From Candidatus Solibacter usitatus (GTDB lineage Bacteria > Acidobacteriota > Terriglobia > Bryobacterales > Bryobacteraceae): 43,066 bases of DNA. The stretch is from NCBI GenBank assembly GCA_016191645.1, contig JACPVQ010000016.1, positions 1 through 43,066 of the forward strand, read 5' to 3'. Shown piece after piece: positions 1 through 43,066 of the stretch. The first letter of the stretch is position 1, and each line of letters begins with the position of its first letter. Under the pieces are notes generated by a model, which saw only the letters and a list, made by a program, of their open reading frames with translations, was not told the DNA's origin and did not search any database. Made by a program: the position numbers and the translations under genes.

Positions 1-1
1 A

Positions 2-340
2 ATGAAGGTTCTTTTTGACAACGGCACGCCACGTACCCTTGCCCGGTTCTTGATCGCCATGCACACGGTCACAGAGGCCCGGGCACAAGGTTGGGCGGAA
101 TTAGAGAACGGGGAGTTGTTGAGCAAGGCGGAGGCTGCGGGCTTCGAAGTGCTGGTTACAACCGACAAGAATATCGGCCATCAGCAGAACCTTTCAGTCC
201 GCAGGATAGCGATCGTCGTACTCGGCCAAGGACGCTGGAGCCAAATCGAACCATGCGTTTCGCAAGTGGTTAGGGCTGTGAACGAATCCGCACCCGGTAG
301 CTACACCGAAGTGGATATTCCGTTCACTTCTTTGCGGTAA
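2..340 (+). CDS. DUF5615-type PIN-like protein
   Basis: The 112-residue protein opens with MKVLFDNGTP and contains TTDKNIGHQQ. Both are typical of DUF5615 proteins, small PIN-like putative nucleases often encoded after a DUF433 or other small antitoxin-like gene. The conserved acidic residues of the PIN fold would be D6 (LFDNG) and D55 (TTDKN). The ATG is the second base of the window. Because MKVLFD is the normal N-terminus of the family, the gene is probably complete and any partner would lie just outside the window. Its 3' end overlaps the convergent efflux adaptor gene by 17 bp. Toxin activity is inferred from the family and is not shown here. Confidence 0.75.
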   Translation: MKVLFDNGTPRTLARFLIAMHTVTEARAQGWAELENGELLSKAEAAGFEVLVTTDKNIGHQQNLSVRRIAIVVLGQGRWSQIEPCVSQVVRAVNESAPGSYTEVDIPFTSLR

Positions 341-1400
341 TGGCCGAGCCCTCACGGATTTCGTCGCTGGCGCTTTTCACAATGGTGTCTCCGGCGGACA
401 AGTTTGCAAAAACTTCCACCAAATCGCCGGCGGCCGAGCCGCGCACCAAATTGACCCATTCCGCCTTGCCGTGATTGAGGCGTACAACAAAGCTCCGCTC
501 CGTCGTAGTGACAATACTGGTTCGCGGCACTAGCATCGATGGCCGGGCGCGGCGGAACGGCCATTGCACTTCCGGATACATCCCCGGGGTAAGCCGTCCA
601 TTGGAATTCATCACGTCCATCTCGACAGGCATCGTACGGGTCTTTGCGTCCATGTTGTGCGGCATTCGGGCCACAACGCCGTGGAACGTCTCGCCGGGGA
701 ACGCGGGCACTGTGAAGGGAACTTTCGCTCCCAGTTGCACGCCGCCCGCATCGGTTTCCGGAACGGCCACAATCAAACGCAGACGCGATTGCTGCTCCAA
801 TCGGAGAAGGGGCTTTGCGTTGGGACCGGCCAACGCGCCAGGATGCGCCCAGCGCTGCGTGATGACGCCGTCAAACGGCGCGGTGACCTTCAAATAGCCG
901 ATCAAATCGCGTTGGACGGCCACCACGCCTTGGGCGGCCTTGGCGGAATTTTCCAGCGAGCGGATCAACGCTTGAGCGGCGTCCACCGTTTTTTCGGCAA
1001 TCGTGAGTTCGTTGGCGGCGATTGCGCCAGGCGTCGCCGAGGCGGCCTTGATGCGTTCATAGGTGCTCTGCGCGGCCACCAGGCGCGCCTGTGCTTCGGC
1101 CTTCTGCGAATCGATGACTTGTACGCGCACAAGGCTTTCGGAAATCTGGGCCTGCATCTCGGGAGCCGATAGCGTAACCAGGGTCTGGCCCGCCTTGACC
1201 ATGGTTCCGACGTCGCCGTCGACCTTCTCCACATACCCCGGCACGCGCGCCGACAGGTCCACTGTTTGATAGGGAGTGAACTCGCCGGGCAGCTTCGTTT
1301 TTCGCTCCAGCACTTTCGACGTGACAGTGGCCACCTCGACACTCTGCGCAAAACAAGCGCCCGCGGTCAGAACAAGAAAGAGAAATCTATGCTGGCTCAT
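324..1400 (-). CDS. RND efflux periplasmic adaptor (membrane-fusion protein, HlyD family)
   Basis: The protein of about 358 residues has an N-terminal signal peptide (MSQHRFLFLVLTAGACFAQ). A biotinyl-lipoyl-like half-motif follows (ARVPGYVEKVDGDVGTMVKAG), then an alpha-helical hairpin rich in Ala and Gln. The second lipoyl half reads VTAPFDGVITQRWAHPGALA, and a beta-barrel/MP-proximal domain follows. Adaptors of this family link an inner-membrane RND pump to an outer-membrane channel. The reading frame is open further upstream, but the start at 1400 is chosen because the signal peptide begins there. That start lies inside the 3' end of the RND gene (14-bp overlap), so translation is probably coupled. 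It is the last gene of the tripartite set. The substrate is unknown. Confidence 0.9.
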   Translation of the reverse strand: MSQHRFLFLVLTAGACFAQSVEVATVTSKVLERKTKLPGEFTPYQTVDLSARVPGYVEKVDGDVGTMVKAGQTLVTLSAPEMQAQISESLVRVQVIDSQKAEAQARLVAAQSTYERIKAASATPGAIAANELTIAEKTVDAAQALIRSLENSAKAAQGVVAVQRDLIGYLKVTAPFDGVITQRWAHPGALAGPNAKPLLRLEQQSRLRLIVAVPETDAGGVQLGAKVPFTVPAFPGETFHGVVARMPHNMDAKTRTMPVEMDVMNSNGRLTPGMYPEVQWPFRRARPSMLVPRTSIVTTTERSFVVRLNHGKAEWVNLVRGSAAGDLVEVFANLSAGDTIVKSASDEIREGSAITAKK

Positions 1401-4400
1401 AATATCGGCTCGACGAATCGTTGGGATCAAGAGATTGTGAACCCGCTTTGTCACGCTGGAAAATTGCGTAGAACGCGGGAACAATAGTGAGAGTGGCGAA
1501 CGTGGCGAAAAGAAGGCCGCCAATGACGGCGCGGCCCAGCGGCATGTTTTGCTCCGCCGCTTCGCCCACGCCCATGGCGATGGGAATCATGCCTGCGATC
1601 ATCGCCGCCGCGGTCATTAGAATCGCGCGCAGACGGCCGCGTCCGCCTTCCACGGCGGCTTTCACGGAATTCTGAGAATCGGTTCGCGCCATTTCGGAAA
1701 ACGTGACCAGAAGGATGGAGTTGGCTACCGAGATGCCGATGGCCATGATGGTTCCCATGAAACTTTGAATGTTGACGGTGCCGCCGGTGAGCTTCATGGA
1801 GAGCATTGCGCCGATGAGAACGGCGGGAATGGTCATCAACACAACCAACGCCAGGCGAACGGATTGGAAGTTCGCGGCGAGAAGCAGGAAGATGAACGCA
1901 ACGGCGAGGAGAAGGCCGTTGGAAAGGCCTGTCACGGTTTCCTCCAAAGCGGGAACTTCGCCGCGCACCGCGACGGAAACTCCTTTTGCCGGCGTGCCCG
2001 CGCGCCGAATGGCAGCCTTTACTTCAGGCAGAACATCGCCGAGCGGCTTGCCGTGAATGTTTGCCGTGATGCTGGCAACACGCTGCATGTTGTAGCGTTC
2101 GACGCTGCCGGCGGCCGTGCCGTAGCGGATGTCGGCGACGTCGCCCAACGTGGGACGCGATTCGCCGTTCTGCATGATGGGAAGCTGCCGCATGTCGTCG
2201 ATCGACTGCATGCGGTGTTGCGGAATCTCGACTTGAATCTGGAAGCCGTTGCCACTCGCCGGATCGCGCCAGTAGTTCGGATCGATGAAGCGGCTGCTCG
2301 AAGTTGCGGTGACGAACGACCTGGCCACCGAAGACGCCGTCAAACCCATTTGACCGGCGCGTTCGCGGTCGATGCGCACATCCACCGTGGGGTAATCGAA
2401 GGCCTGCGCGATCTGCACGTCGCGCAGCGAGGGAATCTTCTTCATCTCGGCCAACACCTTCATGGCATGCGCGCGGTTCGCGGGGAGCGCCGGTCCCTGC
2501 ACGGCGACTTCGATTGGCGTTGGCGATCCCATCCCCATCACCTGGCTGATGATGTCGCCGGCCTCGAAAGAAATCTGCACGCCCTCAAGTTCCCGTTGGA
2601 AGCGGGCGCGAAGTTTTTCCTTTACCGCCGCCATCGGCGGAACGCCGTTGTGGAGCGCGCACTTCATGACGATCTCCTGCGGTCCACTGGTCCAGAGGTA
2701 GACGGTGTTGATGGGATAGCTGGCGGGCTGTACCCCGATGAAGGCGGTGCTGATCTTGACGTTGTTCGCGCCCACTTCACTCTTGATGAGATCGAGAGCC
2801 TTCAACGCAATCAGTTCCGTACGCTCGATGCGCGTTCCCACGGGAGCCTTGAAGCGAATTTGAAACTGATTGTTCGCGTTGGTTAAGGGAAACATCTCCA
2901 CGCCGATGGAGGGATAAAGCGTGTACAGCACGACGCCGCACACGATGAGATAGACGGGAGCAAGTATCCAACGGGCCTTAACGGCCATGTTCAGATATCC
3001 CGAATAGATGGAATGCAGAATCCCACTGTGTTCGTCCCGCTTGCCGCGCGAGCGCATGATCCATGTGGAAAGCACGGGAACCAATGTGCTGGAAAGAATG
3101 TAGGACGACACCATGGCAAAGCCGACTGCCATCGAAAGCGGTACGAACAGCTGTTTGCCAGCGCCGGTCATGAAAAACGACGGCACGAAGACGGCAAGAA
3201 TGCAGAGCATGGAAAGTAGCCGCGGAACAGCGGTCTTACGGCAGGCGTCCATAACGGCGCGCGCGCGCGAAACACCCGCCGCCATATGGGAATGAATGTT
3301 CTCAATTTCAACTGTGGCTTCGTCCACCAAAACACCGACGGCCAGCGCCAGGCCTCCGAGAGTCATGATGTTGATGGTTTGCCCGGTGATCCACAGGCAA
3401 AGTACGGCCGCCAGCAGCGCGCTGGGAATGGTGAGAATCACGACGATGGCGCTGCGCCAGTCGCGAAGGAACAAAAGCACCATAAGGGCGGTCAACACCG
3501 CGCCGAGACCGGCTTCGTTGACCAGACTCTTAATGGCGCTGAGGACGTATCCGGATTGGTCGAACTCGAGGGTGACATTCACGCCCGGCGGGACCACATT
3601 CAGGAACGACGGAATGGCCGCTTTGACCCGGTTGAGAACGGCCACGGTGGAAGCGTCGGCACGCTTGGTCACCTGCATGTACACGGTACGCTTTCCGTTG
3701 ACATGCGCGTAACCCGTCAGAATATCGGTACCGCTTTCCACCACGGCGATGTCTCGAAGAAATACCGCCGGTCCCGATCCCGTGCGCACGGGTGCGTCTT
3801 CAAGTTCTTTCAAATTGCCGCCGACCACGACGTTCGTGTTGGCAATGCGCGTCAAATCGCCGGTGCGCACGTTTCCCGATGGAAACACCGCGCTGGCCTT
3901 ATTCACCGCGTTGATCGCCTCTTCCGGGGAGATGCGGTACTGCCGCATTTTATCCGGCGAAAGCCGCACGATGATTGCGCGCTGATTCCCGCCGAAGGGC
4001 GGCGGCGCGGAAACGCCTTCCAGGGTCGCAAAGAGCGGCCGCACGGTATTCAGGGCGATATTCTGCATCTCGCCGGGCGAATGCGTGGCGCTGGTAAACA
4101 CCAACTGGCCTACCGGAATGCTGCCCGCATCGAAGCGCGTGATAAACGGCGGGACGGCTCCCGGAGGCATGAACGCGCGCGAGCGGTTGACGTAGCCCAC
4201 CACTTCCGCCATCGCCTGGTTCATCTCCGTGCCTTCGTGGAAAACCAGTTTCATCAGAGCCGCGCCTTGAATACTTTTCGATTCGACGTGTTCGATGCCG
4301 GTGATGTAGAGGAAATGATACTCGTAGTAGTAGGTGAGGAATCCCTCCATCTGCGAAGGATCCATTCCGCCGTAAGGTTGCGCCACGTAGATGGCCGGAG

Positions 4401-4524
4401 CGCCTACCTTGGGAAAAATATCGACAGGCATGCGGCGAACGGCAAGGAACGCCAGCAGCATCACAGTGAACACCGAAACGACGATGGTGATGGGACGTCG
4501 AAGAGCGGCAAGTACCAGCCACAT
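1387..4524 (-). CDS. RND-family inner-membrane efflux transporter
   Basis: At 1045 residues this is the usual length for an AcrB/CzcA-type pump. An N-terminal transmembrane helix (residues 11-30) is followed by a first periplasmic porter domain. A helix bundle at about 335-480 contains VGVLVDEATVEIENI at 397-411. A second porter domain and a C-terminal bundle (LLLAVAFIFLLLAANFQ onward) complete the duplicated architecture. In AcrB the proton-relay position is an Asp-Asp pair; here it is Asp401-Glu402, which is different from both AcrB (DD) and CzcA (DG). The start is 6 bp after the TolC-like gene, and the end overlaps the adaptor gene. Drug versus metal specificity cannot be decided from the sequence. 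Confidence 0.93.
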   Translation of the reverse strand: MWLVLAALRRPITIVVSVFTVMLLAFLAVRRMPVDIFPKVGAPAIYVAQPYGGMDPSQMEGFLTYYYEYHFLYITGIEHVESKSIQGAALMKLVFHEGTEMNQAMAEVVGYVNRSRAFMPPGAVPPFITRFDAGSIPVGQLVFTSATHSPGEMQNIALNTVRPLFATLEGVSAPPPFGGNQRAIIVRLSPDKMRQYRISPEEAINAVNKASAVFPSGNVRTGDLTRIANTNVVVGGNLKELEDAPVRTGSGPAVFLRDIAVVESGTDILTGYAHVNGKRTVYMQVTKRADASTVAVLNRVKAAIPSFLNVVPPGVNVTLEFDQSGYVLSAIKSLVNEAGLGAVLTALMVLLFLRDWRSAIVVILTIPSALLAAVLCLWITGQTINIMTLGGLALAVGVLVDEATVEIENIHSHMAAGVSRARAVMDACRKTAVPRLLSMLCILAVFVPSFFMTGAGKQLFVPLSMAVGFAMVSSYILSSTLVPVLSTWIMRSRGKRDEHSGILHSIYSGYLNMAVKARWILAPVYLIVCGVVLYTLYPSIGVEMFPLTNANNQFQIRFKAPVGTRIERTELIALKALDLIKSEVGANNVKISTAFIGVQPASYPINTVYLWTSGPQEIVMKCALHNGVPPMAAVKEKLRARFQRELEGVQISFEAGDIISQVMGMGSPTPIEVAVQGPALPANRAHAMKVLAEMKKIPSLRDVQIAQAFDYPTVDVRIDRERAGQMGLTASSVARSFVTATSSSRFIDPNYWRDPASGNGFQIQVEIPQHRMQSIDDMRQLPIMQNGESRPTLGDVADIRYGTAAGSVERYNMQRVASITANIHGKPLGDVLPEVKAAIRRAGTPAKGVSVAVRGEVPALEETVTGLSNGLLLAVAFIFLLLAANFQSVRLALVVLMTIPAVLIGAMLSMKLTGGTVNIQSFMGTIMAIGISVANSILLVTFSEMARTDSQNSVKAAVEGGRGRLRAILMTAAAMIAGMIPIAMGVGEAAEQNMPLGRAVIGGLLFATFATLTIVPAFYAIFQRDKAGSQSLDPNDSSSRYYEPA

Positions 4525-4530
4525 AATGGA

Positions 4531-5883
4531 TTACCTCGCCTTCTCCAGGAACTCCGCTAAATCGCCTTTGGAACCGGCGACGGCGAGGAGAGCGCGCCAC
4601 ACGCTGAGCCGCGCGATGGAATTCTCCACTTCCGATTGCGACAACAACCGCTGCGCTTCGGCTACCTCAATGATAGTGGCGAGTCCGGCCTTGTATCGCG
4701 CGGTGGCCTGCTGTTCGACGGCCTTGGCGGCTCGCAACTGGACCGGAGCCTGCCGCGCGGCTTTCTGAGCGCCATCGAGCATCGCTTTCGATTTCTCCAT
4801 CTGCCCTTCCAATTCGCGAACCATAAGACTGAGCCGCGCTTCTTCGCCGCGCTCTTTGTACGCTTCCACGTCACGCTTGGCGCGCAGTGACGGATTCTCC
4901 AACAGCGGAAACGTCATGATGAATCCCAGACCCCAATTAGAGATGTTGGGACCCAGACCCGATGCCGCGCCTCCCGTGGTTCCGTTGGCGAATGCGCCTG
5001 TGCCGCGCGCGTACGTGGCGCCTTGCACAAGGAATTTGGGATACCACAAGCGGTCGAGCGCCGCCTGGCGCGACTTGGCCTCTTCAATGGCCACGCGTTG
5101 CTCACGCGCCGCGGGGTGCTCCGAAACACCGCCGGCCACTTCCAGCCCAACTGGCATGGAGAGCAGCTTACCCACCTCCGGGGCAATCTCGGATGGATTC
5201 ACTCCCAGCAACTGCGCCAGTGCGGCCTTGCCCACGGCAACGGCCTGCTCCGCCTGAATCACTTGCGTTTCCGCGAGTGCAATCTCCGCCAATGTTCGCT
5301 CCAGATCAGCCCCGGGCCTGAGCTCCGCCTTCACTAATGCACCCACAACCGTCTCCATCGACTTGCCGCGTACCACGCTCGCTTTGGCGATTTCCACCAT
5401 CTGCTGCGCGGCCAGGATGGTGAGGAATGCATCGGCGGCAGCAAAGCTAACTTCGAACTTGGTTCTCTCGACGCCGGCCTCCGCCCTCTTGCGCGCCACC
5501 TCGGCAGTAGCGACATTCGCTTTGCGCAGACCGAAATCGAACGGTTCCCAGGCGACGAGAAGTCCGAGAGCCGTACCCCAAACACTGGTCATGCTGTTAT
5601 CCGCCAGCGGGGGACCGGAGATGGAAGGCAGCGTCGACTGCGGCATCAGCAAACCAAACACATTGTTACGCGTGGCCCGGTTCACCTGTGATAGAAAATC
5701 CGCGCGTGGAAGAAAGGAGGTACGCGCCAATTGGACGCCCGCGGCGGCGGCCGACACCTGCTCCAACGATACTTTGATGGAAGGGTAGCGCGTGAGCGAC
5801 TGGTCGACTGCCTGTTGCAGCGTGATGGGGGCTGCCCCTAAGGAAGCCGCAAATACGGCGGCGAGAAAGAGGGGAGACTTCAT
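4531..5883 (-). CDS. TolC-like outer-membrane efflux channel
   Basis: The 450-residue protein has a signal peptide (MKSPLFLAAVFAASLGAA) and then ITLQQAVDQSLTRYPSI, the standard opening of the outer-membrane efflux protein family. Long Ala-, Glu- and Gln-rich helices form the two repeated halves. The C-terminal half contains ARYKAGLATIIEVAEAQRLL, matching the conserved RYxxGxxxxxxVxxAQ pattern of TolC proteins. It supplies the outer-membrane channel for the RND pump encoded immediately downstream (6 bp). Its start is 16 bp after the stop of the Oar-like receptor gene, so all four may be on one mRNA. A TAGAAT box on the minus strand (5897-5902), 12 nt before the ATG, could be a secondary promoter. 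Confidence 0.92.
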   Translation of the reverse strand: MKSPLFLAAVFAASLGAAPITLQQAVDQSLTRYPSIKVSLEQVSAAAAGVQLARTSFLPRADFLSQVNRATRNNVFGLLMPQSTLPSISGPPLADNSMTSVWGTALGLLVAWEPFDFGLRKANVATAEVARKRAEAGVERTKFEVSFAAADAFLTILAAQQMVEIAKASVVRGKSMETVVGALVKAELRPGADLERTLAEIALAETQVIQAEQAVAVGKAALAQLLGVNPSEIAPEVGKLLSMPVGLEVAGGVSEHPAAREQRVAIEEAKSRQAALDRLWYPKFLVQGATYARGTGAFANGTTGGAASGLGPNISNWGLGFIMTFPLLENPSLRAKRDVEAYKERGEEARLSLMVRELEGQMEKSKAMLDGAQKAARQAPVQLRAAKAVEQQATARYKAGLATIIEVAEAQRLLSQSEVENSIARLSVWRALLAVAGSKGDLAEFLEKAR

Positions 5884-5899
5884 GATCCGGGCTTAGATT

Positions 5900-8800
5900 C
5901 TACCAATAAAGCTTCAAGGAAAGCTGAATATTTCTTGGGTCGCGCGTGGTGGTGACCTGACCCGAAGTTCCGCGGGAACCCGCCGTTACAGGTTGACCCG
6001 GGTTACTGCCGTTCACTCCCGTACTGACGCCATACCATTGCGTGTGGTTCATAACGTTGAACGACTCCAAGCGGAATTGCACGTTGCGCGATTCGGCAAA
6101 ACGGAAATTCTTGAACAGCGACATATCCAGGTTCACCACCTTGGGGCCGCGCAAGATTCCTTTGCCCGTGTTGCCGAGGCTGCCGTCAAAAGGCCGCCCG
6201 AAAACCAGCGGGTTGAAGAACTCATTGCGGCTCTGTTCTTCCGGGTATGGATTGCCTCCCAGGTAATCCGCGCGGACGCCGCCGGCCAGCGTGCCCGCGT
6301 TTCCATTCGACGAAATGGTGAGCGGAGTTCCCGTCCAGAAGCGGGAGATCCCGGACAATTGCCACCCATTCAGCGCCGTTCGCATCACGCGTTGGTTCAA
6401 GTAGCCGCGTGCCAGGCGCGGCGCGTAGAAAACATAATCGACGCCCAGCACGTGCTTGCGATCGAAGCCTGCGGGTCCCCACTGGCGGTGACGATCGAGA
6501 TAGTAATCGATCACGGTAGTGTCGAAATCTACATCGTCCAACGCTTTCGCCCACGTGTAATTCACGTTCATCGTCAAGCGCTTGGAAAACCGCCTGCTGA
6601 CGCGAGTTTGCAGTGCATTGTACTTACTGGTCGCGCCGAAGTCAGTGTAGTTGATGCTGGTGAATCCTTTGTAGGGCCGGACCGCGTCGGTTACGCTGTT
6701 GTTGGCGGCGAGGATGTTTGTGGAGGTTGTGGTTCCGAGAGGCAGTTGGTTGAGGTCGCGGCGATACTGGAGATGCTTGGCGGTGTTTCCAACGTAGGCC
6801 ACTTCCACGACGATGGTTTTGCGGAACTGCCGTTGGACGCTCAGATTCCAACTATAGACCGTTGGCGTTTTCATCTCGCGATTGAAGGTGGAGATGGCGA
6901 CGGGAAAGCGCGTTCCGCCGGCGATCAGTTCGGGACCGAGCGCATCGACATTGCCGGAGAAAAGGCTCGGCGTGTAGACGAGCGGCGGATTGCCGGCGCC
7001 GTCGAAATTGTTGACGTTTTGCCGGATGCGTTCAAAGAAGGTCCCGACGCCTCCACGCACGCTGGTCTTGGCGATGGGCGACCAGGCGAACCCGACGCGC
7101 GGCGATATCTGATTCCAGCGGTGCGTGCCGAAACCGGCGGGAATCCCCGGCGAGTTCTCCTGCACGATGCCATTGAACGGATCGCCCGATCCGGGCACGA
7201 TGCTGCCTCGCAACAAACCGCTGCTGGTGTCGATGGTCACTGCTTTGGCGGGATTGAACAATGCCGGGTCCCAATAGTTCTGCAAATACTTGTGCCGCGT
7301 GTAAGTCGGCCCAAGGTACGCAAATCGCGCGCCTAATTCGAGTGTCAGATTTCGACGCACCTTCCAACTGTCCTGGCCGTAGAATTCCAGCCCCCAGAAT
7401 CGGAAGTCCGCGTAGAATTTGCCGTTGGTCTGGCTGAACGCGGTGTAGTAGCCTGTGAGCAAATTGGCCAGGCCGTTGTTGGTATCGAAAGGATTGATGC
7501 GCGTGGTGGAAGAGGTGAAATCGAAATTCCCGGCATCGTTCCACGAAGGCTGTTGTTGTTTGTCGTCCAGATTGAGATAGACGCCTACTTTGAAGGTGTG
7601 CTTGCCGCGCATGAGCGTTAGGTTGTCCGTCCATGCGTAATCCTTGCCATCGTTTTCCCATGTGGATGCGAACCCTCCCAGGTTGCACGAGCCGACTCCG
7701 CAGTTGAATCGCGGAAAGCGGTTGCGAAGGTTGGCATCGGGAAAAATCTGTTTGTATGTGAAGCCGAGTTTGTCGCGGTCATAGTTCGCGGGATCGTTTC
7801 CAGGCGCGGCATCGACAATCTGCGTCTGGTGAGTGTAAGCAAAAACGAACTCGTTGATGGTGGCCTGCCCAAACAGCTTGACGAGATTCCACGACCAGTT
7901 CGACCCTGGCTTTTCACGCATCATCGGATAGACGACGTACGGCGTAGTGGTGAAGATTCCCAGACCCTGCTCCTCATGCTGGGCATCGTTGGACCAGCGG
8001 AAAAAAAGATTGGTTTGGCGGTTGATGTGGTAATCGATGCGCGCGATGTCCTGGTTCTTGCGCAGCCTGTAGAGATCGCGCAATGGCACGCGCATCTGCT
8101 CCGGAGCGTTCGGCGTTTGCGTGGAGAACGAACGGTCCGGCTTGTTCAGCACTTTAAGAAACGCCGCGGCGTTCCTGCTGAACTGCGACTTGGGAATGAT
8201 GTTGTTCGGAAAGGGGAGACCATCCGTGATATTGCCGCCGGCATTGCGTTTGATGGAGCCGGGGACAAAGATGGTCCCGTTGCGGAACGATGGCGCGGTA
8301 GTGATATTTCCCGCGCGAATGAGCAGCGAAAAATCACCGTCCAAAAGCTCCGGCCGCGGAATGTCGACAAACTGGCCGCCGTTGGGCCGGATGCCGCGCG
8401 TGGTCTCGTGGTTGAAGAAGAAAAACAGCTTCTTGTCCGATTTTGTGGAGATGCCGGGAATGTAGACCGGCCCGCCGGCGTTGCCGCCGAACTGGTGAAA
8501 GCGCAGTTTCGTTTTGCGCCCGGTGATATCGAAGGGCGGACGGGCGTCCATGACGTCGTTGCGTCCGAAATAGTAAAGAGCGCCGTTGTATTTCTTGCCG
8601 CCGGCTTTAGTGGACGCGGAAATGGCTACCCCCGCGATGCGTCCAAACTCGGCGGCGAATCCGCTGGTGGCGACTTTGAATTCGCCAATGGCATCCAGGC
8701 TGGGCTGCGTGTACTGCGCCCCGTTGTCGCCAACATCCGTGTTGTGCGTGCCGTCGAGCATGACGTTGTTCTGGCTGTCGCGCCCGCCATTGACGTTGAA

Positions 8801-9343
8801 GCCCGTGGTGGCGCTGAAGCTGAGGCGGAAATCGGATTGGGCGGACGTCGTCACCCCGGGCAGCGTCAGCAGCAGCGATCCAAAATCGCGGCCGTTCAGG
8901 CTCAATTCCGAAATCTGTTCCGATGTAATGATGAATCCCTTTTGACCCGTGGTGGTCTCTACCAGCGGGATCTCATCGCGGATGGTGACGGAAGTTGCCG
9001 TTTCGCCCACCTCCATCTTTGCCGCGCCCAGATTCATGGTCTGCCCGGCGTCGAGCACAATCCCGGTGAGCTCCAGCGCTTTGAAACCCGCACATTCCAG
9101 ACGCAGCGTATAGACGCCTTGCAGCAAGGGGCGCAGTTGAAACGATCCATCCGCGCCGGAAGTGACCTGGCGCACCACGATACCTTTCGATTGATCGGTT
9201 GCCGTGATTTTCACATTGGCAATGACGGCGTCGGTCTTGTCGGAAGCAAAGCCTTGGATCAATCCGCTTTGACAGAAAGCGGGCGAAGCGGCCAGAAGCA
9301 GGGAGCCAACTGACAAACAACGGAGAATCGGCGTGGAGCGCAT
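5900..9343 (-). CDS. Oar-like TonB-dependent receptor with carboxypeptidase-regulatory N-terminal domain
   Basis: The protein of about 1147 residues has a signal peptide (MRSTPILRCLSVGSLLLA...FC). Residues of about 27-110 form a CarboxypepD_reg-like beta-sandwich (TDQSKGIVVRQVTSGADGSF). A plug domain follows (SLNGRDFGSLLLTLPGV, FNVNGGRDSQNNVMLDGT), then a large outer-membrane barrel ending in the aromatic NIQLSLKLYW. This is the Oar/Cna-B-type receptor family expanded in soil Acidobacteriota and presumed to import oligomeric nutrients or to help assemble surface structures. A GTG 18 bp upstream is possible. ATG 9343 is preferred because it starts the signal peptide and lies 6 nt after a TATACG box. 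The gene sits 37 bp after the TPR gene and 16 bp before the efflux operon. Its ligand is unknown. Confidence 0.9.
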   Translation of the reverse strand: MRSTPILRCLSVGSLLLAASPAFCQSGLIQGFASDKTDAVIANVKITATDQSKGIVVRQVTSGADGSFQLRPLLQGVYTLRLECAGFKALELTGIVLDAGQTMNLGAAKMEVGETATSVTIRDEIPLVETTTGQKGFIITSEQISELSLNGRDFGSLLLTLPGVTTSAQSDFRLSFSATTGFNVNGGRDSQNNVMLDGTHNTDVGDNGAQYTQPSLDAIGEFKVATSGFAAEFGRIAGVAISASTKAGGKKYNGALYYFGRNDVMDARPPFDITGRKTKLRFHQFGGNAGGPVYIPGISTKSDKKLFFFFNHETTRGIRPNGGQFVDIPRPELLDGDFSLLIRAGNITTAPSFRNGTIFVPGSIKRNAGGNITDGLPFPNNIIPKSQFSRNAAAFLKVLNKPDRSFSTQTPNAPEQMRVPLRDLYRLRKNQDIARIDYHINRQTNLFFRWSNDAQHEEQGLGIFTTTPYVVYPMMREKPGSNWSWNLVKLFGQATINEFVFAYTHQTQIVDAAPGNDPANYDRDKLGFTYKQIFPDANLRNRFPRFNCGVGSCNLGGFASTWENDGKDYAWTDNLTLMRGKHTFKVGVYLNLDDKQQQPSWNDAGNFDFTSSTTRINPFDTNNGLANLLTGYYTAFSQTNGKFYADFRFWGLEFYGQDSWKVRRNLTLELGARFAYLGPTYTRHKYLQNYWDPALFNPAKAVTIDTSSGLLRGSIVPGSGDPFNGIVQENSPGIPAGFGTHRWNQISPRVGFAWSPIAKTSVRGGVGTFFERIRQNVNNFDGAGNPPLVYTPSLFSGNVDALGPELIAGGTRFPVAISTFNREMKTPTVYSWNLSVQRQFRKTIVVEVAYVGNTAKHLQYRRDLNQLPLGTTTSTNILAANNSVTDAVRPYKGFTSINYTDFGATSKYNALQTRVSRRFSKRLTMNVNYTWAKALDDVDFDTTVIDYYLDRHRQWGPAGFDRKHVLGVDYVFYAPRLARGYLNQRVMRTALNGWQLSGISRFWTGTPLTISSNGNAGTLAGGVRADYLGGNPYPEEQSRNEFFNPLVFGRPFDGSLGNTGKGILRGPKVVNLDMSLFKNFRFAESRNVQFRLESFNVMNHTQWYGVSTGVNGSNPGQPVTAGSRGTSGQVTTTRDPRNIQLSLKLYW

Positions 9344-9349
9344 GCCTCT

Positions 9350-9355
9350 CGTATA
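9350..9355 (-). promoter_or_regulatory. -10-like box close to the receptor start
   Basis: On the minus strand this reads TATACG, 6 nt before ATG 9343. At that spacing transcription would begin at or next to the start codon. No clear -35 box is seen. This is one of several similar arrangements in the window. Confidence 0.35.
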
Positions 9356-9380
9356 CCACACCGAAAGAAGAGCGATGAGT

Positions 9381-11009
9381 TCAGCGCACCGGCTCGAAAT
9401 AGCCTTCGGCCAACTCGGGTTTCACTTCCAGGGCCTTTTTCCAATAGGAGTGCGCCTCATCCGGATGGCCTTGGCTTTGCAGAGCATGGCCCAGATTGAG
9501 CAGCGCTTCGGCAAAATTGGGATTGCAGGAAAGCGCTTCCCGGTAGAGGCTGATTGCGTCGCCGCTGTGCCCCGACTTCTGAAGCAGCAGACCCGTGTTG
9601 TAGAACAGCTCAGGGCTGCGCTCGCCGGAATCGATGAGCCGCTGCTGCAATTGCAAGGCCTGTTCGAAACTGCCGTCCTCAATGGCGATGGCGGCGATCC
9701 CCCGCAGGGCGTCGATATTATCCTTCTGCAATGTCAGAGCCTGCTCAAAGGATCGTTTCGCGATGGCGGAGTCACCGCAGCGCCAGTAGGCCAAACCATG
9801 GTTCACCAGGGCCTCCACCCAATCCGGTTTCTTACGCAGGCAGGCGTCGAAGGCCTCGGTTGCGGTTTGGAAATCGCCCTTGGACAGGCGTAAATAGCCC
9901 AGACGGAACCAGGCGTCCTCCCAATCGGCATTCTTCACCAGGAGCTTCGAGTAGACCTTTTCAGCCTCCTCTTTGTGACCTTCGTGTTCCAGAACGGATC
10001 CCAGATTATAGAGGACCTCCGGTATGTCGGGAGTCAGTTGTAGAGCCCGTTCATAAGCCTCGCGCGCGCCTTTCAGGTCCCCCAGCTCCTGGCGAATGAT
10101 CCCCAGGTTGACATGCGCCTGTTTGGCATCCGGACGAACACGGACGGCCTCGGCATATGCCTTGCCGGCGGATTCGAGCTTTCCCAGTTTCTGATAGGCG
10201 ACCCCTAAATTGAACCAGCGTTCGAAGTGATCCGGCGTGTACTCCACCAACTTTGCGCACAGACCGGCGGCCGCTTCGTAGTTTCCGTCATGAAAAGAGC
10301 AGGTGGCCAAGCCTTCCATTGCGATCTCCGAATGAGATTGCAGAGCGAGCAAGCGGCCCGAAAACTCGCGAATGGTGGCATCATCCTGACGGGCCATTCC
10401 GATGGCGACGAGATTAGTGAGGCAATCGGCGGCGGCGGGGTTCTTTTCCAGAATCTGGTGGTAGATGAGAGACGACTCGTCGAAGCGCCACAGGTACTGC
10501 AGCGCAACGGCCTTGCCAAACCTTGCCGTTTCCTGCTCCGGCTCTCGAGAAAGACACCGTTCGAATGCGAGTAGGGCATCCTCTGCCTTATCGTCATGAA
10601 GACGGCAGATGCCCAGTCCCAGCCATGCGTCCAGATTCTGCGGCTCGGCGTCCAGGGCCTTCTCAAAGTTATCGGAAGCTTCTTCCCAGCGCCCCAGTTT
10701 TTCCAGACAAACAGCGAGATTGAAGTGCCCGCCCTGATGTCTGGCATCGAATACCAGGAGGCGTTTGTAGCTCACCGCCGCGTCTTCGTAGCGCTCCAAC
10801 TCGAATTGCAAATGACCGCGCGCGGAGTGCACTTCGGCCGAATCCGCTCCACGTGTGATGGCGATATCCAATTCATTGAGCGCCTCGTCCAACCGGCCTT
10901 CCATGTGCAGCGCTACCGCCCGCGCCAGACTCTTTGACAGGGAATCGGCACTCTTCCCATTGGTCAACATCTGCATGGCGGGATTGTCGGTTTTCTTTTT
11001 GATTTTCAT
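9381..11009 (-). CDS. Tetratricopeptide-repeat protein
   Basis: The 542-residue protein consists almost entirely of about 14-15 TPR units. Typical repeats are EVLYNLGSVLEHEGHKEEAEKVY and AEALLNLGHALQSQGHPDEAHSYW, with the usual Ala/Gly/Pro spacing. There is no signal peptide, and the N-terminus (MKIKKKTDNPAMQMLTNGKS) is basic and polar. The frame is open upstream, but ATG 11009 is chosen because GAAGG sits 6 nt before it and this start falls 11 bp after the preceding stop. TPR proteins are protein-interaction scaffolds and no enzymatic domain is visible. Tight linkage to the zinc-ribbon/LamG-like gene upstream suggests the two act together. The actual role is unknown. Confidence 0.88.
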   Translation of the reverse strand: MKIKKKTDNPAMQMLTNGKSADSLSKSLARAVALHMEGRLDEALNELDIAITRGADSAEVHSARGHLQFELERYEDAAVSYKRLLVFDARHQGGHFNLAVCLEKLGRWEEASDNFEKALDAEPQNLDAWLGLGICRLHDDKAEDALLAFERCLSREPEQETARFGKAVALQYLWRFDESSLIYHQILEKNPAAADCLTNLVAIGMARQDDATIREFSGRLLALQSHSEIAMEGLATCSFHDGNYEAAAGLCAKLVEYTPDHFERWFNLGVAYQKLGKLESAGKAYAEAVRVRPDAKQAHVNLGIIRQELGDLKGAREAYERALQLTPDIPEVLYNLGSVLEHEGHKEEAEKVYSKLLVKNADWEDAWFRLGYLRLSKGDFQTATEAFDACLRKKPDWVEALVNHGLAYWRCGDSAIAKRSFEQALTLQKDNIDALRGIAAIAIEDGSFEQALQLQQRLIDSGERSPELFYNTGLLLQKSGHSGDAISLYREALSCNPNFAEALLNLGHALQSQGHPDEAHSYWKKALEVKPELAEGYFEPVR

Positions 11010-11020
11010 GACTGCCTTCG

Positions 11021-12751
11021 TCAATTCTCGGGCGGGCCGTTCCTTGATTGCCGGTTGAATGGGGCCAGTACAGCGCACAAACGCCCCAGGAAATCATATT
11101 GATGAGTTAACTCCACCCTGCGCAGCCGGGCGAACTCACCCTTTTCACTGAAAAAACCAATTCCGCCGGACGCCAGCCGGTCGTCACGCCAATAATCGAC
11201 TATTTTGCCTTCCACCAATAGTGTGAATCCGTCCTCCACCACGTTCACTCGGAAGCGGTAGAACGATTCCGGCCGCAGCATCAGCAACAGCGGTTTCACG
11301 ACTTTCGCCGAGACATTGCCTCCAATCACTGCGTATCGTTCCAGGGAAACCTCGGGAAGCGGTCCCGAGGTGGCAAAGGAGATTCTGGTCGCGTAGTAGT
11401 TTTGCGGGTCAGCCGCGCGGTAGACAAACCCGATGCTTTTCTTAGCGATCTGCCCGAGGAATTCCATGCTGTAATCCGTGAGGTGAAGCGATGGCTTGTA
11501 GAGGGCGAGTGAACCGGTGAGTAAGAATCCAGCTTGGTCGTAGGACCAGCTTCGGGACCACTCCCCTTTCCCTACCCAATCGCTCAGGCCGCCGCGGAAA
11601 TCGTCATTCAAGGCAATCGCCGCACGGTTGTTGATGCCGTGCTGCAATTCGTTCACCAGCGCCGCCTGTTTGTTTGAGATTTGCACCAATGGGTCCGCCG
11701 CCGTTGTATCCTCGCTGCCGTTCGCATCCGCTGAAATCTGGGTGGGAATCGCCTTGTTTTCGCCAACCAGAAGGATTGTATCCGTTCTGGTCATTCGGTC
11801 CTTTGCCAAATACAGACCGCCCAGCAGCAGCAACGGTGCAAAGGCGGCAACTCTGAGAGTTATCCAACGGGGAGGCGGCCAGAAGCGGAACCAGCTCCGG
11901 TCGCCCTGTGAAGCACACTGAGCGCTTCTGGCGAGCAGAAGGGGGTCAGGGGCAACACCTGCCGGCAGAGAAGGAATGGCGCAGCGCATGTCGTCGCCCC
12001 AATCAAACGCCAGCTCCGGTAGTCTCGGGCCTGAAACCGCGCAGGTCTGCAATAGCGCGCCTGCCAGTGGAAAGCAGCGCTGCAACATAGGCACGACAAA
12101 AGTGCGAGCAGCCGGCTTCGGAGATTTGGGAAGTAATGGTCTTGCAGCATTCCCGCATAGCCATGGCGAGTCCTCGTAAATGATCTCCTGGCAAGCGTTG
12201 ACCGGCTCCAGCGATAACGGCGAACGGCCTGCAACCGGCAGGAAGGACGTTTGGAGCGAGAACTTCCAGTCGCGGCGGAGCCTGCGCAAAGGCTCGGATA
12301 CCGCGGCGATTACCGGCGTGGCCAGTTTCTCAGGGGTCTCGTCGTTAGCCGTTCCCGTTCGTGCGGACCGCAGGCCCGTCATCACCGGTTTCGGCGGCTC
12401 AAATCCGATGGGCAGGAACCCCGCCGCTTGTGCCTGTTCCAATGTCGCCGGTTGTTTTCTACCCGCGGTTCGCTTGGTTTCTCCGGACACGCGAAGGCCC
12501 GAACCGGGCAGTACGGCGACGCCGGGCCGGTATACGGGATCGGTCCACCGCTTGCGCAGTCCTATCTGCGGCCGCGCCTTGGGATCATCGCGCAGGAATT
12601 GCTCCTGCCTCGCAAACTCCTGATTCTGTTGGCCGCCAGCCGCGTCCTGCTTCACGTTTCGAAACAAGTCCCGGTGCGCTTCACAGCAAAATGGTTCTCC
12701 CGAGTGGTCCGCTGGCGGTGAAAATCGTTTGTGGCAATAAAGACAATTCAT
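11021..12751 (-). CDS. Zinc-ribbon, single-pass membrane protein with LamG-like C-terminal domain
   Basis: I do not recognise this 576-residue protein as a named family. Residues 3-25 contain CLYC and, further on, FCCEAH, which looks like a small zinc-binding finger. Residues 30-290 are low-complexity, rich in Pro, Arg and Ala. A hydrophobic segment at about 297-315 (ITLRVAAFAPLLLLGGLYLA) is a likely transmembrane helix. Residues of about 380-560 resemble a concanavalin/LamG-type beta-sandwich (DDFRGGLSDW...GEWSRSW; GKIVDYWRDDRLASGGIGFF), as found in sugar-binding and DUF1080-like domains. The predicted topology is a cytoplasmic finger with an extracytoplasmic lectin-like domain. It heads the minus-strand run. 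The 171-bp gap upstream (12752-12922) shows no other gene. Confidence 0.75.
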   Translation of the reverse strand: MNCLYCHKRFSPPADHSGEPFCCEAHRDLFRNVKQDAAGGQQNQEFARQEQFLRDDPKARPQIGLRKRWTDPVYRPGVAVLPGSGLRVSGETKRTAGRKQPATLEQAQAAGFLPIGFEPPKPVMTGLRSARTGTANDETPEKLATPVIAAVSEPLRRLRRDWKFSLQTSFLPVAGRSPLSLEPVNACQEIIYEDSPWLCGNAARPLLPKSPKPAARTFVVPMLQRCFPLAGALLQTCAVSGPRLPELAFDWGDDMRCAIPSLPAGVAPDPLLLARSAQCASQGDRSWFRFWPPPRWITLRVAAFAPLLLLGGLYLAKDRMTRTDTILLVGENKAIPTQISADANGSEDTTAADPLVQISNKQAALVNELQHGINNRAAIALNDDFRGGLSDWVGKGEWSRSWSYDQAGFLLTGSLALYKPSLHLTDYSMEFLGQIAKKSIGFVYRAADPQNYYATRISFATSGPLPEVSLERYAVIGGNVSAKVVKPLLLMLRPESFYRFRVNVVEDGFTLLVEGKIVDYWRDDRLASGGIGFFSEKGEFARLRRVELTHQYDFLGRLCAVLAPFNRQSRNGPPEN

Positions 12752-12922
12752 GCCGCACGTAAACCATTGCCCAACTGCTCAATGGCAATGGCCATAGTCC
12801 TACCTGAATTGTAAGGAGGCGCCTAGTCCATTACTACGAGGAGAAACACTTAGCGCGGATTGGATTTTCTCGTGGATTGGGCTTAGTGCCTTCACCTGAT
12901 TACTATGGATGCCAGAGTACTG

Positions 12923-14206
12923 CTACCGCCCCCAATGCTTTCGCGCGAAAGCCAGGTACTGTTCCCAATCGTAAGCTGTCACATCGTGTTTGCCGCTTCG
13001 CATGTGATAGCCAATCGTTCCATGAACCGGCTGATTTACAGACGGCATCTCTTTCGCCGGCAAACCATCCGTACCTAACATTCTGTAAACCGGGTCCGCC
13101 GCTTTGGCGGCTAGAAACTCGCCGCGCGGATCGGCCCACAGGTCCTCCTGCGCGCTGGCGACATAGAGCGGTCTTGGCGCGATCAGAGCCAACAACATGT
13201 GTTGATCGAAGGGCAGATGCTCCACGCGCTTGTTGTACGATTTGAAATTCGCATTGAACCACCAGGGAAATGACGTGTTGATGCGCTCCACCGTCTCGCC
13301 GAAATTCCTCCTGGCCAATGCGGCGCCGCCTTCTCCGGAATCGTTGGAAATCACGATGGAGAAACGTTCGTCTTGCGCTCCGGCCCAAAGGGATGTCTTG
13401 CCGAGACGCGAATGGCCCAACACCGCAACGCGGCGCGCATCCAGGTCTTTGTCCTTCTCTATGTAATCCAAAGCCCGGCTCAGAGCCCAAGCCCATGCGC
13501 CAATTGCGCCCCAATCGTCCGGCTCCTGAGAAGTTTGGCCGTCCCGGTAGAGTTTGGGAATGATGGAATCGCCTAAACCGTCTTTGTGATCGGGAAAAAT
13601 CTCGCTGTAGTGAATCGTGGCCAGAGCGTAGCCTTGCTTCAGAACCATCTCCGCTTGCCAGCGGCTGGCTTCACCGCCGCGCCCGTCTTTAGTGGCGCGA
13701 TTGTTCTCCACACCTTTTCCGGGCCGTAGCCAGGATTTGGCGAGTGTGATTCCAGGGTCGGCGGAGATGGCGTGGTTGCCTCCAAAATTCGGCCCTAGGA
13801 AAACCGGGGAGGGACCTTTTGCCGCCGCAGGCAGCAGAACCAGAAGTTGCATCGACGGACCAGGCCGTTTCCCCGTCAACCAAACGGTGATCTCGCGACG
13901 CATGCCCGCTCCTCCCAAGGCTTTCGCTGCGCGCGTCGTCACTTCGTATTCGATCTTCGCCGGCTTCGGAGCGCTGTTGCCGTACATGTGCGTGGCGAAT
14001 AAACGCAACAGTTCCGGCCGCCGCTGCGCCCGCCAAATATCGGCGGCCGTCACCGCCTGTCCGTTGTGCAGCTTGAGCGGATCAGGCAACGTGTAGTTGC
14101 CCACCTTCGATTCGTCGTAGTTCGCGTCTTTGGGAGATTGCGCAAACGCCGTGAACAGCAACGCCGTACAGATGTGGTTCATCATACTCATCCGAGTACA
14201 GCACAT
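12923..14206 (-). CDS. CE15-type glucuronoyl esterase / acetyl xylan esterase-like hydrolase
   Basis: The 427-residue alpha/beta hydrolase has an N-terminal secretion signal (about residues 8-23, [11 protein letters not shown]). The nucleophile motif GHSRLGK lies at 264-270 (Ser266). This Ser-Arg-x-Gly-Lys signature is characteristic of carbohydrate esterase family 15, which cleaves esters of 4-O-methyl-glucuronate in lignin-carbohydrate complexes. Candidate acids are Glu292 (SNDSGEGG) and Glu354/Asp355 (SAQED). The catalytic His is probably His407 (SGKHD). Start 14206 is supported by GAGGG 5 nt upstream; ATGs at 14191, 14185 and 14182 are alternatives. The gene diverges from the sugar-acid dehydratase gene with only 32 bp between them, so the two probably share a control region. 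Confidence 0.82.
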
Positions 14207-14222
14207 AACGCCCTCGGGGTCC

Positions 14223-14233
14223 GATATGATATC
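14223..14233. promoter_or_regulatory. Palindromic back-to-back -10 region of a divergent promoter
   Basis: The 11-bp palindrome GATATGATATC lies in the 32-bp gap between two divergent genes. On the plus strand it gives TATGAT (14225-14230), 8 nt before ATG 14239. On the minus strand it gives TATCAT (14232-14227), 20 nt before ATG 14206, leaving room for the GAGGG ribosome site. Two RNA polymerases could not use it at the same time. No obvious -35 boxes are seen. Confidence 0.4.
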
Positions 14234-14238
14234 GAGCG

Positions 14239-15468
14239 ATGCTCTCTCGACGATCTTTTCTAACGTCCATTTCCGCCGCGGGATTTCTTCAGCGCTACCA
14301 CGCGATGGCGGCGACGATGAAAGGCAAATTGAAAATTCGCGACATCAGAACCATGGTTCTGAACGGACCGCGCACTTACACGCTTGTTCGAGTGGATACG
14401 GATCAAGGAGTATCGGGATGGGCGGAGGCCTACGGCATTCCCGGCGAAGGCGTGAAGGAGCAGATCCACGCATTGAAAGAACTGCTGAAAGGTAAGGATC
14501 CGCTGGAGATCGATGCGATTCTCACCGGTCTCGGCAGGCACACCGATGGCTCGGCGCACTCCTTCTATCGCGCCTGTAGCGGAATCGACATGGCGCTGTT
14601 GGACCTTGCGGGGAAAGCTTTGAATGTTCCCGTGAGCACTCTGCTCGGCGGACGGTATCGTGACAAAGTGCGGGTTTACGATCACGAAGCGCCGCGCAAT
14701 ATGCTGGATAAAAACTCCTGCCGCGATTGGGCGCAAAAGGTGAAGGCCGCGAAAAGTGGTTTTACCTGCCACAAGTTTTCGCCGCCGCACACGGACGCAA
14801 AGAAAGATCCGGGCCGCGATCTGGCGAATCGTCAACTGTCACGGCAAGAGCTGCGCAACGCGCGTCAAGGTTTTGAGAATTGCCGCGAGGCCGTGGGCTG
14901 GGACCACGACATTATGGTTCACAACCACTGGGAATTTGACGTTCGCACTTCGATGGAACTTGCCAATGCCGTGGAAAACATGCAGCCCGTATGGCTGGAA
15001 GATCCGCTGCCGGTAGCGTATTCCGAAGGTTGGAAAAACCTGTGCGCCTCATCGAAGGTGCCCATCTGCACCGGTGAGAATTGGATGCGGCGGGCCGAAG
15101 CCGCTCCCTTCGTGATCAACCACGGCTGCGACATTCTGCATCCGGATCTGCGCAATTGCGGCGGATTTACAGAGAGCCGGAAACTGGCCGACCTCGCCGA
15201 TCTGTTCGGGTTTCCCGTGGCGAACCACAACACCGGTTGCATCGTGAACACGATGGCCACCATTCAGTGGGCCTCCGCCATTCGCGATTACATCGCCTGC
15301 GAGACGGTATGCGGGAAAGGCGATTGGATGGACGACGTCATTCTGCGCGACGGGCCCATTTTCAAGGGCGGCTTCATTGAAGTGCCCAACAAACCGGGCC
15401 TCGGCATCGAGCTGAATCCGGACGTCGTCAAAGCTCACCTGGCAAAGGGTGAGACGTGGTGGGGTTAA
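14239..15468 (+). CDS. Enolase-superfamily (mandelate racemase/muconate lactonizing-like) sugar-acid dehydratase, Tat-exported
   Basis: The 409-residue protein begins [10 protein letters not shown], a twin-arginine signal. A capping domain follows (residues ~30-140, including [15 protein letters not shown]). The barrel carries candidate metal ligands H228-N229-H230 (MVHNHWEFD), Glu254 (VWLEDPLP) and Glu280 (CTGENW). A catalytic His at 330 lies in ANHNTG. A basic residue Lys179 sits at the usual KxK position, but the second lysine is absent (HKF). The family abstracts the alpha-proton of carboxylate sugars such as galactonate or mannonate; the exact substrate is not readable here. Export of such an enzyme is unusual but seen in Acidobacteriota and Planctomycetes. 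Its stop overlaps the convergent GH88 gene stop within a TTAA. Confidence 0.83.
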
Positions 15469-16595
15469 CCGTTCGCGCCAAGTGCGTGGTCCAGCGCTTC
15501 GATGAAGAAGAACTCGCCCCACATCACACTTTCATCAATGCCCAGGCCTTTGTGAATGTGATAGACGCCGCCTTTGAGGATACCTTCCCATTTGCGATCT
15601 TTGTCGGCGAGGTGTTTCTCGCACAACGCCTGCAAAATCCGCAGGCCGGTGCACCAGTAGAAATGTCCCTTCACCGGATCGTGCAGCAGGCGCGACAGAC
15701 GCAGCAACCCTGACGCGGCAATGGAAGCGGCCGAAGTGTCCAGCAACTTTCGATTTTCCGGACTGGCGTTGAAATCCCATGGCGGGACGCCGTCGGCGTT
15801 GGCGTGCGCGATATAGTAATCGGCGCAGGATTCGGCGGTATCCAGAAATCGAGGATCGCGGCTGTACTCATAGGATGTGCCGAATCCATACAACGCCCAA
15901 GCCAACCCGCGCGACCAGCAGGAATCTCCGCGTGAGCCCTGGTGCGTAGTCTGCTTCAGAAACTCGCCGGTTTCGACATCGAACAAGCCTTCGTGAGCGG
16001 TCGATCCGTCGCCGCGCACCAGCACGCGCCGCGTGGTCAGGCAGTGGCGCAACGCAATGTCGCGCAGTTTCCGGTCGCCCGTCTCGCGCGCGGCGTAGAA
16101 AATAATCCCGACGTTCATCATGATGTCGATGAACAGAGAATTGTCCCCCGTGAACGAGCGCAAATAAGCGCCTTTCTCCTTGAATCGCAGCGCCAGCGTC
16201 TTGCCCGCTTCGATGATCACCTCGTTGACCGCTTGATCCTTGGTCAACCGGAACCAGCGCAGATAGGTGGAAAGAAAAATGAAACCGAGGTCGTGCACTT
16301 CGCGATCCAGCTTGCGCGGTTCCAGCGGCTTCGTATAGCGGATCGCTTGTTCCAGCCAGAACTTTTCATCGGCGCTTCCCGCGGCGCAATTCTTGCGGAA
16401 CACCCACATCATGCCCGGCAGGAAGCCGTCGCACCAGTGCGTCCACGCCGCGCCTTCGTGCTTCCAACGCCCTTCGTTCGTATACATGGGATAGAAGTCG
16501 GGGTGCTTTTCAACCAGCTTGCGCACCTGCTTCATGCCGAACTGCATTGCCGACCGCAGTATCTCGCGATGCGATTCGGATTCGAAATGGATCAC
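15465..16595 (-). CDS. GH88 unsaturated glucuronyl hydrolase
   Basis: The 376-residue (alpha/alpha)6-barrel protein has the GH88 pattern. Candidate catalytic aspartates are Asp102 (VHDLGF) and Asp157 (FIDIMMN), counted from the start proposed here; other family segments are RGLAWALYGF and PPWDFNA. GH88 enzymes remove the unsaturated uronic acid from oligosaccharides left by polysaccharide lyases. The frame is open to 16820, but the extra N-terminus shows no family similarity and lies inside the upstream gene. GTG 16595 is preferred: GAGGTG precedes it by 5 nt, and it overlaps the upstream stop as GTGA, a classic coupled junction. No signal peptide is present, so it is probably cytoplasmic. 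Confidence 0.9.
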   Translation of the reverse strand: MIHFESESHREILRSAMQFGMKQVRKLVEKHPDFYPMYTNEGRWKHEGAAWTHWCDGFLPGMMWVFRKNCAAGSADEKFWLEQAIRYTKPLEPRKLDREVHDLGFIFLSTYLRWFRLTKDQAVNEVIIEAGKTLALRFKEKGAYLRSFTGDNSLFIDIMMNVGIIFYAARETGDRKLRDIALRHCLTTRRVLVRGDGSTAHEGLFDVETGEFLKQTTHQGSRGDSCWSRGLAWALYGFGTSYEYSRDPRFLDTAESCADYYIAHANADGVPPWDFNASPENRKLLDTSAASIAASGLLRLSRLLHDPVKGHFYWCTGLRILQALCEKHLADKDRKWEGILKGGVYHIHKGLGIDESVMWGEFFFIEALDHALGANG

Positions 16596-17815
16596 GGTTT
16601 CACCTCTGTTGGCGGCGCGATAGTGTGCCACGAGGTTCTCAAACCGGCGGGCAACTTCCCTTTCTCGCCTCTCATGTAAAGGATACCAGCCAGACGTAAT
16701 GTGTCGCTTCGCAACGGCGTCGAAGTTGTGGACGGCGATGTCACCGGATACATCTTGCCGTGAAAGGTTCCGAATTTGTTTCCAAACTCCACGCGGAAAA
16801 AATGCAGACCCACAATCCAATAAGTATCCTGTCGTCCGTGGACCCGTTCCAACGCGCGAATGCGTCCAGTGACAATGGCGCCGCGCGGAAGAATGACCTG
16901 GCCTTTTCGCTTGACGTCCGTGGCCACTCGCGCGCGGATCGCATCTCCAATGGCGGACACGCCGCCAACGATTTCGTCTTCCAGGCGCAGTTCTACATCC
17001 AACTCCTCAGGCAGCGTGATCTCTACGGGGGCCACGTTCGCGGCGTTCTCTCCGCCAGGCGCGTCGTCAAAGCGAATCACGGATTCACCGCGAAACTCTT
17101 TGCAGTTGGTGAACCGCAGGTGGTTCCTGTTTTCGCTGCCGGCGAAATCCGTAAGCGACATCTCCGCTTCCTTAGGAACAACATAATCCGTTTCTCCAAT
17201 GCGAACGGTGGAGAAATCCAGTTTGTCGAAGCCAGCGGCGATGGGAAGACCGGGCGGGATGTAGTCGAACACCAGTTCCAACCGCACCACATCCATCTTT
17301 TCGGCATCCGCCCAGAATGACCCGTGGTAGCCGACAATTCCTTTCGCGGGACGCACCGTCAACGTGTACCCGCTTACCATGGCGGGCACCGCGTAATCGA
17401 ATTTTTCCGTCTTTACGCCATTCAACACAGCAGGGCCGCGATATTGGAAGGTGGGTCCGTTGGTGAGGAAGACGGCGCGAGCAAATCCGGAGAAACTTCC
17501 GTTGCCGATCATTCCGCCATTCACAATCTCGACAATGTCCCGGTCGTCAAAATTCTTCGAACCGGGCCACGCGAAGACTTCCTTACCGCTGACGACTCCC
17601 ACCTCCAACCGCAGCAGGTCCACCAATTCGTAACGCCGTCCCGGAGACTTGCGCACGGAGCGTTCAATGGTTTCGATGCAGGTGAAGTTCGGCAGGCGGC
17701 TTAGGTTTTCCGAGGCGCGAACTTTGATTCGGCTGAGCAGCACGACCTCCGGCTTGGGTGCTAGTTGCGCCCAGGCGGCTTCGGCAACCAGCAGCAGCAG
17801 CCAGCTCAGCTTCAT
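16592..17815 (-). CDS. Secreted protein of unknown function
   Basis: The 407-residue protein has a clear signal peptide (MKLSWLLLLVAEAAWAQ). The mature part starts with LSRLPNFTCIETIERSVR and shows alternating beta-strand-like segments. The pattern resembles secreted Acidobacteriota hypothetical proteins and I cannot name a Pfam family. The C-terminal part (RGAIVTGRIRALERV) resembles a TrbI/VirB10-like short beta-barrel motif, but this is weak. It is co-oriented and overlaps the GH88 gene by 4 bp, so the two are almost certainly co-transcribed. A role at the cell surface with uronate glycans is possible by association only. Confidence 0.75.
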   Translation of the reverse strand: MKLSWLLLLVAEAAWAQLAPKPEVVLLSRIKVRASENLSRLPNFTCIETIERSVRKSPGRRYELVDLLRLEVGVVSGKEVFAWPGSKNFDDRDIVEIVNGGMIGNGSFSGFARAVFLTNGPTFQYRGPAVLNGVKTEKFDYAVPAMVSGYTLTVRPAKGIVGYHGSFWADAEKMDVVRLELVFDYIPPGLPIAAGFDKLDFSTVRIGETDYVVPKEAEMSLTDFAGSENRNHLRFTNCKEFRGESVIRFDDAPGGENAANVAPVEITLPEELDVELRLEDEIVGGVSAIGDAIRARVATDVKRKGQVILPRGAIVTGRIRALERVHGRQDTYWIVGLHFFRVEFGNKFGTFHGKMYPVTSPSTTSTPLRSDTLRLAGILYMRGEKGKLPAGLRTSWHTIAPPTEVKP

Positions 17816-17822
17816 TCAGCCC

Positions 17823-17828
17823 AAAATA
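17823..17828 (-). promoter_or_regulatory. -10-like box close to start 17815
   Basis: The minus strand reads TATTTT, 7 nt before ATG 17815, with no ribosome-binding sequence in between. The spacing implies a leaderless or nearly leaderless transcript. Confidence 0.35.
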
Positions 17829-17844
17829 GCATGAGGGCTTCTGC

Positions 17845-17850
17845 TACCAT
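17845..17850 (+). promoter_or_regulatory. Extended -10-like box close to start 17859
   Basis: TGC precedes TACCAT, giving an extended -10 pattern, and the ATG follows 8 nt after the box. There is no Shine-Dalgarno sequence in the remaining space. Confidence 0.35.
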
Positions 17851-17858
17851 CGGGATTC

Positions 17859-18083
17859 ATGTCAAAAATCACGGTCAACAATAATGGTCCTCTGCGCATT
17901 GAGGGCGAAATGACAATTCACGATGCCAACGGCAACCTCTACGGGTTGGCCGGGCGCACGGTAATCAGTCTGTGCCGCTGTGGATTGTCCGAGAACAAGC
18001 CGTTTTGCGATGGAGCTCATGCCCGGCAGGGATTCCAGTCGATGTGCGAAGCCAAGGAACTGCCTCCGCCGAAAGTGAAGTAA
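17859..18083 (+). CDS. CDGSH iron-sulfur domain protein
   Basis: The 74-residue protein contains the complete CDGSH signature: Cys39-x-Cys41, Ser44, Pro48, Cys50-Asp-Gly-Ala-His54 (CRCGLSENKPFCDGAH). Three cysteines and one histidine bind a redox-active 2Fe-2S cluster. Bacterial stand-alone members are small soluble proteins thought to work in iron or redox homeostasis; their partners are mostly unknown. The N-terminal strand region (GPLRIEGEMTIHDANGN) is also typical. It is a single gene that converges with the DUF1501 gene, with only 2 bp between their stop codons, so there is no room for a separate terminator. Confidence 0.93.
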   Translation: MSKITVNNNGPLRIEGEMTIHDANGNLYGLAGRTVISLCRCGLSENKPFCDGAHARQGFQSMCEAKELPPPKVK

Positions 18084-18085
18084 AC

Positions 18086-19492
18086 TCAGGCGATGATTTC
18101 GCGGATCACGCGGCCGCCGATATCCGTTAGCTTCTTGTAACGCCCGGCGTGCAGGAAGTTCAACCGTTCCTGATCGAGACCAAGAAGTTGCAGCAAGGTC
18201 GCATGAACGTCGCGCAGCGGAATGGGATCTCCTGAACTGCGCACGGAAAAGTCGTCGGTCTCACCGAACGTCGCGCCTCGTTTCACGTCGCCGCCCGCCA
18301 TCCACACCACAAGGCCATATTGGTTGTGATCGCGGCCAGGCTTATCGCTGATGAGATTGTTGTCGAATGGAGTGCGGCCCATTTCCGACGCCCACACCAC
18401 CAGCGTTTCGTCCAGAAGTCCTCGTGATTTGAGGTCTTTCAGCAAGCCGGCGATGGGCTTGTCCACTTCGCGGCAATGTTTCGGAATGCGCGTCTTGACG
18501 TCGCCGTGATCGTCCCAACGGTCGCCGCCCGCGCCGTGCAGCACCATTACGTGGCGCACGCCGCGCTCCACCATCCTGCGCGCCAGCAGGCATTGCCTTC
18601 CGAAGGCTTCACTGTCCTTATCATCCAAGCCGTAGAGCTTGCGCGTGGCCTCTGTTTCGCCGCCTAGATCCACCAGCTCCGGAGCTTTGCTCTGCATGCG
18701 GAACGCGAGTTCATACGATGCGATGCGCGCCTCCAACTCGCTGTTGTCGCTCCGCGCGGCGCTGTGGCTTCGATTCATCCACTGCAGCAGATCCAGTTCG
18801 TGCCGCTGAGCGTCGGCGGTCATCTGCTTTGTACGGTTGAGATCGACAATCGGCGTATCGCCGTTGCGGAAGAGCGTTCCTTGATAGGCCGCGGGCAGAA
18901 ACCCGTTGCCCCACACGCCCGCGCCGCCAATGGTCGAGCCGCGCGGATCGCCCAACACGATGAAGCCCGGCAGATCCTGATTCTCCGTGCCCAGGCCGTA
19001 GGTCACCCACGCGCCGATCGACGCGCTTCCCGGAAACTGATTGCCCGTCAACGAGTGGTAGACCGCCGGGCCATGATTGTTGTTATCCACCTTCACGCCG
19101 TGGACGAAGGCCAGCTCGTCGGCAACACTCGCCAAGTGAGGCATCAAGTCGGTGATCCACCGGCCTGATTGCCCGTGCTGCCGGAGCGGAGCAACCGGCG
19201 GAACCAGGCGATTCGGCGCGGCGGAAAACGTCGCGATCTCTCCGGTCGTGTTCGACGCCTGCGGCATTCGCTGTCCCGCCAACCGGATCAACTCGGGCTT
19301 GTGCTCGAACAGATCCATCTGGCTCACGCCGCCTTCCATGAACAGGAAGATGCAGTGCTTCGCTTTCGCGGGCAGATGATTCGGGCGCGCGGAAAGCGGC
19401 GTTCCCGCGGCGCGCAGCATGTCCGAAAGCGCAAGTCCTCCCAGACCCAGATAGGATCCGAAAAGCATTTGCCGCCGGGAAAGCTGTGACAT
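18086..19492 (-). CDS. DUF1501 family protein (sulfatase-like fold, Tat signal)
   Basis: The protein of about 468 residues starts MSQLSRRQMLFGSYLGLGG, a twin-arginine signal. It contains the DUF1501 landmarks HCIFLFMEGGVSQMDLFEHK, LPGFIVLGDP, WDDHGD and VVWASEMGRTPFDN, which resemble the alkaline-phosphatase/sulfatase superfamily. These proteins are common in Planctomycetes and Acidobacteriota, nearly always beside a DUF1549/DUF1553 cytochrome gene. Their reaction has not been established, though polysaccharide or sulfated-substrate metabolism is often suggested. The open frame runs upstream to 19669 inside the partner gene, but ATG 19492 starts the Tat signal and lies 7 bp after the partner's stop. 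Translation with the upstream gene is probably coupled. Confidence 0.9.
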   Translation of the reverse strand: MSQLSRRQMLFGSYLGLGGLALSDMLRAAGTPLSARPNHLPAKAKHCIFLFMEGGVSQMDLFEHKPELIRLAGQRMPQASNTTGEIATFSAAPNRLVPPVAPLRQHGQSGRWITDLMPHLASVADELAFVHGVKVDNNNHGPAVYHSLTGNQFPGSASIGAWVTYGLGTENQDLPGFIVLGDPRGSTIGGAGVWGNGFLPAAYQGTLFRNGDTPIVDLNRTKQMTADAQRHELDLLQWMNRSHSAARSDNSELEARIASYELAFRMQSKAPELVDLGGETEATRKLYGLDDKDSEAFGRQCLLARRMVERGVRHVMVLHGAGGDRWDDHGDVKTRIPKHCREVDKPIAGLLKDLKSRGLLDETLVVWASEMGRTPFDNNLISDKPGRDHNQYGLVVWMAGGDVKRGATFGETDDFSVRSSGDPIPLRDVHATLLQLLGLDQERLNFLHAGRYKKLTDIGGRVIREIIA

Positions 19493-19499
19493 GGCCGCT

Positions 19500-22139
19500 C
19501 TAGTCAACATACAGGAATTCGTTGGTGTTGAAAAGGATGCGGCAGATCGCATCGAGAGCGACGCCGGTAAGTTTTTCGCGCTCCGCCTGCGTTGGCTTCC
19601 GCTGTAACGCGTGCGCGAATGCCGCCTCGATTTGAGCTTCGCGGTTCGCCCCCGCCGCCGCTTCCACACGCTTCGCCAGTTGCGCGGCCTCGTCCTGAAT
19701 CAGGTAGCCGTTCATCATGGAAAGCGCCTGCAACGGGGTCGTGGTCACGCTGCGCCGTTCGCACGATTCGCTGAACACGGGGGCGTCAAAGGCGGCCATC
19801 ATCGGCAGCGGCAGCGAACGGCGATGGAAGATGTACACCGACCTTCGCCGCGCGTCTTCTTCCTTTTCGTTGGGCTCCCACATTGCGCCGCCGCCGCGTC
19901 CGTAGCGCGCGAAGTCGGCGAGATCGGCGGGCAGCGGCGGGAAGACGCTGGGTCCAAAGCGCTCCGGGTTGAGGCGTCCGCTGACGGCGAGAACGCTGTC
20001 GCGAATCTCCTCCGCTTCCAGCCGTCTGCGCGCGGCCTTCCAAAGAAGTTTGTTTTCCGGATCGCTCTGCGCCGCCTGCGCCGCCGGGTTTTCCGCCGAT
20101 TGCCGGTAGGTGGCCGACGTCAACAGCAGCCGGTGCATCGCCTTGATGCTCCATTTTTCTTCGACAAATCGATGCGCCAGCCAGTCGAGCAGTTCGGGAT
20201 GCGTGGGCCGCTCGCCATTGACGCCGAAATCGCTGGCGGTCGCTACAATGCCGCGGCCGAAATGCTGCTGCCAGATGCGGTTCACCATCACGCGCGCGGT
20301 TAGTGGATTGTCCGCGCTCGCAATCCATCGGGCCAGCGTGATACGGTAGCCGCGCGTTGGGTATTGGCGATAGCGGTCCTGCTCAATTTCGACGGGCTCG
20401 GCTTTTCCGGTGAAGCACGTCAGAAATCCGGGCTCCACTGCTTCGCCCGGCTGGCGGTAATCTCCGCGAATCAAAATTCGCGTCGGCGCAATGTCGGGCC
20501 CGGCGGGTGGACCGGGAACATTTTTCACCGTCAGCGCATTCGTCTGCCAGCGCCCCAGCCTGCGCCGCAGGACGTCCATGTGCTCGTTCAACTGCGCGAA
20601 GCGATCTCGCTCGGCGGCGGAAAAAATCTTCGAAGAACCGCGGCCCAATTCGGCGCGAGCTTCTTCTACGCCGAGAGAATCGAATCGCGCCGCGGCATCG
20701 ATTCCCGGCGCGTAATGCGCCTTCAATCTTGGAAGGTGCGCCGCCTCGTAAGCATCGATGGCGGACTTCTCTTCGGGATCTTGCGTGCGGTTCGCATCTT
20801 CCAGCAGATCCGCGTGACGGCGGCGTTCCGCACTAGTGAAAAACGATTTCTCTCCGCGCTTCATCTCCAGACGCAGGTCGTCCTTTGTGATCTCTTTTCC
20901 CTTCGACCCTTCTTTTCGGGCCGCGATCAGACGCTTCAAGGCATCCGCCTCAATCTTGTTCAGCTCCACACGTTCGGCCCCATCGCGCAGCTTCGCTTGC
21001 AGATCCCGAATGGCCGCATCGGCGCGCTTCTTGAAATCGGGATCCTTGTAGGGAACATCGGCGTTCTCTACTTGAATCGCCTGGAAGAAAGCTTGCAATC
21101 GATAATAATCTCGCTGCGGAATAGGATCGTATTTGTGGTCATGGCAGCGCGCGCAACCGACGGACAAGCCGAGAAAGACCGAGCCGACGGTGGTCGTGAC
21201 TTCGCTCAAATAATTCTGCCTCACTTCGCCGGCAACAAGATTTGAGCGGTCCCATGGGGCCACGCGCAAAAATCCCAGCGGAATGTGACCCTGAATATCC
21301 GGCTGATAGTTGTTGCGTGTCTTGCTATGTTCGTCCGCCCCGGCAAGTTGCGCCATGACAAACCGGTCGTAGGGCATGTCTTGATTCATCGCCTCGATGA
21401 CCCAATCGCGATACCGCCACGCATTGCCGATCGCGCCATCGCCTTCCAGGCCGCTGGTTTCGCCGTAACGCGCCAAATCCAGCCAGTGTCTGCCCCACCG
21501 TTCACCGTAGCGGGGGTCGGCAAGAAGCCGGTCGATCAGCCGCGCGTAGGCGTCAACCGCGTTGTCGGCGAGAAAGGATCGCATTTCCTCGGGTGAAGGA
21601 GGCAATCCAATGAGGTCAAAATAGACTCGGCGCGCGAGGGTTCGCCGATCTGCTTCCGGCGCAGGCCGCAATTGGCTGCTCTCCAGGCGGGAGAGCACGA
21701 AGGCGTCTATCGGATTCCGCGCCCATGACGCGTTCTTCACTTCAGGAACCGCCGGCTTGACCGGTTTTTCAAACGGCCAACGCCATTCCATTTTCTTGGC
21801 CGCGCCTTCCGAGGGCAGGCTGCGAATCCAAGCCTCCAATTTGTCGATGTCCGTTTTCGCCAGCGCTCCACCCATCGGCATCTTTGGCGATAGGTCGCCG
21901 CGCACCATCTTCATCAGCGGGCTTTGCTCCGGATGCCCGCCAATGACGGCCTTTCCATGACGCTTGCCGCCCCGCATCACCGCCGCCGCGTTCTCGACGG
22001 AAAAGTCGCTATTCTGCAGCTTTCCCGCATGGCAAGCCGCGCAGCTCCTGGCAAGAATCGGCGCAATCTCCTTCGTGAAGTCCACCGGTGCGGCATTCAG
22101 CGCGATGGCCAACAGCGAAGTAAAAAGAGCGGTTCGCAT
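19500..22139 (-). CDS. Planctomycete-type cytochrome c with DUF1549 and DUF1553 domains
   Basis: The 879-residue protein has a signal peptide (MRTALFTSLLAIALNAA) and an N-terminal cytochrome c domain with heme motif CAACH (residues 33-37) and the axial-ligand region SPKMPMG. DUF1549 follows (NPIDAFVLSRLE, RRVYFDLIGLPPSPEE, GERWGRHWLDLARYGE) and includes a second CxxCH, GCARCHDHKYDP. A charged coiled-coil-like insert (about 365-460) separates it from DUF1553 (ITLARWIASADNPLTARVMVNRIW, SVYIFHRRSLPLPMMAAFD). This is the periplasmic partner of DUF1501 proteins; the reaction is unknown. The start is 43 bp from the divergent phosphatase gene. Confidence 0.92.
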   Translation of the reverse strand: MRTALFTSLLAIALNAAPVDFTKEIAPILARSCAACHAGKLQNSDFSVENAAAVMRGGKRHGKAVIGGHPEQSPLMKMVRGDLSPKMPMGGALAKTDIDKLEAWIRSLPSEGAAKKMEWRWPFEKPVKPAVPEVKNASWARNPIDAFVLSRLESSQLRPAPEADRRTLARRVYFDLIGLPPSPEEMRSFLADNAVDAYARLIDRLLADPRYGERWGRHWLDLARYGETSGLEGDGAIGNAWRYRDWVIEAMNQDMPYDRFVMAQLAGADEHSKTRNNYQPDIQGHIPLGFLRVAPWDRSNLVAGEVRQNYLSEVTTTVGSVFLGLSVGCARCHDHKYDPIPQRDYYRLQAFFQAIQVENADVPYKDPDFKKRADAAIRDLQAKLRDGAERVELNKIEADALKRLIAARKEGSKGKEITKDDLRLEMKRGEKSFFTSAERRRHADLLEDANRTQDPEEKSAIDAYEAAHLPRLKAHYAPGIDAAARFDSLGVEEARAELGRGSSKIFSAAERDRFAQLNEHMDVLRRRLGRWQTNALTVKNVPGPPAGPDIAPTRILIRGDYRQPGEAVEPGFLTCFTGKAEPVEIEQDRYRQYPTRGYRITLARWIASADNPLTARVMVNRIWQQHFGRGIVATASDFGVNGERPTHPELLDWLAHRFVEEKWSIKAMHRLLLTSATYRQSAENPAAQAAQSDPENKLLWKAARRRLEAEEIRDSVLAVSGRLNPERFGPSVFPPLPADLADFARYGRGGGAMWEPNEKEEDARRRSVYIFHRRSLPLPMMAAFDAPVFSESCERRSVTTTPLQALSMMNGYLIQDEAAQLAKRVEAAAGANREAQIEAAFAHALQRKPTQAEREKLTGVALDAICRILFNTNEFLYVD

Positions 22140-22148
22140 GCGATGTCT

Positions 22149-22154
22149 ATTCTA
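22149..22154 (-). promoter_or_regulatory. -10-like box for the cytochrome/DUF1549 gene
   Basis: TAGAAT on the minus strand lies 9 nt before ATG 22139. It is 13 bp from the oppositely directed box at 22168-22173, so the two promoters must overlap. Confidence 0.4.
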
Positions 22155-22167
22155 TCGCGCCTCATGA

Positions 22168-22173
22168 TACAAT
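22168..22173 (+). promoter_or_regulatory. Extended -10-like box for the PhoD-like gene
   Basis: TGA precedes TACAAT, a good extended -10 match, and ATG 22183 follows 9 nt after it. No ribosome-binding sequence is visible between them. Confidence 0.4.
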
Positions 22174-22182
22174 CGCCGCGAC

Positions 22183-24024
22183 ATGCGCAAATGGAATCGT
22201 AGAGAGATTACGCGAGCCGCCATGGGTGCGGCAATGGTGCCGCCGACGCCGATGCAGGCACAGGCGGCAGGCATCACGCACGGACCCCTGTTGGGGCACG
22301 TGGGCCTGCGCGAGATTTGGATCTGGGGCCGTACGGCAAGGCCCGGCGAGTTTCGCGTGCGCTATGGAACAACGCCCGGCAACCTGGATCAATTGTCCAC
22401 TCCCGTTGCCACAAACTTCGATCATGACCTCAGTGCGTGGGCCCACATCACGGGATTGCAGCCGGATACGAAATACTACTACCGCCTGATTGCGGGGACC
22501 GATAGCACCGGTTCCGCGGAACACGGCGGCAGCTTCCGCACCATTCCCGACCCCGACGCCTTCCGACACGCGGAAACGAATCCGCGCGGCCTGTTCAATT
22601 TCAAATTCGAATTTGGCTCCTGCAACAATCAAAAGCCCGGGAACGGGATGGGCCCAACGCTGCCCGCTTTTCAGACCATGCGCAGGCAGCTCAAGGACAA
22701 GATTCTCTTTTCCATTCTCAACGGAGATTGGGTCTACGAAGACAAACGCGATTTCCCGGTGGATGCGTGGTGCAAACAGACGGGGTGCCCACCGGCAAGC
22801 ATTCCCAGAATTGTGAAGCTCGCGCCCAGCATCACCGGGCTTTGGGAAAACTACAAATTCTTTCTCGAGCGCGGTGTCAACATGGCCGCCTGGCATAAAG
22901 AAGTCCCCAGCTATTTCACGCCCGACGATCACGAGATTCTGAACGATGTGTACGGAACCGCGAGCGCGGGAAATCACGAACGGCGGGCGGTCTTCCGTGA
23001 CATCGCCATGCGCGGCTGGATCGATTATCTGGCCGGGTCCAACCCGATGGCCACGAAGCAGGATGCGCACTTCAGCACGGCGAGGCTACAGAAAGGCAGC
23101 GACGTGTTGGTGGACGAAACGGCCGATTTCACGAAGCTCGATTGGAAGCAACTCTCCAATCTGCACGTTCATTGGGGCGGCCAACTTGCAGGCGTCGACG
23201 CCGGCAAGGATCCCGAAGGCGACCCCAACGCCGGTGTCTACGACATTGTCGAGGTGCTCGACCGGCACCGCCTCAAGATTCGCCCCGTTGCCGACGCCGA
23301 CCGCACCAGTGAGTATTCCGTCGGGCGTCACACCTACGGAAAATTCCGCGCCGGCAATGTCGAAGTCTACCTGCTCGATACGCGCAGCCTCCGCGATTTG
23401 CACGACACGAAGGACCCTTACAAGAAGGGCATCTCCATGATCGGCAAGCAGCAGCGCGAATGGCTGATGGAGAACATGAAGAAGAGCGATGCCGATTTCT
23501 TCTTCCTCGCCTCGACGGTCAATTTGATGATTCCGCACGTCGGTTCACCGGGCTCCGCCGGACCCATCGATGGGAAAGACGACGCCTGGACGGCGTTTGT
23601 GGAAGAACGCGAAATGCTGATCCGTTTTTGGGATTCGCTGAACAAACCGGTGATCGTCATGACGGGTGATCTGCACAATAGCTTCGCCGTGAAGGTGACA
23701 AACAAGGTGTGGGAATTCTGTTCCGGCCCGCACAACTCGCGCAATCATCCGGCGCGCTCCGAAGGCGGCCGTCTGCCCAACGGACCGTTCGATTCGCGCG
23801 GCCGCATGTGCGATATCCGCTGGTCCAGTTTCTTCCGCGACGATGTTCCGCCCGCCATGCGGCGTTGGCCGGTATACGCCGTGGCGCAAGTAAACAACGT
23901 ATTTGCAAACGATCTGGCCGACGGCAAGAAACGGTGGGTGGCCTATCCCAAGCCGCATTTGGTGATCCAGTATTACGATGGCGTGTCCGGCGATCTCCTG
24001 TACGCCGAAGCCATCCACGCATAG
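22183..24024 (+). CDS. PhoD-like alkaline phosphatase/metallophosphoesterase
   Basis: The 613-residue protein begins MRKWNRREITRAAMG, a Tat-like signal with a twin arginine. Residues of about 35-125 form a fibronectin-like N-terminal domain (HITGLQPDTKYYYRLIAG). The catalytic domain shows PhoD landmarks: FEFGSCNNQ, ILNGDWVYED, YFTPDDHEILND, LLDTRSLRD and VIVMTGDLHNSFA, which carry the Asp, Asn and His ligands of the metal centre. PhoD enzymes are exported phosphodiesterases/phosphomonoesterases using Ca and Fe, but distant members have other substrates. It stands alone, diverges from the DUF1549 gene and is followed by a palindrome array. Confidence 0.85.
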   Translation: MRKWNRREITRAAMGAAMVPPTPMQAQAAGITHGPLLGHVGLREIWIWGRTARPGEFRVRYGTTPGNLDQLSTPVATNFDHDLSAWAHITGLQPDTKYYYRLIAGTDSTGSAEHGGSFRTIPDPDAFRHAETNPRGLFNFKFEFGSCNNQKPGNGMGPTLPAFQTMRRQLKDKILFSILNGDWVYEDKRDFPVDAWCKQTGCPPASIPRIVKLAPSITGLWENYKFFLERGVNMAAWHKEVPSYFTPDDHEILNDVYGTASAGNHERRAVFRDIAMRGWIDYLAGSNPMATKQDAHFSTARLQKGSDVLVDETADFTKLDWKQLSNLHVHWGGQLAGVDAGKDPEGDPNAGVYDIVEVLDRHRLKIRPVADADRTSEYSVGRHTYGKFRAGNVEVYLLDTRSLRDLHDTKDPYKKGISMIGKQQREWLMENMKKSDADFFFLASTVNLMIPHVGSPGSAGPIDGKDDAWTAFVEEREMLIRFWDSLNKPVIVMTGDLHNSFAVKVTNKVWEFCSGPHNSRNHPARSEGGRLPNGPFDSRGRMCDIRWSSFFRDDVPPAMRRWPVYAVAQVNNVFANDLADGKKRWVAYPKPHLVIQYYDGVSGDLLYAEAIHA

Positions 24025-24053
24025 CTACCTACTACTCTCTGAAGTCTGTTTGT

Positions 24054-24206
24054 GTGGGGCAGAACTCCAGTTCTGCGAGGCGATCTCCAGATCGCCTCTG
24101 CCGGAACTGATCGCGTCACCCGATCCGGCTGCCACGCAGCCGATGGCCTCTGTCGAGGCCATGCGGGATCTGGAGATCCCGCCGCGGGTCTGGAGACCCA
24201 CCCCAC
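24054..24206. repeat. Mirror-symmetric array of six palindromes (element A)
   Basis: The array is bounded by inverted GTGGGG (24054-24059) and CCCCAC (24201-24206). Inside are six perfect hairpins: CAGAACT/AGTTCTG (24060-24075), GAGGCGATCT/AGATCGCCTC (24077-24098), GGCTGC/GCAGCC (24127-24141), ATGGCCTC/GAGGCCAT (24143-24162), GCGGGATCT/AGATCCCGC (24163-24182) and GGGTCT/AGACCC (24186-24199). The first two are centred on CTCCAG and the last two on its reverse complement CTGGAG. It fills most of the gap between the PhoD-like and SMP-30-like genes, which point the same way. It is closely related to the element at 39752-39886. Confidence 0.85.
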
Positions 24207-24218
24207 ATTTAAGGCATT

Positions 24219-25094
24219 ATGGTCCGTATGAGAACATGGCTCCTTCTGTCCCTATGTGCCTGCACATCGCTGGCGCAGGATTTTTCCGACATCCATATTG
24301 AAAAGATCGCCGCCGGCAACCGCTTCACCGAAGGACCGGTGTGGTCGCGCGAAGGCTTCCTGCTGTTCAGCGATGTGCCCAACAACCGCGTCATCAAGTG
24401 GGTTCCCGGAGTCGGTCTGCAATCGTTCCGCGATAACTCGAACGGCGTGAACGGCAACACGATGGATGCGCAAGGGCGGCTGTATTCCTGCGAATCGCGC
24501 ACGCGGCGAGTGGTCCGCCTCAACAAGGAAGGAAACTACGACGTCCTCGCCGACAAATACGATGGCAAGCGGTTGAACGCGCCGAACGACATCGTGGTCC
24601 GCCGCGACGGACATTTGTGGTTTACCGATCCGGCGTTCGGCGAACAGGAAGAACATCGCGAGATGGATTATTTCGGCATTTACCACATCACTCCCAAGGG
24701 CGAACTGAATCTCATCGCCAAACCCAAAGGACGTCCCAACGGCGTTGCGCTCTCGCCGAATGGGAGAATTCTCTACGTGGCGAATTCGGATGACCGCACG
24801 CTGGTCGCCTATGACGTCGATGGCGCGGGCCGCACTTCGAACGAGCGCGTATTCATTAAGGATATCGACGGGCCTCCGGATGGAATTCGCGTTGACGAGA
24901 AGGGCAACGTCTACGTCACGTGCAACCAACTTGCGATCTACACGCCGCAAGGGAAGTTGCTCAAGGTGATCGAGTTCCCAGAGACTCCGCGCAATTGCGC
25001 TTTCGGCGACGCCGATTTTCAAACGCTCTACGTGACGGCGCTCACCTCCGTCTACCGCGTGCGCCTCAAGATGAAGGGGTCGGTGCAGTATTAA
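24219..25094 (+). CDS. SMP-30/gluconolactonase-like beta-propeller protein
   Basis: The 291-residue protein has a signal peptide (MRTWLLLSLCACTSLAQ). A six-bladed propeller follows, with SMP-30 family landmarks: FTEGPVWSREGFLLFSDVP, SRTRRVVRL, NAPNDIVVRRDGHLWFTDP, GRPNGVALSPNGRILYVANS and DGPPDGIRVDEKGNVYV. In this family Glu of TEGP, the Asn of APND and Asp of PPDG bind a divalent metal, and members hydrolyse sugar lactones such as gluconolactone. An exported lactonase fits the sugar-acid theme of the window, but the substrate is not known. ATG 24228 is an alternative start three codons in. It is tightly followed by the Nudix frame. Confidence 0.88.
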   Translation: MVRMRTWLLLSLCACTSLAQDFSDIHIEKIAAGNRFTEGPVWSREGFLLFSDVPNNRVIKWVPGVGLQSFRDNSNGVNGNTMDAQGRLYSCESRTRRVVRLNKEGNYDVLADKYDGKRLNAPNDIVVRRDGHLWFTDPAFGEQEEHREMDYFGIYHITPKGELNLIAKPKGRPNGVALSPNGRILYVANSDDRTLVAYDVDGAGRTSNERVFIKDIDGPPDGIRVDEKGNVYVTCNQLAIYTPQGKLLKVIEFPETPRNCAFGDADFQTLYVTALTSVYRVRLKMKGSVQY

Positions 25095-25530
25095 GCTACG
25101 CGACGACAGGCGTTATCCTCCACGGCCCATCATCGGCATTGGCGCGCTCATCTTCAGGCGCAACCGGATTCTACTCGCACAGCGCGGAAAGACTCCATTG
25201 AAAGGCTGGTGGTCGCTTCCCGGAGGCGCTCTCGAAACCGGGGAATGGTTGGCGGAGGGTGTTCGCCGCGAGGTGCTGGAGGAGACGGGTCTTCACGTGG
25301 TGAGCATGGAGTTCTTCACGGTGTTTGAGCGATTGATGCCGGACGCGAACGGAAAGATGGAGTACCACTACGTGCTGCACGATTACATCTGCAAGGTGAG
25401 AGGCGAGGCGCGCCCCGGCAGCGATGTGAGCGCCGTGGAATGGGTGCGTGAACAGGATGTGAAAAACTACCGGCTCACGGAAGGGACGTTGGAAGTGATT
25501 GTGCGCGCTTTTCGTGGCAAGAAAAAATGA
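25090..25530 (+). CDS. Nudix hydrolase, non-canonical ATT start proposed
   Basis: The protein of about 146 residues contains a complete Nudix box, GALETGEWLAEGVRREVLEE followed by TG, matching Gx5Ex7REUxEExGU. It would hydrolyse a nucleoside diphosphate linked to another group. The family's conserved N-terminal strand (YPPRPIIGIGALIF, RILLAQRGKTPLKGWW) is encoded from about 25114. There is no ATG, GTG or TTG in frame between the stop at 25072 and TTG 25198, and that TTG would remove the first strand. The best-placed codon is ATT 25090, which overlaps the upstream TAA and follows AAGGGG by about 10 nt. A sequence error is the main alternative. The stop overlaps mutS2 as ATGA. Confidence 0.75.
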   Translation: MKLRDDRRYPPRPIIGIGALIFRRNRILLAQRGKTPLKGWWSLPGGALETGEWLAEGVRREVLEETGLHVVSMEFFTVFERLMPDANGKMEYHYVLHDYICKVRGEARPGSDVSAVEWVREQDVKNYRLTEGTLEVIVRAFRGKKK

Positions 25531-27938
25531 CGCATACGAGCGCCGATCTACTGGAATTCGAAGCCTTACGCCTGCTGGTGGGGCGCTATGTCGGCAGCCC
25601 GATGGGTCGCGACTTGTTGCAACAGGCCGCGCCACTGAAAGACCGCGCGGCGATAGAGCAACTGCATCGCGACACCGCCGAGGCGATGGACTACCTCAGG
25701 ACCGCGGCTCAGCCAAAGCTCGCCGCCCGCGGATCTGTGCTCCGCCTGCGATTCACCGATCTGCCGGATTGTAGCGCCGCGGTGCAAAAAGTGCGCATCG
25801 AAGGCGCCGTGCTCGACGGCAAAGAAATCTTCGATGTGCTCGGCTTGTTGGATCGCGCCGCGGACGTCCGCTCCGTGTTGGACGGTATGGGCAGCACCTT
25901 CCCTTTGCTCACCGCGAAGGCGCGCGGGTTCGGCGATTTCCGTCCTTTGCTGCGCGAGCTTGCGGGGCGCATCGAACCCGATGGTTCGGTTTCCGACCAC
26001 GCGAGCGTGGCCCTTCATCGCATCCGCCGCGGGATTGAAAAGCAGAAGCAGCAGATTCAGGAATCGTTGGAACGCTTCATGAAGGCACACCGCGCCGACG
26101 GCGTCCTGCAGGAAGATTTCGTCACTCTTCGCAACGACAGGTTTGTCGTTCCCATCGTTGCCGGACAGCAGGCACGCGTGCAAGGAGTGATTCATGGCTC
26201 CAGCGGGAGCGGACATTCCCTGTTTGTCGAGCCGCTGGAAACCATCGACCGCAATAACGAACTGGTGCGCATGGTGGAGGAAGAACTGCGCGAAGTTCAT
26301 CGCATTCTGCGCGAAATGTCGGCACGATTGCGCACGGAGGCGCCGGCCATCGCCTTAGCGCGCACGTTGCTCGGCGAGTTCGATTGGATTTTCGCGAAGG
26401 CAAGTTTTGCTTTGGAGTTCCAATGCGTCATTCCACGCTTCAGCCCCGAAGACAAACCGGTGCTTCGTCTGGAAGCCGCGCGGCATCCGCTTCTGGAAGA
26501 CGTGTTGCGGCGGCAGGGAAAAACCGTGATCCCGATTTCCTTTGTGCTGGACAAGGAAACGCGCACGCTGCTGCTGAGCGGACCCAATACGGGCGGTAAG
26601 ACAGTGACGCTGAAAACCGCGGGCCTGTTGGCTTTGATGGCGCAATCCGGAATTCCAGTTCCCGCCCGCGAGGCTGAGTTTCCGCTGTTCGACCAGGTGC
26701 TGGCCGATCTTGGCGACAATCAATCAATCGCCGAAAGCCTGAGCAGTTTTTCCTCGCACATTCGCCGGATGAATGAGATTCTGCGTCTGGTAACCCCGGA
26801 TTCCCTTGTGTTGCTTGACGAATTGGGGCGCGCGACAGATCCCGAAGAGGGTGGCGCGCTTGGGATCGCGATTCTGGAAAACCTGCGGTCGTGGAAGGCG
26901 TTTACTCTAGCATCCACACATTTGCTGGCGTTGAAGGTTTTTGCGGGCAGCCGCGATGGCGTGTTGAACGGCTCCATGGGGTTCAACCGGGAAACGCTGG
27001 CACCAACGTATTTGTTGCGATTGGGCGCGCCGGGTGAATCCGCGGGGTTGTCCATTGCGGGGAGCTTGGGGATGCCGCCGGACCTGATCGCAAGAGCACG
27101 CGCGGCGATGTCCAATCGCGAACGCGATTTGGCGGACTATCTGACGCAACTGCAAACGCGAACCGCGGAACTGGCGGAAGAGACGGAGCAACTGCGCGAG
27201 CAGCGCAAATCGCTGGAAGCGCGCGAGGCTTCACTCGCCAAAGAGTGGGAGCGGAAGGAGAGCGGCAGAATAAAAGAAATCGAGCGGCGGGCCGAAGAGA
27301 TTGCCCGCAAGTTCGAGGAGGAGTCGCGCAAGACCATCGATTCCATTTTGCAAGGCGCGGCCAATCGCAAATCCGCCGACCAAGCGCGTACAAAGACGGC
27401 CAAGACCATTCGCGAATTCAAGGAAGAGTTTCAGGCAGCGGTGAGGGCGGGAACGGACGCTCCGCCGCCGCTGCAAGTTCAGGAAGGCGCGCGCGTCAGG
27501 CTAAAGAACGTTCGCGAGCCCGCGAAGGTGCGGCGCATTCTGGGGCCCGGCCGTTATGAGGTGGAGGCCGGATTTTTGAAAATGCAGGTGCAGGCGGAAG
27601 ATGTTGTCGAGGTTCTACCCGCTTCCGATGAGGGCTCGCGTCTTCCGGCGAATGTCACCTTCAAACCTGCCGGACCGGCGTGGGATGTCAGCTTCCAGGA
27701 GATCAACGTCATCGGCAAGCGCGTCGAAGAGGCGCTGGACGAACTGGACAAATTTCTGGATCATGCCGCGATGGCTTCCGTGCAGCGCATTCGCATTGTG
27801 CATGGCCACGGGATGGGTGTACTGAAGAGAGCGGTGGCGGAGTTTCTGTCGAAAAACCCGCATGTTGCGAGATTCTTGCCAGCCACGCAAAGTGAAGGCG
27901 GCGCCGGAGCCACCATCGTCGAGATGCGCGAAAACTAG
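25527..27938 (+). CDS. mutS2: MutS2 family ATPase with C-terminal Smr domain
   Basis: The 803-residue protein has the MutS2 core. The helical clamp region (~150-300) includes DFVTLRNDRFVVPI. The ATPase has Walker A GPNTGGKT (352-359) and Walker B LVLLDELGRATDPEEGG (427-443). A long coiled coil (~525-640) is rich in Glu, Arg and Ala, then a KOW-like segment (EGARVRLKNVREPAKVRRIL) and the Smr domain at ~725-800. MutS2 acts in suppressing homologous recombination and in ribosome-collision rescue in Firmicutes. In the Smr domain the HGHGMG motif is present, but the usual LDLRG is replaced by INVIG. The start overlaps the Nudix stop as ATGA. A palindrome array begins 2 bp after the stop. Confidence 0.95.
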   Translation: MTHTSADLLEFEALRLLVGRYVGSPMGRDLLQQAAPLKDRAAIEQLHRDTAEAMDYLRTAAQPKLAARGSVLRLRFTDLPDCSAAVQKVRIEGAVLDGKEIFDVLGLLDRAADVRSVLDGMGSTFPLLTAKARGFGDFRPLLRELAGRIEPDGSVSDHASVALHRIRRGIEKQKQQIQESLERFMKAHRADGVLQEDFVTLRNDRFVVPIVAGQQARVQGVIHGSSGSGHSLFVEPLETIDRNNELVRMVEEELREVHRILREMSARLRTEAPAIALARTLLGEFDWIFAKASFALEFQCVIPRFSPEDKPVLRLEAARHPLLEDVLRRQGKTVIPISFVLDKETRTLLLSGPNTGGKTVTLKTAGLLALMAQSGIPVPAREAEFPLFDQVLADLGDNQSIAESLSSFSSHIRRMNEILRLVTPDSLVLLDELGRATDPEEGGALGIAILENLRSWKAFTLASTHLLALKVFAGSRDGVLNGSMGFNRETLAPTYLLRLGAPGESAGLSIAGSLGMPPDLIARARAAMSNRERDLADYLTQLQTRTAELAEETEQLREQRKSLEAREASLAKEWERKESGRIKEIERRAEEIARKFEEESRKTIDSILQGAANRKSADQARTKTAKTIREFKEEFQAAVRAGTDAPPPLQVQEGARVRLKNVREPAKVRRILGPGRYEVEAGFLKMQVQAEDVVEVLPASDEGSRLPANVTFKPAGPAWDVSFQEINVIGKRVEEALDELDKFLDHAAMASVQRIRIVHGHGMGVLKRAVAEFLSKNPHVARFLPATQSEGGAGATIVEMREN

Positions 27939-27939
27939 C

Positions 27940-28028
27940 GAGGCTAAAGCCTCACGCAAGCTGAAGCTTGCCCCACAGCCCGAAGCATTTGTGGGGCAAG
28001 CTTCAGCTTGCGGCGGGCTTCAGCCCGC
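27940..28028. repeat. Mirror-symmetric palindrome array, GCTTCAGC type (element B)
   Basis: Four palindromes are present: GAGGCT/AGCCTC (27940-27953), GCAAGCT/AGCTTGC (27956-27971), a second GCAAGCT/AGCTTGC (27996-28011) and GCGGGCT/AGCCCGC (28013-28028). The left pair have AA or GA at the centre and the right pair TC, so orientation flips in the middle. The design matches elements A and C but with a different core. Confidence 0.85.
27956..28011. terminator. Large perfect stem-loop between converging genes
   Basis: The 22-bp segment 27956-27977 is the exact reverse complement of 27990-28011, with a 12-nt loop. The stem lies 17 bp after the mutS2 stop and 44 bp before the end of the convergent small gene, so it could terminate both directions. 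There is no T-run on either side, which makes a classical intrinsic terminator uncertain. Confidence 0.5.
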
Positions 28029-28055
28029 TTCTGGTGAAAACGGAGATTGCCGCCT

Positions 28056-28253
28056 CTATCGCCGCATTCTTCCGGCCCAAGCCAGGAAGCGCAGCATCTC
28101 AGACCGATGTTGCCAAAGAAATCGCCAGAACGTTCGGCTGTCGATTTCATCCGCATGCATACCCCAGTAGGTTTCCATACGCCAGCGCAAGTACGGGCTG
28201 CGCCAAGGACAGATACGGTAGCCGCCGGTTGCCTGCCAGAGGAAGGCGAACAC
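28056..28253 (-). CDS. Small aromatic-rich protein of unknown function
   Basis: The 65-residue protein is rich in Trp, Arg and Phe (FLWQATGGYRICPW, PYLRWRMETYWGMHADEID, TFWRFLWQHRSEMLRFLAW). I believe similar small proteins occur in other Acidobacteriota, but I cannot name a family. It has no signal peptide. The start is a GTG placed directly after the TAG stop of the preceding VWFA gene, with no base between. AAAGGA lies 6 nt before the GTG, inside the end of the upstream gene, which supports the start and suggests coupled translation. Confidence 0.65.
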   Translation of the reverse strand: MFAFLWQATGGYRICPWRSPYLRWRMETYWGMHADEIDSRTFWRFLWQHRSEMLRFLAWAGRMRR

Positions 28254-29162
28254 CTAAGATCCTTTGCGGCCGGCGGCCTTCGCGTAATAGCCGGATCGCG
28301 TGCGCACGGTTGGATTGCCCGGCCCCTTGACGCTGACTTTGATGGTGCGAAAAGTTCCGTCCAGAGCCGAGTTGGAGGGGGAATATGCCAGCATGAACTG
28401 GTTGCGGATCTCGTAGGCCACTTCCAGGGCAATCTTCTCAGTCTCGGCAAGCTCCTTCGGAAAGAACGCTAATCCGCCGGAAGCCGCGGCCAGACCTTGC
28501 AACGCTTTCTTTGCCTTCAACGCTTCGCGACGCTCTTCCTCGTTCAGCAGACCGATGCAGTAGATGAGCACCTCGCTGCGGTGCGCTTTCTCAATGAGCT
28601 TTTCATACGTCATGAGACTGGTGTTGTCGTTGCCGTCCGTCACCACCAGCAACACTCGCTTATCGCGCTTCCCTTTTTCCTTGGCTTCGTCGATGGACAT
28701 GCTGATGGCGTCGCGCATGGCCGTGCCGCCGCGCGAATTAATCTGTGACAGACCTTCCTCCATTTTCTTGATGTCGTTGGTGAAAGGAACATCCAGATAG
28801 GCCTCATCGTTGAAGTTGACGATAAACACCTCGTCTTTCGGATTGGAGTTTTTCACTAAAGCAAGAGCGGCCGCCTCCACCTTCTGCCGTTTGTTGCGCA
28901 TGCTGCCGCTGTTGTCGATGATCAATCCCATGGAGACAGGGATGTCCTCGCGCAAAAAGCGGCTGATGCGCTGCTCGACATTGTTTTCCGCCACGCGAAA
29001 AGCTTCCTTGGGCAGTTGCGTCAGCAGTTTGCCGTTTTTGTCCATCACGCTGGCATGCAGTACGACAAGACTGGTTTCGGTACTGAAGGTGGCCTGTGTC
29101 TGGCCCGAATCCGCAAGAGTGAATAAGAGGAATAAGAAAACGAAACTATTGCGAAGGAGCAT
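28254..29162 (-). CDS. VWFA-related Acidobacterial domain protein
   Basis: The 302-residue protein has a signal peptide (MLLRNSFVFLFLLFTLADSG) and a short beta domain (SLVVLHASVMDKNGKLL, EAFRVAENNVEQRI). A von Willebrand A domain follows, with the metal-ion-dependent adhesion motif DNSGSM at 83-88, the threonine segment GGTAMRDAI and the Asp of VVTDGNDNTS. The C-terminus (EIRNQFMLAYSPSN, RTIKVSVKGPGNPTVRTRSGYYA) is diagnostic of the family. It is exported or surface-anchored and probably binds proteins; no partner is known. The start overlaps the preceding paralogue by 17 bp, and a small gene follows with no gap. Confidence 0.93.
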   Translation of the reverse strand: MLLRNSFVFLFLLFTLADSGQTQATFSTETSLVVLHASVMDKNGKLLTQLPKEAFRVAENNVEQRISRFLREDIPVSMGLIIDNSGSMRNKRQKVEAAALALVKNSNPKDEVFIVNFNDEAYLDVPFTNDIKKMEEGLSQINSRGGTAMRDAISMSIDEAKEKGKRDKRVLLVVTDGNDNTSLMTYEKLIEKAHRSEVLIYCIGLLNEEERREALKAKKALQGLAAASGGLAFFPKELAETEKIALEVAYEIRNQFMLAYSPSNSALDGTFRTIKVSVKGPGNPTVRTRSGYYAKAAGRKGS

Positions 29163-30159
29163 AGTAACCCAAACGCCAAAACGCGCGCAGTTGTGGGAAT
29201 CCCCTTGGCTGCTTCACCTTGACCTTAACTCTCCTGTACTTTCCATCCCGGTTCTGATTGATTGGTTTGTAGCCGAGCACATATTGATTGCGCAGTTCGA
29301 TGCCGATCTTCGCGGCCACGTCCGGCAACTCATTGAGGTTCTCAATGGGGAAATGCCGGCCGCCAGTTTTCTCGGCGATCTCGCTGAGCAGGCCGGGACC
29401 GGACAACTCTTCCGCCGTTCGGCCGCGCGCCGAGGCGGGTTCGAAAATTCCCATCGCATAGAGTTGGACGTCCGCCTCCGCCACCAGGTTGCGAATCTCG
29501 CTTTCCGTATAGCGGCTGCTATTGTCGCCGCCGTCGGAGATAACAAGAATCGCCTTGCGCGGATTCTTGGCTTTCTTCATTGTGTTGATGGCCAGGTAGA
29601 TGGCGTCGAGCAGGGCGGTCTTTCCCTTGGCTTGGGTAAACGTGAGGCGGTTTTGGATTTCTTCTGTGGCGTGGGTGAACGGAACAATCAACTCCGCGCG
29701 ATCGTTAAACTGAACCAGAAAGAACTCGTCTTCCGGATTCGCCGTCTTGAAAAACTGCGAGGCGGCTTGCCGGGACTTGTTCAGCTTGCTGCCCATGCTA
29801 CCGCTGGTATCGAAAACCAACCCCACGGAGAGTGGCGCGTCTTCGCTGGAAAACTGAGTGATATTCTGCGCGACGTTATCTTCCCACAGTTGGAAGAAGT
29901 CCTTGTCGAGATTGGTTACGAAGCGGTTCACGGGGTCCGTGACGGTAACGTTGATCAGCACCAGAGTGCTGTCCACGCGCAGGTTTGCGGGGCCCCGCGC
30001 ACCGGGAGCTTCCGTACCTGGCTTCGCCCGCGGCTCGATGGCGACTTTCGCCTGGCTCTGTTGCGCGGTAGTATCAGCGGGCTTTGACGGGATCTTATCG
30101 GCGGTCAAGCCGAGCCCAACGACAGCAAGCCCGAGAACGCCAATTCTCCGTGCAGCCAT
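29146..30159 (-). CDS. VWFA-related Acidobacterial domain protein (paralogue)
   Basis: The protein of about 337 residues starts MAARRIGVLGLAVVGLGL, a signal or anchor segment, followed by a Pro/Ala/Lys linker. The N-terminal beta domain reads STLVLINVTVTDPVNRFV. The VWA domain has the adhesion motif DTSGSM (117-122) and VISDGGDNSS. The C-terminus again matches the family (ELRNQYVLGYKPINQNRDGKYRRVKVKV, LRAFWRLGYYA). It is a diverged paralogue of the next gene, and the two are co-transcribed. ATG 30159 is chosen over an upstream frame because GGAGGG precedes it by 7 nt and the hydrophobic segment starts there. Confidence 0.93.
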   Translation of the reverse strand: MAARRIGVLGLAVVGLGLTADKIPSKPADTTAQQSQAKVAIEPRAKPGTEAPGARGPANLRVDSTLVLINVTVTDPVNRFVTNLDKDFFQLWEDNVAQNITQFSSEDAPLSVGLVFDTSGSMGSKLNKSRQAASQFFKTANPEDEFFLVQFNDRAELIVPFTHATEEIQNRLTFTQAKGKTALLDAIYLAINTMKKAKNPRKAILVISDGGDNSSRYTESEIRNLVAEADVQLYAMGIFEPASARGRTAEELSGPGLLSEIAEKTGGRHFPIENLNELPDVAAKIGIELRNQYVLGYKPINQNRDGKYRRVKVKVKQPRGFPQLRAFWRLGYYAPSQ

Positions 30160-30183
30160 TTTCGAACCCTCCAAACTGCCTAA

Positions 30184-30189
30184 AGTATA
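30184..30189 (-). promoter_or_regulatory. -10 box for the VWFA gene pair
   Basis: TATACT on the minus strand lies 24 nt before ATG 30159. Transcription would start about 17 nt before the ATG, leaving the GGAGGG ribosome site in the leader. A matching -35 box is not clear. Confidence 0.4.
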
Positions 30190-30238
30190 CCACTTCGTAT
30201 TTTGCAAGTTTCCCGTTTCAAATGAGCTCAAATTGACA

Positions 30239-30244
30239 TATGAT
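30239..30244 (+). promoter_or_regulatory. -10-like box close to the Rieske gene start
   Basis: TATGAT lies 7 nt before ATG 30252 with no ribosome-binding site between. A TTGACA at 30233-30238 is directly adjacent and too close to act as its -35. Confidence 0.35.
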
Positions 30245-30251
30245 AAGCAGC

Positions 30252-30758
30252 ATGAGTGAACAGGGGTCCAACGCTCGAACACTGCAACGACGGGGGTTTC
30301 ATACCGCCGTCATTAATGGATTGGGAGGCTTGATGGGAATGGCTCTGTCCGTCCCGGCGGCTATTTATCTGTTGTTTCCACCGCGAGGCAAGAAAGGCGC
30401 GGAGTGGGTGGAAGCAGCGGATTTGTCGAAACTGGAGACCAACGTTCCCGAAGAAATCGTCTTTCGGCGTACTCGCGTGGACGGTTGGAAAATTTCCAGT
30501 GAAAAGAGTACGGCTTGGGTCATCAAGAAGTCGCCCGCGGAGGTGATTGCTTTCGCGCCCACCTGCACGCATCTTGGTTGCGCCTTCCGCTATGAAGAGT
30601 CGAGGAAGACATTTCTTTGCCCCTGCCACAATTCCGATTTCAGCTTGGATGGAAAAGTGATCGACGGACCGGCGCCGCGGCCGCTGGATCGATTCGAAGT
30701 AAGAATTCAGGGCACCAAGCTACTTTTGGGCCCAATGGAAAAGGTTCCGGAGGCGTAG
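30252..30758 (+). CDS. Rieske iron-sulfur protein of a bc-type complex (QcrA-like)
   Basis: The 168-residue protein has a single N-terminal transmembrane segment (GFHTAVINGLGGLMGMALSV) after a basic, Arg-Arg-containing stretch, typical of a Tat-inserted Rieske anchor. The cluster motifs are complete: CTHLGC (105-110) and CPCHNSDF (123-130), with two Cys and two His binding a 2Fe-2S cluster. It would pass electrons from quinol to cytochrome c in the cytoplasmic or inner membrane. A start at 30240 is possible; 30252 is preferred because of the promoter position and usual N-terminus. Cytochrome b begins 3 bp after its stop. Confidence 0.93.
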   Translation: MSEQGSNARTLQRRGFHTAVINGLGGLMGMALSVPAAIYLLFPPRGKKGAEWVEAADLSKLETNVPEEIVFRRTRVDGWKISSEKSTAWVIKKSPAEVIAFAPTCTHLGCAFRYEESRKTFLCPCHNSDFSLDGKVIDGPAPRPLDRFEVRIQGTKLLLGPMEKVPEA

Positions 30759-30761
30759 CCC

Positions 30762-31694
30762 ATGCCACGCCGAATCCTGAACTGGATTGAGTCCCGCACG
30801 GGGCTCGAGACCGCCGTCAATCATTTTCTTTACGAAGACATCCCCGCCTCCAGCGGCTGGCACAATGTTTTTGGGAGCGTGGCGCTGTTCTGTTTCCTGG
30901 TACAGGCGTTCACCGGGACGATGCTCGCCCTAAACTATGCGCCGTTACCGGGCGAGGCCTACAACAGCATCAAGTACATCATGACGGAGCTGACCGGAGG
31001 ACGCCTGATTCGAGGGCTGCACCATTGGGGAGCGAGCATGATGATTGTCGTTGTGGTGCTCCACATGGTGCAGGTGTTGATCTTCGGCGCATACAAAAAA
31101 CCGCGCGAGGCGACATGGATGGTGGGCATTCTTCTGCTGATGGTAACCATGGGGTTTGGGCTCACGGGCTATCTTCTACCGTGGGATAACCGGGCTTATT
31201 GGGGAACCGTCGTGACCACGCAAATCGCCGGTCTGGCGCCCGGCCTGGGGCCGTATGTGCAGAGGTTGATGGGCGCGGAACATGGGGTGGGCGTGGTGAC
31301 CTTCACCAGGTTTTACGCGGCCCACACGATGTTGCTGCCCATCACCATCATGCTCCTCATCGCTTTCCACATTTATCTGGTACGAAAGCACGGCGTTACT
31401 CCTCTGGCCGGCGACCAACTGCCGAAGAAAAAATTCTTTCCGGAGCAAGTCTTCAAAGATACCGTCGCGGTGTTTGTCGTGTTCACCATCCTGTTTGTGA
31501 TGGCCGTAACGCTGAAGGTTCCCCTGGAGCGATTAGCGGATCCCACAGATAAGACGTACACTCCGCGGCCCAAATGTTTACTTATATTCATTTTAAGTAC
31601 CACATATCATACATTTTCTGAATCTTGGAGCGGCCAAAGTGGGCCCCGATTTGGCCGGTCTGTCAATGCGGCGCGATGCGAAGTGGATGATTGA
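30762..31694 (+). CDS. Cytochrome b (QcrB/b6-like), C-terminus lost
   Basis: Residues 1-270 are a normal cytochrome b. Four core helices carry heme ligands at His87 or 88, His101, His188 and His203 (RGLHHWGASMM, LHMVQV, FYAAHTMLL, AFHIYLVRKHG). The first helix of the C-terminal domain follows (FKDTVAVFVVFTILFVMAVTL), then LADPTDKTYTPRP. In the family this last motif is followed by EWYFLF and two to three more helices. Here it switches after Pro270 (codon ending at 31571) to KCLLIFILST and an unrelated tail read from 52 bp of AT-rich DNA. At least the last helices are missing. As it stands it is unlikely to make a normal quinol site. Confidence 0.85.
   Translation: MPRRILNWIESRTGLETAVNHFLYEDIPASSGWHNVFGSVALFCFLVQAFTGTMLALNYAPLPGEAYNSIKYIMTELTGGRLIRGLHHWGASMMIVVVVLHMVQVLIFGAYKKPREATWMVGILLLMVTMGFGLTGYLLPWDNRAYWGTVVTTQIAGLAPGLGPYVQRLMGAEHGVGVVTFTRFYAAHTMLLPITIMLLIAFHIYLVRKHGVTPLAGDQLPKKKFFPEQVFKDTVAVFVVFTILFVMAVTLKVPLERLADPTDKTYTPRPKCLLIFILSTTYHTFSESWSGQSGPRFGRSVNAARCEVDD
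31572..31623. other. AT-rich junction inside the bc operon
   Basis: This 52-bp stretch contains only 11 G or C (about 21%), against roughly 60% on both sides. It begins exactly after the cytochrome b YTPRP codons and ends where cytochrome c coding similarity (LGAAKVGPDL) resumes. It marks a deletion scar, a small insertion or an assembly join. Confidence 0.7.
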
Positions 31695-32076
31695 CCATTT
31701 CAAACGGCCGCAAGAGCTGGTGCCTGGTTCCTCCATGCCACCCATCCTGCTGCCGGACGCGCAGTTGAATGCGCTTGCCGCATTTCTATTAAAGATAGAG
31801 ATCCAGAACGCGAAGGAGCTTCGGGAAGCGCCGCAGGAAATGGTGGATGGCGCGCTGGTGTATCAACAAAACCGCTGCGGCGTCTGTCATCAGGTGAACG
31901 GAGTGGGGATGAAGCTCGGCCCGCCCCTGAACGGACTTGCCGCGCGACGCACCCGCGCCTGGGTGGAGGAGCACTTCGCCAACCCGCAGAAACTTTCGCC
32001 TGGCAGCAAAATGCCGCCCTACCGGCTGAATCCGCGAGACCTGGAGAGGCTGACTTCTTATTTGATGTCTCTCTAG
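31639..32076 (+). CDS. Di-domain cytochrome c remnant
   Basis: The reading frame preserves two tandem cytochrome c-like domains. The first has GPDLAGLSMRRDAKWMIDHF and the axial-ligand region GSSMPP but lacks its CxxCH. The in-frame codons just upstream (from about 31624, LGAAKV) continue the domain until the AT-rich junction. The second domain is complete: CGVCH, LGPPLNGL and the methionine region GSKMPPYRL. In related operons such domains are fused to the end of cytochrome b or follow it. Without an export signal the piece as annotated is probably not functional. It ends in a CTAG shared with the convergent two-cupin gene. Confidence 0.75.
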   Translation: MGPDLAGLSMRRDAKWMIDHFKRPQELVPGSSMPPILLPDAQLNALAAFLLKIEIQNAKELREAPQEMVDGALVYQQNRCGVCHQVNGVGMKLGPPLNGLAARRTRAWVEEHFANPQKLSPGSKMPPYRLNPRDLERLTSYLMSL

Positions 32077-33105
32077 TGCGGCTTGGCCGATTCGAACAGG
32101 TGCGCGATGTTCGTATACCCGTTCATCGCCAGACGGCACGATGGACCCTCGCCGTACCAGCGCGGCGCGTGGAATGTGTACAGCGGCACATAGACAACGT
32201 CCCCTTCGCTGGCGATCACCACGCCCTGCCCTTCAATCGGATAGCGGATCTGCCCCAAGGTAATCAGCCAGAACTCCGCGCACTCGGGATGATAGTGGCC
32301 TTTGTCGTTGGGATTGATGGGCGGCAGTTTGCTCGCATAGCCGTAGATGGCGTTCGACACAGCGCGGTCGTCATGGATAAAGCGGTGCGTGAAATTCTTG
32401 TCCTTGTTCTCCGGAAGCTGCGCTAACTCAAACAGATTGATGTGCGGTTTGTTGCCATTGGCATAGGGAGCGGGTTTACGGTTGAGCGTGACGGGAATAA
32501 ACTTGAAGCCCGGCACCTCGGGGGGCGTCACATCTTTCGGATAGAGCGTCTTTGCCTTGGCGATATTCACTTCCCAGCGCAGGGAGGGCGTTTCGCCAAC
32601 CACTTCCATCGAATAGATGGTCTGCATGGGCGCTTGCACCATGGACCCGCGGCGGGCGACGAAGGGTTCCTGACCTTCGATCTCGAAGCGGATCTGGCCT
32701 TCCAGAATGACCAACCATGCGCGCGTGTCCGGATGGAAGCGGCGTCCAACTTTGGCTCCCACGGGAGACATTACATATTCGCCGCGCAAATGATCGTCAT
32801 CGACAACCACTTCGCGCCAAGCTGTTTGTCCCTTGTGTTTGGCTTTCACATCCGACAGTTTCGTATGGGGCTTATGAGGGGGAAGGTACTTCGGCAACGC
32901 GTCCGGTTTCGGAGCCCACGATGGCTCTTCGTTTGTGCGCCGCTGTGCATAGAGGGTTCGTATGGGGCTTATGAGGGGGAAGGTACTTCGGCAACGCGTC
33001 CGGTTTCGGAGCCCACGATGGCTCTTCGTTTGTGCGCCGCTGTGCATAGAGGGTGGTGAGCGCGACCATGGCTGTGAAGGCCGCTACGAAAAACAGTTTC
33101 CGCAT
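32073..33105 (-). pseudogene. Secreted two-cupin protein, frameshifted by a 97-bp tandem duplication
   Basis: The 5' part (33105 down) encodes a signal peptide MRKLFFVAAFTAMVALTTLYAQ and then RRTNEEPSWAPKPDALPKYL. The same segment, starting TLYAQRRTNEEPSW, is encoded again in another frame from the second copy and continues into two cupin domains (RAWLVILEGQIRFEIEGQEP; GHYHPECAEFWLITLGQIRY). Removing one 97-bp copy restores a single open frame of 312 codons, giving a 311-residue protein. Cupin His/Glu metal ligands are visible in the second domain (HYHPE). The enzymatic role is unknown. A TAGAAT box lies 10 nt before ATG 33105. Intact function would require loss of one repeat copy. Confidence 0.88.
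32860..33053. repeat. Exact 97-bp tandem duplication
   Basis: Positions 32860-32956 and 32957-33053 are identical, base for base. Only one extra base (T) matches beyond the unit, so there is no longer homology at the borders. Because 97 is not a multiple of three, the duplication shifts the reading frame of the gene that contains it. Confidence 0.95.
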
Positions 33106-33115
33106 AATGCACGGA

Positions 33116-33121
33116 ATTCTA
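33116..33121 (-). promoter_or_regulatory. -10-like box for the two-cupin gene
   Basis: TAGAAT on the minus strand lies 10 nt before ATG 33105. The same hexamer is used at 22149-22154. Confidence 0.35.
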
Positions 33122-33142
33122 ACACACCTGGAATGGAAGCGA

Positions 33143-33589
33143 CTAGGAAAGCAGACCGAGAATGGATTTTAGCTCGATGCGGATATCGTCCAAGGCCGAC
33201 AGCGGGATGCCGCTGCCAAACAGGTCGGCCTGAACGGCGGGGCTTGTGGAAGCGGCTACGGGCTTCTTGGATTTGGCTTTCGCCTTGACGACAGCCCTAG
33301 CCATCTGGTGCCGGGTCTGTATGGAGTTCCGCGCTCCTTCAATGGTGAACCGCTCTTCGTAGAGCAGACGCTTGATTTCCAGCACCATCTCCACATCTTT
33401 GCGGCGATAAAGGCGGTGACCCGTTCCCGACTTTTTGGGAGCGAGCTGCGGAAACTCCGTCTCCCAGAATCGCAGGACGAAAGACTTGATGCCGGTGAGC
33501 CTGCTTACGTCGCCAATGCGGAAATAAAGTTTGTCGGGGATCTCCGGCCGGGCCAGAGGGGCCTGCGCAACTGCGGTTTCAGCAATCAT
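33143..33589 (-). CDS. MerR-family transcriptional regulator
   Basis: The 148-residue protein has a winged helix-turn-helix at residues 21-90: [27 protein letters not shown], then [19 protein letters not shown]. This is the MerR type closest to the HspR/MlrA-like members without metal-binding cysteines. The C-terminal part is Lys/Ala-rich (KAKAKSKK) and ends in a short helix ([15 protein letters not shown]), probably for dimerisation. There is no obvious effector domain, so the signal is unknown. It diverges from the DUF1549 gene at 33753, whose upstream region has two inverted repeats that could be its operators. Confidence 0.9.
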
Positions 33590-33695
33590 CTCTTAACTGC
33601 TCTTTGCTGCGAATAAGAGGCACTTTCAATCCTAAGGGAAGAGGGGCGCGGCGTCAACGGGTATCTCATTGATATGGCTTAGTTCTTCTGGGGCA

Positions 33696-33742
33696 TTGAC
33701 GGGATGTCAAATCTGGTCCAAGATGGTGGATACCTACAGGTA
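33696..33742. promoter_or_regulatory. Two inverted repeats, possible regulator sites
   Basis: TTGAC-GGGAT-GTCAA occupies 33696-33710, and TACCT-AC-AGGTA occupies 33731-33742. Both lie between the MerR gene and the DUF1549 gene, and the second touches the -10-like TATAAC. MerR proteins bind such dyads near promoters. Which protein binds here is a guess. Confidence 0.3.
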
Positions 33743-33746
33743 TAAC
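33741..33746 (+). promoter_or_regulatory. -10-like box close to start 33753
   Basis: TATAAC lies 6 nt before ATG 33753 and overlaps the right arm of an inverted repeat (33731-33742). This suggests a leaderless, possibly repressed or activated, promoter. Confidence 0.35.
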
Positions 33747-33752
33747 TGTGTC

Positions 33753-35576
33753 ATGAAAAGCCCCTGCCTATTTCTCGTCGTCCTTCTTGCCCCAGCCTCC
33801 TTCGGTTCGGATTCCGACCCCGGTTGCTCTCGCTACCCGAATGCCGAGCGGACAGAACTCCAAAACCGCTTCCAGATGGAACAGTCGGCTTGGGAGTTTG
33901 CCCACCGCGCGAATAAGGTATCCACCAGAAGCGCGGTCCGGTTCAATAATTTCATCGACGACCAGATCTTCGGAAAGATGAATGCCGACGGCGTCCAGCC
34001 TGCCGAGTTGACCAGCGATACGGAATTTCTGAGACGCGTAAGCATTGACCTGACGGGTCGCGTCCCCAGCCCTGAGCAGACCGTCGCGTTTCTTGAAAAC
34101 GCGTCCCTAAACAAAAGGGCGGAACTGATAGAGGAGCTTCTGGCTTCCCCTGGCTACGTCGACCAGATGACGCTCTACTTCAACAACCGGTTTGAAGTGA
34201 CCAGCGGTTACTACACTTATGTCGGGATTACAGGAAGAAACCTCTTCAACAAGTTTCTCCGCGATTTCGTTCAGCGAGACAGGCCGTACAACCAGGTAGC
34301 CTCGGAAATGCTATCCGCTTCCGGTGATGCCGATATGGTGGGCCCCGCGAACTACCTGACTCGCGGGTATCAGGATGGCGACCCGATTCAGGATACATGG
34401 GACACGTTGACGGACCGCACAACCGTCCGATTTCTTGGCTTCAAGACGGAATGTGTTTCCTGTCACAACGGCCGCAACCATTTGGAGCAGATCAATCTCT
34501 GGCTTTCCAAGCGGACGCGGACGGAGTTCTGGGGCATGTCTTCCTTCTTCTCCCGCATGAACATGGTCCGTCTAGGTGTGGACGCCTTCAATCAGAGGAT
34601 GAAGTTCGTCTATTCCGACCGTGAAACCGGTTCGTATCACGCGAATGTGAATCCGGGTTCCCCGGGACCCCGGCCGGCACGTTCCGGGGGCCCCTACAAT
34701 CCGTCGTTCATTCTCACGGGTGAGCAACCCCAAAACGAAGATTGGCGTAAGGAGTTCGCCAGAATGGTTACCGGCAACCGCCAGTTTGCCAAGGCGGCCG
34801 TGAACTACCTGTGGGCCTATCTGTTTAACTACGGTCTGGTGGATCCTCCGGACGGCTGGGACTTGGCTCGCGTTGACGTTAACAATCCGCCGCCGTCTCC
34901 CTGGACTTTGCAGGTGACCCATCCGGAACTGTTGGAGCATCTGGCGGACTACTTTATTGAAAACAACTACAGCACCAAGAGCGTTTTGCGCTTGATTGTG
35001 AATTCCAGCGCCTACCAGCTTTCCAGCAAATATCCGGGACAGTGGCGTCCGCAGTATACGAGGTATTTCGCCAAACATTATCCGCGCCGCCTTTCGGCCG
35101 AAGAGATTTTCGACACAATGAATATCGCCACGGATACGTTAGCCCCCATGTTTGTGGCAGGCTCGGATCAGTTGTTGTATTACGCCAACCAGTTGCCGGA
35201 CCCCACGGAGCCGAGAAGCGACGGCAACATTGCCACCTTCCTGAATACCTTCGGGCGTGGGGACTGGTGGAATAATCGCCGCGATTCGCAGCCCAGCATC
35301 CTGCAACTTCTGTATAACCTGAATGCCAATCAAACGGTGATGCGGACGTTCGCGTCGAATGCCAATGGCCCCATCAACCGGCCTGCTCGCCTGGCCGCCT
35401 CGAGACTTTCCGACGAGGAAGTGATCAAGCAAATGTACTTGGCTACTTTGACGCGTTATCCGACTTCGGAGGAAGTGGCAACTGTCCTGCGAATGAAAAC
35501 GGGGACTCGTCTGGATTGGATCGGCGACCTGCAGTGGGCCCTGATCAACAAGCTGGACTTCATTTTCAACTACTAA
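33753..35576 (+). CDS. DUF1549/DUF1553 domain protein
   Basis: The protein of about 607 residues has a signal peptide (MKSPCLFLVVLLAPASFG). DUF1549 is recognisable by NNFIDDQIFGKM, FLRRVSIDLTGRVPSPEQTVAFL and the heme-like TECVSCHNGRNHL. DUF1553 follows (FARMVTGNRQFAKAAVNYLWAYLF, HPELLEHLADYFIENNYSTKSVLRLI, LSAEEIFDTMNIAT). Unlike the protein at 19500-22139 it has no separate N-terminal cytochrome c domain. The frame is open from 33669, but 33753 starts the signal peptide and follows a TATAAC box. It is the first of three co-directional genes, with the DUF1501 gene 18 bp after it. Confidence 0.9.
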   Translation: MKSPCLFLVVLLAPASFGSDSDPGCSRYPNAERTELQNRFQMEQSAWEFAHRANKVSTRSAVRFNNFIDDQIFGKMNADGVQPAELTSDTEFLRRVSIDLTGRVPSPEQTVAFLENASLNKRAELIEELLASPGYVDQMTLYFNNRFEVTSGYYTYVGITGRNLFNKFLRDFVQRDRPYNQVASEMLSASGDADMVGPANYLTRGYQDGDPIQDTWDTLTDRTTVRFLGFKTECVSCHNGRNHLEQINLWLSKRTRTEFWGMSSFFSRMNMVRLGVDAFNQRMKFVYSDRETGSYHANVNPGSPGPRPARSGGPYNPSFILTGEQPQNEDWRKEFARMVTGNRQFAKAAVNYLWAYLFNYGLVDPPDGWDLARVDVNNPPPSPWTLQVTHPELLEHLADYFIENNYSTKSVLRLIVNSSAYQLSSKYPGQWRPQYTRYFAKHYPRRLSAEEIFDTMNIATDTLAPMFVAGSDQLLYYANQLPDPTEPRSDGNIATFLNTFGRGDWWNNRRDSQPSILQLLYNLNANQTVMRTFASNANGPINRPARLAASRLSDEEVIKQMYLATLTRYPTSEEVATVLRMKTGTRLDWIGDLQWALINKLDFIFNY

Positions 35577-35594
35577 AGGCGGAAGGAGCGAATC

Positions 35595-36941
35595 ATGTTG
35601 AAGAATTGCGGAAACCACAACCTCAGCCGCCGGCACTTTTTGTTAGGTGCGGCCAGCGCGGCCGGCTTCCATCTCACCAAGGCTCATGCCGATGCCGAAG
35701 AAACCTCGGCCCGCGCCGCAACGCGAAAGACAGCACGCGCGGTGGTTTTCATCAACCTCTCCGGCGCGCCCAGCCACCTGGACACATTCACGCCGCAGGA
35801 CGGACCTTGGAATCCTCGTAATGCAGACCTTACGGAATTTCCCGGTAAGATTGTCCTCTCCAAGGCTTTCTACCCGAACCTGACCAAAATTACGAATGAT
35901 CTGTGCATTCTGCGGTCGGTTCAGAGTTGGGAAGCCGCGCACGACCGCGGCCAGTTTTATCTGCAGACCTCGCATCCCTCGAACCCCGCTTTCGCGCAGG
36001 AGACTCCGCACATTGGCGCAGTGATCTCGCGGGAACTGAGCGATGCCAAACTGCCGCTTCCTCCGTTTCTATCCTTTAATGGCGGCAGCATGCAGGGCGC
36101 GGCATTTCTCAGCGGCCGTTACACGCCGATGAACCCTACGCCCACGAGCACGGGCCTCTCGACGCTGGAACACAACTACTACGGTGCGGCCAGCGCAAAT
36201 CGCTTTGAACAAAAGTTCGCGCTGCTGGGCGCATTGGATGCCCCCTTGCGCGCGGCTCCCTTCGACGAGGGGATGGCGTCCTATTCCACGTTCTACAACT
36301 CGGCGAAAAACATGATGTACAACCCATCTATCGCCAATGTGTTCAAGTATTCCACCGACGACCAGGGCCGTTACGGCAATACCGCCATCGGCAGGTCGTT
36401 GATTGTAGCCCGCAACGCGATTCAAGCGCGCAACGGAGCCGTTTTCGTCAACACATTCATGGGCGGCTGGGATACGCACCAGCAGATGTTCGACGTCACC
36501 TATCCGCAGAACCTCTACAACCAGAACAACGACCTGGACCGGGCGCTGTACAATCTTGTCCTCGATTTGAAAGCCAGCGGCGATTTCCAAAACACGATGA
36601 TCGTGATCATGGGTGAGTTCGGCAGAACGCCGGGGCCTTTGAACGCCCGCGGAGGCCGCGACCACTATAAGGACGCAATGATGGCCGTCCTGTTGGGCGG
36701 CGGTGTCAAAGGCGGCCAGATTATTGGCGAGCAAAGCGGGGATGGCGCGCGCATCATCGATCCCGGTTGGAAGGGCGGACGTCCCATCCAAACCGAAGAC
36801 ATTGCCGCCACCATCTACTCCGCACTGGGAATCGATTGGACCAAGGGAATCCTGGACACGCCTTCCGGACGAAAATTCGAATATGTGCCCCTGGCGGCGA
36901 CGGGCACGTTCTTCCCGATCGAAGAAGTTTTTGGCGGCTAG
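35595..36941 (+). CDS. DUF1501 family protein (Tat signal)
   Basis: The 448-residue protein has a Tat signal (SRRHFLLGAASAAGFHL). Family landmarks are VVFINLSGAPSHLDTFTPQ, VFVNTFMGGWDTHQQMFD and TMIVIMGEFGRTPGPLN. A C-terminal segment (RPIQTEDIAATIYSALGID) resembles the sulfatase superfamily. It is only distantly similar to the DUF1501 protein at 18086-19492, so the two pairs look like old paralogues and not a recent duplication. A strong ribosome site, AAGGAG, lies 7 nt before ATG 35595. It is the middle gene of the three-gene unit, presumably acting outside the cytoplasm with its DUF1549 partner. Confidence 0.92.
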   Translation: MLKNCGNHNLSRRHFLLGAASAAGFHLTKAHADAEETSARAATRKTARAVVFINLSGAPSHLDTFTPQDGPWNPRNADLTEFPGKIVLSKAFYPNLTKITNDLCILRSVQSWEAAHDRGQFYLQTSHPSNPAFAQETPHIGAVISRELSDAKLPLPPFLSFNGGSMQGAAFLSGRYTPMNPTPTSTGLSTLEHNYYGAASANRFEQKFALLGALDAPLRAAPFDEGMASYSTFYNSAKNMMYNPSIANVFKYSTDDQGRYGNTAIGRSLIVARNAIQARNGAVFVNTFMGGWDTHQQMFDVTYPQNLYNQNNDLDRALYNLVLDLKASGDFQNTMIVIMGEFGRTPGPLNARGGRDHYKDAMMAVLLGGGVKGGQIIGEQSGDGARIIDPGWKGGRPIQTEDIAATIYSALGIDWTKGILDTPSGRKFEYVPLAATGTFFPIEEVFGG

Positions 36942-36953
36942 GAGTCCCGTTCC

Positions 36954-39746
36954 ATGCGCAAGTGCTTTCCGATCGTTTTGATTGCCAGTGGTGTGTTCGC
37001 GCAGGGCCCGCCCTCCACCGTCCAGATCGTCGCTCCAGCGAACAAGATGATCGCCGGCCAAACTCTGCAACTTACGGCGATTTCGCGTGATTCGAGCGGA
37101 GTGGAACGGCCCAACGATCAATTTACTTGGACCGTCGATAACGCGAATTTTGCGGCAGTGGAGACCAGCGGAGGATCCGTTACGCTCACCTCCAAAACGC
37201 TGGGAGTCGTCCGCGTCACCGCTCGTACAGGGAATATCACGAACAGTTCCTTGTTCCAGATTCTGCCCAAACGCGTCGTCATCACTCCGCCCAATATCAG
37301 TGTTACCGTTGGCGGGCAGATGCAGTTTTCCGCGGCCGCCATCGATATCAACGATAGGGTCTTGACGGGGGTAACGTTCTCCTGGTCCACAACCACTACC
37401 AATCTCGGCACCACGAACACGTCCACCATCGACCGCTTCGGAATGCTGAATACCGTGGCCGTAGGCAACATCTACGTGCGCGCCATTGTGGGGTACAACA
37501 GCGTAATCGCCGGATTCGATAATCAGGTGCATGCCATTGCGAATGTGTCGATACGCCCGCCGAAGAGTTATTCGTTGAAGAAGTTGGTCAGCGCCGGCGA
37601 CCTGATTCCGGGGCCTTTCGAATTGCGGGGCAGAATCCTGGCCATGCTCGGTAACGAGGAAGGGCAGATCGTTTTCAACTCGGCTTTGGACGGGCTTGTC
37701 AACGGGCCTTTGATGTACACGCATGGCAAGTGGGACCTGCTGGCGTACGGCGGTTTGGCGGGACTTCTGCCGCAGACGATGATTGCGGAGTTTCCGACCC
37801 TCGCGTTCAACAACAAAGGGGAGGTGCTCTCACTCACCACGGTGCTTTTCAGTGGAAATGTTATCTACAAGTTCGCTCTGGGCCAAAGGACTCCCCTGTT
37901 CGTCGACACGCAGCCGCTTCCGGGAACGGAGTTTCTCACCGGCCCTTCCATTAACAGGAATTGTTTGAACGATTCCAGTGACTGGCTGATGCGCGCGAAC
38001 TACCGTGTGGCTAATGCCGGTCCCACATTCAGCGGGCTGTTTTTTGTTCCCAATCGCGGCTCGGCCAACCAGATTGCGTCCACGATGAATCAGTTGCCCG
38101 ATTTTCCTTATCCCTTCACGTTGGATGCGGATTTCGGCCTCTCCGGAACCGGACTGATCTATTTCACAGCTACGAGTGGAGCGCGCCGCGCCCTGTTTGT
38201 CAGTGACTTCAGCAGCATCACGAAGGTGCTGGAGGTGGGAACCCCGCTACTGGGTTCCACAGTCTCGCGGTTCCTGGGGAACGGCTTCTACATGAACAAT
38301 GACGGCGACCTTGGAGTTGTAGTCGGTTTGGCCAACGGACAGCTGCATCTGTTGAAATACACCGGCGCAAAGTGGACCGCTCCCGCAAAGACGCTGCGCC
38401 TTAACAGCTTCAGCAATTTGTTCGGAATGAGCCGCGGCGCCGGAGCGTTGTTCCTTGGCGATGGCGGCAGAGGCTACGGATTGTATCTTTGGGATGGCAC
38501 TGACGCAAAGCTGGTGTTCCTGCAAAGCAACAATCAATATACCTTGCGTGGAAAAAGCGTCCCCCAACTCGATTGGGCCGCCGTTGGCGGCGAAGGAACG
38601 GTTCATTTCATGGTTCGTTCCCAGGACAACATCATGGAGTTGCTGCGTATCCGCCAAGGCGAGACTGCCGCACAGGTTGTGGTTTCTTCCGGCGACCCTG
38701 TCCCTATCAACGCCGCGCAGGTCTCCGTCCAAAACGTATTGGCTGGAGATCGCATGGGACCCGTGCATCTGTTGACCGGCGGCAGGGGCTCCAGCATCTT
38801 CCAGGTTCAGCCGGATGGGCAACTGGTGCGTTCTCTGCTGCATGGAGAACGGTATTCGCCGGTCCAATTGTTTACCGGCGCCAATACCGGCGATACGCGC
38901 AAAGTTTCCCCGGGCGATCTGTTCGTAACGCCCACGAATGGGGCCGGTGTACTTCGCGTCAAGGGATCGTCTTCCGATTTGGTGATCAAGCCGGGTTTGG
39001 CATTGCCGGACGGATCCACTATCAATGCGCCCACCTACATCGCGGGGAACGCGCGCGGCGACCTGCTGTTTAACGCGTCCACGAATCGCGGCGATACCAG
39101 GCTCGTCCTGATCCAAGGCGGGAGAAACGTCCAGTTGCTGACCAACAGCTCCGTGGCGGCGTACATCACCCAGGTGGATGGACAGGATGTTATCGGATGG
39201 TCGGATCAACTGGTGGATGAATCGGGACGAGTGATGGCCACGCTGCGCTTCCGCGACAACACTACCGTCCTCTACTTATGGCAAGGCGGGGAGTGGAAAA
39301 AAGTAGCTCGGGTATTGGAATCGCAGTTGAGTGGCGCTACGGTAAACTCCATTTCGCAAATACGAACGGCCGGAAATAGTTTCTACGCCATCTTCAATTT
39401 GCTGGGCATCGGAAACGTGCTGGCGCGCTATCAGACGGACAAATGGGAAAACGTGTTCGACGTGAACGAGGTTTTGGCCACCGGGAATCTGATGAACTCC
39501 ATTGGCAACTACGACGTCAACCGCAACGGCGATATTGTGGCGCAATGCAATACGAACACGCAGGTATTGGTGGTGAAGCGCGGCGCGAAAACCTACTACA
39601 TCCAGATGTTGACGGAATTGACGCCGGACGGCGACCTGCTCATCCGCACCAGCGACTTCGATATTCGCGACGACGGGACGGTCTACTTCCTTGGCATGAA
39701 CGTTCTGGACGAATACGCCCTGTACATGGCGAAACCGCTCAACTAA
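36954..39746 (+). CDS. Large secreted protein with Ig-like domains and propeller-like repeats
   Basis: The 930-residue protein has a signal peptide (MRKCFPIVLIASGVFAQ). Residues of about 20-105 and 106-200 are two BIG2-type immunoglobulin-like domains (STVQIVAPANKMIAGQTLQLTA; VVITPPNISVTVGGQMQFSA). The remaining ~700 residues are repeated beta units of about 50-70 residues with recurring FNNKGEV, MNNDGDL, VNRNGDI and IRDDGTVYF motifs. They resemble a beta-propeller or choice-of-anchor type fold. No catalytic residues stand out. It is the third gene after the DUF1549 and DUF1501 genes, so it probably binds the substrate or surface on which they act. A palindrome array follows directly. Confidence 0.8.
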   Translation: MRKCFPIVLIASGVFAQGPPSTVQIVAPANKMIAGQTLQLTAISRDSSGVERPNDQFTWTVDNANFAAVETSGGSVTLTSKTLGVVRVTARTGNITNSSLFQILPKRVVITPPNISVTVGGQMQFSAAAIDINDRVLTGVTFSWSTTTTNLGTTNTSTIDRFGMLNTVAVGNIYVRAIVGYNSVIAGFDNQVHAIANVSIRPPKSYSLKKLVSAGDLIPGPFELRGRILAMLGNEEGQIVFNSALDGLVNGPLMYTHGKWDLLAYGGLAGLLPQTMIAEFPTLAFNNKGEVLSLTTVLFSGNVIYKFALGQRTPLFVDTQPLPGTEFLTGPSINRNCLNDSSDWLMRANYRVANAGPTFSGLFFVPNRGSANQIASTMNQLPDFPYPFTLDADFGLSGTGLIYFTATSGARRALFVSDFSSITKVLEVGTPLLGSTVSRFLGNGFYMNNDGDLGVVVGLANGQLHLLKYTGAKWTAPAKTLRLNSFSNLFGMSRGAGALFLGDGGRGYGLYLWDGTDAKLVFLQSNNQYTLRGKSVPQLDWAAVGGEGTVHFMVRSQDNIMELLRIRQGETAAQVVVSSGDPVPINAAQVSVQNVLAGDRMGPVHLLTGGRGSSIFQVQPDGQLVRSLLHGERYSPVQLFTGANTGDTRKVSPGDLFVTPTNGAGVLRVKGSSSDLVIKPGLALPDGSTINAPTYIAGNARGDLLFNASTNRGDTRLVLIQGGRNVQLLTNSSVAAYITQVDGQDVIGWSDQLVDESGRVMATLRFRDNTTVLYLWQGGEWKKVARVLESQLSGATVNSISQIRTAGNSFYAIFNLLGIGNVLARYQTDKWENVFDVNEVLATGNLMNSIGNYDVNRNGDIVAQCNTNTQVLVVKRGAKTYYIQMLTELTPDGDLLIRTSDFDIRDDGTVYFLGMNVLDEYALYMAKPLN

Positions 39747-39751
39747 CCTTC

Positions 39752-39886
39752 GTGGGGCAGACCTCCAGGTCTGCGAGGCGGTCTCCAGACCGCCTCTGTT
39801 GGGAGTACTCGCAATCTCCATGGCGGCCACTTCGCGGCCGAGGCGGGGTCTGGAGACCCCGCCGCAGATTTGGAGATCTGCCCCAC
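39752..39886. repeat. Mirror-symmetric array of palindromes (element C)
   Basis: Ten-base inverted ends GTGGGGCAGA (39752-39761) and TCTGCCCCAC (39877-39886) enclose hairpins CAGACCT/AGGTCTG (39758-39773), GAGGCGGTCT/AGACCGCCTC (39775-39796), CGGCC/GGCCG (39824-39840), GGCGGGGTCT/AGACCCCGCC (39842-39863) and CAGATTT/AGATCTG (39865-39880). The last stem has one T-G pair, which still forms in plus-strand RNA. The left two are centred on CTCCAG and the right two on CTGGAG or TTGGAG. The element fills the gap between two convergent genes, ending at the OPT stop codon. Confidence 0.88.
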
Positions 39887-41860
39887 TTAAGTTTTTCTGG
39901 CCCGCAGAGGCAGCCACAACAGAACCAGCGCGAGCATGGCGAAACCGGCCAGGGAAAGCCACCCGCCCCATTGCGGGAAGAAGCCGAGAGCCTCTTTTCC
40001 AATCAGCCATTGAGTGAACGAAGGGATGCCGGCAAGGTAGGTCACTGCAAGAACGATACCGGCGATCGCCTCCCCGGACACTAATCCCGACGCCAGCAGA
40101 ATCCCACGCTCCTCAGCCTTAGCACGCTGCTGCTCCAGCCACGTGGAGGTGATCTTGTCGCTGATCAGTTTCAGCAGGCCTCCCAGGAAAATGGCGGAGG
40201 TTGTATCAAATGGCAGATACATTCCTACGGCAACCAGCATCGGCGCGCGCGCGCCGCAAAGAATGAGAGCGAATCCGAACGCAACCCCGATTCCAAGCAG
40301 TCCCCAGGCCATCTGGCCGCCCACAATTCCGATGGCAAGCTGCGCCATCAGGCCTGCCTGTGGAGCGGGCAAGGCTTTTCCGCCGATGCCGCCTGTCGCC
40401 AGGTTCGCCTCGTGCAGCGCGATGATGGGCCCCATGAGGAAAAACGACAGCAGCACGACGGCGAGAATCTCCACCAATTGCATCTTCCATGGAGTTCCGC
40501 CAAGCAGGTGTCCCGCTTTCAAATCCTGAATCAATGACCCGGAAACACTGCATGCGCAAGCCACCACCGCCGCGACACCGAGCACGGCGGCAATTCCGGG
40601 CGCGCCCTTGAGCCCCATGGTAAGAATCGCCAGCGCCGCAATCAGCAGGCCCGACAACGTGAGGCCCGACAGCGGCTGATTGGAGCTTCCCACCAATCCA
40701 ACCAGATATGCGCCGCACGCGCAAAGCAGGAATCCCGCAAGGGCCATCACTAACGCCGTGACAGTGGCTGCGGCGAAGTTGTCAGTGAAGTGCCAGTAGA
40801 TTCCCGTTATCGGAACCAAGAGCGCGATGATTCCGGCGAGCACCCACCGCAGCGGAATGTCGCGCTCAGTGGGAATGGCTGACTCCGCCAATGTTTTTGC
40901 GGAGGCACTGAGCGCGCCTCGAAACGACTGTATCAAGGATTGGCGAATGGACCACATGGTACTTGCGGCGGCCACCAGCATCGCGCCAACGGCAATGGGC
41001 CTCACGATATTGCGCCACAAACTGGCCGCCAGCACATCGGGTGTTCCGCCCGTTCCGAAACGGCGCGCAAGGTCGGGATCGAGGAAAAGCAGCAGCGGGA
41101 TGAGGAGCCACCAGGCGATGAGGCCGCCGGAAAATGTAACGGCGGAAGGAACGAACCCTATGATGTAACCGATCCCGGTGAGCGCCGGCGACAGACTCGG
41201 CGTGGACCAGGCGATGCCTCCGCCGTGTCTAACCGCTTGTCCACCCGTGTGTTGAATCAGGGAGGAGGGAAATGTCAGGAAGCCTTCAGTGTATTCGCGG
41301 AAGATCTGCACGCCCTTGTCCGACTTCAGGAATTGCATCAGCGCACCGAAACCCATGGACGCGAAAATGACGCGCGCGGCGCTGCCCGATTCGGCCGCCG
41401 CTTTGACAATCTCCGCGCTGGCGACACTTTCCGGCCATGGCAACTGCGCGTCGACGCACAAGGGCCGGCGTAAAGGAATGACGAAGAGGACGCCGATGAG
41501 TCCGCCGGCGAGAAGGATGAGGGTCGCCTCCCAGTAGTGAGAGCGGAGATCCGTCCATATTCGCGTACCGCCGGTCTCGGCAAGAACAAACGATGGAATG
41601 GTGAAGATTGCGCCGGCGACCAGCGCTTCCCCGACGCTTCCCGCCGTACGAACAATATTCTGCTCCAGGATGGTCCCGCGAAATGCCGGCAGCCGGAACA
41701 ACGCCAATGCGATGACAGCGGCTGGAATGGTTGCCGCTATGGTCTGGCCGGCGCGCAACCCAAGGTAAGCGTTGGCAGCCCCGAAAACAAAGGCGAGAAA
41801 AAGCCCAAGCGCCACCGCTTTGATGGTCAGCTCGGCGTCCTGCGGCTTCGATGCGTTCAT
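39887..41860 (-). CDS. OPT-family oligopeptide/metal-chelate transporter
   Basis: The 657-residue membrane protein has about 14-16 hydrophobic helices. OPT landmarks are LGLFLAFVFGAANAYLGLRAGQT, RTAGSVGEALVAGAIFTIPSF, LPWPESVASAEI, SLSPALTGIGYIIGF and SGSLIQDLKAGHLLG. Bacterial members of this family import peptides or metal-siderophore complexes using proton gradients. The substrate cannot be inferred. Its start overlaps the stop of the upstream secreted-protein gene by 4 bp (ATGA), so the two are co-translated. Confidence 0.93.
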   Translation of the reverse strand: MNASKPQDAELTIKAVALGLFLAFVFGAANAYLGLRAGQTIAATIPAAVIALALFRLPAFRGTILEQNIVRTAGSVGEALVAGAIFTIPSFVLAETGGTRIWTDLRSHYWEATLILLAGGLIGVLFVIPLRRPLCVDAQLPWPESVASAEIVKAAAESGSAARVIFASMGFGALMQFLKSDKGVQIFREYTEGFLTFPSSLIQHTGGQAVRHGGGIAWSTPSLSPALTGIGYIIGFVPSAVTFSGGLIAWWLLIPLLLFLDPDLARRFGTGGTPDVLAASLWRNIVRPIAVGAMLVAAASTMWSIRQSLIQSFRGALSASAKTLAESAIPTERDIPLRWVLAGIIALLVPITGIYWHFTDNFAAATVTALVMALAGFLLCACGAYLVGLVGSSNQPLSGLTLSGLLIAALAILTMGLKGAPGIAAVLGVAAVVACACSVSGSLIQDLKAGHLLGGTPWKMQLVEILAVVLLSFFLMGPIIALHEANLATGGIGGKALPAPQAGLMAQLAIGIVGGQMAWGLLGIGVAFGFALILCGARAPMLVAVGMYLPFDTTSAIFLGGLLKLISDKITSTWLEQQRAKAEERGILLASGLVSGEAIAGIVLAVTYLAGIPSFTQWLIGKEALGFFPQWGGWLSLAGFAMLALVLLWLPLRARKT

Positions 41861-42717
41861 CGCGATTGGTAAATGAACTTGATCAGAACGCCTCCCGCGA
41901 AATCGATTTTCGCCGTTACTCCGGCCACATCGTAAACGGCTGTGGTCACCGCAATGGTGCCTTCCATTCGATCGGTGATGTCGATCGGTGTGCCGAGCGC
42001 TGCGTCCACGGCCGCTCGCGTCATTCCCTTCACCAGCAAGGGCAATGTGCGCAGCGGAGTTGCCGCTGCTGCGGGCGCCTGACCCTGGCTGAAGTCCACC
42101 CAGCGGGAGAGGGCGTCGGTTAAGCCCTCCGGCGTGAAGATGTTGCCAGGATTCTTTGGATCGAATCTGATATTGAACCTGGACCCGCCCGACAGACGCT
42201 TTTGTTCGATGCGGGCCTTGGCGATCTGATCCGTCTGTTCGGCCGTGGCCCTGTTTCGGGCATTTGCCCGCTCGCGATCACGACGCATGGAGTCGAGCTG
42301 GCGTTCGATGTCACGTCTCCGCGAGCCGCTCGCGTCGCGAAGATCTTTTTCAAGTTCCTCCTCGCGCCTGCTCTTGCTCACCAGGAGCGGGGTTGTCCTG
42401 GTGAACCCCTCGTCCCCGAATGTTCCGTACCCACCTCCGCCAAGGTGAAATTCGATAATCGATTCCTTCACCACCAGCTTCGTTACCAGGATCCTGTCTC
42501 CCTGATTCACCCCAATTCCGTTGCGTTTCAACCGGTCCTGGTAGGTTCCCAGGTCGAGAGGATTCGGTCTCTGCAAATAGAGATCGACGCCGTCCTTTGT
42601 GGCAGGCATGTCCATCTTGACCATCACCTGCCGGCCTTCAAACGATTCCCGGAGCGCACCGGGATTTTGCGCCTTGAGAACTACCGCCATTCCGGCGGCG
42701 AGGATGAGTCTCCGCAT
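41857..42717 (-). CDS. Secreted protein of unknown function
   Basis: The 286-residue protein has a signal peptide (MRRLILAAGMAVVLKAQ). It contains a beta-rich N-terminal part (GRQVMVKMDMPATKDGVDLYLQ, GDRILVTKLVVKESIIEFHLGGGG) and a charged coiled-coil linker (SRREEELEKDLRDASGSRRRDIE). The C-terminal domain resembles an SmpA/BamE-like fold (LLVKGMTRAAVDAALG, then KIDFAGGVLIKFIYQ). I recognise the layout from other Acidobacteriota hypothetical proteins but not a named family. ATG 42723 is an alternative start; 42717 is preferred because TACTCT lies 6 nt before it. It is co-translated with the OPT transporter. Confidence 0.75.
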   Translation of the reverse strand: MRRLILAAGMAVVLKAQNPGALRESFEGRQVMVKMDMPATKDGVDLYLQRPNPLDLGTYQDRLKRNGIGVNQGDRILVTKLVVKESIIEFHLGGGGYGTFGDEGFTRTTPLLVSKSRREEELEKDLRDASGSRRRDIERQLDSMRRDRERANARNRATAEQTDQIAKARIEQKRLSGGSRFNIRFDPKNPGNIFTPEGLTDALSRWVDFSQGQAPAAAATPLRTLPLLVKGMTRAAVDAALGTPIDITDRMEGTIAVTTAVYDVAGVTAKIDFAGGVLIKFIYQSR

Positions 42718-42754
42718 CTCCATAGAGTACCAGCGAAATCCGTGTGTCAGCGTC

Positions 42755-42760
42755 TATACT
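42755..42760 (+). promoter_or_regulatory. -10-like box close to start 42767
   Basis: TATACT, a near-consensus -10, lies 6 nt before ATG 42767, so the transcript would begin at the start codon. Confidence 0.4.
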
Positions 42761-42766
42761 TGCAGA

Positions 42767-43066
42767 ATGCTTCGAGGCCCCGATTCCCCGGAACTTTTTT
42801 CAGACGAAACCCTGCGGTCATTCATCGCCAGGTTCGAGACCGGCTTGATTCCGGGCGCGGAATGGACACACGCTTCGCACGTCGCCATGGCTGGTGCGTA
42901 CTTATTGAGAATGCCCGCCGCGGACGCTTTGGAATTGGTCCGCAAAGGCATTCTGAATCTGAACGCACAGAATAAGGTACAGGAAACGATTCTGCGCGGC
43001 TATCATGAGTCCATTACAAGGGTGTGGTTGGCCACCTGCGACGCTTTCCTTCAGGAATCCGGCCTG
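42767..43066 (+). CDS. Conserved hypothetical protein, cut by the window end
   Basis: A frame with no stop runs for 100 codons from ATG 42767 to the last base. The protein begins MLRGPDSPELFSDETLRSFI and continues with GAEWTHASHVAMAGAYLLRM and GYHESITRVWL. The WTHxxHVxxAxxYL and GYHExxTRxWL patterns recall a family of small helical bacterial proteins of unknown function. The rest of the gene lies outside the window. It diverges from the secreted-protein/OPT pair with about 49 bp between the starts, and its promoter box is close to the ATG. Confidence 0.8.
   Translation, partial: MLRGPDSPELFSDETLRSFIARFETGLIPGAEWTHASHVAMAGAYLLRMPAADALELVRKGILNLNAQNKVQETILRGYHESITRVWLATCDAFLQESGL

Follow-up and report, generated by a model that had tools for sequence, protein, structure and literature searches.

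The row of palindromes at 39752-39886 is very probably a non-autonomous mobile element of the REPIN/MITE-like kind, composed of the two ends of a RAYT (REP-associated tyrosine transposase, HuH superfamily) unit without the gene between them. The family of gene-less RAYT-type elements to which it belongs is real and well bounded, and its transposition is suggested by the dispersal of the copies and by the ends they share with a transposase-bearing unit. The window, i.e. the whole analyzed stretch of 43,066 nucleotides from Candidatus Solibacter usitatus, a soil acidobacterium, contains the following features:

36954-39746, + strand: upstream gene encoding 930 amino acids, stop codon ending at 39746
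39752-39886, no strand assigned: whole element, a family copy of 135 bp as read from the sequence (commonest length among 58 copies: 153 bp)
39752-39756, + strand: left foot GTGGG, i.e. the tag GTGG one nucleotide ahead of the hairpin; no variation at these positions across an alignment of 22 copies of 153 bp
39757-39774, + strand: hairpin 1 (outer left), GCAGACCTCCAGGTCTGC, from sequence and covariation set
39775-39796, + strand: hairpin 2 (inner left), GAGGCGGTCTCCAGACCGCCTC, from sequence, self-match to the reverse complement and covariation set
39797-39823, no strand assigned: variable spacer; the same place holds the transposase gene in a 717-bp unit
39824-39840, + strand: hairpin 3 with one mismatch, CGGCCACTTCGCGGCCG, from sequence, alignment and covariation set
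39842-39863, + strand: hairpin 5 (inner right), GGCGGGGTCTGGAGACCCCGCC, from sequence, self-match to the reverse complement and covariation set
39864-39881, + strand: hairpin 6 (outer right) with one T-G pair, GCAGATTTGGAGATCTGC, from sequence and covariation set
39882-39886, + strand: right foot CCCAC, the left foot inverted, but less conserved among the copies than the left one
39887-41860, - strand: convergent gene encoding an OPT family oligopeptide transporter, stop codon at 39887-39889
24054-24206, + strand: second family copy in the window, 153 bp, between two same-direction genes

The original prediction had let the element start 5 bp behind one stop codon and end directly at the other, which is exact, and the inverted ends of 10 bp that it described were recovered (GTGGGGCAGA/TCTGCCCCAC). 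The mirror symmetry was recovered as well, since the element matches its own reverse complement in its outer parts. Concerning the cores said to be shared within each half, CTCCAG occurs in both left palindromes and CTGGAG in the inner right one, but the outer right palindrome carries TTGGAG and is one base off. The array is unevenly built: a left end of two hairpins is followed by the variable spacer and a right end of three hairpins, compared to four in the 153-bp copies, as hairpin 4 (ATGGCCTC..GAGGCCAT) is missing from the focal copy. The 930-aa product of the upstream gene had neither a Pfam match (E 1e-8) nor an NCBIfam match (E 0.001).

The host assembly comprises 4,467,732 bases (4.47 Mb) on 267 contigs and is 79% complete. 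A BLAST search of this assembly with the element yielded at least 85 matches, full-length ones included, with 40 of 271 candidates scored. The terminal 23-mer was found with up to two mismatches at 181 forward and 184 reverse sites, while the reversed pattern gave none on either strand; the original prediction had been made dependent on the element not being single-copy, and it withstood this check. Within the window and 71 further loci of the host genome (72 sources in all) 145 terminal units with up to four mismatches were detected, which resulted in 58 distinct two-ended copies. These are 98-187 bp long and 23 of them measure exactly 153 bp. Another 25 terminal units are unpaired, including two which flank a RAYT gene on contig C62. 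The 153-bp form starts on the left with the GTGGG foot, continues with hairpins 1 and 2, which share TCTCCAGA in the consensus, and then has a spacer of 27 columns; on the right side hairpins 3 and 4 are followed by hairpins 5 and 6, which share TCTGGAGA, and by CCCAC. Behind GTGG and one further nucleotide an 8-bp stem begins. Rfam contained no family that reached its gathering score across the window. Terminal units are also located at several contig ends of the host assembly G000 (e.g., C82:3, C87:1, C9:70, C62:19 and C71:55), so that assembly breaks may be caused by the repeat, and the true number of copies is probably higher.

Many element ends are adjoined by other repeats, which we count against the RAYT-based explanation. 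One is a satellite of about 66 bp, GTACTACTA..CTCTGAAATCTTCCCA..TTTGGTTGCGGCTGTGCTGCTCT, which was seen in locus L202 (G000:C150:4600-5500, positions 302-564) and also in L203, L205 and L206. It forms head-to-tail stacks, with at most four units seen per locus, at a fixed polarity relative to the GTGG edge of the element, and in L204 it is inverted and lies on the opposite side of the element. The two parts of this satellite occur at 115 and 67 genome sites, respectively (up to three mismatches). A second flanking module, GGGGCCCACGAATCGTGATGAAAACCGAT, adjoins six element ends (L010, L011, L015, L025, L088 and L092). In four of the six an extra CTCCAG hairpin precedes the module, hence larger mosaics exist.

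A Pfam Y1_Tnp search of the host assembly identified two genes, one on contig C62 and one on C167. The first is part of a unit of 717 bp (G000:C62), which starts with hairpins 1 and 2 and TGCCGGAAGT, ends with hairpins 3-6 and carries the RAYT gene in between. Compared without gaps to the 58 gene-less copies, the ends of this unit agree in a median of 48 of 55 positions on the left and 65 of 78 on the right; among the ten best gene-less copies listed, agreement reaches 55/55 and 72/78, respectively. The focal array thus owes its mirror symmetry to the paired ends of a RAYT unit, which contradicts the original view that it does not resemble a transposon. The encoded protein of 180 aa scored 83.4 bits with the NCBIfam model REP_Tyr_transpos, above the equivalog cut-off of 80, and 30.3 bits with transpos_IS200, below the cut-off of 55. 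Y1_Tnp was its only Pfam match at E 0.001, without a match to a C-terminal helix-turn-helix, and all 17 RAYTs in an alignment carry the HuH and YIxxNP motifs unchanged. In a sequence comparison with solved structures, other Y1 transposases came out best (2xm3, E 6e-4). TnpA-REP (4er8) matches less well (E 0.009), which we count against a RAYT-driven origin, as well as the fact that a single RAYT with these ends was found in the 79%-complete assembly. No stretch of the gene interior was detected in the gene-less copies at E 0.1; together with the single RAYT this leaves a deletion origin of the copies from the C62 unit itself without support. The transposase which moves the gene-less element is probably the RAYT of this longer copy.

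The RAYT on C167 adjoins a different repeat with the same foot and the core CTTCAG, and the corresponding terminal unit occurs at 14 genome sites (up to three mismatches), two of them in the window. There, at 27939-28028, two ends of the CTTCAG-core family (foot GTGGG followed by a further G, i.e. GTGGGG) face each other directly behind the stop codon of a gene encoding a MutS_V/Smr-domain protein, which is another convergent gap. The RAYT of this second family is probably the one on C167. A full gene-less element belonging to the family of this RAYT lies upstream of it (L032, 1420-2160); no matching end was found downstream, and thus the C167 RAYT is not enclosed, unlike the C62 gene.

The position of the copies relative to genes was evaluated with two home-made gene callers. 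The longest-ORF caller assigned 32 of the 58 copies to the inside of ORFs, 18 to convergent, five to tandem and one to divergent gaps and two to edges; this was judged to be spurious read-through and the caller was replaced. With the codon-scored caller 51 copies could be classified, of which 28 are located in convergent, 21 in same-direction and two in divergent gaps; four further copies lie at edges and three inside a predicted gene. The comparison gaps, which stem from the same loci and hence from loci picked for holding copies, comprise 12 convergent, 88 same-direction and 21 divergent ones (n=121; Fisher p 1e-9). Restricting the comparison to the window, where a manual count gave four convergent gaps out of 27, two of these with palindrome elements, resulted in a binomial p of 3e-11. 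Moreover, 19 of 77 neighboring gene 3' ends are only -1 to 6 bp away from the element. A similar preference of REPs in other bacteria is described in section 15 of PMC3733652.

Such a distribution would also be expected if the array served the host as a bidirectional terminator or mRNA 3'-end protector, which stops or stabilizes the transcripts of both convergent genes and is kept for this reason, and the strong folding as RNA speaks for it as well: a 151-nt stretch folds at -96.7 kcal/mol compared to -58.0 (sd 4.1) for 200 dinucleotide shuffles, none of which folded as well (z -9.5). However, no site resembling an intrinsic terminator was found at 39500-40100, and in none of the 116 terminal hairpins of the 58 copies a T-tract (at least five T in eight) follows, so that the bidirectional terminator proposed originally, if understood as intrinsic, did not hold. 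A function for the host would leave the transposase unit with the same ends unexplained, and selection against harmful insertions would yield the same bias in location. We therefore regard this explanation as unlikely. An effect on termination or transcript protection may exist secondarily, and a putative role as RNA at the 3' ends of genes is conceivable.

The minimum-energy fold of the single strand is a long stem which pairs the left half with the right half. The covariation among the copies points to a different structure. For this analysis 22 of the 23 copies of 153 bp were used (L090 has a different arrangement and was dropped). The six local hairpins are paired in 98.7% of the pair cells, and changes on both sides were observed in 12 pairs and 31 cells, compared to 3.6 and 5.2 in shuffled data, with 0 of 500 shuffles reaching either value; kinship alone, without selection, can raise copies above shuffled data. 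When the hairpins were slid out of register, only 0-2 double-changed pairs and 0-3 cells were left. The long stem as maintained structure was rejected despite its lowest energy and 88.3% paired cells, as its four pairs and five cells with double changes are barely above the shuffled means of 2.3 and 3.2. What is maintained is thus a row of short hairpins, though a lone RNA strand would favor the long stem.

The compensated changes could, instead of selection, also come from an arm-by-arm correction, and the copies are mosaics in the hairpin stems and in the flanking modules. Both would fit palindromes that are no longer mobile and are kept alike solely by gene conversion and template switching (quasi-palindrome correction). 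We consider this quite improbable, since it explains neither why the family is dispersed over many sites, with sharp GTGG/CCAC boundaries and a preference for T, nor why the RAYT lies inside the same ends. A mobile palindromic repeat, which was among the alternatives of the original prediction, is in turn strongly supported by the dispersed, sharp-ended family and the transposase unit with the same ends; the movement itself is deduced from these.

The insertion sites show no target duplication in 55 of 58 copies and one of 2 bp in the remaining three, which is the same as for shuffled pairing. The base in front of the foot is a T in 66% of the 53 ends without a flanking module. A classical MITE, moved by a DDE transposase via its inverted ends under target duplication, would account for the length of 98-187 bp, the inverted ends and the high copy number, but is highly improbable given that target duplication does not exceed chance in 58 copies and that the Y1_Tnp search placed a transposase gene of the HuH Y1 type within these ends.

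Empty sites were searched for at three loci in the four genomes of the same genus; for their choice 13 neighboring gene pairs were annotated, two of which were used. At these loci neither an empty site nor an insertion polymorphism was found, which counts against the RAYT-based explanation and is due to neighboring genes not being kept together in the four genomes. The OPT gene is present in all four, and the 930-aa neighbor is absent from the flanks examined at 4/4 loci, of which L104 ends about 230 bases behind the OPT gene and is uninformative on this point. The MoeA/DUF5612 pair around another copy is placed on separate contigs in three of four genomes, and the fourth matches one gene only. 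For the gene behind FtsK beside the third copy, no match was obtained in the flanks of the four FtsK loci.

The mobile-element reading leads us to a mechanism that follows the architecture of the ends. Each end has a GTGG foot and, behind it, at least two hairpins in tandem, and because the right end mirrors the left one, a GTGG-hairpin of the same form stands at the 5' side of each DNA strand. During a single-stranded DNA stage, e.g., on the lagging-strand template, the RAYT from the longer unit would bind foot and hairpins via the apical core TCTCCAGA. It would cut at the feet, and the strand would be rejoined elsewhere, mostly after a T and without target duplication. Insertions in genes or promoters would be lost, so that survivors accumulate behind stop codons and above all between convergent genes. 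The family would presumably still be active today.

Relatives were investigated in 150 genomes of the host's taxonomic family. A RAYT match (E 1e-10 or better) was obtained in 73 and at least one terminal unit (up to two mismatches) in 50 of them; the reversed control gave four matches in total, one each in G020, G026, G037 and G044, so one or two units may be due to chance and a threshold of five units was set. RAYT matches occur in 18 of the 22 genomes with at least five units and in 55 of the 128 others (p 9e-4). Four of the unit-rich genomes (G038, G048, G095 and G119) yielded no RAYT match at E 1e-10, which counts against a strict link of RAYT and unit. Within the four same-genus genomes, two lack both; the other two have a RAYT match, accompanied by 28 units in one case and by just one unit in the other. 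G020, G065 and G101 harbor 10-11 RAYT matches each, with varying identity to the query.

The ends were surveyed at 31 RAYT loci, i.e. C167 and the 30 best-match loci. A foot with two tandem hairpins was found on the left side in 20, on the right in 21 and on both sides in 15 of them, compared to four of 330 control segments and two of 1240 shuffled ones; five of the 31 have no tandem end on either side, which again counts against the RAYT-based origin. Among the best 80 of 545 named-genome loci, with taxon groups assigned from record titles, tandem ends on either side were present in 15 of 24 loci from Bryobacterales and like titles, in one of 11 from other Acidobacteriota and in two of 45 from other phyla. 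Related Bryobacterales RAYTs thus often possess such tandem-hairpin ends, each with a core of its own that tracks the RAYT sequence. G063, which belongs to another genus of the same family, contains gene-less tandem-hairpin units in six of seven sites inspected by eye, and at site L228 four hairpins are located between both feet. G037, a related species, has single palindromes only in five of six sites read, perhaps a simpler relative of the present form. Its loci (L214-L219, L223) include single palindromes such as GTGGGGCAGGCCTCCTGGCCTGCC as well as a RAYT with single-palindrome ends.

For a comparison of the cores the nine apical bases were taken from 39 non-duplicate units, each having a double end on one side or both. 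Within a unit, the similarity is 0.85 between the outer hairpins (n 22) and 0.87 between the inner ones (n 22), and 0.64-0.67 between outer and inner hairpins (n 22-32); between units it is 0.39 (sd 0.20). The set for relating cores to enzymes was reduced from 43 to 39 units by removal of four near-duplicate RAYTs and to 37 by removal of two loci from other phyla. In these 37 units core similarity correlates with RAYT identity (r 0.43, 0 of 5000 permutations), in a Mantel test that ignores phylogeny, so that the association could partly reflect shared descent. For group 3 REPs, biochemical work has shown that recognition can depend on bases of the loop and that there is co-evolution of enzyme and REP (PMC8266576). 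Together with this biochemistry, the association favors recognition of the core by its own RAYT, which seems the likeliest reading. A further-reaching idea, which we offer tentatively and rate slightly below an even chance, is that the Bryobacterales RAYTs are not, or not only, domesticated genes but parts of compact tandem-hairpin transposons. Their private cores, common to all hairpins of a unit, would fit the own RAYT like lock and key, new RAYT lineages would bring new codes and the gene-less units would be amplification bursts under one code.

Among the known systems, the REPIN/BIME with RAYT (REPtron) of Pseudomonas and E. coli shares the GT[AG]G foot before a short hairpin, the two inverted feet around a spacer, the high copy number and a genomic RAYT bordered by the same units (PMC3116915, PMC6006769). 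REPIN/BIME units carry GTAG or GTGG 0-2 nt ahead of a short hairpin; in the present family GTGG lies 1 nt before the hairpin, the inverted pairs are dispersed and the RAYT is bordered by the same units. The canonical form, as read from the descriptions, has one hairpin per foot; here two or more tandem hairpins stand under one foot at both ends, and therefore we call the family a variant of REPIN/BIME. It also differs in that the RAYT gene is located exactly between the repeat ends and that gene-less and gene-bearing forms share both ends. We know of no biochemistry on the present family. The group 3 REPs of Stenotrophomonas and Marinomonas are perfect palindromes with perfect short stems, as here, and their crucial loop positions parallel the conserved apical core; the Stenotrophomonas model REP has one hairpin per foot, unlike the tandem hairpins described above (PMC8266576).

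The TIRYT/TIRtron of Acidobacteria (Koribacter and others) resembles the C62 unit in its Y1 transposase gene between inverted ends (PMC3733652). Some TIRYT ends are called "double palindromic" in a figure legend and some form repeat families (PMC3733652). An overlap with these ends is possible and part of the architecture may already be in print; the family is set apart on the basis of the text descriptions (PMC3733652). For TIRYT subclass 2.1 the sequence GGGGWSAS is mentioned for some TIRs only (PMC3733652, section 16) and a helix-turn-helix in PMC6006769. Here, GGGGWSAS is absent from the ends, which read GTGGGGCAGA, and no helix-turn-helix was seen. Solibacter usitatus, in which class 3 TnpA-Y1 occurs, is a species we take to belong to the same order as the present host. 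Section 27 of PMC6006769 describes for its class 3 TnpA-Y1 about 600 structures, a CnGA foot and a Y....Q motif, and thus high-copy flanking structures of an atypical kind; the foot in the present family is GTGG and the motif YIxxNP. The Solibacter genome paper mentions numerous short repeats, and the repeat is not described in its accessible text on them (PMC3174227). Within the portions of the literature on Solibacter and Acidobacteria repeats, REPIN/RAYT and TIRYT that were available, no description of the family was found, the nearest systems being TIRYT and the Solibacter class 3.

The family bears on how REPINs originate and how RAYTs recognize their own repeats. In the present lineage a single genome holds both a gene-bearing and a gene-less form that share their ends, the architecture allows foot, outer hairpin and inner hairpin to be tested separately, and 37 natural pairs of RAYT and core are available for asking if the apical core is a recognition code. 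Palindrome arrays of this kind, which genome readers easily mistake for terminators, are explained by RAYT-type elements.
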